Shown here: positions 1-53,426 of the stretch, piece by piece
How the letters are laid out: every line of letters starts with the position of its first letter
Numbering within the stretch: position 1 is the stretch's first letter
Notes under the pieces: model-generated
Seen by the model: only the letters and a program-made list of their open reading frames with translations
Databases searched by the model: none
Told to the model about the DNA's origin: nothing
Program-made: the position numbers and the translations under genes
From: Candidatus Hinthialibacter antarcticus
GTDB lineage: Bacteria > Hinthialibacterota > Hinthialibacteria > Hinthialibacterales > Hinthialibacteraceae
Direction: 5' to 3'
DNA: 53,426 nucleotides
NCBI GenBank assembly: GCA_030765645.1
Contig: JAVCCE010000044.1
Location: 1-53,426, forward strand

Positions 1-4
1 GACC

Positions 5-136
5 CTTATGCACAGGCGCTCCCGGAGTTGAACCCATGCCTGATTGGTTCGTCAATTTTTAATATGCCCGAATATGTTTTCTCTAACAAAATTATGGCCA
101 TCCATCAATGTAAGGACTCACTTACCGGATGAACCA
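5..136 (+). repeat. Structured intergenic repeat, copy 1 (5' part cut by window edge)
   Basis: This stretch is nearly the same as 36704-36834, in the same orientation. Shared blocks include CTTATGCACAGGCGCTCCC, ACCCATGCCTGATTGGTT, ATTATGGCCATCCATCAATG and ACTCACTTACCGGATGAACC, separated by a more variable middle. In copy 2 the ACCCATGCCTGAT block is the right arm of a long hairpin whose left arm lies 66 nt upstream. Here that arm would fall outside the window, so the element is probably truncated by the edge. It lies beyond the 3' end of the minus-strand gene at 286. No reading frame in it looks coding. The identity is seen directly; its nature (mobile miniature element or structured RNA) is not known. 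Confidence 0.75.
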
Positions 137-285
137 TGTTTTTTTATACTCACTGGCGGAGGGACGCATCGCCAATGTGAAACGCCGATCAGGGCTTGGG
201 AGCGTTCAGGATGTTAAATGCCCACCTACTGATACTATCCATCCGCCTGATTCTGTCAATCGTGTGTTCTTCGAGGCCTCTATTA

Positions 286-1425
286 TTACGCAAAAACAAA
301 CACGTTGCCGTCTGTGCAAGGCGCGTATAACCGTCCGTCCGGGCTGATGGCGGGCTGCGTTTCAAAGGCGCGAGTCCCTTCGAAGATGACAGTTCGTTGA
401 AATTCTGAATCAAAGCGATAGAGGTTACCTTGGGGCGATCCCAAGTAGGCGTTGCCGCTCGCGTCGCAGACAGGGCTGGCTAAGTAGTATTCTCCATTGG
501 CGGGGCTAGCGGTTGAATAATTGTTTATGTCTCCCTGGTCGCGATAAATCGGCAGCGCCGCGATGTCGCCGTTCATGGTTGCGACGAAGAGTTTGTCGAT
601 CCCATCTCTGAAAACGGCGGGGGTTGCGTGGATGCAGCAGTCTAAGTCCATCAGTTTTTTTGGCTCTGATTTTTTCTGATAGATGTATTTCAGGCTACAA
701 GTGGTATTTCCATTGATGGGAACGATGACGCCATCATGCCATACCACGGGAGACGCGAAAGCGTTGACCGTGCCTTTGACGGCTTGCTGATAGAGGAGCG
801 TTTCATCAAAACCGAGAACGGCGTTGAACACTTCGATTTGATTGCCTCGGTTTGAACTGGCAACTCGGATGCCGTAAAGGCCTCCATCCGGCGAGGCGGA
901 CATGGCCGTACGCGGATTGTCGCCTGCGTTCCATTCTTGGGTTTTGGTTCCGTTTTTTCCTGATAACGCGACGAATTTTCCGCCCCAGCTGCTGGTGATG
1001 ACGGCGTCATGTTCATCAAGATAAAGCAGGTCGGATTGAATTCTCCGGTCGCGTCTCGCGGGCAGCATGACCTCCCAAACCGGTTGTCCTGTTTTGGCGT
1101 CGAGCGCATGAACGCGCCCCAACAACGAGCCGACATAGAGGACGGACGCGTCATTATTAATGGCGGGGGAGGCTTGGAAGCCGCCCGGCAGATCGCGCCG
1201 CCAGAGTAGTTTGCCATCGCTGTTATAGGCTTGAACGCCGCCCGCGCGGTCTGCAATAAACACCGAACCGCTTTGCGAAAATACGGGAGAGCCCACGACC
1301 GAGCCGCTGGCTTTCAGCGTATCGGTAAGTTTCGGTTCTTTTGAAAGCGACTGGGCGGAAAGCCCGCAACGCGACGGGTCGCCGCCCGCCATGCGCCATA
1401 CGGTTACGCCTTGTGTATTTGACAT
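286..1425 (-). CDS. PQQ-type beta-propeller repeat protein
   Basis: A 379-residue protein made of repeated blades of the PQQ/WD-like outer-membrane-assembly type. Recurrent segments such as GSPVFSQSGSVFIADRAGG, ASPAINNDASVLYVGS and YLASPVCDASGNAYLGSP each end in a small-hydrophobic strand followed by a Tyr- or Asp-rich turn (V-Y/L-A-L-D-A-K-T-G type). There is no clear signal peptide and no catalytic residue, so it is probably a structural or binding propeller. The ATG at 1425 follows AGGGGG at good spacing, and the stop of the upstream DUF362 gene lies only 9 nt before it, so the two form an operon. The ligand is unknown. A PQQ cofactor is not implied, since the name describes only the fold. 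Confidence 0.8.
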   Translation of the reverse strand: MSNTQGVTVWRMAGGDPSRCGLSAQSLSKEPKLTDTLKASGSVVGSPVFSQSGSVFIADRAGGVQAYNSDGKLLWRRDLPGGFQASPAINNDASVLYVGSLLGRVHALDAKTGQPVWEVMLPARRDRRIQSDLLYLDEHDAVITSSWGGKFVALSGKNGTKTQEWNAGDNPRTAMSASPDGGLYGIRVASSNRGNQIEVFNAVLGFDETLLYQQAVKGTVNAFASPVVWHDGVIVPINGNTTCSLKYIYQKKSEPKKLMDLDCCIHATPAVFRDGIDKLFVATMNGDIAALPIYRDQGDINNYSTASPANGEYYLASPVCDASGNAYLGSPQGNLYRFDSEFQRTVIFEGTRAFETQPAISPDGRLYAPCTDGNVFVFA

Positions 1426-1434
1426 GACAGCCCC

Positions 1435-2628
1435 CTAGCGTTGGTATGTCGGTTGAAAGTGATAACGAGCGGTTTCGATGGGGACGCCGACAACGTCCAG
1501 CATCGAGAGCCGGTTTTCGCCCAGACCCATTTCACGCGCCAGTTTCAGGCAGTTGATTCCATTGGCGAACGGCGGGGTGCGGTCGGCGGCGTCGGGGTCG
1601 AAGCCCATCACGGATGCGCCGACGGCGTCGGTGCAAACCGGGTTGCGCCCGACGAGTAACAAATTGGGACGACACACTTCGACCAGCGATCCGTTCCAGG
1701 TTCCTTCTGCGTTTGAGATGGTGCTGACGCCGTCAATGATTGTTAATTCCACAGGAAAGGCCGCGTTGAGATCGACGATAAACTGCGGCACGTTGAAGCC
1801 ATGGTCTTGTTCGATGGATTTCCCGTTAAAAGTATCAATCGACGTCGAGGGCTTTTTTGTGCAATTGTGCATGGTCTGCCCACGGTAGCCGGTGGCGTTT
1901 TCGTTTGGAGCGTCAACGCCGTCTTCGCCGTACATGCTGCTGGGGGGGACGCCGAACATATTTTTCATCCCCAGGGTCACCCCGCCGGAGATATGGCTTT
2001 TCATTTTGGTCAACGAGACGATGACATCTGTCTTGGTATAACTCTGGTTGACTTCCCAGGCTGAGGCGAGCAAGCCGCCGTATGGAACTTTTGCGAGGTC
2101 GTAGGCGCCGTGGCGGCCTTTGTTGCGGGTGTTCTCAAACACGCATTTGCCGTCCATCGCCTTGTTGAAGTCGTCAATGTTATAGTCATAGTGCGCGAAG
2201 TCGGCGTCGTGATTTTCGCCAAAGGGCAACTGGTCGCAGAAGGTCACCTGTTTCGCGCCGTATTCAACCAACAGGCTGCCCGCCGCTTTGGCGACGATTG
2301 GGTGAACCACCGTCGTCATCCAGTAGGGGACGCCGCTCCAGACGTTGGCGGGCGAATTGACCAGATTGACTTTGATGGTGACGAACTGGTTCTTGACCAA
2401 ACTGCGGACGCCGCCCACTTCATCAAACATATTGCCCAACAATTCGCGAACTTTTGCGTAGTCATATTGGTTGCAGATTTGGATCGAGGTCAGGGTGCGC
2501 GGAACCTGGGCGGGTTTGCTCCAACCTGGAACGGAAATGGCGGCGAGCGCTGCGGTTTGTAAAAACCGCCGCCTCGGCAGGGTGAAGGTTGGGGCCTTCG
2601 GAACTGATGTGTGCATTTGTTTTTTCAT
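1435..2628 (-). CDS. Tat-exported DUF362 domain protein
   Basis: A 397-residue protein with a twin-arginine signal near residues 19-40 (RRRFLQTAALAAISVPG), so it is exported folded. The rest matches the DUF362 family: an early MFDEVGGVRSLVKN segment, a central VIVSLTKMKSHISGGVTLGMK block, and GRNPVCTDAVGASVMGFDPD towards the end. Many DUF362 proteins carry ferredoxin-like clusters; no CxxCxxC cluster is present here. The ATG at 2628 is preceded by GAGGAT. It is the first gene of a two-gene operon with the beta-propeller gene. The biochemical function of the family is not established, so none is proposed. Confidence 0.82.
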   Translation of the reverse strand: MKKQMHTSVPKAPTFTLPRRRFLQTAALAAISVPGWSKPAQVPRTLTSIQICNQYDYAKVRELLGNMFDEVGGVRSLVKNQFVTIKVNLVNSPANVWSGVPYWMTTVVHPIVAKAAGSLLVEYGAKQVTFCDQLPFGENHDADFAHYDYNIDDFNKAMDGKCVFENTRNKGRHGAYDLAKVPYGGLLASAWEVNQSYTKTDVIVSLTKMKSHISGGVTLGMKNMFGVPPSSMYGEDGVDAPNENATGYRGQTMHNCTKKPSTSIDTFNGKSIEQDHGFNVPQFIVDLNAAFPVELTIIDGVSTISNAEGTWNGSLVEVCRPNLLLVGRNPVCTDAVGASVMGFDPDAADRTPPFANGINCLKLAREMGLGENRLSMLDVVGVPIETARYHFQPTYQR

Positions 2629-2655
2629 TGGCCTATCCTCTCTACATCTCTATCT

Positions 2656-2661
2656 ATTATA
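2656..2661 (-). promoter_or_regulatory. Likely -10 box for the DUF362/propeller operon
   Basis: A perfect TATAAT on the minus strand lies 28 nt upstream of the DUF362 start codon. No good -35 box sits 16-18 nt further upstream. The region 2629-2844 separates two divergent genes and must contain promoters for both; the plus-strand promoter could not be placed with confidence. Confidence 0.4.
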
Positions 2662-2844
2662 ACGGATGTTGGCCTCTACCCGTTAGAGTTGTTTGAGGGT
2701 TTGCCTGAATGTCTCGATCATGACGTGAAAATGCGCCTTGAAACAATTTTGCGCTTTTTTTGTGTTTGTTGGCGAAAAAGGGAAGACGAAGAGGGACGGA
2801 ATACGTTACAATGGTAGACAACTGACGGGAAACGTAAAAACCCT

Positions 2845-5757
2845 ATGGATTCGTTTCGAATACTGCATCCATATTACCTGTTGTTATTGCTGGCGGTCCC
2901 GCTGCTGTGGTACACCGCCCGGCAGGTGCGCGTGTTGGGGCGCGGGCGCAAGTCTCTCACCCTGTTTTTGCGCACATTGGTGATTTTGTTCTTCATTCTG
3001 GCGTTGTCCGAAGTCGAGATGCTGGACCGCGGCGATACGCTGTCGATCTTTTTTGCCATTGACCGCTCCTCCAGCGTTCCCCAAGACCAACAACAATATG
3101 CGCTGGCCTATGTGCAGGAGCAACTCAATCAATTGCCGCCCGAAGACCTCGCGGGTATTTTGTTCTTCGGCAAAGAAGCCGCGATCCAGGAAAACCCCGG
3201 CGAAAGCGTGACCCTGCCTGAATATCAGGCGCTGGTTGATGCGGAAGGCACCGATATTGAATCCGCCGTGGGGTTGGCGATGGCGGCGTTTCAAGAGGGG
3301 ATGCAAAAGCGCATCGTCTTGCTGACCGACGGCAACCAGACCCAGGGCGATGCGGCGTCCGCCGTCCAACGCGCCAAAGCGGCGGGCATTGACGTTTGGG
3401 TGTTGCCGCTGGAATACGTGTATACCCAGGAAGTATTGCTCGAAGACGTGGTCTTGCCGTCGCGGATTCGAGAGAAAGAGCCGTTCACCGTTAAGGCGTT
3501 GGTCAACGCGCAAGAACAAGGCCCCGGCAAGTTGCGCTTATATGAAAACGGCGAACTCATCGCCGAAGAAGACGTTGAATTGGAACCCGGCAAAAACGCA
3601 TTTCAATTCACCCGCGAAATTGAATACAGCGGCGTTTATAATTACGAAGCCCAAATCGAAGCCGAAAACGACAAGCGCCCCTCAAACAACCGCGCCCAAA
3701 ACTCGGCCTTAATCAAGGGAATGCCCCGCATTTTGTTGCTGGAAGCCGAGCCGGATTTGGGGCAGTTTCTGGTTGCGGCGCTGCTTTCAGAAGGCATCCA
3801 AGTGGATATGCGCGCGCCCGAAGAGACGCCGCTGTCGATCCGTGAACTGCAAGCCTACGACAGCATAATCTTGTCGAACGTTTCGGCGGAGCGCATCCCG
3901 CCCTCGCAACAGCGCATGATCGAAACCGCTGTGCGCGACTTGGGCATTGGGCTAATCATGCTGGGCGGGCCGGACAGTTTCGGCGCGGGCGGCTGGCAAG
4001 GCTCGCCGATTGAAGAGGCGCTGCCGGTTGCGATGGATGTGAAGCAGCGCAAGGTTATCCCCAGCGGCGCTCTGGCGCTGATTATGCACTCGTGCGAAAT
4101 TCCTCAAGGCAATTACTGGTCGCAAGAAATTTCGGTCGCCGCGCTCAACGTGTTGGGACGTAACGATTACATGGGCTTTTTGCGTTTCAGTATGCAAGCG
4201 GGCGGGCCTGCCTGGCTGTTTCCTCTGACGAAGGTCGGCAGCAAGCGCGATATGAAAAACAAGATTCAAAATTTGCGGTTTAACGACATTGGCGACATGC
4301 CGTCGTTTGATAATACCTTGCAAAAGGCGTATGACTCGCTGGTTGAAGTCGAGGCTAACGTCAAGCATATCGTTATCCTCTCTGACGGCGATCCGGCGCA
4401 ACCCAGCCAAGGCTTGGTAGATGATATTATCGACGCGGGCATCACCATTTCGACGGTGTGCATCGCCCCGCACGGCATCAACGGCACTGCGGTCATGGAA
4501 GAACTGGCCGAGTATTGCAACGGCAAGTTTTATCATGTGAAGAACAACAAGAACCTGCCTAAGATTTTTATCAAAGAAGCCTCAACCATTCGCCGCAATA
4601 TGTTGGTGGAAGAAACCTTTACGCCGCGTTTGCGTCAAATGAGCGAAATGCTGTTGGGGTTTGAGAGCGGGTTCCCGTCGCTGGACGGATATGTCGTCGC
4701 CGGGTTCAAAGACCAGGCCGAAACGGTGTTGACCTCAGACAAAGAAGACCCGCTGTTGGCGCACTGGCGCTATGGGCTTGGCAAGACGGCTGCGTTTACC
4801 AGCGGCCCCAAAGCGCGTTGGGCGAACACTTGGCTGAGTTGGGAGCAATACGCCAAGTTCTGGGGACAATTGGTGCGTTGGACGCTGCGCAGCACCGAAG
4901 ACGATAACTTCGTCGTGCAGACCTCGGTCGAAGGCGACCGGGTGCGCATCGCCATTGATGCCATGACCGAAGACGGCGAATTTCTCAATGATCTCGATTT
5001 TAGCGGCGCTGTGTTGAACCCTTCGCTGGAACCGGTCGAGGTGGATATTCGCCAGACCCAGCCGGGGCGGTATGAAGCGGAACTGTCGGCCAAAGAAGCA
5101 GGCAGTTATTTGATGAACCTAGCGTACGAACAAAAAGGCGAACAACTCGAGGGGCGTTTGACGGCGGGAATCTCCGTCCCCTATTCGCCCGAACACAGCA
5201 CGACCAAACAAAATGACGTGATCCTGAAACAATTGCAGGAACTGTCCGCCAATCCATTTTTGGAGCCGGACCAATCCATCTTTGAGCATAATTTAATCGC
5301 TACGGGCGATATTAAACCGCTATGGCCGCTGATGATTGCTTTGGCGATAATCTTTTTCTTTTTGGATATCGCCGTGCGGCGCGTCTTCTTTGAACTCACC
5401 CAGTTAGAGGCTTTGTTGGGGAGAGTGAAGGCCTGGCTGTTGTATCCCTTCACGAGGCAATTGGCGCCGGTTGGCCCTGCGACCGAACAACTGGGCAACC
5501 TGATGCAGGCCAAGCAGCGCGCGGGGGAACAGTCGTTGGCCCAGGCGGGACAAAAGGAAGCGCTGCTGCAAAAATTAGAATCGCAGGGCGACATTGACGG
5601 TGCGCCTGAGGTCGCTGGCGCAAAAGACGAAGCGCCGTGGCAGGAAGTTAAACCCGGACAAGACGCCCCGCAGTTTGAAGAAGAGAAAAACGAATATACC
5701 AGCGCTTTGTTCCGCGCCAAACAGCGAGCGTCGTCGCAGATGAAAGATCGGAAATGA
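2845..5757 (+). CDS. Membrane-anchored von Willebrand factor A / glutamine amidotransferase-like protein
   Basis: A 970-residue protein of the BatA-like class often annotated as a glutamine-amidotransferase-like membrane protein. Two membrane segments (about 10-25 and 40-56) precede a vWA domain with a DxSxS metal site at D73-S75-S77. A beta-sandwich region (about 200-290) and an amidotransferase-like segment (about 290-400, with LGGPDSFGAGGW) follow. A second vWA-like region (about 415-590) has lost the metal site: the first-strand position reads IMHSCEIP. A third membrane helix lies at about 825-845, then a charged Gln/Ala/Glu-rich tail. Known relatives sit in the inner membrane with MoxR ATPases; none is present here. 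The stop overlaps the next gene by 4 nt (ATGA), so the two are translationally coupled. Confidence 0.85.
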   Translation: MDSFRILHPYYLLLLLAVPLLWYTARQVRVLGRGRKSLTLFLRTLVILFFILALSEVEMLDRGDTLSIFFAIDRSSSVPQDQQQYALAYVQEQLNQLPPEDLAGILFFGKEAAIQENPGESVTLPEYQALVDAEGTDIESAVGLAMAAFQEGMQKRIVLLTDGNQTQGDAASAVQRAKAAGIDVWVLPLEYVYTQEVLLEDVVLPSRIREKEPFTVKALVNAQEQGPGKLRLYENGELIAEEDVELEPGKNAFQFTREIEYSGVYNYEAQIEAENDKRPSNNRAQNSALIKGMPRILLLEAEPDLGQFLVAALLSEGIQVDMRAPEETPLSIRELQAYDSIILSNVSAERIPPSQQRMIETAVRDLGIGLIMLGGPDSFGAGGWQGSPIEEALPVAMDVKQRKVIPSGALALIMHSCEIPQGNYWSQEISVAALNVLGRNDYMGFLRFSMQAGGPAWLFPLTKVGSKRDMKNKIQNLRFNDIGDMPSFDNTLQKAYDSLVEVEANVKHIVILSDGDPAQPSQGLVDDIIDAGITISTVCIAPHGINGTAVMEELAEYCNGKFYHVKNNKNLPKIFIKEASTIRRNMLVEETFTPRLRQMSEMLLGFESGFPSLDGYVVAGFKDQAETVLTSDKEDPLLAHWRYGLGKTAAFTSGPKARWANTWLSWEQYAKFWGQLVRWTLRSTEDDNFVVQTSVEGDRVRIAIDAMTEDGEFLNDLDFSGAVLNPSLEPVEVDIRQTQPGRYEAELSAKEAGSYLMNLAYEQKGEQLEGRLTAGISVPYSPEHSTTKQNDVILKQLQELSANPFLEPDQSIFEHNLIATGDIKPLWPLMIALAIIFFFLDIAVRRVFFELTQLEALLGRVKAWLLYPFTRQLAPVGPATEQLGNLMQAKQRAGEQSLAQAGQKEALLQKLESQGDIDGAPEVAGAKDEAPWQEVKPGQDAPQFEEEKNEYTSALFRAKQRASSQMKDRK

Positions 5758-6539
5758 TTCAGGGCAATCAAGCGCATTTGGGTTTTATCAATCGGCGCCA
5801 AGCGCTCTTTGGCGTTGCGTCTGCATTGTTGGGCGCGGGGTGCAACACGGTTTCAAAAAAAAAACCGGAAGATGACCATGAACTCGACGCCGCGCCGCCG
5901 CCGTTTGAAATGGGGCTTTCGTACCATTACGACCATGTCGGCCCGCGTCCATTTGGTGAGGGCGACCGCGATTGCACCGGGGGGCGCGTGGTCAGCGTGT
6001 TGGGGCGCGACCCCGATTACCAGAACTTGTGGGTCGTCCAAGACCGCTTTGAATGCGAGCAGGGAATCGAGATCGGCTTGTATGACGACAAATACCGCCG
6101 TCATCGCCAGGGTCTGACAAGCGCGGCGGGCGTGATTCAAATCGAAGAAAAACCGCCTGCGCCAATTCGCTATCTCGAATTAAAAAAGAAAGACAAAAAG
6201 ACCTTTGAGACCGAACAGGTTTTTATGACCGCCGCAGGAGAAGTCGTCGGCGCCGCGCACATGACCGAGAATGTTGAACGCCGATTTGACTATCGCATCA
6301 TAAACCCGATTGGCGCGATCTTGTGCCGGTATTTTATCGTCGATGTTTCGATTGAGGCCGACCTGAACGGCGCCCCGGTGACGGTCGCTGCCAAAGTTGA
6401 ATCCTACTGGTCGGACAAACTGCACTGGTTCGTCCAGATGGAATATGAGTTCAAACCGATGCAGCGCGGCGGTAAGGCCGTCGGCCCCGCTTATCGCGCC
6501 AAGAGCGTTCTTAAAGACATTCAAGAAGCCGAGGCTTAG
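5754..6539 (+). CDS. Tat-signal putative lipoprotein, unknown function
   Basis: A 261-residue protein. Its N-terminus carries a twin Arg ([18 protein letters not shown]) that ends in a possible lipobox Cys at about residue 30, although the -3 residue is Gly and so atypical. It is therefore probably exported by Tat and lipidated. The mature part is beta-rich with no family I recognise. Aromatic and charged strands ([35 protein letters not shown]) look like a beta-barrel or lipocalin-like sandwich. It overlaps the vWA gene by ATGA, so it is probably a partner of that membrane protein. It is convergent with the copper ATPase, with a 4-nt overlap of stop codons. Confidence 0.72.
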
Positions 6540-8653
6540 TCCGCTTTGTTCCGTAATAGCAGCAGCGAGTTACTGACGACGCAGACCGAACTCATCGCCA
6601 TCGCGCCCGCTGCGAGCATGGGCGTTAAAAAGCCGAGAGCCGCCGCTGGAACCGCACAGACGTTGTAAAAGAACGCCCAGAATAAATTCTGTTTGATCTT
6701 ACGCAATGCGAGCCGACTGAGCTGAATGGCGCGTACGGCTTTGAGCGGGTCGTCGCCGATCAACACAATGTCGCCGCTTTCTTTGGCGACGTCCGTACCG
6801 CCGCCCATGGCGACGCCGATGTCGGCTTGCGCTAATGCGGGGGCATCATTGACGCCGTCGCCCGCCATGGCGACGATGCCGCCCTGCTTCTGTAATGTTT
6901 GGATAACGTCCGCTTTTTGTGTAGGGCGTACTTCCGCAAAAACGCTTTTAATTCCCAATTTATTTGCAACCGCCTCGGCGGTTTCTTGTTTATCGCCTGA
7001 TAATAAATGGACGGTCAGCCCCATGGCTTGCAACTGCTGGATCGCTGGTTTTGACGACGTTCGTATCTGGTCGCGGAGCGCGAATGCGCCAGCGGCTTGT
7101 TTGTCGTTTGCACATGCAACGACGGTCTGTCCGCGTTGCGCCGCTTGTTGCGTCCATTCGGTCAGGGCGGACGTATCAATGTCGTTCTCGTTTAGGAACG
7201 CAATCGAGCCGATGTGGATTTGCGCGCCGCCCGCATCGGCGATGACGCCGCCGCCGCTTTGTTCGTTGACGGCGTGTGGTTCCTGAATGTGGAGTTGCTT
7301 TTCCTGCGCATGTCTCACAATCGCTTGCGCGAGCGGATGCCGCGAGGCGGACTCAACGGACGCAGCCAGCGCAAGCCAATCATCATTATGAAGCGAGGTC
7401 GAGTCAGAGACGGCGGGCCTGCCTTCGGTCAGAGTTCCTGTTTTATCGAACACGAAATCGGTGAGTTGTCCGGCTTGTTCGAGGGTATGGGCTTCTTTGA
7501 TGAGGATGCCTTCGCGCGCGCCCTTGGCGGTTCCGGCCATGACGGCGGTGGGAGTGGCGAGTCCTAACGCGCAGGGGCAGGCGATAATCAACACCGCTAC
7601 CGCATTCACCATCGCGGTGGTGATCTCATGCGGTTGCGCCCAGGCCCATCCGGCGAATGTGAGTGCCGCGACAACGATAATCACCGGGACGAACACGGCG
7701 GATACGCGGTCGGCGAGGCGTTGTACGTCGGCCTTCGATTCTTGGGCGCGACGCACGAAATCGACGATGCGTTGCAGGGCGGCGTCGGAACCGGTGTGGG
7801 TGACTTCGAGTTCGATCACGCCAGTTAGGTTTAATGTGCCGCCGACGGTTTCATCGCCGACGCTTTTCTCAACCGGCATGCTCTCGCCAGTCAGCATGGA
7901 CTCATCAATGGTCGATTGGCCCTTGATGATGGTTCCGTCTAGTGGGATTGACTCGCTGGGGCGAACGCGGATGCGCGCTCCGGGTTGGATTTCTTCGACT
8001 GCGACCGTGCGTTCTTCTCCGTCTTCGAGTAGATGGGCAGTCGGCGGCGACAGGTCAAGCAAGGATTCGACCGCTGACGCCGCCGCGCCGCGTGCGCGGG
8101 TTTCGAGATATTTGCCGATAGAGATCAACGTCAAAATCATCGCGGCGCCGTCGAAATAGAGCGGCGCATCCGGCAAAAATAAACTGACGACGCTGAATCC
8201 ATAGGCGGCGCTTGCGCCCAATACGATCAGGGTGTCCATTGTGGTCGCGCCGTGGCGCGCCGCTTTGAACGCCGCTTTGTAAAACGGGAACCCGACATAC
8301 GCTTGAACAATCGTCGCCAGAATAAAAATGACAAATTCCGATCCGGGAAATGAGACGCCCATGCTCAACGCCATGATTGGAACGCAGAGCGCCGAGCCGA
8401 CGATCATCCGCCGCAGCCATCCGCGTAATGCGCGTTTGCGTTCGGAGTCTTTCGCGTTGCGGGATTGTTGCTCTATGGGCGCGGCGTCATACCCGGCGTT
8501 TTTCACCGCTTGGACGAAATCGCTCTCGGAGACCGCGTCGTCTGGCGTGACAATTGAGGCTTGTTCGGTGGCGAGATTGACGCGCACTTGTGCGTTGGGC
8601 GCGGCGGATTGCAGCGCTTTTTCTACGCGGCTGACGCAGGAGGCGCAAGTCAT
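6536..8653 (-). CDS. copA: Copper-translocating P-type ATPase (CopA), main reading frame
   Basis: A P1B-type ATPase that exports Cu(+) across the inner membrane. The 705 residues counted from the only in-frame ATG show the CxxC of a heavy-metal domain at C3/C6, the TGES actuator motif, the intramembrane CPC at 359-361, the phosphorylated Asp403 in DKTGT, the HP motif (SRHPLAQ) and [10 protein letters not shown]. The YN and MSSV motifs of the last helices fit Cu(+) specificity. The start is the problem: the ATG falls inside the metal-binding domain and removes its first beta-strand. The frame stays open 29 codons further upstream (to 8743) with that strand present (TIRLSIQG) but no ATG, GTG or TTG. 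The frame is reached from the upstream copZ-like frame by a -1 shift in an A9 run, giving a protein of about 805 residues with two metal-binding domains. Confidence 0.93.
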
Positions 8654-8727
8654 GCCCTGGATCGATAAGCGTATGGTCGCGTTAGCGTCAATTGCTTGCG
8701 TTTCAGGCGGGCAATCAGAGGGCGCGT

Positions 8728-8946
8728 CTACGGTTTTTTTTTAACGGGGGTGAAATCGGCCTGCTGGACGGCGTCAAACAGCGCGTCCTCATTGGTCTGG
8801 CCGGAGTCATATTCAACAACGGCTTGTTTGCTGTCTAACTCAACCTGGACGGACGAAACGCCCGGGATAGATTCTAAGGCTTTGGTTGCGGATTTAACGC
8901 AATGCCCGCAAGTCATGCCTTCGATCAAGAATGTCGTGGAAGTCAT
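8728..8946 (-). CDS. copZ: Copper chaperone CopZ-like heavy-metal domain, probable N-terminus of CopA
   Basis: A 72-residue HMA domain with the metal ligands in GMTCGHC at residues 10-16 and the usual beta-alpha-beta order. The ATG at 8946 follows AAGGATTTTCT, a good ribosome-binding site. Read alone it is a free copper chaperone, but it ends VKKKP-stop on a run of nine A. One extra base would continue it directly into the ATPase frame through a Pro/Asp-rich linker. Either the cell makes both a short chaperone and a long pump through slippage, as known for Escherichia coli copA, or the A run is miscounted and this is one gene. Confidence 0.8.
8734..8742 (-). promoter_or_regulatory. A9 slippery run joining copZ and copA frames
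   Basis: On the minus strand the run of nine A is read as three Lys codons in the copZ frame, followed by CCG TAG. A -1 ribosomal shift, or one extra A added by RNA polymerase, continues reading into ACC GTA GAC and the ATPase. An A9 run satisfies the A-AAA-AAA slippery heptamer, and A9 is also a known length for transcriptional slippage. I see no clear stimulatory hairpin just downstream, and no strong internal Shine-Dalgarno sequence upstream. Confidence 0.6.
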
Positions 8947-8995
8947 AGAAAATCCTTAAAAAATCGAACCAGCAATTAAAAAGGCGGATATCGAA

Positions 8996-9025
8996 AGTAT
9001 ACCTGATACGCTCGATACCCGCCAA
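8996..9025 (-). promoter_or_regulatory. Candidate promoter for copZ-copA
   Basis: On the minus strand TTGGCG (9020-9025) and TATACT (8996-9001) are separated by 18 nt, about 50 nt upstream of the copZ start. The spacer holds two direct GTATC repeats four bases apart, which could be a regulator site. The longer-than-optimal spacer would suit a MerR/CueR-type activator, but that is inference. Confidence 0.4.
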
Positions 9026-9060
9026 AAGTTTTTCGATGATAGAAGCAAAGGCTTCTTGTA

Positions 9061-9369
9061 TTATCCTCCCGCCGTCTCCGCGTCCCAATCAGGGCCGTTG
9101 GTGACTTGGTCTTTTGCATTGCGCCGCAAATCTTCCTGGAACTCGAAGTTCGCATTTTTCTCGATGTACTCTTGTTGTTCCTTGGGAACTTCATCTTCCG
9201 GAAAAATTGCGTTGACCGGACACACCGGAGCGCAGGCGTCGCAATCAATACACTCATCAGGGTTGATTAAAAGTTGATCTTCGCCTTCATAAAAACATTC
9301 GACCGGACAGACTTCTGCGCAGTCGCCGTATTTGCACTTCACGCAGGGTTCGCCAACCACATACGTCAT
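9061..9369 (-). CDS. fdxA: 7Fe ferredoxin, FdxA type
   Basis: A 102-residue soluble electron carrier. The N-terminal cysteines ([17 protein letters not shown]) and the second set ([13 protein letters not shown]) match ferredoxins with one 3Fe-4S and one 4Fe-4S cluster. The acidic C-terminal helix is usual for the family. The ATG at 9369 is preceded by AAGGAGAACC, a strong ribosome-binding site. A small hairpin (AGAAGC-AAAG-GCTTCT, 9041-9056) follows the stop without a T run, so it is at best a weak terminator before copZ. The electron partner cannot be told from the neighbours. Confidence 0.92.
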
Positions 9370-9437
9370 AATGGTTCTCCTTAAAGTTACGAGCTACCCA
9401 AGGCAAACGTCGCCGCTTCCCCCAGGCGTCGTATGGG

Positions 9438-9466
9438 TTTATACCGCGTTCCGATTCGACCTGCAA
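9438..9466 (-). promoter_or_regulatory. Sigma-70-type promoter of the ferredoxin gene
   Basis: On the minus strand TTGCAG (9461-9466) and TATAAA (9438-9443) are spaced by exactly 17 nt. The predicted start of transcription is near 9431, giving a leader of about 60 nt before the ferredoxin ATG. Confidence 0.55.
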
Positions 9467-9628
9467 CCCCGATATGCAAGTCTCTGCTCTTCCAATAGAA
9501 CTACTAAAAGGCGCTTGTCAAGCAGTCTATCCCCCACAGCAGTTCGATCTGTTCATGCCTTCGAGGCGGTGAAGCGTTGTTTGTGTTGATCGAATCCTCT
9601 GTGGGGATTACACTTATTGAAGAGCGTC

Positions 9629-9656
9629 TTGGGGGATTTCATTTCTCTTTTATATT
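9629..9656 (+). promoter_or_regulatory. Candidate promoter of the HtrA-like gene
   Basis: TTGGGG (9629-9634) and TATATT (9651-9656) are spaced by 16 nt. If used, the transcript would have a leader of about 200 nt containing the hairpin at 9796-9847. Confidence 0.4.
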
Positions 9657-9795
9657 GTTTATTGGACAAACGTAGGGTCGTTTTTTACAGAACAAGCAAT
9701 GGCAGCGTGAAACCAGCCGATTTCCGGGAGAAGCGAATGATTGCCCGTTACTGATTGGCGTGATTTGCGTTATGCACTACGGAGCGTAAATTCGA

Positions 9796-9847
9796 GCGGC
9801 GTTTTGATTGAGGAGCGCATCCCGTTGCGTCGGGCCTCAAACGCCGC
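9796..9847 (+). promoter_or_regulatory. Stem-loop in the leader of the HtrA-like gene
   Basis: A 9-bp perfect stem, GCGGCGTTT (9796-9804) with AAACGCCGC (9839-9847), continues after a 5-nt bulge into GAGG/CCTC (810-813 with 835-838). It is capped by CCCG-TTGCGT-CGGG (9821-9834). No T run follows, so it is not a simple terminator. It ends 22 nt before the ATG, close to the ribosome-binding site AGTAGG, which fits a translational control or mRNA stability element. Function is inference. Confidence 0.45.
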
Positions 9848-9869
9848 AATAGAAATGAAGTAGGTTAGA

Positions 9870-10985
9870 ATGATGAACCGATGGTTGTTTGTACTTTGCG
9901 CGACGTGGCTTGTTCTGAATGGTGCGGTAAACGCCCAGTTTGATTCTGCGGTGTATGAAACTTTTAATCGAAATGCGCCCGCCGTCTATTCGATTGAAGT
10001 CCAGGTCCCCAAAAATCTCATCCTGCAAGAATATGATAAATCCATTTCGCGTCTGCGGGAATTTCATGACCGCTACAGCGATATGGTGATGTCCGGTACA
10101 CAGCCGATGGCGTCATTTTTTACGCTCAATAGCCTGATTGGGCGTTGGGAGCGTCAACTCGATTTTCTCAAAGAACAAATGTTGATGAACAACAGTATGC
10201 GCGGGACGGGGTTCGCGATTGATCCCCACCACATCGTCACGCTGAGTTCCGTTGTGAAAAGCGCAACGATGGGCGGCGAGATTACGGTGACCGATCACCA
10301 AAAAATTCAACACCGCGCTTTGTTGCAAGGCGTTGACCGCTTGACGGGCGTTGCGGTGTTGCGCATTCCAGACGCGACGTTTGAGCATTACGTTGACTTA
10401 GGCCGCTTATCGACCACCTTGCCCGTGTCGTCTTATATTATGACCATTCAATGTCCGTATGATTTGCCGCCGTCTCCCTATACCGGTATGATTGGCGGCT
10501 ATCACCGCCAGTTAAAAAAATTTGAACTCGAACGCTATATTCAAACCAATTTGCCGTTATATCCAGGCAATGAAGGGGCGCCGGTGTTAAGCCCGTCGGG
10601 TCAATTGGTGGGGATGATGGCGGCGGAATTTAGTATTGGCGCGGCGCCGGGCGTTTCGTTTGCGATTCCTGCTGATTTCGTGGCGGAGTCGGCGAACCAG
10701 ATTATCCAAAAAGGCGATTTGGTGCACGGCTGGCTGCCGGGAATCGAACTGCAACAGTCCGCGCAGGGTATCTTGATTCGTAATGTAGACCCCAATAGCC
10801 ATGCGGCGAATTCGGGCTTAAAGCCCGGCGACGTGATTATCGGCTTTGACGGTCGGCAAGAGACGGAACTTTGGGACCTGTTGTCGCGCATTGTCAACGC
10901 AAACCCTGAACAATTTGTCCGCGTCGAAATTCTTCGCGGCCCAAACCGGATGCAGTTTCAAATTCAATTGCTCCAAAGACGCTAA
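9870..10985 (+). CDS. HtrA/DegP-like exported protein with PDZ domain, catalytically dead
   Basis: A 371-residue protein with a signal peptide (residues 1-22), a helical insertion (about 50-110), a trypsin-like fold (about 112-265) and a PDZ domain (about 283-368, with SGLKPGDVIIGFDG). The protease landmarks align without gaps, but every catalytic residue is changed. The His of TNNHVV is Ser127 (TLSSVV), the Asp of DPRTDLAVL is Gly160 (DRLTGVAVL), and the Ser of GNSGGP is Glu235 (GNEGAP). It is therefore very unlikely to cleave proteins, and is better seen as a periplasmic binding, chaperone or scaffold protein. It lies 160 nt upstream of the GH172 operon on the same strand. Two adjacent ATGs (9870 and 9873) are possible starts. 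Confidence 0.88.
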   Translation: MMNRWLFVLCATWLVLNGAVNAQFDSAVYETFNRNAPAVYSIEVQVPKNLILQEYDKSISRLREFHDRYSDMVMSGTQPMASFFTLNSLIGRWERQLDFLKEQMLMNNSMRGTGFAIDPHHIVTLSSVVKSATMGGEITVTDHQKIQHRALLQGVDRLTGVAVLRIPDATFEHYVDLGRLSTTLPVSSYIMTIQCPYDLPPSPYTGMIGGYHRQLKKFELERYIQTNLPLYPGNEGAPVLSPSGQLVGMMAAEFSIGAAPGVSFAIPADFVAESANQIIQKGDLVHGWLPGIELQQSAQGILIRNVDPNSHAANSGLKPGDVIIGFDGRQETELWDLLSRIVNANPEQFVRVEILRGPNRMQFQIQLLQRR

Positions 10986-11145
10986 CCTTCAATCTGTTGG
11001 GGCGGCGCTAAAGCCTAGGATCATCCATCCTCTCATCTGTATACTATTTTTGCGTTATGGTGAATCAGAACTCGCGTTCGGTGTTTTCTGTTCGTCAGAA
11101 CCGAATGATATGTGCAGCCGACAAGTATTTTGTTAGGGACCAAAG

Positions 11146-13653
11146 ATGAGACACGTTTTGTTGATCGCGGCGCTGTTTGCTGCGTGTTCTTCCTGGGCGT
11201 TTTCCGCCGATGAAACGATTGGCTTTTCGGATTTATTAAATCAGTTAGTCGATCTTGAGACGGTGTATCAGCCGCCAATTTTTCATACGGGCATGGCGTC
11301 GAGTTTTGACCGTTCCGGCGGCGACCAGGACGACGTGGGATTTATTCGCAAAGAAGGCGACTGGTTCGTGGTCGCCGAATTGCCCGGCCCCGGCGCGATT
11401 ACCCGCATCTGGTCGGCTAATCCGCAAGGCATGGTTCGGATATATGTGGATGACGGCGGGCAGCCGCTCATTCAGCGAAATTTTCGTGATTTGTTTCTCG
11501 ATAAGATCGAGCCGTTTAAAAAACCGTTTGTGCGGGGCGCCCCGCGGATTTGGGGCGCTCATTGGTCGTATGCGCCGGTTCCTTTCGAGCAGTTTTGTAA
11601 GATTACGTTATCGGCCCAATGTTTCTATCAAATTGATTACATTACCTACCCGATTGACCAAAAAGTGAAATCGTTAACGCTGCCGCTTTCTAAAAGTGAG
11701 AAGTCAACGCTTACGTCCGTGGGGAAACAATTCGTCACGGCAAAGGCGGCGCCGTATAAAATCAGCAAGACAATCAAGCGCGAAAAATTTAGCGCTTCGC
11801 TCCCGGCGGGCGACCGCATTCAACTCGCAACCTTTGAAGGCCCCGCTGTGTTTCGTGGGATGAGAGCGCGGTGGAGCGGTGAAAAAGACGAGACCGGGCG
11901 CGAACTGATGTTGTATTGCGCGTGGGACGATGAAGACAGCCCCAGCGTTCAATCGCCGTTGTATGATTTTTTTGGCGGGCGGGTCAAGTCGCTGGCCATC
12001 GGACGGGATGAAGACGGTTGGCGCTATTGTTATCTGCCCATGCCGTTTGCCCGCAACGCCCGCGTTTGGATTGAGAACGGCGCGGAGAGCGCGACGCGGC
12101 GGATTGACGTCGAAATTGATTGGCAGCCGGACGCCGAATTGCCGGACAATTTGCGTACGTTTCATGCGTTATGGAAACGTGATAACGACACGCAACTGGA
12201 GCCAATCAAAACGAACCTCGAGACGGCGACTGTTGAGGCAGACCCTCGCCGCAATTACGCCGCCCTGTCCACAATGGGCGCGGGGCATTTTGTTGGCGTC
12301 ACCTTGCATCGACTGCCCGCGCCGGAAAGCGACGCCATGTTGTTTGTCGATGACGACGAATGGCCGCCGGACGGCCCCGGCACAGGCAATGCCGGGTTTT
12401 TTAATCAAGCGGGAGATGCGCAGACCGTCAGCTGGCCGCTCAGCGCTGCTGCGTTAAAGCTTCACGGCATGAATGGCTTTCTGCGCTTGATGTTTCCGTA
12501 TCCGGTTGATTTTCGCGAACGCTTGGTCTTGAGTTTTGAACAGGGCCATGCAAACGCTATGCGGCAGGATTATTCGAGTACGGTCTATTGGTATCAAGAA
12601 GAACCTCACCCGCCGTTCCCTTATCCCGTTCCCGCCGCCGCCCGGCAGTTTCGCACGGAAGTTTTGACGCAGCCTGAGTGGATTCTGCAAGAAGACCAGG
12701 CCGTGCCTGTTGTTCCGTATGAAGGCGAAGATGTGATGGCGTTGGCGGTGGGCGGGCTGTATGAACCGCAAGACATGCGCCCGTTTGGCCCGGATTGGAG
12801 TGGAAATAAGCAATTGCGTTTTGAAGCCGAAGCGCCCGGCGCCTACATTGAATTTCAGGGCGAACGCCTGGCGTATTCGGGATATTACAATGTCGAGTGC
12901 GGCGTCACCCAAGCGCCTGACGCGGCCATCGCTGAAATCTCATTGAACAACCGGGTGTTGTTTCCCTATGTGGATTTGTATGGAAACGAAACCAAACCCG
13001 CGCGGATGAAAACAACGCAGCCGGAATTTTTTCACGCGTCCGAACCGCCGATTTTGCGCTATGAGGTGTCGGGCCAAAATAATGCGTCGAAAGGATACGT
13101 CATCGGCGTCGACTCGTTCTATTGGGAAGAAACCCGAACGGTTCCAACAAGTATAACTATTCAAGGCCCCTATTGGTCTACGCCTGAGAGCGACCAGGAT
13201 GTGTTTCAGGAGCGTGAAGCGCAGGGCGGCGATTCGATTGCGCTGGGCTATGAACCGTCGGGCGGCGTGTCGATCATACCGCTCAAGGCAAACGACGAGG
13301 GCTATTTTCAATTGCCTGAATCGGAGCGTCAGGACGGCGCGTATGTCGTGTTATGGAATGTGGACGCGCCGGAGAGCGGCATTTATCGGTTTGAAGCGGC
13401 GCCCTTCGAGGCGACCCCGTATTTATTCAAAAAAGACTCTGATATGATTGAGACAATGACGGGCTGGGTTGTGATTAATGGGATTCCGTTGCAAGGCGAA
13501 ACTGAACTTCGAATGGACCCACGCGCACAACAACGCGCCGCTGTTCGGTTTTCGCTGCCTTTGCGAAAAGGCGCCAATGAATTGATGTGGATGGTCAATC
13601 AAAAATTAGAGCGCGGGTTTCAGCCTGTCATGTATGGGATATCACGATACTGA
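11146..13653 (+). CDS. Secreted DUF2961 / glycoside hydrolase family 172 protein
   Basis: An 835-residue protein with a signal peptide (residues 1-20, cleavage after WAFSA). The N-terminal half is a DUF2961/GH172 domain: SSFDRSGGDQDDVGF, the GPGAITRIWSANPQG strand, RIYVDDGGQPLI, and the SYAPVPFEQFCKITL segment. GH172 enzymes act on fructofuranoside or arabinofuranoside linkages and form difructose anhydrides. The exact substrate here cannot be read. The C-terminal 300 residues form further beta-sandwich regions (about 560-680 and 690-830), probably carbohydrate-binding. The ATG follows AGGGA. It is the first gene of an operon with the ADP-ribosylglycohydrolase-fold protein 18 nt downstream. 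Confidence 0.85.
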   Translation: MRHVLLIAALFAACSSWAFSADETIGFSDLLNQLVDLETVYQPPIFHTGMASSFDRSGGDQDDVGFIRKEGDWFVVAELPGPGAITRIWSANPQGMVRIYVDDGGQPLIQRNFRDLFLDKIEPFKKPFVRGAPRIWGAHWSYAPVPFEQFCKITLSAQCFYQIDYITYPIDQKVKSLTLPLSKSEKSTLTSVGKQFVTAKAAPYKISKTIKREKFSASLPAGDRIQLATFEGPAVFRGMRARWSGEKDETGRELMLYCAWDDEDSPSVQSPLYDFFGGRVKSLAIGRDEDGWRYCYLPMPFARNARVWIENGAESATRRIDVEIDWQPDAELPDNLRTFHALWKRDNDTQLEPIKTNLETATVEADPRRNYAALSTMGAGHFVGVTLHRLPAPESDAMLFVDDDEWPPDGPGTGNAGFFNQAGDAQTVSWPLSAAALKLHGMNGFLRLMFPYPVDFRERLVLSFEQGHANAMRQDYSSTVYWYQEEPHPPFPYPVPAAARQFRTEVLTQPEWILQEDQAVPVVPYEGEDVMALAVGGLYEPQDMRPFGPDWSGNKQLRFEAEAPGAYIEFQGERLAYSGYYNVECGVTQAPDAAIAEISLNNRVLFPYVDLYGNETKPARMKTTQPEFFHASEPPILRYEVSGQNNASKGYVIGVDSFYWEETRTVPTSITIQGPYWSTPESDQDVFQEREAQGGDSIALGYEPSGGVSIIPLKANDEGYFQLPESERQDGAYVVLWNVDAPESGIYRFEAAPFEATPYLFKKDSDMIETMTGWVVINGIPLQGETELRMDPRAQQRAAVRFSLPLRKGANELMWMVNQKLERGFQPVMYGISRY

Positions 13654-13671
13654 ACTTGATTCGGGAGAAAA

Positions 13672-15240
13672 ATGATGATGATGTCGCGATGGATTTATGC
13701 AACGGTATGCGTTGTTGTGTTCTCGTTGTCCGTCCCAGCCGAAACGGTCAAAATCAGCGAGGATGAATTGCTGAATAAAATCAAAGGCGGTTGGTTGGGG
13801 CAGATCATCGGAGTGGTCGTTGGCGGTCCGACCGAGTTTCGCGCACAAGCGAAACTGTATGAACAACCGTTAAACTGGGACGCGAAAGAAGTCAAAGACG
13901 CGATCAATCAAGATGACCTCTATGTCGAAATGACCTTCGCCCGCGTGATGGACGAGTTGGGGCTGGATGCGCCCATGTCGGCGTATGGCGAAGCGTTTGC
14001 CGACAGTGAATATTGGCTCTGGCACGCCAACTTTATGGGGCGCCACAACCTGCGGAATGGAATCACGCCGCCGGATTCCGGCCACCCAAAATACAACAGC
14101 CACGCAGATGATATCGACTTTCAAATTGAAGCCGATTTTATCGGACTGATGTGTCCAGGCTTAATTGCGACTTCTAACCGTTTTTGCGATACGGTTGGCC
14201 ATGTGATGAACTACGGCGACGGCGTCTACGGCGGTATGTTCGTCTGCGCGATGTACGCCGAAGCCTATTATGAGAGTGACCCGCGCAAGTTAGTCGAAGC
14301 GGGCGTCGCCGCCCTGCCGCCCCAAAGTGAATACGCCCAAGCCATTCGCGACGTGTTGTCTTGGTCGATGAAGACCCGCGATTGGAAACAAGTCTGGCAA
14401 CTCTTTGAAGACAAATGGGCCAATACTGACATCTGTTCGGAAGGGACTTTCCGCGATTTTGACATCGACGCCAAAACCAACGGCGCTTACATCGCCATTG
14501 GGATGCTGTACGGCGGCGGCGATTTCAAAAAGACCATTGAAATCTCAACCCGCTGCGGGCAAGATTCCGACTGTAACCCCTCCAGCGCGGCGGGCGTGTT
14601 GGGCGTGGTGTTTGGCTATGAGAAATTGCCGCAAGACTGGAAAGACGAACTGCAAGGCATCATCGACCAAAAATTCGCTTATACCGATTATTCATTTAAT
14701 GAGATTGCGCAGAGCACGTTGAAACGCGCCAAACAATTGATTCTGAAAAGCGGCGGCAAACAAAATGGCGGCGTATTTTCCTATGAGCGCGAGGCGCCCG
14801 TCGCCGCGAAGTTAGAGCAATGGAAACAAGAACGCCCAACCAAAATCGTTGAAGTCAACAGTACGGATTTTGTCTGGTCCGGCGAATGGAACAGCGAAGA
14901 CAATTCAAAATGGTCCGCCGAAAAAGGCGCGCGGGCGACGTTGACGTTTGAGGGGACCGGCGTGATGGTGAGAGGCCGCATCCGTAAAGACGGCTGCATT
15001 CTCAACGCATATATCGACGGAAAAAAACAGCGTACCTTTAACCTCTTTAACGCGACGGATGAACGCGGCGGCGAGAGCATCTTTCATGTGTTCGGATTGC
15101 CAAAAGGCAAACACACGGTCGCCATCGAACATACTGGAACCAGCGACCCGCAGTCAGAAGGCGCGGTCTTGCAAATTCAAAATGCGTTTCTATTTGACGG
15201 GCCTGAACAGCCCCGCGCCGTCAAACAGCAGGATAACTAA
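13672..15240 (+). CDS. Exported ADP-ribosylglycohydrolase-fold protein with C-terminal jelly-roll domain
   Basis: A 522-residue protein with a signal peptide (to about residue 22). Residues 25-370 carry the ADP-ribosylglycohydrolase fold: GGWLGQIIGVVVGG, the metal-site acids in NQDDLYVEM (D81, D82) and CGQDSDCNPSSAAGVLG (D298, D300). The usual GDTDTxA is thus GQDSDCNP, a variant seen in exported members from environmental bacteria. Residues about 395-515 form a separate jelly-roll (FEGTGVMVRGRI, AYIDGKKQ, LPKGKHTVAIEH), typical of carbohydrate-binding modules. Export and the sugar-related neighbours suggest a glycan-type N- or O-glycoside substrate rather than ADP-ribosyl protein. The gene begins with four consecutive ATGs after GGGAG; the exact one used is uncertain. 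Confidence 0.85.
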   Translation: MMMMSRWIYATVCVVVFSLSVPAETVKISEDELLNKIKGGWLGQIIGVVVGGPTEFRAQAKLYEQPLNWDAKEVKDAINQDDLYVEMTFARVMDELGLDAPMSAYGEAFADSEYWLWHANFMGRHNLRNGITPPDSGHPKYNSHADDIDFQIEADFIGLMCPGLIATSNRFCDTVGHVMNYGDGVYGGMFVCAMYAEAYYESDPRKLVEAGVAALPPQSEYAQAIRDVLSWSMKTRDWKQVWQLFEDKWANTDICSEGTFRDFDIDAKTNGAYIAIGMLYGGGDFKKTIEISTRCGQDSDCNPSSAAGVLGVVFGYEKLPQDWKDELQGIIDQKFAYTDYSFNEIAQSTLKRAKQLILKSGGKQNGGVFSYEREAPVAAKLEQWKQERPTKIVEVNSTDFVWSGEWNSEDNSKWSAEKGARATLTFEGTGVMVRGRIRKDGCILNAYIDGKKQRTFNLFNATDERGGESIFHVFGLPKGKHTVAIEHTGTSDPQSEGAVLQIQNAFLFDGPEQPRAVKQQDN

Positions 15241-15241
15241 T

Positions 15242-15619
15242 ATGACTCATCGCGTACAAATCACCCTTGGCGAACTGCAATTCACGGCGCTCTTCGAAGA
15301 GAATGACGCCGCGAACGCGATCTATGACGTCTTGCCGTTTGATCTGCCCTATCAGACATGGGGCGATGAAATCTATTGCCATATCCCCGTTGAATTGAAG
15401 GCGCGCGGCGGCGTTGAAATTGTCAAAGTCGGCGATCTGGCGTTTTGGCCTCCTGGCAAAGCGTTCTGCATTTTTTTCGGTCCGACGCCCGCCTCCGAAG
15501 ATGAACGCCCGCGCGCTGCAAGCGAGGTGATCGTCTTTGGCCGCATTGAAGGAGACGCCTCCGCCTTGCGCGGCGTAAAAGCCAATACCATTCGGGTGGA
15601 ACCGATGCCGGACGAGTAA
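15242..15619 (+). CDS. Cyclophilin-like fold protein (TM1367 type)
   Basis: A 125-residue cytoplasmic protein matching the short cyclophilin-like family. It has the LPFDLPYQTWGDEIYCHIPVE core, the GDLAFWPPGKAFCIFFGPTP signature and VFGRIEGD near the end. The fold is that of a prolyl isomerase, but enzyme activity is not established for this family. The ATG is one base after the TAA of the preceding gene, with AGGA 8 nt upstream, so translation is coupled. I rejected a longer frame start at 15059 because it lies inside the previous gene. Confidence 0.85.
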   Translation: MTHRVQITLGELQFTALFEENDAANAIYDVLPFDLPYQTWGDEIYCHIPVELKARGGVEIVKVGDLAFWPPGKAFCIFFGPTPASEDERPRAASEVIVFGRIEGDASALRGVKANTIRVEPMPDE

Positions 15620-15639
15620 ACCAATTTTGGGAGGATGTT

Positions 15640-16563
15640 ATGCGCCGTTTGTTTTATCTTGTTTGCGTCTATTCGTTGTTGCTGCTGCCTGCATTTGCTC
15701 AAGAATCAATCAGTGATTTAACCGCAGGCGAAGTTCAAAAACTCGCAGGCGGCAACCAGTTTATCGAAGGCCCGGTCTGGCACCGCGACGGGTTTCTTTT
15801 GTTTAGCGATATCCCCGCTGAGCAAATCAAGAAATGGGACGGCGCCTCGTTAAGCGTTTGGGACAACGACAGCGGCGCCTCCAATGGATTAACCATCGAC
15901 GAGCAGGGCCGCGTTATTGCTTGCGAACACGGCGGACGGCGCATCTCAGCGCATGAAGCGGACGGTTCGGTGGTTGCGATTGCAGACGCCTATCAGGGCG
16001 ACGCGTTTAATAGCCCCAATGACGCGGTGGTTCGGTCTGATGGAACCATCTTTTTCACTGATCCTGACTGGGGCTTGTCAGGGCGCCCGCGTGAGATTTC
16101 TTTCAATGGAGTTTACCGGGTCAAGCCGGGCGGCGAGGCTGTGTTGCTCGATAATGATTATTCAAAACCCAACGGCATCGCGCTCTCGCCCGACGAAACC
16201 AAACTCTACGTCGCCGACGATACCCGCAATTTTATTCGCGTTTACGACCTGGACGCCGAGGGCAATGTCAGCAATGCGTCGCGGTTTGCCAGCGTCTCGA
16301 ATCCAGACGGCATTAAGGTAGATGTTGACGGGCGGGTGTGGTCGTCGAGTTCTGCGGGGGTGATGGTTTACAGCACCAGCGGCGAGCGCATTGGCGTGGT
16401 TGCGTTTCCAGAACAACCAGCGAATCTCGCTTTTGGCGGCGCTGATTTCAAAACCTTGTTCGTCACGGCGCGGACGGGGCTTTACTCTATTGAACTGACG
16501 GTCGCGGGTCTTGATCCGTGGCGGATCGTACCGTCGGGAATTCGTTCCCGCTCGTTAGAGTAA
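15640..16563 (+). CDS. Exported SMP-30/gluconolactonase family protein
   Basis: A 307-residue six-bladed beta-propeller with a signal peptide (1-20, ending PAFAQ). Metal-site landmarks of SMP-30 lactonases are present: the Glu in FIEGPVW, Asn in NSPNDAVV, Asn in SKPNGIALSPDE, and the Asp in SNPDGIKVDVDG. It probably hydrolyses a sugar lactone in the periplasm. The ATG at 15640 follows GGGAGGATGTT. It is the last gene of the GH172 operon, and a lactonase fits an oxidised-sugar pathway there. The last 9 nt overlap the end of the convergent mutY gene. Confidence 0.87.
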   Translation: MRRLFYLVCVYSLLLLPAFAQESISDLTAGEVQKLAGGNQFIEGPVWHRDGFLLFSDIPAEQIKKWDGASLSVWDNDSGASNGLTIDEQGRVIACEHGGRRISAHEADGSVVAIADAYQGDAFNSPNDAVVRSDGTIFFTDPDWGLSGRPREISFNGVYRVKPGGEAVLLDNDYSKPNGIALSPDETKLYVADDTRNFIRVYDLDAEGNVSNASRFASVSNPDGIKVDVDGRVWSSSSAGVMVYSTSGERIGVVAFPEQPANLAFGGADFKTLFVTARTGLYSIELTVAGLDPWRIVPSGIRSRSLE

Positions 16564-17631
16564 GTCGAGGAACATCAAATTCGCTTTGGGAAATGCGTAC
16601 TGGTCGAACTGCGAGCGCGGCGCCCATTTGAGCGTTTCGTGATACAGCGTTTGCGGTTTGCCCGACAGCCACTCGCATCGGTATAAGTGGATGGTAACTG
16701 TCAAATGCGTATAGGCGTGGTCGACGGTAATCACATGCTCGCCGACTTTGACCTCGCCGCCGAGTTCTTCGCGAATCTCGCGGCGTAAGGCTTCCTGGTG
16801 GGTCTCGCCGGGTTCGACTTTGCCGCCCGGGAACTCCCACAACCCGCCCAGCATTCCATTGGGCGGGCGCTTGCCTAATAGATAGCGTCCGTTTTTTTTG
16901 ATCGCCGCCGCGACGACGTGCGCATGAGGCGGCGTCTTTTTTTCTTTGCGGACGGGCAACGTCTTTTCGATGTTTTGCAATCGGGCGGCGCAGCGTTTTG
17001 TTAATGGACATTCTCCGCACCGCGGTTGTTTAGGCAGACAAACGCGGGCGCCGAGTTCCATCATGGCCTGGTTGAAATCGCCGGGGCTGCGCGGCGCGAC
17101 CAGTGCATCGGCGAGTTTCCACATTTGGTTGATCGTTTTTGCGTCGTCGATGGAGGCTTCAATCGCATACAATCGCGCCAACACGCGTTTGACGTTGCCG
17201 TCAACGACGGACGCGCGTACGCCAAAGGCGATGCTACACACGGCGCCTGCGCTGTAGCGCCCGATGCCCGGCAGCGTCATCCATTCTTCAACGCTCTTCG
17301 GAAAGGCGCCGCCAAATTCGGTCGTGATGATTTTCGCCGCTTTGTGAAGATTGCGCGCGCGGCTGTAATAGCCTAAGCCTTCCCATTGTTTTAACACGCG
17401 GTCGATGGATGCTTGCGCTAGCGCTTGTACGGTTGGAAACGCCGCCAGAAAACGGTGGTAATAGTCAATCACCGCTTCGACGCGGGTTTGCTGCAACATG
17501 ATTTCCGAAATCCAAATGCAGTAGGGATCGTCCGTCCGTCGCCAAGGCAGGTCGCGGGCTTCGCGGCGATACCACGCGAGCAGTCCGCGCCGTATGGCTG
17601 TGATCGTGTGAGAAGAGGGCGGTTGTTTCAT
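16555..17631 (-). CDS. mutY: A/G-specific adenine glycosylase MutY
   Basis: A 358-residue DNA repair enzyme that removes A mispaired with 8-oxoguanine. It shows the EIMLQQTRVE motif with the catalytic Glu, the helix-hairpin-helix LPGIGRYSAGA, the catalytic Asp in VVDGNVKR, and the 4Fe-4S ligands in CLPKQPRCGECPLTKRC. A C-terminal NUDIX-like domain (LLGKRPPNGMLGGLWEFPGG, then REIREELGG) recognises 8-oxoguanine. Length is normal for the family. It starts 6 nt after the stop of the upstream methyltransferase-like gene, so the two share a transcript. Confidence 0.96.
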   Translation of the reverse strand: MKQPPSSHTITAIRRGLLAWYRREARDLPWRRTDDPYCIWISEIMLQQTRVEAVIDYYHRFLAAFPTVQALAQASIDRVLKQWEGLGYYSRARNLHKAAKIITTEFGGAFPKSVEEWMTLPGIGRYSAGAVCSIAFGVRASVVDGNVKRVLARLYAIEASIDDAKTINQMWKLADALVAPRSPGDFNQAMMELGARVCLPKQPRCGECPLTKRCAARLQNIEKTLPVRKEKKTPPHAHVVAAAIKKNGRYLLGKRPPNGMLGGLWEFPGGKVEPGETHQEALRREIREELGGEVKVGEHVITVDHAYTHLTVTIHLYRCEWLSGKPQTLYHETLKWAPRSQFDQYAFPKANLMFLDLL

Positions 17632-17637
17632 CGCGGG

Positions 17638-18354
17638 CTATTGCTTCCAAACGCGCAGCATCTGATTGCCGCCAATTTGAAATTCATAATCGACTTGCGC
17701 AATCTCAAACTCTACGTTGCGTTGCGGCAGTTGCTGTTGTAAGTAATTCAGATGCGGCGACGGGCGCCCGTTCAGCGTTAACAATGGAAAGAGGCGAACT
17801 TCCGGCGCGATGCGCAGCATCTCCAGCGTTGCGTTCAGGTGAAATTCCGCGTCAAGCAAGTGGCTGTAGGTAAACAGCAAGTGCGAACATAGCGCGAGAT
17901 CAAATTCATTGTCTGAGAACGGGAGGTCGGGCAAGGTATGATTTTGATAGCGGCCTTGTTGCTTGCCGGTTTCATAATCATCAAGAAATAGAGTGAGCGC
18001 TTTGCGTCGCCGTCGGCCCATTTCGTTGGGAGACGCAATACTGTTCCAATGATACTTGTCTTGATTTTCCCGCGCGGCCTCCACCATTTGAGAATAGACT
18101 TCTTCGAAGCGCTGGCGGATGTCTTCGCCGGAAAATTCATAAACCGGGTCAACCGAAAGGACGCGCCCGCCTTGCGCGGAGAGTTCAGCGTTAAAACTGG
18201 CGGGGCCGTCGCCGCAGCCGACGATGCGTCTGGTTAAATCATCGTCGCTGAGCGCAAACATGCGGCGGTATTCATCCAGAGTGCGCCCCCAGGGGATGAC
18301 CTCGTTTAACACAATCGGCGACGGCGCTTTGGGCGCTAAACTATCAGACGGCAT
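17638..18354 (-). CDS. SAM-dependent methyltransferase-like protein
   Basis: A 238-residue protein of Rossmann-methyltransferase type. The nucleotide loop reads IVGCGDGPASFNAEL (motif I), followed by the acidic end of strand 2 (VLSVDP). FSDNEFDLALCSHLLF serves as motif IV, and LRIAPEVRLFPLLTLNG as the later strand. The long helical insert (about residues 80-125) is unlike standard small-molecule methyltransferases. The substrate is unknown. The ATG at 18354 is preceded by AAGGA. It leads the mutY operon and is divergent from the coiled-coil gene across 170 nt. Confidence 0.75.
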   Translation of the reverse strand: MPSDSLAPKAPSPIVLNEVIPWGRTLDEYRRMFALSDDDLTRRIVGCGDGPASFNAELSAQGGRVLSVDPVYEFSGEDIRQRFEEVYSQMVEAARENQDKYHWNSIASPNEMGRRRRKALTLFLDDYETGKQQGRYQNHTLPDLPFSDNEFDLALCSHLLFTYSHLLDAEFHLNATLEMLRIAPEVRLFPLLTLNGRPSPHLNYLQQQLPQRNVEFEIAQVDYEFQIGGNQMLRVWKQ

Positions 18355-18524
18355 TTCGGTCCTTGCTCCTGCATTTCAAAGATGAACGAAACGTATGATA
18401 GTGACTTGAGGGAGTATTTCCATCCCGGAGAAGGGCGCTATTGCTTGACGAACGGGCGGATTGTCCCGAAACTAGTTTTTTATAGTCAACAACAGATCAG
18501 TTTGAATAGAAGCAGGTGAGTTGA

Positions 18525-18773
18525 ATGGACCCGGATACAATCTCAATCTCGGCGGCGGAACTGGCCGACCTCAAAGCGCGGCTCGAAGTCGCTGAAAATC
18601 ATCGCGTAGGCCTGCTCGAACACGCGCACAATCTTGAGCACCTGCTCAAAGAAAAAGACAGCGATTTAAAACAAAGTAAAGAGATGCTGGATGTTTTAGA
18701 GGCGCGTTGTTACCGCTATGAACAAATGCTGCAAGACTACGGCTTTGATCCCGCCGGAAAGAACTGGTCGTGA
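18525..18773 (+). CDS. Small coiled-coil protein coupled to a methyltransferase
   Basis: An 82-residue protein that is almost entirely heptad-like (LADLKARLEVAENHRVGLLE, then a Leu/Glu/Lys-rich stretch to about residue 65) with no membrane segment. The ATG at 18525 follows AGGTGA. Its TGA stop overlaps the GTG start of the next gene (GTGA), so the two proteins are made together. It probably binds the methyltransferase or forms an oligomer; that is inference. No named family recognised. Confidence 0.7.
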   Translation: MDPDTISISAAELADLKARLEVAENHRVGLLEHAHNLEHLLKEKDSDLKQSKEMLDVLEARCYRYEQMLQDYGFDPAGKNWS

Positions 18774-19696
18774 ACGCCCGCAACGCTGAGTATCAGCGTA
18801 TGCTTGAACGCGAGGGCGAATTGTGGGGCCAGGCCAAACCGGGCGAGCGCACCTCCTGGCTTGAATCGCCGCTGATCTACCGCGCCGTCAATCTGCGCAT
18901 CAGCGGCAAGCCGGATGTGGATTGCCTCGGGTATATACGGGAGAAATACTTTCGCAAACCTGCAACACTCGGCCTTAACGTCGGCTGCGGACACGGCGAG
19001 TTAGAGCAACTGCTGGTAAAGCGCGAACTGGTTGAAACCATGCACGGCTTTGATGTAAGCGCCGGGGCGGTCGAGGCGGCGCGCAAGGCTGCGCAGGAAA
19101 CCGGGTTAGGCGACCGCGTCGAGTATTTTGTCGCCGACGCCAACCACTTAGATGACGCGCCTCTCGCAGCGCAATACGACGTGGCCTATGGGTTCATGGC
19201 GCTGCATCACATTGTTGATCTCGAAGCCTGTCTGGACGGTCTCAGCCGTCGGCTCAAGCCCGGTGGGCTGCTGATCGCCAATGAGTTTGTCGGCCCCTAT
19301 CGTTTTCAATGGACAGACAAGCAACTCGAGATCGCCAATCAATTGCTCAAGTGTTTTCCGGTTGAATTGACCCGCAATATCCGCGAACCGGAGAAACTAA
19401 AGCGTATTGTCGAACGGCCTTCAATCGAATTTATGAAAAAGCACATGGCGTTTGAGTCGGTTTGTTCTGACCGCATCGTCAAGGCGCTGCATGACCGTTT
19501 TGATGTGCTCGAACAGCGAGACTACGGCGGGACCATACTTCATATTTTGTTTGAAGCCATTATGGGGAATTTTAAAGAAGAAACCTGCCGTGAACACGCC
19601 GCCCTGGTGAGGATGGCGGCTGCATGTGAAGAGACGCTGCTGCGGCATGGCGGGCTGGAACACGACCATACGTTTATGGTTTGTAAAAAGAAATAG
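18770..19696 (+). CDS. Class I SAM-dependent methyltransferase
   Basis: A 308-residue enzyme with motif I LNVGCGHGELEQLL (about residue 67-80), the acidic residue of strand 2 in GFDVSAGAVEAAR, motif II-like YFVADANHLDD, and the substrate-side LSRRLKPGGLLIANEFVG. The C-terminal 110 residues are helical and probably cap the active site. GTG is the start, inside the overlap with the coiled-coil gene. Substrate unknown; the fold resembles small-molecule or lipid/sugar methyltransferases. Transcription ends at two tandem hairpins just downstream; the TAG stop codon lies inside the first. Confidence 0.85.
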   Translation: MNARNAEYQRMLEREGELWGQAKPGERTSWLESPLIYRAVNLRISGKPDVDCLGYIREKYFRKPATLGLNVGCGHGELEQLLVKRELVETMHGFDVSAGAVEAARKAAQETGLGDRVEYFVADANHLDDAPLAAQYDVAYGFMALHHIVDLEACLDGLSRRLKPGGLLIANEFVGPYRFQWTDKQLEIANQLLKCFPVELTRNIREPEKLKRIVERPSIEFMKKHMAFESVCSDRIVKALHDRFDVLEQRDYGGTILHILFEAIMGNFKEETCREHAALVRMAAACEETLLRHGGLEHDHTFMVCKKK

Positions 19697-19717
19697 AGCC
19701 TGAAACCCAGGCTCTAT
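19693..19717. terminator. Bidirectional rho-independent terminator
   Basis: A perfect 10-bp stem, ATAGAGCCTG (19693-19702) with CAGGCTCTAT (19708-19717), has a 5-nt AAACC loop. The plus strand continues TATTTG. The minus strand continues TTTCTTTTTAC, which is the better T run. It sits between convergent genes and can serve both. Confidence 0.75.
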
Positions 19718-19733
19718 TATTTGTATCATTGAT

Positions 19734-19764
19734 TAGGCGCTGGCTGGAACCGGCGCCTATTTTC
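19734..19764 (+). terminator. Second tandem terminator hairpin
   Basis: TAGGCGCTGG (19734-19743) pairs with CCGGCGCCTA (19750-19759), including one G-U pair, with a 6-nt loop, and is followed by TTTTCGTTTT. It overlaps the stop codon of the minus-strand DUF4956 gene. Confidence 0.6.
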
Positions 19765-20515
19765 GTTTTGCCCAGTCGATGTTGTGGATGGTGATATCCG
19801 GTCCGCAAGACTCATGAAGTTGCTTGCCAAATTCATCGGTATTGAATATGTTTTTGGCAATGAAAATACATCGAAAGCGCCCGCGCTCGTTATTGATTCT
19901 CTTGCGCTCAACGTGGTATTCGCGTTCTCTGAATATTTTTATACACGCATCATGAACGATTTTGGGGTTGGTCGAGTCGACGCGAATATCCCATTTCGCC
20001 AGCCGCGAACCGTTGGGAATGTCCATAATGTAGAGCAAAAGATAAATGAATCCCGTAATGGCTAAAGCGATTGAGTAATACTGCAACCCGCACGCCATGC
20101 CGAGGCCGATCAGGATGAAGATCATCGAAAGGTCCATCGGGTTGCTGAGCGCTGTGCGGTAGCGGACGAACCCGCCGAAGCCCGCGAGGCCAAACGCCAG
20201 CGCCAAATCGCCCCGAATGAGTGGAAAGATGATTGACCCGGCGACGCAGATCAGGATTTGTGTTTTTTTGACAACGGCGTCACTGACTTCGCTATTCAAT
20301 TCATGGGCGCGTTTTGGATGATACGCTAACAATGCTCCCAGAATTGAAGCGATAGTCATCGCCAAAAATAATTCGTGAAATGTGTCCGCATATTCGACGG
20401 TCCCCTGGTGAGGAGGGGGGTCCGATAGAAATGTGGAGAAAAAATTCCACACTTCTGATTGCGCAACGCTATCGGTGACACTTTTAACGCCTTCTGCTAA
20501 TCCAGGAGAACTCAT
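19757..20515 (-). CDS. DUF4956 integral membrane protein
   Basis: A 252-residue protein with about four to five membrane helices (residues 48-65, 88-105, 108-125, 135-170) and a soluble C-terminal domain of about 75 residues. The central FGLAGFGGFVRYRTALSNPMDLSMIFILIGLGMACG region is diagnostic for DUF4956, where the RxRTAL-NP-D loop is conserved. In other bacteria this family sits next to polyphosphate polymerase (VTC) or CotH-like genes. Here the same-strand upstream neighbour is a porin, 99 nt away. Function of the family is not established. Confidence 0.85.
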   Translation of the reverse strand: MSSPGLAEGVKSVTDSVAQSEVWNFFSTFLSDPPPHQGTVEYADTFHELFLAMTIASILGALLAYHPKRAHELNSEVSDAVVKKTQILICVAGSIIFPLIRGDLALAFGLAGFGGFVRYRTALSNPMDLSMIFILIGLGMACGLQYYSIALAITGFIYLLLYIMDIPNGSRLAKWDIRVDSTNPKIVHDACIKIFREREYHVERKRINNERGRFRCIFIAKNIFNTDEFGKQLHESCGPDITIHNIDWAKRK

Positions 20516-20614
20516 GCTTTAAACAAATCCCTTTTAATGGTTGCTTGTACTGTGTGATAACAATTGAACCACGTTTAACAGTATCCTAATAATACGTTTT
20601 TGTCTGTAATTTCT

Positions 20615-22027
20615 CTAAAATTCTACAGTTAGGAGCAATAAAATTTCATTGTTGCTTGAGTCGGGGCCGCCTGTTTCTTCCAGGTTGAGGGCGTATTCGG
20701 TACGGAAAGATACGTTATCCGTGAGTTCTGAGATGACGGCGAACATCCATTGTTCACGGTCCCAGGTGAACGAACCGCCGAAGGAGTACGGTCTCGCTGT
20801 CAAGTTGGTATCCAGTGAACTGTAGCGCACCAGCGGACGGACGGCCTGAAGGTATTTGATATCATCAATATCAAATTTGTATGAGCCTTCCGCATACCAG
20901 GCAAAGCGCTCTAATTCGCCGTCGCGGGCACCAATGGCTTGCGCGAAGAAATCCCAATCGGCGATGTCATATTCGAGATTCACGCCCCACCAGCGGCGGC
21001 TATCTCTCTGTGATATTCCATAGCCGGGAACCTGGACGCGCAAAAAGTCGAGGTCGTCTTCGTCTAAATTGCCAAACACGCCGAAGCCGAGAATGTCGAG
21101 TTTTCCATAATCGTCGAAGTCTAACTTATATCCTACGCCGACGCTTAATTCTCTTGAACTGTCAAAATCCAACTCATCGACGTCGGTTCCGATAATTTCG
21201 TTTGAGTCGTCTTCGCCTAGCGACGTATTGTCGAGGGGAAATCCGTTTGAGACGCCTGCATAGACATTGACCGGGTCCCAGTCGCCTTTCCAGGTCACGC
21301 CCAAGTCGCGTTTCGCCCAGAAGGCGCGTCCATTGATGGGATAATATTTGGTGAAACGGTCGGGGCGCCAGAACGCGGGTTGAAGCCCGGCGCGAAGTTC
21401 TGATGAAAGAACCAAATCAGAAAAATCAACATAGGCTTCGACCAGTGCGTTTTCGCCTTTACTGTGCGAGGTGTCAAACTTGCTGGAGAAACTGATGTCG
21501 TTGGTGAAATCGGCGTCGAGTTTCAATCGAAAGTCATTCAGGGTGAAGCTGCCGCCGGGGTTTTCGGGGATGCCGGAGGGAAGGTCTGTCTCATTTTCTA
21601 CATCAAAATAGCCGAAGCGCAGACGGCCTCCCAGACGAAAATATTCATTGTTAATTGACTGAAGCCAGGGGGCGTCTTTCTTGCGAATGCCGTCGTCTTC
21701 GCTTTTGTCTTTTTTCTTGTCGTCTGCTTTCGGCTCGTTATCGGTATTTTCAGACGCGTCTTTGTCTGCGTCATCTTTTTTCTTTTTTTTCTTATCGCTG
21801 TCTTTCTTTTTCTCTTCAGCCTCGCCGCCGCCGTCGAGTGCGTCGAGGCGTTTCTGCATCGATTCAATCAGCGATTTGAGTTGCGCATTTTCGGTTTCTA
21901 AGGTTTCAATGCGCTGGTTGACGTCAATATCTTCATCCGCATGGCTGGCGCTGGGTGTTGTAACCAGTGCTGCGCACAAAAGCAAAAATGCGAGCGCCGC
22001 AATGTGGATCGTTTGAAATGAGTACAT
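20615..22027 (-). CDS. Outer-membrane porin with coiled coil and charged linker
   Basis: A 470-residue protein from the chosen start (MYSFQTIH, with signal peptide to SASHA). After the signal comes a short coiled coil (VNQRIETLETENAQLKSLIE), which in such porins often trimerises and reaches the cell wall. A Lys/Asp/Glu-rich low-complexity stretch of about 50 residues follows. The last 340 residues are a beta-barrel of alternating strands (GGRLRFGYFDVENET, LRAGLQPAFWRPDRF, VYAGVSNGFPLDN) that ends in Phe (LLLLTVEF), the BAM recognition signal. It resembles phosphate-selective O/P-type porins. The frame stays open to a GTG at 22078, rejected because the signal peptide begins at 22027. Confidence 0.85.
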   Translation of the reverse strand: MYSFQTIHIAALAFLLLCAALVTTPSASHADEDIDVNQRIETLETENAQLKSLIESMQKRLDALDGGGEAEEKKKDSDKKKKKKDDADKDASENTDNEPKADDKKKDKSEDDGIRKKDAPWLQSINNEYFRLGGRLRFGYFDVENETDLPSGIPENPGGSFTLNDFRLKLDADFTNDISFSSKFDTSHSKGENALVEAYVDFSDLVLSSELRAGLQPAFWRPDRFTKYYPINGRAFWAKRDLGVTWKGDWDPVNVYAGVSNGFPLDNTSLGEDDSNEIIGTDVDELDFDSSRELSVGVGYKLDFDDYGKLDILGFGVFGNLDEDDLDFLRVQVPGYGISQRDSRRWWGVNLEYDIADWDFFAQAIGARDGELERFAWYAEGSYKFDIDDIKYLQAVRPLVRYSSLDTNLTARPYSFGGSFTWDREQWMFAVISELTDNVSFRTEYALNLEETGGPDSSNNEILLLLTVEF

Positions 22028-22129
22028 GAGAGTTGTATCCACCCACTGAAGATTCAAGGAAAAAATGGATCGAATCACATCATACGGTTAAAGTTATGAC
22101 ATGCCTTGTTAAAACAAGTGCAATTTACG

Positions 22130-22158
22130 ATTGTATTAGAATTCTGTTAGGAATTCAA
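22130..22158 (-). promoter_or_regulatory. Porin promoter overlapped by a palindromic operator
   Basis: On the minus strand TTGAAT (22153-22158) and TACAAT (22130-22135) are spaced by exactly 17 nt. The inverted repeat GAATTC-TGTTAG-GAATTC (22139-22156) fills the spacer and covers half of the -35 box, the usual place for a repressor. A second near-palindrome CTTGTT-AA-AACAAG lies just downstream at 22105-22118. The leader would be about 95 nt. Confidence 0.6.
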
Positions 22159-22200
22159 TAATTAGTACGACAATTCTGTCTATTTTGTTCCTTTTTATTC

Positions 22201-23406
22201 TTATTCAAGTGACACCGCAGCGATGATACAGTTCAAATAACGTGATTCCGGCATCGAAGCCAAGGCCGGATGGTCTTTGGATTGGCCGCGTACTTCGAGA
22301 ATCTGCAAGCGTTTGCGTTCGCGGTGGGCGGCTTTTTGCAGCGCTCCGATCAGGTCGTCTTCTTTGACGAAGTACGAGCAGGAACAGGCGCATAGGATGC
22401 CCTGGTTTCTAAGCAGATGGATCGCCTGACGGTTGACGTCTTCGTAACCGCGCAGCGCTTTGTTGACTTGTTTGGCGCCCTTGGCGAAGGCGGGCGGGTC
22501 GACCACGACCACGTCAAATCGGCGTGAGGCGGCGCGTTCGCTTGAAAGCCATTGGAAGACGTCCGATTTCACGCATTCCATTTTGTCTGAAAAACCGTTG
22601 CGTTCGGCGTTTTGTTGGGCGGTTGCGATGGCGGGTTCGGATGAATCAATCGCAATGGCGCTTTCGGCGCCTGCGTGGAGCAAATGCAGCGCCCAGCCGC
22701 CGGTGTAGCAGAACAGGTCAAGCGTCTCTTTGCCTTTGGCGAACGGCGCCAGAGCGGCGCGATTTTCGGCTTGGTCGAAAAAGTGCCCGGTTTTTTGGCC
22801 GCTGGAAACGTCAACGCCAAAGCGGACGCCGAATTCTTCCATCTCAATGACGCCGGGTTCGTCGCCCAATATGGTTTTCGTATAACTGGGCAGGCCTTCA
22901 AGCCCGCGTTTGTCGTGATCGTTGCGCAGGACGATTGTGGTCGGGTTCAATACGACTTTCATCGCCTCAACCAGTTCGTCAATGCAGCGTTCCATGCCTG
23001 CGGAGAGAATCTGTACCACATACGCCGACTCGAGGCGGTCAATAATGACGCCGGGCAGCGCGTCCGATTCGCCGTAAACCAGGCGGTAGGAATCACGGCC
23101 CGGGTAAATCAATGTGCGCAACGCCAACGCCTGACGAATGGCCTGGGCGAACCAATCAACCGAGACCACCTCTTCTTTGGGTTTACGGGATAAAATACGG
23201 ATAGCGATTAAACTATGCGGATTATAAATTCCGGTCGCGACAAAACGCCCGGCGTCGTCGATGACGCGCACGATGGATCCGGGTTCGGGCTTCGGGTCGG
23301 GATGTTCGATTTCGTTGCTGAACATCCAGGGATGTCCGCTCTTGGCGCGGCGCCCGGCGCGGGGTTTAATCGTAATCGTTATTACTGTTTCTGGTAGATT
23401 GGACAT
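22201..23406 (-). CDS. rlmI: 23S rRNA m5C methyltransferase, RlmI type
   Basis: A 401-residue enzyme with an N-terminal PUA RNA-binding domain (residues 5-80, KPRAGRRAKSGHPWMFSNEI) and a C-terminal methyltransferase. The SAM loop is LDLFCYTGGWALHLL, preceded by SSGQKTGHFFDQAENR. Motif IV is VVVDPPAFAKGAK, and CACSCSYFV supplies the active-site Cys region. RlmI/YccW relatives methylate C1962 of 23S rRNA. I chose the ATG at 23406, with AAAGG upstream, over the extended frame to 23451, which would lie inside bshC. Its start is 3 nt from the divergent bshC start. Confidence 0.9.
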   Translation of the reverse strand: MSNLPETVITITIKPRAGRRAKSGHPWMFSNEIEHPDPKPEPGSIVRVIDDAGRFVATGIYNPHSLIAIRILSRKPKEEVVSVDWFAQAIRQALALRTLIYPGRDSYRLVYGESDALPGVIIDRLESAYVVQILSAGMERCIDELVEAMKVVLNPTTIVLRNDHDKRGLEGLPSYTKTILGDEPGVIEMEEFGVRFGVDVSSGQKTGHFFDQAENRAALAPFAKGKETLDLFCYTGGWALHLLHAGAESAIAIDSSEPAIATAQQNAERNGFSDKMECVKSDVFQWLSSERAASRRFDVVVVDPPAFAKGAKQVNKALRGYEDVNRQAIHLLRNQGILCACSCSYFVKEDDLIGALQKAAHRERKRLQILEVRGQSKDHPALASMPESRYLNCIIAAVSLE

Positions 23407-23409
23407 GAA

Positions 23410-25035
23410 ATGCCTTTGTTTGAAAAATGGCCGTCGCGCAACGCTGCGCAACTCAGCCCGTATTATGCCGCCCTGGTTGAACCGGGCGGAGACTTGCGCG
23501 ATGCCGCCCCGCCCAGCCTGGCGAACCTGGCTGAAACGGCGTCGTTGCGTCGCGCTTACATAGAGCAGTATATCGACCGTGGGCGCTTAACCGAATCGCT
23601 GCGTGCGTCTCATTTGCGTCGCGGCGCCCCCGGGGCGGTTTTGCAGGCGGTGGAACAGCTGCGCGGCGCCGACGTATTGTTGGTCGTGACCGGGCAGCAA
23701 CCCGGCTTATTGGGCGGCCCGTTATTCACTCTCTATAAAGCGGCGCAAGCGATTGCGCTCGCCAAACAACTCAGCGCGGAACGCAACGAAATATTTTTGC
23801 CCGCCTTTTGGAACGCCAGCGAAGACCACGACTTCGATGAAATCGCTTCGGTGAAATGGCTCAATAAAGATCGCCAGGTCGAATCGTATACCTGGGAACT
23901 CGAAACCGGTCACAGGCCGTTATATCATATCGCAATGGATGAGTTGCCGCTGGATGATTTAATCACACGCATCGACGAAACCACGCACCCCTCGGATTTT
24001 AAAGACGAATTTTTTGCGATGTTGCGTGAATGCCGCCAGTCGGCGCAAACCTACCCCGACTTTTTTGACGCGATGTTGTGGCGAATGTTCGGCGAGGACG
24101 GGCTGATCATTCTGCGCCCGGATGATCGCTTTGCGCGTGAAGATGCGGTGCGCCTGATGGCGGATGAAATCAACCAACCGGGACAATCGTCCGTTGATAT
24201 TTCTCAACGAGGCGAACGGCTCCAAGCAGCGGGCCTGCCGCAGCAGTTGCACAAGAGCGAAGACCGCGCCGCGTTTTTTCTCATTAGAAATCATAAGCGT
24301 GAGGCGCTGCGAATCACGCCGTCGGGTTTCCAAACGGACAGCGGCGAAACCATTGCAATCGATGCAATGCAGCAACTGTTGCAGGATGATCCCGGCGCGT
24401 TTTCTCCCTCGGCGATCTTACGGCCTGTGTTGCAAGACGCGGTGTATCCAATCGCGGCGGCGGTGTTGGGGCCGGGCGAAATGGGCTATCACTTTTTATT
24501 GGATGCAATCTATGCGCGACACGGCGTCCCGCGTCCGGTGTTGGTCCCGCGTATGGGAATCACCTGGCTGGAACCGCGTGACCGCAAGACGGTGGAGAAA
24601 TGGAACCTCACGCCCAATGATTTGAAAAAAGACGCGGCGGCGTTGCTCAAACAGTTGGTCAGTGAAGGCGAGGGCGCTGCACCGCCGCGCGGTGATCTCG
24701 ACCGTGCATTGAGCGCCTGGTTTGAATCAATGAAAGAACGCGCCGCCTCCGTTGACCCGACGATTGCAGGCGTCCTCGATAAAAACGCCGCCAAGATTCA
24801 GAAAGAATTAGACAACAGCGAGAACCTTTTGTTGCGCCGCATGGCCAATAAAGAAACTCAGACCCGCGAACAGATTGAAGCGTTGCAAGCGTCGCTCATG
24901 CCCGGCGGCGCGTTGCAGGAACGCAATTTGTCATTTATTTCATATTATCTAAAACATGGCACGGCGTTGATTGAGCAGATCAAATTCCTCGCTGAAACCA
25001 CGTCTCCCGGCGCACATGTCTATGCGGAACTTTGA
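23410..25035 (+). CDS. bshC: Bacillithiol biosynthesis cysteine-adding enzyme BshC
   Basis: A 541-residue protein matching BshC, which joins Cys to glucosaminyl-malate in the last step of bacillithiol synthesis. Recognised landmarks are LLVVTGQQPGLLGGPLFTLY with its nucleotide-like loop, FWNASEDHDFDEIASV, RPVLVPRMGITWLE and a long C-terminal coiled coil (about 430-510). The length is normal. bshA and bshB are not in this window. Translation starts 3 nt from the divergent rlmI start, so no intergenic space is left for a promoter. A palindromic repeat lies 31 nt past the stop. Confidence 0.92.
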   Translation: MPLFEKWPSRNAAQLSPYYAALVEPGGDLRDAAPPSLANLAETASLRRAYIEQYIDRGRLTESLRASHLRRGAPGAVLQAVEQLRGADVLLVVTGQQPGLLGGPLFTLYKAAQAIALAKQLSAERNEIFLPAFWNASEDHDFDEIASVKWLNKDRQVESYTWELETGHRPLYHIAMDELPLDDLITRIDETTHPSDFKDEFFAMLRECRQSAQTYPDFFDAMLWRMFGEDGLIILRPDDRFAREDAVRLMADEINQPGQSSVDISQRGERLQAAGLPQQLHKSEDRAAFFLIRNHKREALRITPSGFQTDSGETIAIDAMQQLLQDDPGAFSPSAILRPVLQDAVYPIAAAVLGPGEMGYHFLLDAIYARHGVPRPVLVPRMGITWLEPRDRKTVEKWNLTPNDLKKDAAALLKQLVSEGEGAAPPRGDLDRALSAWFESMKERAASVDPTIAGVLDKNAAKIQKELDNSENLLLRRMANKETQTREQIEALQASLMPGGALQERNLSFISYYLKHGTALIEQIKFLAETTSPGAHVYAEL

Positions 25036-25066
25036 GGAATTCATTCAAGGCGATTCAATTTGTCGT

Positions 25067-25149
25067 GGGGAGGGCGAGTCTCCCGACGAGCCGCGAGCTA
25101 TCGAACTGTTTGCTCTTTATTGCGGCTCACCAGGAGGTTCGCCCTCCCC
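25067..25149. repeat. Imperfect palindromic element with 28-nt arms
   Basis: Arms 25067-25094 (GGGGAGGGCGAGTCTCCCGA...) and 25122-25149 match at 23 of 28 positions around a 27-nt centre. All five differences are transitions, and two of them would still pair as G-U in RNA. It lies between the convergent bshC and response-regulator genes and could end transcription from both sides, although no T run follows. No second copy is seen in the window; it has the look of a REP-like or miniature mobile repeat. Confidence 0.65.
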
Positions 25150-25253
25150 TCGAATTAATGAGGCTCAATAATTCGATATTGTAGACGGTAGAGTGGTTCA
25201 TGAAACATTCACTGATCGCTTGATTCATTTGAATCTGGCGGGTTGGGTAAGCG

Positions 25254-26645
25254 TTATTCGCCGCGCAGGCCGTAGCGTTTCATTTTTCGTTGCAGGGTGC
25301 GGCGGTCGATGCCGAGGGCGTCGGAGGCGCGTGAGACGTTGCCGTCCACTTGTTGCAGGGTGTGGTCGATATGCTCGCGTTCGACGTCGTCTAAACTCCG
25401 AAGCCCTGATTGCGGCGCAGGGCGCGGCGTCATCGGTTGGGGCGGCGTTGCGGCGGTGGTTTGAAACGTCTTCATCGAAAGCAGCGATTGCACCGTTTGC
25501 GCACTGATCATTGGCTCGTGGCTCAGCAAGATGGCGCGTTCGCAAATATTGAACAACTCGCGTACGTTGCCCGGCCAGTTGTAGGTTTGCAGAACGTGCG
25601 TTGCTTCAGTGGTGAAATGGGCCCCGCGGCGTCCGGCCGATGAACGCTTGAGATAGGATTCAATCAATTCGGGGATGTCTTCTTTATGCGCCCGCAACGG
25701 CGGCGTGGTAATCGCCAACACGTTGAGCCGATAGTAGAGGTCTTCGCGAAAGCGCCCCTTGCTGACTTCGACAGCGAGGTCGCGGTTGGCGGCGGCGATG
25801 ATGCGCGTCTGGGTGGTGCGCACCTTGGTCGATCCCAAAGGGCGAAACTCGCCGGTCTCGATCACCCGTAATAAACTGGCTTGGACGTTGGGGTCCATGT
25901 CGGCGATTTCATCAATAAATAATGAGCCTTGGTCGGCGACTGCGAGCAGGCCTTCCTTCTGGTTGCTGGCGCCGGTGAATGCGCCGGAGACGTGTCCGAA
26001 CAGCTCGTTTTCGAGCAAGTCGGGCTTGAGCGTGGCGCAATTGAGGTCGATGAACGGGTGAGTGCTGCGCTGGCTCTGGTAATGCAGTGCGCGCGCGACC
26101 AATTCTTTTCCGGTGCCGCTTTCGCCCAAAATCAACGCGGGCGCGTCGGAGTTTTTGACGCGGTCGATCAGTTCCAACACCTGCTTGACGGCGGGGCTGT
26201 CGCCGACGATGCCGTGTTGTTCCTGGGCGCGGTGCATGGCGTCGCGCAGGTGAATGTTCTCGCGTTGAATCTGGTTTTGCTGCACGGCTTTTTGCAGGTA
26301 CACGTCCAGTTCTTGAATGTCGCAAGGCTTGGTCATGTAGTGAAAGGCGCCGTTTTTGATGGCTTCAATCGCGGTGGAGATGTCGCCGTGTCCGGTGAGT
26401 AAAATGACGGGCAGGTCCGGCGCCGATTCGCCCAGCCGCTGCAGTAGTTCGAGGCCGTCGATGCCGGGCATTTTCAAATCAATGACGGCGGCGAGGCACT
26501 CATTGAGGTTGGGCCGGGCAAGCGCCGCTTCGCCGTTTTCTGCTTCGGTTACTTCATAGCCCCTGCGTTGCAGCGCCCGGCAGGCGGTGCGGCGAAAGAC
26601 GTCGTCGTCGTCAACAAATAAAATCGCGCGCGGGTTATCATTCAT
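25254..26645 (-). CDS. NtrC-family sigma-54-dependent response regulator
   Basis: A 463-residue activator. The receiver domain (1-120) has the phosphorylated Asp in VIDLKMPGIDG, the switch Thr in LLTGHG and the Lys in MTKP. The AAA+ domain has Walker A GESGTGKE, the sigma-54 contact loop GAFTGA at 221-226 and Walker B LFIDEIADMD. The C-terminal Fis-type helix-turn-helix (VSRASDALGIDRRTLQRKM) binds DNA. The ATG at 26645 overlaps the end of the kinase gene by 8 nt, so the two are made as a coupled pair. No matching -24/-12 promoter was found in the window. Confidence 0.94.
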   Translation of the reverse strand: MNDNPRAILFVDDDDVFRRTACRALQRRGYEVTEAENGEAALARPNLNECLAAVIDLKMPGIDGLELLQRLGESAPDLPVILLTGHGDISTAIEAIKNGAFHYMTKPCDIQELDVYLQKAVQQNQIQRENIHLRDAMHRAQEQHGIVGDSPAVKQVLELIDRVKNSDAPALILGESGTGKELVARALHYQSQRSTHPFIDLNCATLKPDLLENELFGHVSGAFTGASNQKEGLLAVADQGSLFIDEIADMDPNVQASLLRVIETGEFRPLGSTKVRTTQTRIIAAANRDLAVEVSKGRFREDLYYRLNVLAITTPPLRAHKEDIPELIESYLKRSSAGRRGAHFTTEATHVLQTYNWPGNVRELFNICERAILLSHEPMISAQTVQSLLSMKTFQTTAATPPQPMTPRPAPQSGLRSLDDVEREHIDHTLQQVDGNVSRASDALGIDRRTLQRKMKRYGLRGE

Positions 26646-28311
26646 GGTTGATTGGCAGCGTGATGGCTGCTTGCGTTCCAACGCCGGGTTCGCTTTCGAT
26701 TTCGAGGCGCCCCCCCAATTCTCTTAGGGACCCATAGGTAATATACAGCCCCAGGCCGGTTCCCTTGCCGACGGGTTTGGTGGTGAAAAACGGCTCGAAA
26801 ATGTGCGGCAAATTTTCGTGAGAGATGCCGGGGCCGTTGTCGGTGACGCGAATACTGATTGTATCGTCGACTTGTTGAGTTTCAATCTGCATCTCAGGCT
26901 GGCTGGTTTCGTCCATGGCGTCGGCGGCGTTGATGATGAGGTTGCATAAGGCTTGCTGGATGCGGTTGGCGTCGGTGACGATGTCCGGCAAGTCGTCTTG
27001 CAGGCGCTGGTGAATTTGGATGCCGTTGATTTTGTGCCGGGTGATTTCCAGCGCTTGGCTGACCAATGGATTGACCGGGCAGGGTTGCAGGGTTGGCTCG
27101 GTGATGCGCGAATAATTGAGCAGTCCCTGGGTGATGTTTTTGCAGCGCGTGGTTTGCTCATGAATGGTTTGCAGCGCGTCGTCGAGTTCGGTTGAATCTT
27201 TGCCTTGGGGTTCGAGATGAGAAAGAATATCGCGGGCTTCTTCGGCGAGAATGCGAATGGTGCCCAGCGGGGTGTTGATTTCGTGGGCGACCCCGGCGGC
27301 GAGTTGGCCGATGGCGGCCAGTTTTTCGGCGCGCGCCCATTGTTCTTTGCGCTTTTTCTGGTCAGTAACGTCGAGGATCAGTTTGATTATCTGCACCAAT
27401 TCGCCGCTGTCATTGATGATGGGCGTCACCATGGTGTCAAAGTTGCGTACGCCGTCGTTCTGCGTCGGCAGGCGCACCTCACGGTACAGAGTCGATTGTT
27501 CTAAATCGTTTTTTGTGGAAATTTCATGGAGCGCCTGAAACGCACCCGCGCAGATGCGGTAGTCGGCGTTGGGCGCGTCCGGTCCGAACCATTCGCGCAC
27601 TTTATCGTTGGTCCATTCCACCTGACCGTTTGCGCTCATCACTAACATGCCTGCTTCGAGGCGGCGCAGCAGGTTGTCGAGTTTGTTGAATTCCAACTCG
27701 ACCCGTTGGTGCGCTTGCAGCAGTTCGCCCTCGCGGCGGCGCAGGTCGCCCATAATGACCGAGACGAAATAAGCGGTCATCAATGTGGTCGCGACAAAAC
27801 TAATGGGCGCGCCCACCACATGAAAGGGGATTTTCCCTAAGCCGAGAATGCCGTCTTCGCTCAGGTTCATATCGACGGAAACCAGGCTGGGCGCGAAGAC
27901 TTGTATCGCGAAGCAAAAAAAGATAAGCCCGATTATAGCGACGCTCTGGCGCGGCGGCAGCATGATCCAGGCGATGATGACTTGAAAGAAAAAGAAGGTG
28001 AAAAATGGATTAATAAACCCGCCGGTCATTAACAAAATCAGCGTTAACGATAACACGTCGAGAACAATCTGCTGCAGCGCCATGCTGCGGCCCCACTTGG
28101 GCCGTTTGAGTTGGAACGCATAGTAGGCGTTATAAGCGAACATGAAAAACGCGATGGCGAACAGCGCCGTCAGTGAAAAATGAAGGCCAAAAACGAAATT
28201 CCCAATCAGCGCCGAGGCGATTACGCTGGCGGCGCCGTACCAGCGCAGGCCGATCAGCCATTCGAGCCGCTGACGTTGCAGCGTTATGTCTTCCGGCGGT
28301 AGTTGCGGCAT
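26638..28311 (-). CDS. Membrane sensor histidine kinase, RegB/NtrB-like
   Basis: A 557-residue kinase. Six membrane helices fill about residues 25-195 and resemble the RegB-type sensor region. A PAS-like domain (about 220-320, NLLRRLEAGMLVMSANGQVEW) follows. The dimerisation helix has the phosphorylated His343 in VAHEINTPLGTIR. The ATPase domain shows the N box (LIINAADAMDE), DNGPGISHENL and GKGTGLGLYI. Translation probably begins at the ATG 28311; a TTG at 28332 is open but lies only about 7 nt after the predicted transcription start. It is the sensor for the coupled NtrC-type regulator. The signal is unknown. Confidence 0.9.
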   Translation of the reverse strand: MPQLPPEDITLQRQRLEWLIGLRWYGAASVIASALIGNFVFGLHFSLTALFAIAFFMFAYNAYYAFQLKRPKWGRSMALQQIVLDVLSLTLILLMTGGFINPFFTFFFFQVIIAWIMLPPRQSVAIIGLIFFCFAIQVFAPSLVSVDMNLSEDGILGLGKIPFHVVGAPISFVATTLMTAYFVSVIMGDLRRREGELLQAHQRVELEFNKLDNLLRRLEAGMLVMSANGQVEWTNDKVREWFGPDAPNADYRICAGAFQALHEISTKNDLEQSTLYREVRLPTQNDGVRNFDTMVTPIINDSGELVQIIKLILDVTDQKKRKEQWARAEKLAAIGQLAAGVAHEINTPLGTIRILAEEARDILSHLEPQGKDSTELDDALQTIHEQTTRCKNITQGLLNYSRITEPTLQPCPVNPLVSQALEITRHKINGIQIHQRLQDDLPDIVTDANRIQQALCNLIINAADAMDETSQPEMQIETQQVDDTISIRVTDNGPGISHENLPHIFEPFFTTKPVGKGTGLGLYITYGSLRELGGRLEIESEPGVGTQAAITLPINHE

Positions 28312-28345
28312 AAGCGGCGCTGAGGCTCCCAAAAGAATTTAGGGT

Positions 28346-28354
28346 ATTGTATCA
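28346..28354 (-). promoter_or_regulatory. Extended -10 promoter of the kinase-regulator operon
   Basis: TGATACAAT on the minus strand is an extended -10 element (TG-n-TACAAT). It is 35 nt upstream of the chosen kinase ATG. The -35 region is poor, as is common for extended -10 promoters. Confidence 0.4.
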
Positions 28355-28474
28355 CATCGGGAGTAATCAGGCTTGCCTTGAGAACTCATGAGTTGCATGG
28401 GTCGTCTGGTTGAAGAATCGCGGGTATGCTTAAATGTTATCCTCTTGATCGAAGTCATAAAAGCGAGAAACAGA

Positions 28475-29506
28475 ATGAGTACAGCAACAAAAACCATCGG
28501 CGTGTTGGGCGCAGGCTCATGGGGCGCTGCGCTGGCGATGGTGCTCAATGACAATGGACACCGCGTTTTTTTGTGGTCGAATGACGCCAACGAAATTCAG
28601 CGGATCGCATCGACGCGGCGCTTGCTGCATAAACTGCCCGATGTTCGTTTGCCGGACGCCATTCAGGCGGTCGCCGACGCCAATGCGTTTGCCGATGAGT
28701 GTGAACTTTTGGTGGTTGCGGTCCCGTCCAAAGTGATGAAGCCGTTTGCGGAGGGCTTTGCGCCGTTTCTGCGAGGTCGCCCCAAAATTGCGGTGAGCGC
28801 ATCAAAAGGGATCCAGGCGCAAACGCTGCATACGCTTAGCGAACAACTGGAAGGTCATTGGCAGCCGTCTCTTCAATCGGGCGCATTACGCGGCGTTGCG
28901 GCGTTGTCCGGCCCCAGCCATGCGGAAGAAGTCGCCAATGGATTGCCGACGGCCATCGTCGCCGCTCACGCGGATGAAGCCATTGCACGCGAGATTCAAG
29001 ATGCGTTTCAAAACCCACGCTTTCGCGTCTATCGCAACCATGACCGCCGAGGCGTTGAAATTGGCGCTGCGTTAAAGAATGTGTTGGCCATTGCGGTCGG
29101 CATCTCGGACGGACTCGGCTTCGGCGACAATGCGTGCGCGGCGTTGATTTCACGCGGACTGTTTGAACTCAGCCAAATCGGGCGCTGCCTGGGCGCTCAG
29201 CCAGAAACTTTCATTGGTTTGTCCGGCCTCGGCGACTTGGTCGTGACCTGCACCAGCCAACATAGCCGCAACCGGAAATTCGGCGAGATGATCGCCAAAG
29301 GCTACAGCCCTCAAGAAGCGGAAGAAGAAATCGGCATGGTGGTCGAAGGGGTGGCGGCGGTGCAAGCCGTTCCGAATTTGGTGCAAATCCATCAGATTGA
29401 ATTGCCGATTTCGCAAGAAGTGTATTCCGTCGTCATACAAGGCCGCGATCCTAAACAAGCGGTCGAAAACCTCATGCAACGCGAAAGCAAACCCGAGGCG
29501 TTATAA
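28475..29506 (+). CDS. gpsA: NAD(P)H-dependent glycerol-3-phosphate dehydrogenase
   Basis: A 343-residue cytoplasmic enzyme that reduces dihydroxyacetone phosphate to sn-glycerol 3-phosphate for phospholipid synthesis. The dinucleotide loop is GVLGAGSWGAALAMVL (residues 9-24). VSASKGIQ and ALSGPSHAEEVANGLPT follow. The catalytic Lys lies in GAALKNVLAIAVGISDG, and GDLVVTCTSQHSRN completes the substrate site. I start at ATG 28475, where the Rossmann fold begins; the frame is open 29 codons further upstream, but that part is not conserved-looking and has no ribosome-binding site. Confidence 0.95.
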   Translation: MSTATKTIGVLGAGSWGAALAMVLNDNGHRVFLWSNDANEIQRIASTRRLLHKLPDVRLPDAIQAVADANAFADECELLVVAVPSKVMKPFAEGFAPFLRGRPKIAVSASKGIQAQTLHTLSEQLEGHWQPSLQSGALRGVAALSGPSHAEEVANGLPTAIVAAHADEAIAREIQDAFQNPRFRVYRNHDRRGVEIGAALKNVLAIAVGISDGLGFGDNACAALISRGLFELSQIGRCLGAQPETFIGLSGLGDLVVTCTSQHSRNRKFGEMIAKGYSPQEAEEEIGMVVEGVAAVQAVPNLVQIHQIELPISQEVYSVVIQGRDPKQAVENLMQRESKPEAL

Positions 29507-29847
29507 GACGGGTTTTCGCTCTGGCGAAACGGGCTGGGTGGCGAGGTAAGTTGACGCGGAGCGACGACAGCCCTTGAGGAAAACCGAATTGTATTGCTGG
29601 TGGGTTAAGACCCCCCCCTACAACAATGTCATTGACTTAAGACTTTTAGCCCCCCTTTTTAAGGGGGGACGGCGCGGAAAGCGCCAGGGGGGATTCGGGC
29701 GCAGCGCGCTGCGCCCCTACGTTTGCGTGTATATGTATTTTGAGTTTTACGCAGCGAATTCAGCCTTTGATTGATTGTCTGCAAGGGCTGGCTTCGTTTC
29801 ACTTCGCCTTGCCCTTGCCACCCCTTAAGTCAATGACATTGCACTCT
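29507..29847. other. 341-bp intergenic region between convergent genes
   Basis: No coding frame is credible here. The first 115 nt show nothing recognisable apart from a small TTTCGC-TCTG-GCGAAA stem-loop after gpsA. The rest is the terminal-inverted-repeat element at 29624-29841. A run of eight C lies just before it (29611-29618). Confidence 0.6.
29624..29841. mobile_element. Miniature element with perfect 18-bp terminal inverted repeats
   Basis: The 218-bp element is bounded by CAATGTCATTGACTTAAG (29624-29641) and its exact reverse complement (29824-29841). Just inside the left end are three successive hairpins: CCCCCCTT-TTT-AAGGGGGG (29650-29668), GGCGC-GGAAA-GCGCC (29671-29685) and the perfect 20-nt palindrome GGGCGCAGCG/CGCTGCGCCC (29697-29716). 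There is no transposase. This is the pattern of a MITE-like non-autonomous element. I see no obvious target-site duplication beside the repeats. The right repeat ends 6 nt before the stop of the kinase gene. Confidence 0.65.
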
Positions 29848-31716
29848 TCAATCTTCTTCTTCCCGTGTGCGCGGGATGGTGAATGAGATGCAGGCGCCGC
29901 CTTCGGGGCGGTTCATCGCCTGAATGCGGCCATGATGAAATTCCTCAACAATCGACTTGACCCACGCCAGCCCGAGTCCGCCGCCGCTTGAGCCTTCCTT
30001 TGTACTGAACCCGGATTGAAACACGCGCTTGGCTTCTTCTGACGTCATCAGGTTTCCATCGGCGTGACGCAGTCCGGGACCGTTATCGAAAATGGATATC
30101 TTTACGGATTCGGCGCCGTTGGGTTCAAGGTGGATGTCAATTTTGCCTTTCACGCCCGAACGCGCAATCGCCTGTGAGGAATTTGCCAGCAGGTTAAATA
30201 ACGCCATGCGCAACAGGCGCGGCTCGATCATTGCGGGGGTCGCGCCGGGCGTATGCGCGTCTAACTCAAACTCACGCGAAGTCGATAGGCGAAACAGCCC
30301 CGCCAGATCGCTCACCAGTTCTGATAGGTCGATTTCTTCATAACGGGGGCGGCGCGCATAGCCAAACGAGCGGTAGATGTTCACCATTTCCTGCAAGAAA
30401 TAGAGATTGTTTTTTAGGCCGTCGATGGCTTCGACGAAGAAGGAACCGCGCTCGGGATTGAGTTGCACGATGCCCATGCTTTGCGCGCGCTGGATGGTGT
30501 CGAGGTCCCATTTGCCGGTGGCGACGATGTTGGTCAGGTCGTGGCCCATGTTGGTGGCGAGGTTGATGCCGAAACGGTTGCGTTCTTCGACTAGCGCCTG
30601 GCTGCGGGCGAACGCGCGGGCGAGGCCGTTCTCGCTTTGCTTTTGGATTTCTTGCGCGATTTGTTCCCATTCGCTTTGGGGGAGACTGTCCGGCAAGTCA
30701 ATTGCGCAACGCAGGCAGCCGGCGAAGCGCTCGCCGATGCGCAACGGAATTTCAACGCAGTTCGCCTGAATCCAGCGGGGGGTGAAATTGTCAAACGGCT
30801 GGGGCGTTTCGATTGCGTCGGAAGAAACCGGAGTGAAGATTGCGTCCGCATTGTCGAAGTGAAACGGTTCGACAGTTTGGAACGGATAAACGTTGCCGAT
30901 TGACGCGCCCGCGCCGCGCAAAAATTCATCGACCACTTCGGCGTCGTCGGCGCGGTCTTGCAGGCGTCCGGCGAGCTGTTCGATCTCGAAGCCGAAATAC
31001 ACTTCGCGCTGCAATCGGGCCAGATGGTTAAAAGCGTGTTCGATGTCGTGCTGGGGTTTTTGAATGAGACAGACCGCGCCGGGACGCGCCATCTGTTGCA
31101 TGGAACTGCCAATGCGCAGCAATGGGTAAAGTACGTTGCGATAGAGCCAGAGGTAAACCAGCCCTGTCGCGCTAATAAAAAATACCGCAAAAAGCCAATA
31201 CTGCGCGACCATGGTTTCGATGGATTTCCAACCTTTGGGGGAGGCGTACATCAGCGTGATTCTAAAATCGCTCGACACCATCGGCGCTTGAAAATCCCGC
31301 GAGAACAAGCAGTTGGTCCAGTCGTTGTACTCGTTTTGTTTGTCTTTGTTAATGTATTGCGCAACCACGTTTTGATTTTCGTCTTCAAGAATAATTCCAA
31401 ACCAGGGGTGTTCTTTTTCTAAAAAAGTGTTTGCGTAATTGTCGAGATATTCTTTGGCTTTTTCGAGATAGGCGTCGCGATGGGTTTTTAGAATTAAATT
31501 GAGTTGAGCATGAATCGGCGCGACTTCGTCTTTAATTTCAGCAAACTCGACGCGGGAGTCTAAAATCAATGCGCGTTTTTTGTTGGCGAACAGCGTATCC
31601 AGCATCGCGAGAAACAACACGTTGATTAAGATCAACGAGGCGAATGGGACGAACTGCAACACAAATAAGCGCAACCTGCGTTGCGAGCGACGGGCGTCAT
31701 GCCGGGCAGTATTCAT
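29848..31716 (-). CDS. Orphan membrane sensor histidine kinase
   Basis: A 622-residue kinase. A membrane helix (about 17-40), an extracytoplasmic sensor of about 120 residues and a second helix (about 170-190) are followed by a HAMP-like linker and a GAF-like region (about 255-375). The phosphorylated His392 is in NMGHDLTNIVATGKWDL; the Asp-Leu after His makes this an unusual H-box. The ATPase domain has LLANSSQAIARSG (N box), DNGPGLRHADG and SSGGGLGLAWVKSIVEE. No response regulator is adjacent. It lies 33 nt after the flippase-like gene and is probably the last gene of the envelope operon that starts at 35558. Confidence 0.85.
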   Translation of the reverse strand: MNTARHDARRSQRRLRLFVLQFVPFASLILINVLFLAMLDTLFANKKRALILDSRVEFAEIKDEVAPIHAQLNLILKTHRDAYLEKAKEYLDNYANTFLEKEHPWFGIILEDENQNVVAQYINKDKQNEYNDWTNCLFSRDFQAPMVSSDFRITLMYASPKGWKSIETMVAQYWLFAVFFISATGLVYLWLYRNVLYPLLRIGSSMQQMARPGAVCLIQKPQHDIEHAFNHLARLQREVYFGFEIEQLAGRLQDRADDAEVVDEFLRGAGASIGNVYPFQTVEPFHFDNADAIFTPVSSDAIETPQPFDNFTPRWIQANCVEIPLRIGERFAGCLRCAIDLPDSLPQSEWEQIAQEIQKQSENGLARAFARSQALVEERNRFGINLATNMGHDLTNIVATGKWDLDTIQRAQSMGIVQLNPERGSFFVEAIDGLKNNLYFLQEMVNIYRSFGYARRPRYEEIDLSELVSDLAGLFRLSTSREFELDAHTPGATPAMIEPRLLRMALFNLLANSSQAIARSGVKGKIDIHLEPNGAESVKISIFDNGPGLRHADGNLMTSEEAKRVFQSGFSTKEGSSGGGLGLAWVKSIVEEFHHGRIQAMNRPEGGACISFTIPRTREEED

Positions 31717-31749
31717 TCAGGAACCAGCGCTCCTTTGTCGAGGCGAATT

Positions 31750-32871
31750 TCAAGCGGCTTCTTCATTTGCGTCTTCCAGTTCATCTTCAAAATCTACGGA
31801 TTCGTCCGTCAGCGGTTCTGCCGGAAAAATACGATGCAGCCGCAAACAAGTATAGAAGAACATGGCCCCGCCCACGAACAGATACATGTGATAGGTGAAA
31901 AAGCGCCAAATCAAAATCACGACGCCAACTAAGTGCGGCGGGATGATTTTGCTTAACACAAAATACGACATCACTTCGACGCCGCCGCCGCCGCCGGGCA
32001 GTACGATCATCAACGACAGCGTGAACAACACGCCTTGCAGTAAAAAGAAAAACACCGGTTGGTGATGGATATTAAACGCAAACAAAATCAGCGGCAGCGC
32101 GCCGTAACGGCAGGTCCATTGAATGCTGGCGAATACGAAATTCAGAAATAAAACGCCGCGCTTGACTTGGTATAAATGAGTGATGCCTTGCTTCATTTTG
32201 ATGAACTCTTTAACGAAACGCCATTCATACCAACGCACCCGGGCGGGCATTCGGTGTTTGTCCGCCCACTTCCAGCGCGCCAGTCCGCGAATCATGCGGA
32301 CCATGAATCCTAAACGGACCGCAAGCGCCAGCCCGCCGATGATCGCCGCGATGATGAACAGCATGACCAGAAAGCGCGGGCCGTCGATGGGCGGTAGTTC
32401 GCTGCGCACCACGGGTTCATGCAGCAGCGCGTAAAACGTAAGCGGCAGCAACAATGCGAAAAAGACGCAATCGACCGCAACGTCAATCGCCAACATCGAA
32501 GCGCCGTGCGCAATCGGGACGCCGCCGCGATGCAGCAGCGACAGGCGAATGACAGTACCGCCGACGCCCGCCGGGGTGGCGGCGATGCCGAATTCAGTCG
32601 AGAGCGAAACCGACAAACTTTGTATGTATGTAAGTGGGTAGCCTAATGAGCGCGAGAGAATATATACGCGGGCGCCGTTGCACAACCACGCGGTGATAAT
32701 CATTGGAAACAAGAGAAGCAAAAATCCCCAACGGAACGAAGCCAAGTCGGCGAAGGTTTGCGCTTCCTGAGTGTACCAAAACACGCCGCTGGTCGCGAGG
32801 ACGCCCAACACGGCGCCTTGGATTCCATAACGAAGCATGTCGTTACGCGTCAGTTTTTTTTTGGTGGTCAT
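31750..32871 (-). CDS. Flippase-like multispan membrane protein (LPG synthase TM / UPF0104 family)
   Basis: A 373-residue protein with about eight membrane helices. It matches the lysylphosphatidylglycerol synthase transmembrane/UPF0104 family: the NGARVYILSRSLGYPLTYIQ segment, the SLSTEFGIAATPAGVGGTVIRL loop and LPGGGGGVEVMSYF near the end. Members of this family are thought to move lipid or glycolipid intermediates. Its ATG overlaps the TGA of the deacetylase gene (ATGA). Position after a glycosyltransferase and a deacetylase suggests it moves or helps make a glycolipid; the substrate is inference. Confidence 0.82.
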   Translation of the reverse strand: MTTKKKLTRNDMLRYGIQGAVLGVLATSGVFWYTQEAQTFADLASFRWGFLLLLFPMIITAWLCNGARVYILSRSLGYPLTYIQSLSVSLSTEFGIAATPAGVGGTVIRLSLLHRGGVPIAHGASMLAIDVAVDCVFFALLLPLTFYALLHEPVVRSELPPIDGPRFLVMLFIIAAIIGGLALAVRLGFMVRMIRGLARWKWADKHRMPARVRWYEWRFVKEFIKMKQGITHLYQVKRGVLFLNFVFASIQWTCRYGALPLILFAFNIHHQPVFFFLLQGVLFTLSLMIVLPGGGGGVEVMSYFVLSKIIPPHLVGVVILIWRFFTYHMYLFVGGAMFFYTCLRLHRIFPAEPLTDESVDFEDELEDANEEAA

Positions 32872-33686
32872 GGGTTCGTCGAACTCATTGCATCCTTGGC
32901 TGAATTGCCTGTTGCCGGACGCCCTGTTTTGCGCGGCGAGCAGCCGTCGGCGACATCCGCGTAGGTCATTGGCTGCCGCGTCAAGAGCGCCTCGCGCGCC
33001 AACGCTTTCAGCATATCGCGAACGGCGGGGTATTTCAAATCGCCGGGATGGACCGCAAGGCGCAAGACCGGCGCGTTATGATTATAGAATTTCCAAAACC
33101 GCACCCAGGGCTTCGAAATGGTTCGGCGTAAAAGGGTGCGGCAGCTGAAGGTCAGCGTCGGAGCGTTAATGCGAATGTTTTGTTGGAGCGCCTCGACCCT
33201 GTTCCAGTATGTCGTGAACTCGAACCCGCTGTCGATCAGTGCGCGACGCGCGTCGGGGCTGAGCAGCCAGGCGGGCGCGACGAACCCGCGCGTCTTGAGG
33301 CCCATGCGCTCAAACATGTCTTTACCGCGTTGCAAATTGGCAAGCGCGTCTTCGTAATTGAGTTGATAAAACTCGCCTTCGCGGGCGGTATAGATATTGC
33401 CCATAAATTGCTGCAACAACCCGCCGTCGATCGAATCCGCGAGATGGGTGTATCCATGCAGGGTGATCTCGTGGCCTTGCGCGGCGCAGTCTCTCAGCCA
33501 GGCGGCGAAGTCGGTGTTCTGATCGGTGTCTTCTCCACCGTGCCATTGAGGCACCACTAGCAACGAGACGCGCTCGACGCCAATCGAATGCATGTCATCC
33601 AGAAATAGACGGCAGGCGTCCCACGAATGCGGCGCCAAATCATGAAACGAAACGACGAAGGATAATCGTTGTCCTTGCCAGATCAT
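32868..33686 (-). CDS. DUF2334 polysaccharide deacetylase-like protein
   Basis: A 272-residue cytoplasmic protein with a carbohydrate-esterase-4-like fold. The N-terminal SFHDLAPHSWDAC supplies the catalytic Asp and His, and the second metal site is HEITLHGYTH. Later RGFVAPAWLLSPDARRAL matches the R-F/APxW motif. A His-containing RLAVHPGDL completes the site. All metal-binding landmarks appear intact, so it is probably an active sugar or glycolipid N-deacetylase. It overlaps both neighbours by 4 nt (ATGA) and is translationally coupled to them. Confidence 0.85.
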   Translation of the reverse strand: MIWQGQRLSFVVSFHDLAPHSWDACRLFLDDMHSIGVERVSLLVVPQWHGGEDTDQNTDFAAWLRDCAAQGHEITLHGYTHLADSIDGGLLQQFMGNIYTAREGEFYQLNYEDALANLQRGKDMFERMGLKTRGFVAPAWLLSPDARRALIDSGFEFTTYWNRVEALQQNIRINAPTLTFSCRTLLRRTISKPWVRFWKFYNHNAPVLRLAVHPGDLKYPAVRDMLKALAREALLTRQPMTYADVADGCSPRKTGRPATGNSAKDAMSSTNP

Positions 33687-34342
33687 TTGAGCTCCCGCAC
33701 AACGGTAGACACATAGACGCGATTGTCGTGAAAGGGGCGAAATTTTGTGATTTCTTTTTTGTCGTAAGTATGAAAGCCGAATTTATTAAATACCCGTTCG
33801 GTGCGGCGGTCATCCGTCGTCTGTATTTGTCCGTAGACGCGCTTGAGCCCGTTCTGCTGCGCCCATTTCACAAAGGGAACCAACAAGCGGGCGCCGACGC
33901 CGCCTGCGCCGCCTTGTGCGCGATACGCCGGCAGTAAGTTGAAATGCAAATGCCCGCCGTGTTTGGGCGCGTCAGGGGTTTGTTTGGAGCCTTCGGTCAT
34001 ACACCACCAGAGAAAATTGCGGCTGGCCTGATTGTATTGTCCGGTGAGCAAGCGCAGCAAGGCTTTTGGGGCCACCTGGGCGCATAGAATCCACGCCTGC
34101 GCCCATTCATGGCGCCGGGGGCGCACGGAACCTAAAAGATATCCGACTACTTCGCCGTCGTCTTCGGCGATGAAGGCCGATTCGGGTTCCCAGTCGGTAT
34201 AGTAACGAGTGAGATAATCGGCGAATACGTCACGGTCGCAAAACAACGGATCGACCGGAGAGCCGGAAAAACCCGTATCGCAACAGATGCGCCGTACGGT
34301 TTCACGGTCGGTTGGAGAATAAGGTCGAATGGTTAGGCTCAT
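33683..34342 (-). CDS. GNAT family N-acetyltransferase
   Basis: A 219-residue acetyltransferase from ATG 34342 (an upstream TTG at 34351 is less likely). Strand-helix elements fit the GNAT fold: LTIRPYSPTDRETVRRIC at the N-terminus, FIAEDDGEVVGYLLGSV as the central hairpin, and LLPAYRAQGGAGGVGARLL as the acetyl-CoA loop (RxxGxG variant). The C-terminus (VFNKFGFHTYDKKEITKF) is typical. Its start lies 41 nt inside the glycosyltransferase gene. In this operon it may acetylate a sugar freed by the deacetylase, but the substrate is unknown. Confidence 0.83.
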   Translation of the reverse strand: MSLTIRPYSPTDRETVRRICCDTGFSGSPVDPLFCDRDVFADYLTRYYTDWEPESAFIAEDDGEVVGYLLGSVRPRRHEWAQAWILCAQVAPKALLRLLTGQYNQASRNFLWWCMTEGSKQTPDAPKHGGHLHFNLLPAYRAQGGAGGVGARLLVPFVKWAQQNGLKRVYGQIQTTDDRRTERVFNKFGFHTYDKKEITKFRPFHDNRVYVSTVVRELK

Positions 34343-35558
34343 GGGTCTCAATTGTATGAGGTTCAGATTTTACGGTGAATTCAGACGCGAGTTTTCCGTC
34401 TAATAAATGATGATATAGCATAACCAGACGGTCGATTGTCATTTCGATTGAAAAATTTTCAACCATGCGCTGGCGCCGTTGCTCGGACGGCTGCGAGTGG
34501 GGCAAGGCGCGTACCTTGCGCACCGCCTCCGCTAAATCGGCGGGATGAGGCGATTGAGCGGTAATCAGCGGTTCTTCGCCTTCGACGGTGTCTTCCATGC
34601 CGCCGCCGTTTACGATAATGACCCGGGTCCCGCAGGCCTGGGCTTCAAGCGAAGTCAGCCCAAAGGTTTCATACACGCCCGCATGGAGAAAAATATCAGC
34701 GGCGCTGTAGTACGCCGTCAGGTGTTCGGCGTCAGTGCAATAGCGGAACCACGAAATGGAGTCGTTTTTACTGAGCGCCCGTTCAACGATGCGCCGCAGT
34801 TCGCCGTCGCCGACCAGCAATAGATGACAGCGCCCTGGCCCGCCGGGGTTGTTCTTCAATTCGTCCATCATGCGAATCAGCGCCCTTATATTTTTCTCAC
34901 GCGCTAAGCGTCCGACGAACAATATGAGGGTGTCGTTATCGCTGAGACCAAGTTCTTTACGAATTCGAGGCGCATTCGGGTTCGGGTGAAATTTGGTTAC
35001 GTCCGTGCCAAGGGGGATATGGGCGACGTTGTTAATGCCGCAGTCCGTCAATATGCCGCGTAGACGCTTGCCCGCGACCACGGTTGCGCTCATTTGGTTA
35101 TATAAATTAACGACATAGCGGTTAATCGGCGCCGAAAGCAGCGTTTGAATTGAACCTCCGCAAAATCGGCGGATGGTGCGCCCCAATGCACGGGGAAAAT
35201 CGGAGTGATAAAAGGCGACAACCGGCGCATTCAGCCGTTTTCCACCCTCCAACGCGATCCAGGCGGAACGGTAAGGGTCTCCGACTTCGATAATGTCGGG
35301 TCGTTCTTCATCCAAAATCGCGAAGATGCGCTTCTGATTGAGCAACATGCGGTAGCTAATCGAGCCGATGAGAGGTAATGATTTGATATGATAGACTTTA
35401 GAGCCAAATTGGTATTCAACCGCATTTTGGTCGGAGGGGATAATGACCAAGTGTTCAATATCGGGCTTGTCTGCAAACCGACGCGATTTGTCTTCAATAT
35501 ATCGGCGAACGCCGCCGCCTAGTGGGCTATAAAATTGTACAATATCGCAAACCTTCAT
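34302..35558 (-). CDS. Family 4 glycosyltransferase
   Basis: A 418-residue GT-B enzyme of GT4 type. It starts with the donor-side loop FYSPLGGGVRRYIEDKS. LFVGRLAREKNIRALIRMMDE and the donor-sugar site GVYETFGLTSLEAQACG (the E-x7-E motif) identify the family. It resembles MgtA/PimB-like mannosyltransferases acting on lipid acceptors. The last 40 residues run past the fold and cover the start of the next gene. First gene of the five-gene envelope operon (GT4, GNAT, deacetylase, flippase-like, kinase). It is divergent from the TPR gene. Confidence 0.9.
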   Translation of the reverse strand: MKVCDIVQFYSPLGGGVRRYIEDKSRRFADKPDIEHLVIIPSDQNAVEYQFGSKVYHIKSLPLIGSISYRMLLNQKRIFAILDEERPDIIEVGDPYRSAWIALEGGKRLNAPVVAFYHSDFPRALGRTIRRFCGGSIQTLLSAPINRYVVNLYNQMSATVVAGKRLRGILTDCGINNVAHIPLGTDVTKFHPNPNAPRIRKELGLSDNDTLILFVGRLAREKNIRALIRMMDELKNNPGGPGRCHLLLVGDGELRRIVERALSKNDSISWFRYCTDAEHLTAYYSAADIFLHAGVYETFGLTSLEAQACGTRVIIVNGGGMEDTVEGEEPLITAQSPHPADLAEAVRKVRALPHSQPSEQRRQRMVENFSIEMTIDRLVMLYHHLLDGKLASEFTVKSEPHTIETHEPNHSTLFSNRP

Positions 35559-35634
35559 TAAACTCGCCCGATTGCGTGGAGTTGGTCAAGTTGTCGATTG
35601 TGTGTGAGATATGTTAAAGTAGAATTAATAGTCA

Positions 35635-35664
35635 TTTCACGTTTTTCAAATTCTATGGTATACT
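35635..35664 (+). promoter_or_regulatory. Extended -10 promoter of the TPR gene
   Basis: TGGTATACT (35656-35664) is an extended -10 box with TATACT at 35659-35664. TTTCAC (35635-35640) lies 18 nt upstream as a weak -35. The start of transcription would be near 35671, about 30 nt before the ATG. Confidence 0.5.
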
Positions 35665-35700
35665 GTTGCCTAGATTAATGCAAAGGTATTTCTTTTCTAT

Positions 35701-36588
35701 ATGAAACCACTCTCCATTCTTACGATCATCCTTGCGCTCAGTCTGTCAGCGCTTACCTCGCCATGCCTGGCGCAAGGAAAAGAAGCGCACGCCGCTGGCT
35801 TTACCTCAGACAATAAAATTGAACGCGCACAAAAACTCTTCTTCTCAGATCAATACGAAGAAGCAGAGAAAATCTTTAGAGAATCATTGGCCGCGAGCCC
35901 CGATGACGCCGAAATTATGGCATGGCTGGCCCAGACCCTGGCCTATAAAATGGGCGAGCAGGCCAAGCGGGGCGCTTCAAAATTATCACTGATTTCAGAT
36001 GGGGCTGAACTGAAATCGCTCTACACCAAAGCCTATAAATTGGATCCAACAAATGAACGCGCTCAGTTGGGGTACGCCATCTTGCTTCGCGATCTGCCCG
36101 GCTTGTTGGGCGGCGACCTCGATCAAGCCGAAAATATCCTGTCAGACTTGATTGAAGCCAACCCCGAAAAAGTGCTGGCCTATCATCACTTGGGCAATTT
36201 GTATATTCGTAAGAAAGAAGACTATCAGAAGGGGCTGCATTTTCTAAAACGCGCATTGACGGTCGCCAAAGAAAAAGAGCTCACCGACGAAGAAGCCTAT
36301 TACCTCAACCACACCTATCACTCCATCGGTAAGACTTACTTAGAAGAACTCGATGAACCCAAGCAAGCGTTGGATTACATCACCAAAGCCTTGGAGTTGA
36401 AACCGGAATTTCCACTGGCAATGTTAGACCTGACGGAAACCTACCGCCAATTAGACCAGATTGAAAACGCCAAGAGCGAATTGTTTAAGGCGGTCGCATA
36501 TTGCAAAGAACACAAATATAAAATGTATTATTCCGATATTAAAAAGTCGGCCCGCCAATTGAACGTTTCAAAAGACATCGATCTGTAA
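35701..36588 (+). CDS. Exported TPR-repeat protein
   Basis: A 295-residue protein with a signal peptide (to about residue 25, SPCLAQG). Tetratricopeptide helices follow in pairs: QKLFFSDQYEEAEKIFRESL, ERAQLGYAILLRDLPGLLGG, LAYHHLGNLYIRKKEDYQKG, YHSIGKTYLEELDEPKQALD and LAMLDLTETYRQLDQIENAK. The layout suggests a periplasmic scaffold for protein contacts. The ribosome-binding site is weak (AAAGG about 15 nt upstream). No partner is evident; the next genes are on the opposite strand or far downstream. Confidence 0.82.
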   Translation: MKPLSILTIILALSLSALTSPCLAQGKEAHAAGFTSDNKIERAQKLFFSDQYEEAEKIFRESLAASPDDAEIMAWLAQTLAYKMGEQAKRGASKLSLISDGAELKSLYTKAYKLDPTNERAQLGYAILLRDLPGLLGGDLDQAENILSDLIEANPEKVLAYHHLGNLYIRKKEDYQKGLHFLKRALTVAKEKELTDEEAYYLNHTYHSIGKTYLEELDEPKQALDYITKALELKPEFPLAMLDLTETYRQLDQIENAKSELFKAVAYCKEHKYKMYYSDIKKSARQLNVSKDIDL

Positions 36589-36655
36589 TCACAACACACA
36601 CTAAATTGAATTGCGTTTTTTGACGCTTTTTCGTAAATCCTTGATCTTTCGCTGT

Positions 36656-36834
36656 ATCAGGCATGGGTACAACTCTGCCCGCTTCAGTGCGGGCTTTCAA
36701 GCTCTTATGCACAGGCGCTCCCAGAGTTCCACCCATGCCTGATTGGTTTATCAATTATTGAAATACCGGAGCCTGTTTCTGAATAAAAATTATGGCCATC
36801 CATCAATGTAGGTACTCACTTACCGGATGAACCA
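36656..36834 (+). repeat. Structured intergenic repeat, copy 2, with long hairpin
   Basis: The 3' part (36704-36834) repeats bases 5-136 of the window. The 5' part forms a large stem-loop: ATCAGGCATGGGTACAACTC (from 36656, arm 22 nt) pairs with 36722-36743 at 20 of 22 positions. Inside it sits the perfect hairpin GCCCGC-TTCAGT-GCGGGC (36677-36694). It fills most of the gap between the convergent TPR and small-membrane-protein genes. I see no coding frame. It is either a multi-copy miniature element or a structured RNA. The right arm in copy 1 differs by a few bases. Confidence 0.75.
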
Positions 36835-36855
36835 AAAATTAGTATTTGAATGCGA

Positions 36856-37224
36856 CTATTGTTCTGCAGGTTGGATTTCGTTGAGCACTTCATCCCAGGC
36901 GATAGAGAATAGCGATTCGCGGCTCTCCCAGAGTTGGTTCGATTTGAGCATTGTTTGGATTTCGGGCTTTGCGATTGCGATGGCTTCGATCTGTTTGCGG
37001 GCGGTGTCGGGAGATGTAAGCATGTTTTCAATAATGTCTGGGTTCTTCTCAATCGCGGAAAACAGAACACTTTTGAATTCATCAATACAAGCGCGCTCCG
37101 GGTCGAGATTTTGGGTGAGTATGATTCCCGTGATGATCGCGCCAAATACAAATAATCCCGCGATCAGAATAAAGAATATTTCTTTTTTTTGCACTGTTGC
37201 GCCCGTGGGCGGCTGGTTCGCCAT
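36856..37224 (-). CDS. Small single-pass membrane protein, unknown
   Basis: A 122-residue protein from the chosen ATG. One membrane helix near the N-terminus (EIFFILIAGLFVFGAIITGI) is followed by a soluble helical domain of about 85 residues, rich in Glu, Ile and Lys, with no recognised family. GGGAGGG lies 12 nt upstream of ATG 37224; an in-frame ATG at 37245 is also possible but overlaps that ribosome-binding site. It faces the giant transglutaminase gene across a 136-bp divergent region containing the perfect palindrome CGTTATAACG (37274-37283). Confidence 0.6.
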   Translation of the reverse strand: MANQPPTGATVQKKEIFFILIAGLFVFGAIITGIILTQNLDPERACIDEFKSVLFSAIEKNPDIIENMLTSPDTARKQIEAIAIAKPEIQTMLKSNQLWESRESLFSIAWDEVLNEIQPAEQ

Positions 37225-37360
37225 ATCCGTAGTGTTCCCTCCCATTTAGATCGTGACCATAGTAACCTGTTATCGTTATAACGTCATCCTCGCTTGGGTC
37301 AATGTAAACTGCATCCACTGAATCGACCGCCGGCCAGTTAGGCTTATGGAGTATAAATTC

Positions 37361-40300
37361 ATGATGAACCCTATTCGTACAAGATTTTCTATTTTACTCT
37401 TAGTTGGATTGCTCGGCGCCAACGTCGCTTGGTCGGCGGGGCGCGGTGAAATCATCTGGCGTTCGTTTCTGGAAACGGGAGACGTCGCCGCCGCCATCGA
37501 AGGCTTTGACCGTACGCTCGAAGAAGACGCTGATGACTTGATGGCGCAAGCCGGGCGCGCCTATTTGTCTGAATGCCGCGTTGAGGAAGGCGAAACTCTC
37601 AGCGCATTTTTAGACGCGCTCGAAAACGGCGCCTCGTCGCCCGAAGCGCCTCTGTTTTTGCTGGAAGCGTATCACCGGGTCTCTGGACGGGAAGACGCCG
37701 CTGCGATGCTCGAGCGTCTCGGCGCCTTGTTGCAACGCGACGACCTCGTCAGCCACGTCAGCGACCGCGCTTTGTTCGCCCGCGCCCAACTGCTGCAAAA
37801 ACTGGGCAAATGGAGCGATGCGGAAACGGCATTCGGCGAACTCAATTTTCTGACGCAATTTTGGGTCTGCGGGCCGTTCGACAACACCGAGAAACGCGGA
37901 CACAGCCAGGCGTATGGCCCGGAAGAATCATTAGACCTATCGGCGACATCTCCCGGACGGCGGCGCGACGTGACTTGGCGCCCGTTGCTGGTTGATCCCT
38001 ATGATGGATATATCGACCTTCATGCCAGCGTACAGCCAGCGCAAGAATCGACCGTTTATTTGGCGTCTCAGGTCAATTCGCCCAGCGACCAACGCGTAAA
38101 ACTTTCGCTTGGATATGCAGGCGCAGTCAAAGCGTGGCTCAACGGCGTCTTGGTGATGGACGTGAACCGCTACCACGCGGCGCTGCCCGATCAGGCCGAG
38201 GCCGCGTGTGAATTGCGCGAAGGACGCAACACGCTGTTGGTCAAAGTTTCGGCCCCGAAAGAAGGCGCGTTTGGGTTGTATGCGCGGTTTGTTGCAGACG
38301 AAGAATTGAGCGAAGTTGCGCTGGCGACGGATGCGCAGCCTGATCTGAAAAACGATACGCCGAAACCAGACCAGCAAGTTAACGACGACGCCTTTTTGTT
38401 TGAAGCCACGTCCATCAAACAATTGAAAGCCTTCGGCGAAAACGCCGGACGCGACCCGCAGCGTACGCTGTTTTATGTGCGCATGTTGTCGCTGCTCGAA
38501 ACGGCGGACCAAAACGACCAAAGCACTAACGCGCTGATGGGCGCGATGTGTAAGCGCTACCCCGGCAACCCGCTGTTGTTGCGCCATCTGGGAGACACCG
38601 AGCCGCAAGACAACCGCCAGCGGCTGGCGTATGATCTAGTGCTCGAAAGCGACCCCGACGACTTAGCGGCGTTTATGGGGCTGCTGAATTATTACCGAAA
38701 TTCCGCCTATGCGACCAAAGGCTTCGAGCTGATTCGCGAATGGGAAAAAGACCATAAGGTCCCGCTTTCCGCCCGGCTATTGCAGGCGCAGATGCTGCGC
38801 AAACAAGGCCTCGGCGAAGCGGCGGCGGGGCTGTTGCTTCAATACGAAGAGAATTTGGGCGGCGAAGGGTTGATGTTGCTGCTTGAGTTTTTGGGCGATT
38901 CGGTTTCGCGCGAGCAGCAACTCGATATTCTCAAACGCGCATTAGAAGACGACCCGATGAATGCGGAAGTTGTGCATACCTTGCGACGCATCGCATTGCG
39001 CAACGGCAATCTTGATTCGGTGGATGTATTCATCAAACATGAGAACCGTATTGATCCCTTTTCCGTCACCGGGCTGATGGACTTGGCGCTCTATTATCAA
39101 TCCAGCGGCAACGATGAAGCGGCGCTGCGGACGTTGGCCGACATTCAGCGCATCACGCCGGACGACTTTCAAACCCACCGTATGACCGCGGTCGCCAATC
39201 ATGCCTTAGGCAATGAAGCCAAAGCCTTGCAGGCGTTGGCCCGCGCCCAGGAAATTTTGCCATCCGATCCGTGGTGCATCGACTATCAAGAAATGCTGCA
39301 GCCCGATGAAGAAAATTACGCGGCGCCGTATTTGCGCGACTGGCGCGAGGTGGAGCCGCCTGCGTCGTTAGACCTGTCCAAAGCGAATTATTTGACTTTG
39401 CTGAGCCAGACGATTGTGAAAGTGTTCCCCAACGGAAACTCCAGCCGCACCGTGCAAGAAGCGGTGACGGTGTTGACTGACACCGGCGTGCGCATGCAGC
39501 AGGTGCGCCCCATTTATTACGAAGCGGGGACGGAAGACGTCGTCGTGAAACGCGCGCGCGTTCATAAACCGGACGGCAGCGCGTTCGATGCGCCGCCCGC
39601 TCGCAAACAGAGCGCGTCTTCTGCGGCGGACGCCCAGGCGCGTTTATATATGGACTACATGGTGGCGGTGTTGCAGTTTCCGGCGCTGGAAAAAGGCTGC
39701 ACCATCGAGTTGGAATATGAAGTGGTCAGCAAAAACGACAACATCTTCGCAGACTTTTTCGGCGACCAGTTCTATATTGGCGATGGACGTTATGAGCCGA
39801 CGGCGGATACGGAGTACGTATTAATTACGCCGCAGTCGCGCGCTTTTTACTGGAAATATATCGGCCCCAATTATCCCGCCTCCGTGCTTGCGGGTTCGCC
39901 GCCGGAACTACAAGAAGAACCGGTTGTCAAAGAAGAAAACGGCGAGCGCGCCTACCAATGGCGTTATACCAACTTGCCTGCGTTGCCGCGTGAGCCGTTG
40001 ATGCCCGCTGCGGTCGAGGTTCTGCCCTATATCAAGATATCAACGTTCGAGACCTGGTCGGATATGTCGGACTGGTATTGGAACTTGATTGAAGACCAAC
40101 TTGAGCCAGGGCCGGTTGTGAAAGAGCGCCTGGAATTTGTGCTGCAAGAATACCGCCGCAAACGCGGGCTGGGCCAGGAACGCGAACTGACCGATTGGGA
40201 AAAAGTGCGCGCCGTTAATGAGTACGTTAACACCGGCATTCGCTACCTGGGGTTGGAGTTTGGCATCGACGGTTTCAAGCCGCACAAGGTCGATGAAATT

Positions 40301-41251
40301 TGCAACGCGCAATACGGCGACTGCAAAGACAAGGCGGCGCTGGCGGTCGCGATGTTGGGCGAACTCGGCATCGAAGCGCGTATGGTGATTTTGCGTACGA
40401 CGGACAAAGGCGAAATTGATTATGAACTGCCCTCGCTCAATTTGTTCAATCACGCCATCTATTATTTACCCGACTTAGACGGCAAAGATTATTGGATCGA
40501 CGGCACCGCGACCTTCTTTGATGCGTCGGAACTGCCGCCGGGCGACCAAGGTTCTTATAGTTTAATTATCGAACCGGGTGGTGAGTATTTCTTCAAACGC
40601 ATTCGCTTTTCAGAAGCGGCGGACAACGGCGGCGAATATACCACCGCATTGCGCATCGACGAAGACGGCAACGCCGAAGGCATCCGCATTTCAGAATTTC
40701 GCGGGCTGTATAACCCCATCGTGCGCCGCACCTATGAAAACGAAACCAAGGCGAAAGAAGTGGTCGAGCGCATCTTGGTCAGCCGCTACCCCGGCGGTTC
40801 GTCATCGAATATTGATTTATCGAATCTCGAAGATTACGCGACTTCAGAACGCCTGGCGTATGAACTGGCCATCCCGCAGTTTGGGACAAAGCAGGCAAAC
40901 AGTTTGGCGTTTCCGACCACGTTGTTTTCAGACGATCTCTCGCAGCGTTACGCTCAGTTGACCAATCGGGAATACGATTTGGTGTTGAGCTATCCCTGGA
41001 CGCGAACCAACATCACCCGCTTCGAGATGCCGAAAGGCGGCGATGCGATTGAAGTCCCGTCGGACCGTACAATTGAAAGCGAGTTCGGCGACTATACCCG
41101 CGTCATCACGGTCGACGGCAACAACATTGAAATTCGCGAAGAGTTGAAATTTTTACCGGTCCGCGTTGAGAAAGATAAGTACGGCGAGTTCCGGGAATTT
41201 TGCCGATTGGTCGATTTGTATCAAAGTGAAAATGTGATTCTCAATCAATAA
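37361..41251 (+). CDS. Giant exported DUF3857/transglutaminase-like protein, active-site triad intact
   Basis: A 1296-residue protein with a signal peptide (to about residue 24). N-terminal helical repeats (30-160), a jelly-roll domain (about 170-325, with KAWLNGVLVMDVN), TPR-like helices (about 340-650), a DUF3857 beta-sandwich (about 670-870) and a transglutaminase-like domain (about 950-1060) follow, then a C-terminal beta region. The protease/transglutaminase triad is present: Cys988 in QYGDCKDKA, His1031 in LFNHAIYY and Asp1047 in YWIDGTA. The reaction and substrate are unknown. Start chosen at 37361 because GGAG lies 9 nt upstream; ATG 37346 overlaps that site. It lies 11 nt upstream of a paralogue. 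Confidence 0.87.
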   Translation: MMNPIRTRFSILLLVGLLGANVAWSAGRGEIIWRSFLETGDVAAAIEGFDRTLEEDADDLMAQAGRAYLSECRVEEGETLSAFLDALENGASSPEAPLFLLEAYHRVSGREDAAAMLERLGALLQRDDLVSHVSDRALFARAQLLQKLGKWSDAETAFGELNFLTQFWVCGPFDNTEKRGHSQAYGPEESLDLSATSPGRRRDVTWRPLLVDPYDGYIDLHASVQPAQESTVYLASQVNSPSDQRVKLSLGYAGAVKAWLNGVLVMDVNRYHAALPDQAEAACELREGRNTLLVKVSAPKEGAFGLYARFVADEELSEVALATDAQPDLKNDTPKPDQQVNDDAFLFEATSIKQLKAFGENAGRDPQRTLFYVRMLSLLETADQNDQSTNALMGAMCKRYPGNPLLLRHLGDTEPQDNRQRLAYDLVLESDPDDLAAFMGLLNYYRNSAYATKGFELIREWEKDHKVPLSARLLQAQMLRKQGLGEAAAGLLLQYEENLGGEGLMLLLEFLGDSVSREQQLDILKRALEDDPMNAEVVHTLRRIALRNGNLDSVDVFIKHENRIDPFSVTGLMDLALYYQSSGNDEAALRTLADIQRITPDDFQTHRMTAVANHALGNEAKALQALARAQEILPSDPWCIDYQEMLQPDEENYAAPYLRDWREVEPPASLDLSKANYLTLLSQTIVKVFPNGNSSRTVQEAVTVLTDTGVRMQQVRPIYYEAGTEDVVVKRARVHKPDGSAFDAPPARKQSASSAADAQARLYMDYMVAVLQFPALEKGCTIELEYEVVSKNDNIFADFFGDQFYIGDGRYEPTADTEYVLITPQSRAFYWKYIGPNYPASVLAGSPPELQEEPVVKEENGERAYQWRYTNLPALPREPLMPAAVEVLPYIKISTFETWSDMSDWYWNLIEDQLEPGPVVKERLEFVLQEYRRKRGLGQERELTDWEKVRAVNEYVNTGIRYLGLEFGIDGFKPHKVDEICNAQYGDCKDKAALAVAMLGELGIEARMVILRTTDKGEIDYELPSLNLFNHAIYYLPDLDGKDYWIDGTATFFDASELPPGDQGSYSLIIEPGGEYFFKRIRFSEAADNGGEYTTALRIDEDGNAEGIRISEFRGLYNPIVRRTYENETKAKEVVERILVSRYPGGSSSNIDLSNLEDYATSERLAYELAIPQFGTKQANSLAFPTTLFSDDLSQRYAQLTNREYDLVLSYPWTRTNITRFEMPKGGDAIEVPSDRTIESEFGDYTRVITVDGNNIEIREELKFLPVRVEKDKYGEFREFCRLVDLYQSENVILNQ

Positions 41252-41262
41252 GGATGCGCGCC

Positions 41263-44200
41263 ATGTTGAATATGATACGTACGATGTGTCTTGCTTGTTT
41301 ATTCGTTGCGGCGTTGCAGCCGTGTTTTGCAAATTTAGAAGAAGGCTGGTCGCTGTTATTGCAGAACCGCTATGCGGAATCTGCGACGGCGTTGCAGTCG
41401 GTCGAAGGGCCGGAACGCGAAGCCGCGTTGCAGGCGCTGCTATTCAACGCCTGGGCGCAGGGCGAGTATCCTGACGCGGCGGCCCATACGGCGACCTTAA
41501 TTGAAGAGTTTCCCGACAGCGCTTATTTGCCCGCTTATCTCGCCGTGCTGAGTCAGCCTGCTTTTAAAGGGTGGGCGCTCAAAGACCGGGCGATGACCTT
41601 GCGCAAAGCGTTGGCGAAAAATCCATCGGCGTCTCATCGTCAGCGTTTGGAATATGAGTTGATGCAGACGCTTGACCTTCTGCTGGATTCCGCTGCGGGC
41701 GCCGCCGCGCGTGAAGCGGGCGTGTTGATTGACCACTGGCAAGTCGTGGGGGCGTTTGGACGCTATGGCGCGGCGGATTTCGTGCGCCCCTTTGGGCCGG
41801 AAATCGAGTGGAAAGACGAGTATGAAAGCTGGTATGGAACGGCGGCGTTTCGCGCTGTGGACCCGCCGGATTCGACCGGTTCGATTGATCTAAGCGGATT
41901 GGTATACCCTGCCAACGGCGTGGCGTATTTGATGAATGTGATTGAAACAAACGATGATGCTGAAGCCGAGTTGCTACTGACTTCGCCCTCGGATTTGCGG
42001 GTTTGGCTGAACGGCGAACCCGTTGTTGAAAAGAACCATCTCGCGCTGCAAACCGCGCAAACCGTGTCCGCCAAAGTGACGCTCAACGCGGGCAGGAATT
42101 TGCTGGTCATAAAAACGATGTCGACTGGTCAATGGAGCGTCCGCGCGCGGCTTCATGCAATCGGCGACCATCCACTGACGTTTAAAACCGCCGCGTTTGA
42201 TCGCAGCGAATGGGCGTCGCTTTATCTCAAGCCATTTGAAGGCCGCGTCCCGCTGCCGGAAATTAACCAGGGGCTTTTTTCGCGCTATCCATTTGAATTG
42301 CCCGAACCCGCTAATCCGTCCGCCCGGATTGGGCGCAACCTGTTGCAGGCCGTTTGGCACACAGACCGCTATGAACTGGATGCCGCTCGCACGTGGGTGC
42401 AGGACGTAATCAAAAAAGAGGACGCGTTTGCGTTCGCGCATTGGCTGCAAGGCGACCTCGCCCTGCGGCAAGCGCAAGCGCGCCCCGGTTCAGGCGCCCG
42501 TTTTCAACAAGAAGCCGAGCAAGCGTTTCAATCGGCGTTGGCATTTGATCCCGCCTCAAAACCTGCGTTGGTTGGATTGCAATCGTTTTATTTAGACCGC
42601 GACCAAACCGACCAGGCGTTAGAATTGACGCGCAACCAGTCGGCGGAAGCCCCCGCATTGCGCGGGCAAGGCTATCAGGCCCAACTCGATTTTATGGACG
42701 GCGTGTTGTATTCGCGCAAAGGGTTCGGCGCCGATGCGCGCCGCCGTTTTGAAGACGCGCAGGTCGAGTTTGTTCCGACCTTTGATGTATACACCCGGCT
42801 GTTTGACGATTATTACGCCCATCGCGTTGAAGACCGCGCGGGCAAATTGATTGAAGATTGTTTGGCTGCGTTTCCTGCTTATCTGCCGTTTATTCAACGC
42901 GCCGCCCAAATCAAAGGCAGCCCAATGGCGAAGCAGGCAATCCAAAATTTGGAGACGTTAATCCAAGCCCACCCTTACACCATGACCTACGGCCTCGAGC
43001 TGGGAATCGCCTATGAAAGACAAGGGCAGTCCGATAAAGCAATCGAAGCGTATCAATCGTTGAATAAAATGTTTCCGAACCATCCTCAGCCAATGAACCG
43101 CTTGGCGTCGTTGCAAATGCGCCAGGGTGAAACCCAACAGGCGTTGGCGTCATACCATGCCGTCCATCAACAGGAACCGCGTTGGATGGACGCGTTTCGC
43201 GTATTGCGCGATGTCGAAGGCAAGGATGATTTTCCTTATATGGAATATGACGTCTCCCTTGATGACATCGAAATCGACATGGCTGACCGTTGGGAAAACT
43301 CGCGCGGCGCCGGGGTGTATTTACTCGATATCATGGTGTTGGAATATCACCAAGATGGAACGTACGACATGTACGTTCATCAGGCGATTAAAGTATTGAG
43401 CCAAGAGGGCGTACGCAAATGGGCCGAAATGGTCATCCCCCAAGGCGGCAATGTTGAATTGATCCACGCGCGCACCATAACGCCGGACGGCATCGAATGG
43501 TCGATTTCTCATTTGCAGGATTTAAACAATCAGCAATCGCTTTCGATGTACGGCATCGAAGAAGGCGCCGTTCTCGAATACGCCTACTTACAGCGCAGCG
43601 GACGCAAGGAGCCTGGCGTGAGGCCTCACAGCGGCGGCTATTACTTCGGCGCTGACGACGACCCCATGCTGCTATCGAAACTTGCGATTGTTGTTCCAGA
43701 CGGACTCCCGTTCAACACTGACAAAAACCCACACGATTTAGCGCCGCAGGTCATTGAGAAAGACGGCAAGCGAATCATGCTCTGGGAAAATTGGATGCAA
43801 GACGGGCTAAAACCAGAACGCTTTGCGCCGAATTTATATCAGCGGGTTCCGTCGGTGCAATGGACGACCGGGCGCGACTGGCTACCGTTTGTCGAACGTT
43901 ATCGCGTTTCAAAATACGGCTACCAGGAAGATTCAGACCTCGTGCGTCAACTCGCGGATTCGTTTTTAGAAAAATCAAAGTCAAAACAAGAGTTGCTCCA
44001 GGCTGTTTATGATTGGATCTCAACCAATATCGAGGACGGCTCCGGCGGGCAGACCAGCGTTGATACGCTGACGCAAAAAAGCGGAGGCCGCTATCAGAAG
44101 ATGCGCTTGATGCGTCACATTCTGCAACTGTGCGGTTTGAAAACGCAAATGGCGTTGGCGTTAGACGGCAAACGCGAGGAAGGCGTGAAGCCGCTGCCGT

Positions 44201-45039
44201 TCCCGAATTATCAAGGTTCGGTGTTGTTGCGCGTGCCTGAGCAAGCAGGCGTCGACCGGCCCATTCACATTGATTTTTCGAGCCGCTTTGCGTCGCTGGG
44301 CCAAGTCGATCCGTTCGTACGCAAGCAAGTCGCGTTGATTTATGACGGCCCGGTTCCTTATTTCACGCCGTTGCAAAGCGAACTGTGGGAGCATGGTTTG
44401 CTTGAACGCGATATCTCCGCCGTGCTGCGTGAAGACCACTCGGCGCAGGTTGAGGGAACCTACACCTATGGGAACCTGTTTGATCTTCAAATTCGCGAGG
44501 CGCTCACCAACCCTGAAATTCGCGACCGCCTGGCGGATGCGCAGGCCGCCAATGATTTTCGCGGCATCAAGTTAGATTCAACCCAACTCACCAATGTCGA
44601 TGACCTTTCAGTTTCGCCGCAGTTGGTGTTTGCAGGCCAATTGCCGGACGTCGCACAACCCGACCAGGATGGTTCGTTGCGCATCGAGGCGGCGCCCATT
44701 CGTTCGCAAGCGGCGGCGTTGGTCAGCGAAGCGACCCGTCAGTTTCCGTTGGTGTTTTCCGCCAGCCCGGTTCAAGACCATTTGAATTATGAAATTGACT
44801 TGTCTCAACAAATTGACCAGGGTGCGCGGGTGGTGTTGCCTGAGAACGCTTTGTTGTTGACTTCGTTCGGCTACTACTCATTGTTCTTTGAGTGGGACGG
44901 AGCCAAGGTTCTTGTCCGGCGCTCGTTTTTGATTCCAAGCCAAACCATTCAACCAACAGACTACTCAGAATTTGTTGAGTTCTGTCGTGAAATTGACCAA
45001 GTGGAAAACCGGGTGGTTCGTATCTTTCCTCAAGGGTGA
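41263..45039 (+). CDS. Giant exported DUF3857/transglutaminase-like paralogue, active site lost
   Basis: A 1258-residue paralogue of the preceding protein with the same order: signal peptide (to about residue 23), helical repeats, jelly-roll (LRVWLNGEPVVEKN), TPR-like helices, DUF3857 sandwich, transglutaminase-like domain. In the last, the segment equivalent to YGDCKDKA reads SGGRYQKM, so the nucleophilic Cys is Arg943. The His strand reads NYQGSVLLRV with no His; only the Asp-like position survives (HIDFSS, Asp1004). It is therefore probably a non-catalytic partner. The start at 41263 is 8 nt after AGGA; an in-frame ATG at 41254 lies within that site. The two genes clearly share one transcript. 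Confidence 0.85.
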   Translation: MLNMIRTMCLACLFVAALQPCFANLEEGWSLLLQNRYAESATALQSVEGPEREAALQALLFNAWAQGEYPDAAAHTATLIEEFPDSAYLPAYLAVLSQPAFKGWALKDRAMTLRKALAKNPSASHRQRLEYELMQTLDLLLDSAAGAAAREAGVLIDHWQVVGAFGRYGAADFVRPFGPEIEWKDEYESWYGTAAFRAVDPPDSTGSIDLSGLVYPANGVAYLMNVIETNDDAEAELLLTSPSDLRVWLNGEPVVEKNHLALQTAQTVSAKVTLNAGRNLLVIKTMSTGQWSVRARLHAIGDHPLTFKTAAFDRSEWASLYLKPFEGRVPLPEINQGLFSRYPFELPEPANPSARIGRNLLQAVWHTDRYELDAARTWVQDVIKKEDAFAFAHWLQGDLALRQAQARPGSGARFQQEAEQAFQSALAFDPASKPALVGLQSFYLDRDQTDQALELTRNQSAEAPALRGQGYQAQLDFMDGVLYSRKGFGADARRRFEDAQVEFVPTFDVYTRLFDDYYAHRVEDRAGKLIEDCLAAFPAYLPFIQRAAQIKGSPMAKQAIQNLETLIQAHPYTMTYGLELGIAYERQGQSDKAIEAYQSLNKMFPNHPQPMNRLASLQMRQGETQQALASYHAVHQQEPRWMDAFRVLRDVEGKDDFPYMEYDVSLDDIEIDMADRWENSRGAGVYLLDIMVLEYHQDGTYDMYVHQAIKVLSQEGVRKWAEMVIPQGGNVELIHARTITPDGIEWSISHLQDLNNQQSLSMYGIEEGAVLEYAYLQRSGRKEPGVRPHSGGYYFGADDDPMLLSKLAIVVPDGLPFNTDKNPHDLAPQVIEKDGKRIMLWENWMQDGLKPERFAPNLYQRVPSVQWTTGRDWLPFVERYRVSKYGYQEDSDLVRQLADSFLEKSKSKQELLQAVYDWISTNIEDGSGGQTSVDTLTQKSGGRYQKMRLMRHILQLCGLKTQMALALDGKREEGVKPLPFPNYQGSVLLRVPEQAGVDRPIHIDFSSRFASLGQVDPFVRKQVALIYDGPVPYFTPLQSELWEHGLLERDISAVLREDHSAQVEGTYTYGNLFDLQIREALTNPEIRDRLADAQAANDFRGIKLDSTQLTNVDDLSVSPQLVFAGQLPDVAQPDQDGSLRIEAAPIRSQAAALVSEATRQFPLVFSASPVQDHLNYEIDLSQQIDQGARVVLPENALLLTSFGYYSLFFEWDGAKVLVRRSFLIPSQTIQPTDYSEFVEFCREIDQVENRVVRIFPQG

Positions 45040-45268
45040 AATGACTGAAGGGGTTGATATTACAAACCTTGCAACTATGCTTTTCCTTTTTAGATACGCG
45101 AAATGCTAGTTGTCTCGTTTTATATGTATGTTTGCTATGAATACTTTGTTAATACCCCTTTATGTTAAAGTGGAAATCGTTTACTTATTAAACGTAACCA
45201 TACATTAGATTATGCAATCTTAATTCAATCATCTTTTTGAACAAAAATTTTTAATAGATTATCAGTTT

Positions 45269-46051
45269 ATGGCTAAAGATATGCCGAAAATCGGCGCACG
45301 GCGATTTGGCGATTTAGGAAGCCCTGATCGCGAACATAAAAGACTGGTAGAACTGCAGCAACATTTTTTGCCTCAATCGTTTCCTGAGATTGAAGGAATT
45401 GAATGGGCTGCACGTTATCACCCATCCAAATTGGTTGGGGGCGACTACTATGATGTCTTTCCGATGCAAAACTCTTGCTACGGCGTGGTGATGGCAGACA
45501 TTTCGGGGCATGGATATTCTGCTGCGATTGTTATGTCAATGACCCAGTTCGCCGTCAAAGAGTTTGCGCCTGCTTGCGCTTCTCCTTCAGAGGCGCTGAA
45601 GATTATCAATGATAAATTACAGAAACACATGTTGCCTCACCACTTTGTGACGATGTTTTTTGGAATGTTGAATCCTGAGAAGAAGACGTTAACTTATTCG
45701 TCTGCCGGGCACATTCCGATGTTGCATTTTCAATCGTCGAGTAACTGCGCGAGAAGTTTAGACATCCAACCCAGTTATCCGTTATGCACGTTCCCCGTAG
45801 GCGAATATCCTGAGGCCCGGTGTCAATTAGACAAAGGCGACGGCTGTTTGTTTTTTACGGACGGTGTGTTGGATGCGCCCAATGTGAGCGATGTTTTTTA
45901 TGGGGAGCATCAGTTGTTGCAAACCTTAGAAGCATTTTCCGGCTCAAGCGCTCAACACGTTGTTGACGCCGTGTACGCTTCGGTAGAAGAGCATCGGGGC
46001 AATGCCGACCGGCTTGACGACTTCACGCTTCTTTCCATGCGAATTCAATAA
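45269..46051 (+). CDS. SpoIIE/RsbU-type PP2C serine phosphatase
   Basis: A 260-residue stand-alone phosphatase domain with no sensor region. The metal-binding motifs are LVGGDYYDVF and VMADISGHGYSAAIV. TYSSAGHIPMLHF, CLFFTDGVLDAPN and RLDDFTLLSMRIQ follow at the expected places. Such enzymes dephosphorylate anti-sigma-factor antagonists and so control stress or envelope sigma factors. No anti-sigma or STAS gene lies nearby. The ATG lacks a clear ribosome-binding site. The 229-bp region before it is AT-rich; a TTGATA-N16-TATGCT pair at 45054-45081 is a possible promoter. Confidence 0.88.
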   Translation: MAKDMPKIGARRFGDLGSPDREHKRLVELQQHFLPQSFPEIEGIEWAARYHPSKLVGGDYYDVFPMQNSCYGVVMADISGHGYSAAIVMSMTQFAVKEFAPACASPSEALKIINDKLQKHMLPHHFVTMFFGMLNPEKKTLTYSSAGHIPMLHFQSSSNCARSLDIQPSYPLCTFPVGEYPEARCQLDKGDGCLFFTDGVLDAPNVSDVFYGEHQLLQTLEAFSGSSAQHVVDAVYASVEEHRGNADRLDDFTLLSMRIQ

Positions 46052-46057
46052 CTCCGT

Positions 46058-47143
46058 TTAATTTCCATATTCCGAAACCCAACGTACGTTCTTGATGCGG
46101 TTTTTGAGCAAGCCAATCGCGGCTTCGGCAAAAATCGACTCGCTTACGTCATGACCAATGGTCATGACATTTAATCCTACTTCATTGGCGTTCCATAAGT
46201 CGTGATACCCAGCCTCGCCAGTTAGATAGGCGTCGACGTTGAGTGACGCCGCGAGCGGGATGCCGCTGGCGCCGCTGCCTGTCATAATCGCGATGCGTTG
46301 AATTCGTTTGCGAGGCTGCGGCCTGACGCCGCCAAGCACTGGAGGGATGGGCGCGTGTTTAGAAAGCCGCGCTTCAAACGTGCGCCAGCTGATGGGCTTT
46401 TTTAATTCGGCGATCCATATCGCTTGTGAAATGTCGCGAAAGTCTTCGAGCGCAATCAAATCATACGCGGCTTCATCGTAGGGGTGCGATTGCAGCAGAG
46501 CGCGCACCACGGCGATTTTTCGTTTGACGGGGAACACCATTTCGATGCGGTCTTCATCAACCTGTTCGAGCCGTCCCGCCTGGCCTTGATAGGGAACGCT
46601 GTCGCCGGAACCGAAAAACGTTCCAACGCCCGGCGTGGTGAATGAACACTGTTCATATTCGCCGATGCGTCCTGCGCCTGCTTTTGAAAGCGCCTGTCGA
46701 ACGGCGGCGGCGTGTTCTGCGGGGACGAAAGTGATGATTTTCATCAGGCCTGCTTGAGGTTTCGGCGCTAAAGGGGATGCGGTTACAAAGCCCAGTTTCT
46801 GCGCCCACAGTTTTGCCATGCCTTGCGGATGTAAATCCATATTGGTGTGTGCGGCGTACAGCGCGATGTCTTTTTTGATTAAGGCCCGCGTGATCGACTG
46901 CACCGGGTCGCCTTCGACAATTCGTTTCAACGGGCGGTAGAGCAACGGGTGATGTACGAAGAGCAGATCGACGTTCTTGCGCGATGTCTTCTTTAATAAA
47001 CGCGCACTGGCTTCGAGCGCAACCAAGACGCGTTTGACGTCTTGATCGGGGTCGCCCAGATGGAGGCCAATGGGGTCGTTGGGCAGCGCCCAGTCCGGCG
47101 GCAGAATGCGTTCAATTTCTGCAATGAGATTTTTTAGTTTCAT
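46058..47143 (-). CDS. Nif3-like dinuclear metal centre protein (YqfO type)
   Basis: A 361-residue protein from ATG 47143 (GGAG 9 nt upstream). The Nif3 halves carry the two-metal site: DLLFVHHPLLYRPLK and ALYAAHTNMDLHPQGM in the N-terminal part, LTGEAGYHDLWNANEVG and TIGHDVSE in the C-terminal part. A PII/CutA-like insert (about 125-230, KIITFVPAEHAAAVRQAL) makes it the YqfO subtype. The family forms hexameric rings; its biochemical role is not settled, with GTP cyclohydrolase-like suggestions. Last gene of the rml operon, 17 nt after the membrane-protein gene. The stop lies 6 nt from the convergent phosphatase stop. Confidence 0.9.
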   Translation of the reverse strand: MKLKNLIAEIERILPPDWALPNDPIGLHLGDPDQDVKRVLVALEASARLLKKTSRKNVDLLFVHHPLLYRPLKRIVEGDPVQSITRALIKKDIALYAAHTNMDLHPQGMAKLWAQKLGFVTASPLAPKPQAGLMKIITFVPAEHAAAVRQALSKAGAGRIGEYEQCSFTTPGVGTFFGSGDSVPYQGQAGRLEQVDEDRIEMVFPVKRKIAVVRALLQSHPYDEAAYDLIALEDFRDISQAIWIAELKKPISWRTFEARLSKHAPIPPVLGGVRPQPRKRIQRIAIMTGSGASGIPLAASLNVDAYLTGEAGYHDLWNANEVGLNVMTIGHDVSESIFAEAAIGLLKNRIKNVRWVSEYGN

Positions 47144-47160
47144 TGTCGGCTCCAATCGGT

Positions 47161-47991
47161 TTAATCATGCAACGGGAAAACCTGCCATGTATATTTTTTC
47201 TCGATCAGTTGAAACGGATGCCCGCCAAGCGGCGGGTGAGAAGCGGACAAGGCGTCCAGGTTTTGAATGCGCTCCATCCAGTCTTGTTGCGTGAATCCCG
47301 CCCTCCATTCCTCCCAGTCTTTTGTCGGGAACGCATACACCGCCGTCTTCGATTCTTTGGGACGAATCATGTAGGCGCTAAACGATTCCCGCCCTTCGGC
47401 TAATACGCCCATCGTTGACGAAAACGGGCAGTCGAGGGTTACATCCAACCAAGTGGTTTGGATGACATTCAGCCGTTCGCGGTTGTGAAATAACAAGCCG
47501 CCTACCGTGTATGAGTTGCCGGTGCGGTAGATATATACATTTGAATCGGGATAGCGTTCGCAAAATTGGCGGATCAACGTGGAACTTAACGCGCGGTCTT
47601 TGACGCGGCAATTTTCTTCCATGCTCAGCACGATGGCGGGCTGCTCAATCGCCGCGACCGGACGAATGAAATAAATAAATGGGGGCAACAAGATACACGG
47701 AGAAGCGATCACCGCCGCCAGCGGCAGAGGCACCCATCCCCAAAAATGGGCCAGCCCGGTGATTGCGCTATAAGCGAGCAGGGCGCCGGTCGCAAGCGGA
47801 AGGTTGACGCTTGCGCCGGGGGAGGCTGATCGCGCAGCAGCGCTATACACCACATAGATAAACCCTCCCGCAAGCGCACAGAGGGAAATAAAAGCGATGA
47901 TGGAAATTGAACGAGCGCCCTGCGCAAGATCAAACAAGCGCCAGTGGGCGCCGTAGAATCCAGCCAGGAACGAGAAGCCAAACCAGAGCAT
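47161..47991 (-). CDS. Membrane protein of unknown function
   Basis: A 276-residue protein with about four membrane helices in the first 115 residues (LWFGFSFLAGFYG, ISIIAFISLCALAGGFIYVV, LATGALLAYSAITGLAHFWG, ILLPPFIYFIRPV) and a soluble C-terminal domain of about 150 residues. That domain is strand-rich with YIYRTGNSYTVGGLLFHNRE; no family recognised. The ATG at 47991 is 2 nt after the stop of the M16 peptidase gene, with no good ribosome-binding site of its own, so it depends on coupling. Confidence 0.68.
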   Translation of the reverse strand: MLWFGFSFLAGFYGAHWRLFDLAQGARSISIIAFISLCALAGGFIYVVYSAAARSASPGASVNLPLATGALLAYSAITGLAHFWGWVPLPLAAVIASPCILLPPFIYFIRPVAAIEQPAIVLSMEENCRVKDRALSSTLIRQFCERYPDSNVYIYRTGNSYTVGGLLFHNRERLNVIQTTWLDVTLDCPFSSTMGVLAEGRESFSAYMIRPKESKTAVYAFPTKDWEEWRAGFTQQDWMERIQNLDALSASHPPLGGHPFQLIEKKYTWQVFPLHD

Positions 47992-47993
47992 GT

Positions 47994-49259
47994 TTATCCA
48001 CGCTTGGGCAGCAATACGCCTTTGCAGCGGCGACCCGGTTGAAGATGCGCGTCGTAGGCGCGGTATACGTCGTCAATGGTGACGGCTTCCATGCGGTCGA
48101 CGTAATTAACGGCATGGTCAATGTTGATCGCCATGCGGCTATAGCCGAATGTTTGCGCGATCGAGACGGCTTTTTCGTTGGAGAATGGGTAGTCAGCGCG
48201 TTCCATGTTTTTGACTTTGCGCAGTTCGTCTTCCGTGATGTCTTCACGAATGCGTTGCAATTCCGCGTTGATCTCTTGTTCGACTTGTTCGAGTTTGTCT
48301 TCTTCTGTGACGGCTTCCATGAGAAATAGCCCCGCGTGTTTGAGGCTCCACGAAGAACAACTGATACTGGAAACCAGACCGAGTTCGTCTATCAAACGGC
48401 GGTGCAAGCGCGAAGAGCGCCCTTCGCCGATCATGGTCGATAATAAATCCAACGCATATTCATCCGGCGTCCCCAACACGCGCGTCATAGGAAAACCAAT
48501 CAGCAAGTACGACTGGTTGACGTCTCGTTGTACGGCGGTCTCGTTGCCGGAGGAAATGATCGGCCAATCAATTTGGATGTCTTTAAATGGGGGGAAGGGA
48601 ATCCCCTCTAAATGGTTGGCTAAAACCTCTTGCAGTTCGTCGCCGTCCAGATCGCCGACCGCGCACAGGGTAATGTTTTCGGGGTGATAGCGTCGCTGTT
48701 GATAGTCGCGGAACACGTCATGGTCAATCGTATGCAGCGACTCGACTGTGCCGAGCACCTTGCGGTTGTAATTGTTGTCGGCGAACGAAGCGGAGATGAA
48801 GTCATCGTATATTTTTGACCAGGGGTTGTCTTCGTGGCGTTTAATTTCTTCGGTAATCACTTCGCGTTCGCGTTCGATTTCTTTGGGGTCGAACAACGGG
48901 TTCAGTAAGGAATCCAGCAGCACGTCTAACGCGGCGCGCCAACCCGCGCTCGGCAGCGCGACATAGTAATGGGTGTAGTCGAGCGAAGTCGCGGCGTTGT
49001 TGTAACCGCCCAGCGAAGTGATGATGCGGTCCATCACGCCGACGCCGTGGCGTTCGGTTCCTTTAAAGAACATGTGTTCGTAAAAGTGCGACAATCCATA
49101 ATGCGGCTCGGGGTCATGGATCGCGCCAGTGTGAATCCAAAAGTCGAGCGCGACGATGGGCGCGCTGCTTACGCGTTTATGCACAAGAGTGAAACCGCCG
49201 GGCAGTTGGGTTTGGGTGTACGGTAAAAGCGGGTTGCCGTTATTTGAGGATTGGATCAC
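47994..49259 (-). CDS. M16 family zinc metallopeptidase
   Basis: A 421-residue processing-peptidase-like protein. The inverted zinc motif HxxEH is H58-F-Y-E61-H62 (LSHFYEHMFFKGTERHG), and the third ligand lies in EVITEEIKRHEDNPW. The second, inactive-type half continues to the end with LDLLSTMIGEGRSSRLHRRL, the usual R-Y substrate segment. No signal peptide is evident, so it is probably cytoplasmic. Translation begins at GTG 49259, with AGGAG close upstream. It is 12 nt after rmlA in the same operon. Confidence 0.92.
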   Translation of the reverse strand: MIQSSNNGNPLLPYTQTQLPGGFTLVHKRVSSAPIVALDFWIHTGAIHDPEPHYGLSHFYEHMFFKGTERHGVGVMDRIITSLGGYNNAATSLDYTHYYVALPSAGWRAALDVLLDSLLNPLFDPKEIEREREVITEEIKRHEDNPWSKIYDDFISASFADNNYNRKVLGTVESLHTIDHDVFRDYQQRRYHPENITLCAVGDLDGDELQEVLANHLEGIPFPPFKDIQIDWPIISSGNETAVQRDVNQSYLLIGFPMTRVLGTPDEYALDLLSTMIGEGRSSRLHRRLIDELGLVSSISCSSWSLKHAGLFLMEAVTEEDKLEQVEQEINAELQRIREDITEDELRKVKNMERADYPFSNEKAVSIAQTFGYSRMAINIDHAVNYVDRMEAVTIDDVYRAYDAHLQPGRRCKGVLLPKRG

Positions 49260-49271
49260 AGTTCTCCTGGG

Positions 49272-50009
49272 TTACTTAATTGTATTGGCGCCGGTTTGTT
49301 CTACGAGACAGGCGGCTTCGTGTAATGAGAAACGGGTCTCGCCGCAATCGGCCCACCAGCCCTCAAGAACATCATACTGGAGTTCGCCTGCTTTGAGGTA
49401 GGCGTTGTTGACGTCGGTGATTTCTAACTCGCCGCGCCCGGACGGCTCTAACTCGTCGATAATGTCGAAGGCGCGACCGTCATACATATACACGCCGATG
49501 ACGGCCAGATTTGACGGCGGCGTCTTGGGCTTTTCAATGATTCCGGTCAGGTTTTTGTTTTCATCAAAACGGGCGACGCCGTAATGTTCGGGGTGTTCAA
49601 CTTCTTTGAGAATAATTCTTGCGCCGCGTTCTTGTTCTTGAAACGCTTTGACTGAATCAACGATATTATTTTGGATAATGTTGTCGCCCAGCATCACTAC
49701 GACGGGTTCTCCGCCGACGAAGTCGCGGGTCAATGAAAGCGCTTCGGCGATGCCGCCCTCGCGCGCCTGATAGGCGTAGTGCAGCCGCTTGAGGCCAAAG
49801 TCGCGTCCGTCGCCCAACAGCGGTAGAAAGTCGCCGGCGTGTTTGCCGCCGGTGATAATCATAATGTCGTCGATGCCCGCCTGCGCCAGCGACTCGATGG
49901 GGTAGAAAATCATGGGGCGGTCGTACACGGGCAGCAAGTGTTTGTTGGTCACTCGCGTCATCGGCAACAATCGCGTTCCTAAACCGCCTGCGGTAATGAC
50001 CCCTTTCAT
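49272..50009 (-). CDS. rmlA: Glucose-1-phosphate thymidylyltransferase, short RmlA type
   Basis: A 245-residue nucleotidyltransferase that makes dTDP-glucose from dTTP and glucose 1-phosphate. The nucleotide-binding loop is AGGLGTRLLPMTRVTNKHLL, the metal Asp is in VMLGDNII, and EKPKTPPSNLAVIGVYMYD lines the sugar site. It is shorter than classical RmlA (about 290 residues), missing the C-terminal tail, but matches the short archaeal/bacterial type. The ATG overlaps the stop of rmlB by 4 nt. rmlC and rmlD are not in the window. Confidence 0.9.
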   Translation of the reverse strand: MKGVITAGGLGTRLLPMTRVTNKHLLPVYDRPMIFYPIESLAQAGIDDIMIITGGKHAGDFLPLLGDGRDFGLKRLHYAYQAREGGIAEALSLTRDFVGGEPVVVMLGDNIIQNNIVDSVKAFQEQERGARIILKEVEHPEHYGVARFDENKNLTGIIEKPKTPPSNLAVIGVYMYDGRAFDIIDELEPSGRGELEITDVNNAYLKAGELQYDVLEGWWADCGETRFSLHEAACLVEQTGANTIK

Positions 50010-51037
50010 GCCGTCCCCTTTGCTTTCGCCAGGCGTTCGCCGTACTGGCGTTTATAGTACGTCTGAAAATCGCCCTCTTTCAGTTTTTTCCACCAGTCTT
50101 TGTTCTTTTTATACCAATTCACCGTTCGCGCCAAGCCTGCGTCGAGGTCGGTTTCCGGCTTCCAGCCCAGCGCTTTCATGCGTGAACTGTCGAGCGCGTA
50201 ACGGGCGTCGTGGCCGGGGCGGTCGTCAACATAGGTGATGAGGTCTTCTGGTTTCTTGAGATGATTGATAATCGTCTGGGCGACGTGAATATTTTGCTCT
50301 TCTGAATGCCCGCCGATGTTATAAATTTCGCCCGCTTTGCCTTTATGCAGCACTGCGTCGATGGCGCGGCAGGCGTCTTCAACATAGAGCCATTCGCGCA
50401 TCTGGGAGCCGTCGCCGTACAAAGGCAGCGGCAGGTCTTCCATGGCGTTGGTGATGAACAGCGGGATCAGTTTTTCGGGATGTTGATACGGCCCGTAGTT
50501 GTTGGCCATGCGGACAATTTTGACGGGCGTTTTATACGTCGTGAAAAAGGCGCGGCAGAGCAGGTCGGCGCCGCCCTTGCTGGCGGAATACGGCGACGAG
50601 GGATTGAGCGGCGACGCTTCGGTCATCGGAGCGTCGTAGGCCGGGCCGTAGACTTCGTCGGTGCTGATTTGCACGAATGTCCCGATTTCAAATTGACGCA
50701 CCGCTTCGAGCAGGCAAAACGCGCCGAAGATGTCGGTCTTGAGAAAATCGTCCGGCTTGGTGATGGAGCGGTCGACGTGAGTTTCTGCGGCGAAATTGAC
50801 GATGGCGTCAATCGGCTTGCGCGACAGCAGGTCCATAATCATCTGTTTGCTGCCGATGTCGCCGTGGAAAAACGAGTAACGCGGTTCGCGTTCGATGGAT
50901 TTCAGGTTTTCTAAGTTGCCTGCGTAGGTGAGTTTATCTAAATTGATGATTTCGATGTCTTCATAGGCTTCGAGTAGATACTGAATAAAGTTTGATCCGA
51001 TAAATCCGGCGCCGCCGGTCACTAAAATGCGACTCAT
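50006..51037 (-). CDS. rmlB: dTDP-glucose 4,6-dehydratase
   Basis: A 343-residue short-chain dehydrogenase-type enzyme for the second step of dTDP-rhamnose synthesis. The NAD loop is GGAGFIGSNFIQYLL, the DHVD-type strand is NFAAETHVDRSI, and the catalytic Tyr-Lys pair is in PYSASKGGADLL. ISTDEVYGP supplies the Thr/Asp/Glu set used for dehydration. The chosen ATG 51037 has GGAGGGG 10 nt upstream; the frame runs on to 51088 through a non-conserved leader. First gene of the rmlB-rmlA-M16-membrane-Nif3 operon. A terminator-like hairpin lies in its leader. Confidence 0.93.
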   Translation of the reverse strand: MSRILVTGGAGFIGSNFIQYLLEAYEDIEIINLDKLTYAGNLENLKSIEREPRYSFFHGDIGSKQMIMDLLSRKPIDAIVNFAAETHVDRSITKPDDFLKTDIFGAFCLLEAVRQFEIGTFVQISTDEVYGPAYDAPMTEASPLNPSSPYSASKGGADLLCRAFFTTYKTPVKIVRMANNYGPYQHPEKLIPLFITNAMEDLPLPLYGDGSQMREWLYVEDACRAIDAVLHKGKAGEIYNIGGHSEEQNIHVAQTIINHLKKPEDLITYVDDRPGHDARYALDSSRMKALGWKPETDLDAGLARTVNWYKKNKDWWKKLKEGDFQTYYKRQYGERLAKAKGTA

Positions 51038-51090
51038 GAGTTGAAGGCCCCTCCTGTAACGGCAAAAAAACGTGGTCCATAATAACAAGC

Positions 51091-51116
51091 GAAAAGGCCG
51101 CCTGTGGGGACGGCCT
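51091..51116 (-). terminator. Terminator-like hairpin in the rmlB leader
   Basis: On the minus strand AGGCCG (from 51116) pairs with CGGCCT (to 51095) around a 10-nt loop, followed by TTTTC. It lies 55-80 nt upstream of the rmlB start on the same strand. It could be an attenuator, or it may block transcripts entering from upstream. Confidence 0.45.
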
Positions 51117-51255
51117 CATTACGGACAATCTATACAGCAAATGATTTCATGCCGATTCTCATCCATATTCTAATGGATTGCCGCTGCAAGTCTAGCAGGT
51201 TTTTCATAATCCGGGCAATGCGCGATATTTCCGGCATCTTGCGAATGAACATCTA

Positions 51256-51286
51256 TTGACTTGTCGCGATGATTTGTAATGATAAT
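51256..51286 (+). promoter_or_regulatory. Candidate promoter of the GH5 gene
   Basis: TTGACT (51256-51261) is followed after 18-19 nt by TGATAAT (51280-51286). The same segment is bracketed by TTGTCG and CGACAA (51261-51266 and 51287-51292), a 6-bp inverted repeat that could be an operator. The leader would be about 60 nt. Confidence 0.4.
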
Positions 51287-51353
51287 CGACAAACGATTTG
51301 GGCCCACTTAACGCACATGATTTTGACATCTGCTTAAATAAGAAAGCAATAAA

Positions 51354-52400
51354 ATGAAAAAACTTGCCCTGCTGGTTGTTCTTGCCTTTTTCTCCGTCGC
51401 CGCCTTTGCCGAGACATTCGCTTGGGAGCTGCCGTTGCGCGGCGTCACCGGAAACCTGAGCCTGAACGACGACGACTTACGCCATCTCGCGCAAGATTGG
51501 AACGTGAATTCGGTTCGCCTGATGTTGATGAGCGGCGATGTCCGTCATCCCGAGCCGCCTTACTATATTCTGGACCACAAATTGGAAGAGATCGACCACT
51601 TTTTAGAGAGTTGCGAAAAATATGGCATCCGCTGCATTCTCGATGTTCACGAAACCCCGGGGCGGGTGGAATGGCGCGGTGAAAAAGACCGTCGGCTTTG
51701 GACGAGTTTTGAATTTCATCAATATTTAATTGAAACCTGGGAAGTCTTGGCCAAACGATATGCGGACAAAGGTCCGGTTATTGCTGGATACGACCTGTTC
51801 AATGAACCCAATATGTATGAAGAGCAGGCCGGCGCCCCCAGCGACTGGAACCTGCTCGTCAAAAAACTGGTGCAAGCTATCCGTAAGCACGACAAGACGC
51901 ATCCCATTATCATTGAGCCGACGCGCTGGGGCGGCGCTGATGGATTTGAAACGCTCGAACCAGTGGACGACCCGCTGGTGATTTATAGTTTCCATTTTTA
52001 TGTTCCCCATAAGTTCACCCATCAGCGTGTGGGCGACAACCAGGGAACCTACATCTATCCGGGCGAAGTCGAGGGAAAACCATGGGACAAGCAGGCGCTC
52101 TTAGACGCCATGCAGCCCGCGATTGAATTTCAACAGAAAACCGGAGCGCCCATGTACGTCGGCGAGTTTAGCGCTATTCGTTGGGCGCCGGATGGCAGCG
52201 CACTGCGGTATTTAAAAGAGGTTGTGGGTATTTTTGAGCAGAACGGTTGGCACTGGTCGTATCACGCCTACCGCGAATGGCAGGGGTGGAGCCTCGAACA
52301 CCAAGGCCCGATTGATAAGCCCGAAACAGTCAAATCAACCCCGCGCCTGGAATTCATGAAAAAAATCTGGGCGAAGAACGAAATGGACGGCAAAGAGTAA
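51354..52400 (+). CDS. Secreted glycoside hydrolase family 5 (cellulase-like)
   Basis: A 348-residue TIM-barrel glycosidase with a signal peptide (1-20, AAFAET). The acid/base is Glu151 in YDLFNEPNMYE, and the nucleophile is Glu271 in YVGEFSAIRW. The strand DVHETPGR and the SFHFYVPHKFTHQ motif fit family 5. No carbohydrate-binding module is attached. The likely target is a beta-linked glucan or mannan, the exact one not readable. The ribosome-binding site is weak. Together with GH172 and SMP-30 it supports a polysaccharide-degrading lifestyle. Confidence 0.9.
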   Translation: MKKLALLVVLAFFSVAAFAETFAWELPLRGVTGNLSLNDDDLRHLAQDWNVNSVRLMLMSGDVRHPEPPYYILDHKLEEIDHFLESCEKYGIRCILDVHETPGRVEWRGEKDRRLWTSFEFHQYLIETWEVLAKRYADKGPVIAGYDLFNEPNMYEEQAGAPSDWNLLVKKLVQAIRKHDKTHPIIIEPTRWGGADGFETLEPVDDPLVIYSFHFYVPHKFTHQRVGDNQGTYIYPGEVEGKPWDKQALLDAMQPAIEFQQKTGAPMYVGEFSAIRWAPDGSALRYLKEVVGIFEQNGWHWSYHAYREWQGWSLEHQGPIDKPETVKSTPRLEFMKKIWAKNEMDGKE

Positions 52401-52554
52401 AACCAGCAATTGATATTTATAATTCTGTTAGAATGAATCTCTTGTAAAGATTTTGTATTTTTGCTAATGTAAACGATATGGGGCTTAGGCATACTATGGA
52501 TTAAGTCTCAATTGTCGATTATTCAAAATGTGATTTAATATAAGGGAGATTGCT

Positions 52555-53301
52555 ATGGATATGGAGATGACAGGAGAGGCAATGTCTAAATCAGGCTTTC
52601 ACCTCGTTTATGATATAGATGAAAGTGAAATTGATGCTAAACAATTATCATCAGCTTTGCTTTCAATGAGCGAATTACTTGAAGAAGCGGATAAAGTTAT
52701 AAATGGTGGAAAAACTAAAACGCGAGTAAATGTAAAAGGCAGTTTTAAGACGGGTAGTTTTCAGGTTGATTTTAGCTCTTTTCAGTCAATCACAAAAGTG
52801 TTGCAAGACACGCTATTAAGTGATGGTTCGCAATCTCTTTTAGCGGCAAGTGGCTTGATTGGGATTCTTTTTACAGGCAAGAAAAGTTTGTGGAGATTAC
52901 TTAAATGGTTGCAAGGTTCTAAACCGACTAAAATAATTTCAACGGATGATGGTAAATTTCGAGTTTACAAAGGAGATGAATTTATTGAAACAGAAAGAAA
53001 AGTGATCGAACTGTATGAAAACTATAAGGTAAGACAGGCGTTTGAAGATATTGTTACGAAACAATTAGTGCACGATCCTGTGAAAGGTGTTGCAATTATC
53101 GATTCTGAGAAAGAGGTTGTTGACGCGAGCAAAGAGGAATCTTCTTATTTTGTCTGCATGACACTGGAACAAAGTCTCCTTGAAGAGAATGTGCGTGAGA
53201 CAAATATAAACCTTATCAACGTCTCATTTAAGGAAGGGAACAAATGGAGAGTTACAGATGGTGGGAATACATTTTATGCCATAGTTGAAGATAAAAAATA
53301 G
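52555..53301 (+). CDS. AT-rich orphan protein, unknown function
   Basis: A 248-residue protein with no family I recognise. Residues 15-100 alternate strands and helices (FHLVYDIDESEIDAKQLSSA, VNVKGSFKTGSFQVDFSSF). A hydrophobic stretch (LLAASGLIGILFTGKKSLWRL, about 101-121) could be one membrane segment or a buried helix. The last 130 residues are Glu/Lys-rich and beta-like. Base composition is visibly more AT-rich than every other gene here, with many AAA, ATT and TTA codons, which suggests transfer. The ATG at 52555 follows AAGGGAG. An in-frame ATG at 52582 also has GGAGAGG before it. Confidence 0.7.
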   Translation: MDMEMTGEAMSKSGFHLVYDIDESEIDAKQLSSALLSMSELLEEADKVINGGKTKTRVNVKGSFKTGSFQVDFSSFQSITKVLQDTLLSDGSQSLLAASGLIGILFTGKKSLWRLLKWLQGSKPTKIISTDDGKFRVYKGDEFIETERKVIELYENYKVRQAFEDIVTKQLVHDPVKGVAIIDSEKEVVDASKEESSYFVCMTLEQSLLEENVRETNINLINVSFKEGNKWRVTDGGNTFYAIVEDKK

Positions 53302-53426
53302 TAACAGTTTAGCCGTTTGAAGAGATTTGGGTTGTTTCCTCTTTACAACTCACTCTATTTTAGCTTCCCTGATTCTGTATTCATTTGATAGCGTCACTTG
53401 ATAATCGGGTTGAAGGATCATGTTAC
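53302..53426. other. Window-end non-coding tail
   Basis: No open frame, hairpin or repeat is recognised in these 125 bases. Confidence 0.5.

Follow-up and report, generated by a model that had tools for sequence, protein, structure and literature searches.

The locus described here lies on the minus strand of a 53,426-nucleotide stretch of DNA from Candidatus Hinthialibacter antarcticus, the whole of which is referred to as the window. Along this strand, a ferredoxin gene is followed by copZ and then by copA, and the frames of the two copper genes meet at a run of nine adenines (A9; Table 1). The product of copZ is a stand-alone HMA domain with a CxxC motif (Pfam HMA, 6.5e-17, 62 bits versus 24.8). 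It falls under the curated cutoff of the NCBIfam CopZ metallochaperone models (best 70.3 bits versus 85, 1.4e-19), and the corresponding copZ of a related genome, discussed below, lies above the cutoff for TIGR00003 only among these models (65.7 versus 62). CopZ is best explained as the default (0-frame) product of the locus. A preliminary description of this DNA had placed the end of a copZ-like frame, VKKKP-stop, on nine A's at 8734-8742, and this is precisely what the minus strand reads.

Table 1. Positions of the copper locus and of a control homopolymer in the window.
Feature	Position	Strand	Description	Basis
Ferredoxin, 5' of copZ	9061..9369	(-)	order and neighbour matched in L003, 767-1075	
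Shine-Dalgarno-like AAGGA of copZ	8953..8957	(-)	6 nt 5' of the copZ ATG	direct read
copZ frame	8946-8728	(-)	72 aa, GMTCGHC, ends VKKKP-TAG; 0-frame product	ORF, Pfam HMA
A9 slippery run (candidate)	8742-8734	(-)	copZ reading is GTT AAA AAA AAA CCG TAG	direct read
copA frame, -1 relative to copZ	6536..8740	(-)	Cu-translocating P-type ATPase, uninterrupted between the A run and its stop	ORF, TIGR01511/TIGR01525
Linker, -1 frame only	8669..8733	(-)	acidic/Pro/Ser-rich, without ATG/GTG/TTG	
ATPase HMA domain	8486..8668	(-)	first strand 5' of the only early ATG	Pfam HMA 2.2e-12, residues 24-84
First ATG of the ATPase frame	8651..8653	(-)	Met of GMTCASC, within its own HMA domain	
Control A10 run	5855..5864	(+)	in frame in the convergent gene 5754-6539; L003 orthologue 4466-3654 matches both sides	

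The translation of the downstream frame carries CPCALG and DKTGT, the motifs of Cu-translocating P1B ATPases (CopA), and scores above the curated cutoffs of both TIGR01511 (586.6 bits, cutoff 397) and TIGR01525 (625.8 bits, cutoff 346). The frame opens after a TAA at 8743-8741, two A's of which are the first two of the A9. The preliminary description had it opening two bases before the run; the frame is indeed open from the run, but the stop codon that opens it overlaps the run. Similarly, the interval given there, 8728-8946, delimits the copZ frame correctly, but the feature as a whole runs on to 6536.

In neither the window nor the related genome does the ATPase frame contain an ATG, GTG or TTG 5' of its CxxC motif. 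The first such codon in the window was claimed to be an ATG inside the metal-binding domain of the ATPase itself, and it is: the codon at 8653 encodes the Met of GMTCASC, and the Pfam HMA match begins five residues ahead of it. Of 101 homologues whose ATPase frame includes a metal-binding motif, all but these two have a start codon ahead of the CxxC. Because the residues preceding the only early ATG are conserved (TIRLSIQG / TIRLAIEG), translation of the ATPase appears to enter from upstream in the -1 frame and, as judged from the sequence, some form of recoding would be the simplest route to making the enzyme.

An orthologous locus in a second genus

Among 14 genomes of the phylum, one other carries the locus, namely G004, which belongs to another genus of the same family. 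Its locus (L003) is syntenic, comprising ferredoxin, copZ, copA and a convergent lipoprotein-like gene, and has an A9 at 1402-1410. There, copZ ends VKKN-TGA (read GTA AAA AAA AAC TGA), the ATPase again lies at -1 relative to copZ, and GMTCASC is again without a canonical start 5' of it. The two-ORF arrangement is thus common to two genera of one family. Between the window and G004, 450 of 732 amino acids of the ATPase (~62%) and ~54% of those of CopZ are identical. Fourfold sites are 44% identical for the ATPase and 28% for copZ. Composition alone predicts ~35%, by arithmetic from the listed values, and silent positions are thus nearly saturated. The linker has ~20 codons in the window versus 35 in G004 and does not permit an alignment. 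In addition, the A run lies one base nearer the start of the Val codon in G004 (GTA followed by A8 and C, versus GTT followed by A9 and C), with the frame relation still at -1. Thus, the exact A9 and the -1 step have been kept while silent sites, linker and run offset diverged around them. The strong conservation of amino acids alongside diverged silent sites argues for production of the ATPase in both lineages.

The pump is patchy within this family, missing from G001, G003 and G005, in which no CopA match was found, and present in other members. In G002, a further member of the family, the ATPase is a different one, and its frame includes no HMA motif. Elsewhere, copZ and copA stand side by side, each with a start of its own, at L009, L014, L071 and L094, and a locus from Sumerlaeota (L040) encodes an unbroken CopZ-linker-CopA fusion without an A run. 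At 2990-3560 of L040, a stand-alone HMA gene is directly followed by this in-frame fusion, which places three metal-binding domains in a row. Since distant relatives such as L040 have unbroken genes without an A run, the device seems restricted to this lineage within the genomes sampled. The idea that relatives might keep the A9 and the two frames is borne out by the one close orthologue, with its A9, -1 step and missing start. A search of 386 genomes for an A9 followed by a GMTC motif within 60-90 nt returned only the window, which is a limited negative because the spacing in G004 is 123 nt and lies outside that range.

The comparison with G004 also bears on a route to the pump that dispenses with slippage, in which copA is a separate gene whose translation is coupled to copZ termination and begins at a non-canonical codon (ATT, ATC or CTG) or at the ATG of the metal-binding motif. 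Among the homologues, there are indeed neighbouring copZ and copA genes that start independently. However, a canonical start 5' of the CxxC is missing in both genomes, and the non-canonical codons available are weak, have no Shine-Dalgarno sequence and fall at non-matching places, namely ATT at codon 16 in the window but CTG at codon 1 and ATC at codons 13 and 29 in G004. Initiation at the ATG would cut the first strand off a conserved domain, and the Met at codon 111 in the window is not conserved in G004. As a separate copA gene would furthermore leave the conserved A9 unexplained, we consider it very improbable.

Run length and the joining of the frames

The length of the run dictates which frames connect. 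In the window, an A10 joins them into a protein of 803 aa and an A7 into one of 802 aa, while A8 and A11 lead to dead ends of 76-77 aa. The joined frames of G004 encode 819 aa. In both genomes, the frames are joined only by one A gained or two A's lost, and the third register stops a few codons past the run. The original proposal that a -1 shift or one extra A would unite the two frames is correct, and the 803-aa product of A10 contains the acidic, Pro-rich linker.

One reading of this dependence is that the true run is A10 in both organisms and that the locus encodes an ordinary in-frame CopZ-CopA fusion, from which both assemblies dropped one A. A -1 step at both splits is exactly the effect of losing one A from A10, and unbroken fusions are known elsewhere (L040). 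The preliminary description had named such a miscount as the main alternative, but the G004 orthologue and the homopolymer controls speak against it as the leading reading. It is now unlikely. Error would be needed at the same gene in two separate assemblies, whereas an in-frame A10 was kept 2.9 kb off on the same contig. Nor is a deficit of A10 seen in the run counts, as exact A8, A9 and A10 runs number 567, 61 and 5 in G000, the genome of the window (5.15 Mb), and 365, 50 and 12 in G004 (5.5 Mb). Given these numbers of A9 runs genome-wide, an exact A9 at both orthologous junctions, with its -1 relation and missing start, exceeds what chance would give. Of ~124 A/T runs of nine or more classified in the two genomes, 46 lie in open frames passing through; the copZ/copA orthologous pair is the only clear gene split among them, in a classification by ORFs only that could overlook some broken genes. 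Five weak split candidates (L135, L202, L203, L233 and L235) were set aside, on ORF lengths only, as short ORFs arising by chance or ordinary genes with a start close by. Finally, an in-frame A10 conserved at near-saturated divergence would itself call for explanation.

Other long runs deserve a brief description. The A9:A10 ratio is unlike between these similar-sized genomes, at 61:5 in G000 versus 50:12 in G004. The control A10 of the window sits just past the signal of gene 5754-6539 (+), which has a Tat/lipoprotein-like start (RRQALFG...LLGAGC), and the G004 orthologue at L003 4466-3654 is without a long A run there. This A10 is possibly a second slippage site. Another A9, at 32854-32862 (-), is in frame just past the start of a 373-aa membrane-protein ORF (ATG ACC ACC AAA AAA AAA CTG), which at its start overlaps the end of the ORF before it, 32868-33686.

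The run could also be a genetic switch. Replication slippage would then toggle it between A9 (CopZ only) and A10 or A7 (CopZ-CopA), turning the pump on and off across the population. Long homopolymers often mutate, phase-variable proteins include transporters (PMC3711429), and minor run lengths would be masked by an assembly consensus. Nevertheless, the A9 state is identical in both genomes, it would seem costly for most cells to be deprived of the pump, and phase variation would be expected mostly in surface-exposed or host-interaction genes. A switch of this type is quite improbable at the copper locus.

Probable slippage on the A9 and known recoded genes

The interpretation that we favour, with a probability of about 0.75, is that copZ and copA constitute one recoded gene, which would yield the chaperone by default and a CopZ-CopA fusion by slippage on the A9. 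Translation from the copZ ATG would give a free 72-aa copper chaperone ending at the stop just past the run. In a fraction of passages, slippage on the A9 would instead give a fusion of ~803 aa, composed in order of the CopZ domain, the acidic, Pro-rich linker, the metal-binding domain of the ATPase and the P1B copper ATPase. Such slippage may take two forms: RNA polymerase could put one extra A into the mRNA (A10), or the ribosome could step back by one at A_AAA_AAA. Since the frames are joined only by a slip on nine A's, and this in two related, well-separated genomes, the locus probably makes both the carrier and the carrier-pump fusion. We infer that slippage takes place in these cells at some rate and that copper export involves both products.

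Transcriptional slippage is slightly favoured over ribosomal -1 frameshifting, the form assumed in the preliminary description by analogy with E. coli, and the sequence does not decide between them. The preference rests on the lack of a conserved stimulator, on the known slipperiness of A9 by itself, and on the low rate reported for unstimulated ribosomal slippage in E. coli, ~0.3% for the three best heptamers (PMC4066793). When the 60 nt before each junction and as many as 85 nt after it were folded, no RNA stimulator common to the window and G004 emerged; the downstream hairpin is marginal in G004/L003 (z about -2), and the window does not have it (z about -0.6). Likewise, no conserved Shine-Dalgarno-like stimulator was found at the two junctions. 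One consideration counts against the reading based on A9. Lys codons are biased to AAA (27:6 and 31:8), which makes A runs at a Lys-rich domain end less surprising.

Programmed -1 ribosomal frameshifting in E. coli copA was reportedly described by Meydan et al. in 2017, and the slip site of that gene is a heptamer of the CCCAAAG type, followed by an RNA structure. In E. coli, the chaperone comes from the first part of the pump gene through ribosomal -1 frameshifting (PMC5009743). There, and by our reading in the window, one locus gives rise to a metal-binding chaperone of ~70 aa and a full copper ATPase that have their N-terminus in common and are related by a -1 change of register. The logic would be reversed, however, as the preliminary description had pointed out together with the pure homopolymer nature of the signal. 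The 0 frame of E. coli copA encodes the full 834-aa pump and the shift leads to the short product, whereas here the 0 frame ends after copZ, giving the chaperone, and the pump would need slippage. The slip site also differs, being a pure A9 without a conserved stimulator, and the window locus has neither the 0-frame full pump nor the conserved downstream RNA structure of the E. coli type. A reversal of the same kind between default and shifted products has been noted for dnaX in some bacteria (PMC5009743). As the organisms are unrelated, an origin separate from that of E. coli copA recoding looks probable.

A second group of comparable genes consists of those in which two ORFs are divided by poly-A. 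Two-ORF dnaX genes with poly-A runs are found in Chlorobi and others, magnesium chelatase provides a further instance, and a chelatase gene cassette with nine A's underwent 40% frameshifting in E. coli (PMC3711429). Citrobacter tssM carries an A11 run ahead of a stop codon and is rescued through transcriptional slippage at that run, with both products being required (PMC4256274). The likeness to dnaX, magnesium chelatase and tssM is that a long A run closes the 0-frame ORF and the next ORF lies in another frame, that slippage leads (or here would lead) to the full-length protein, and that unbroken fusions exist in other taxa. Indeed, the window locus has an A9 at the end of its first ORF, compared with runs of 7 to 11 in the described cases, and a shifted second ORF without a start; it is kept across genera and has an unbroken fusion homologue (L040). 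It differs in being another gene, a two-domain metal pump of which the short product would be a free chaperone, and in being known from sequence alone. Ordinary copZ-copA operons and in-frame multi-HMA CopA proteins (L009, L040 and others) have the same domains in the same order, but their copA has its own start or is fused in frame, and the junction is without an A9. The window locus is probably a variant of the already known poly-A recoding with a separate origin.

It is reasonably likely that chaperone and pump are supplied in a set ratio from one gene via A9 slippage, with a logic opposite to that of E. coli copA, and chaperone/pump recoding would then have had a separate origin in a phylum that has been sampled sparsely. 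If true, the locus would be a natural recoding switch, apparently opposite to the known one of E. coli, and copper chaperone/pump recoding would have arisen at least twice, with different slip sites and opposite default products. Such a pattern would suggest that selection favours a fixed chaperone:pump ratio out of a single message. Working copper pumps of little-studied phyla would also be concealed by automated annotation, which labels such genes as split or as pseudogenes.
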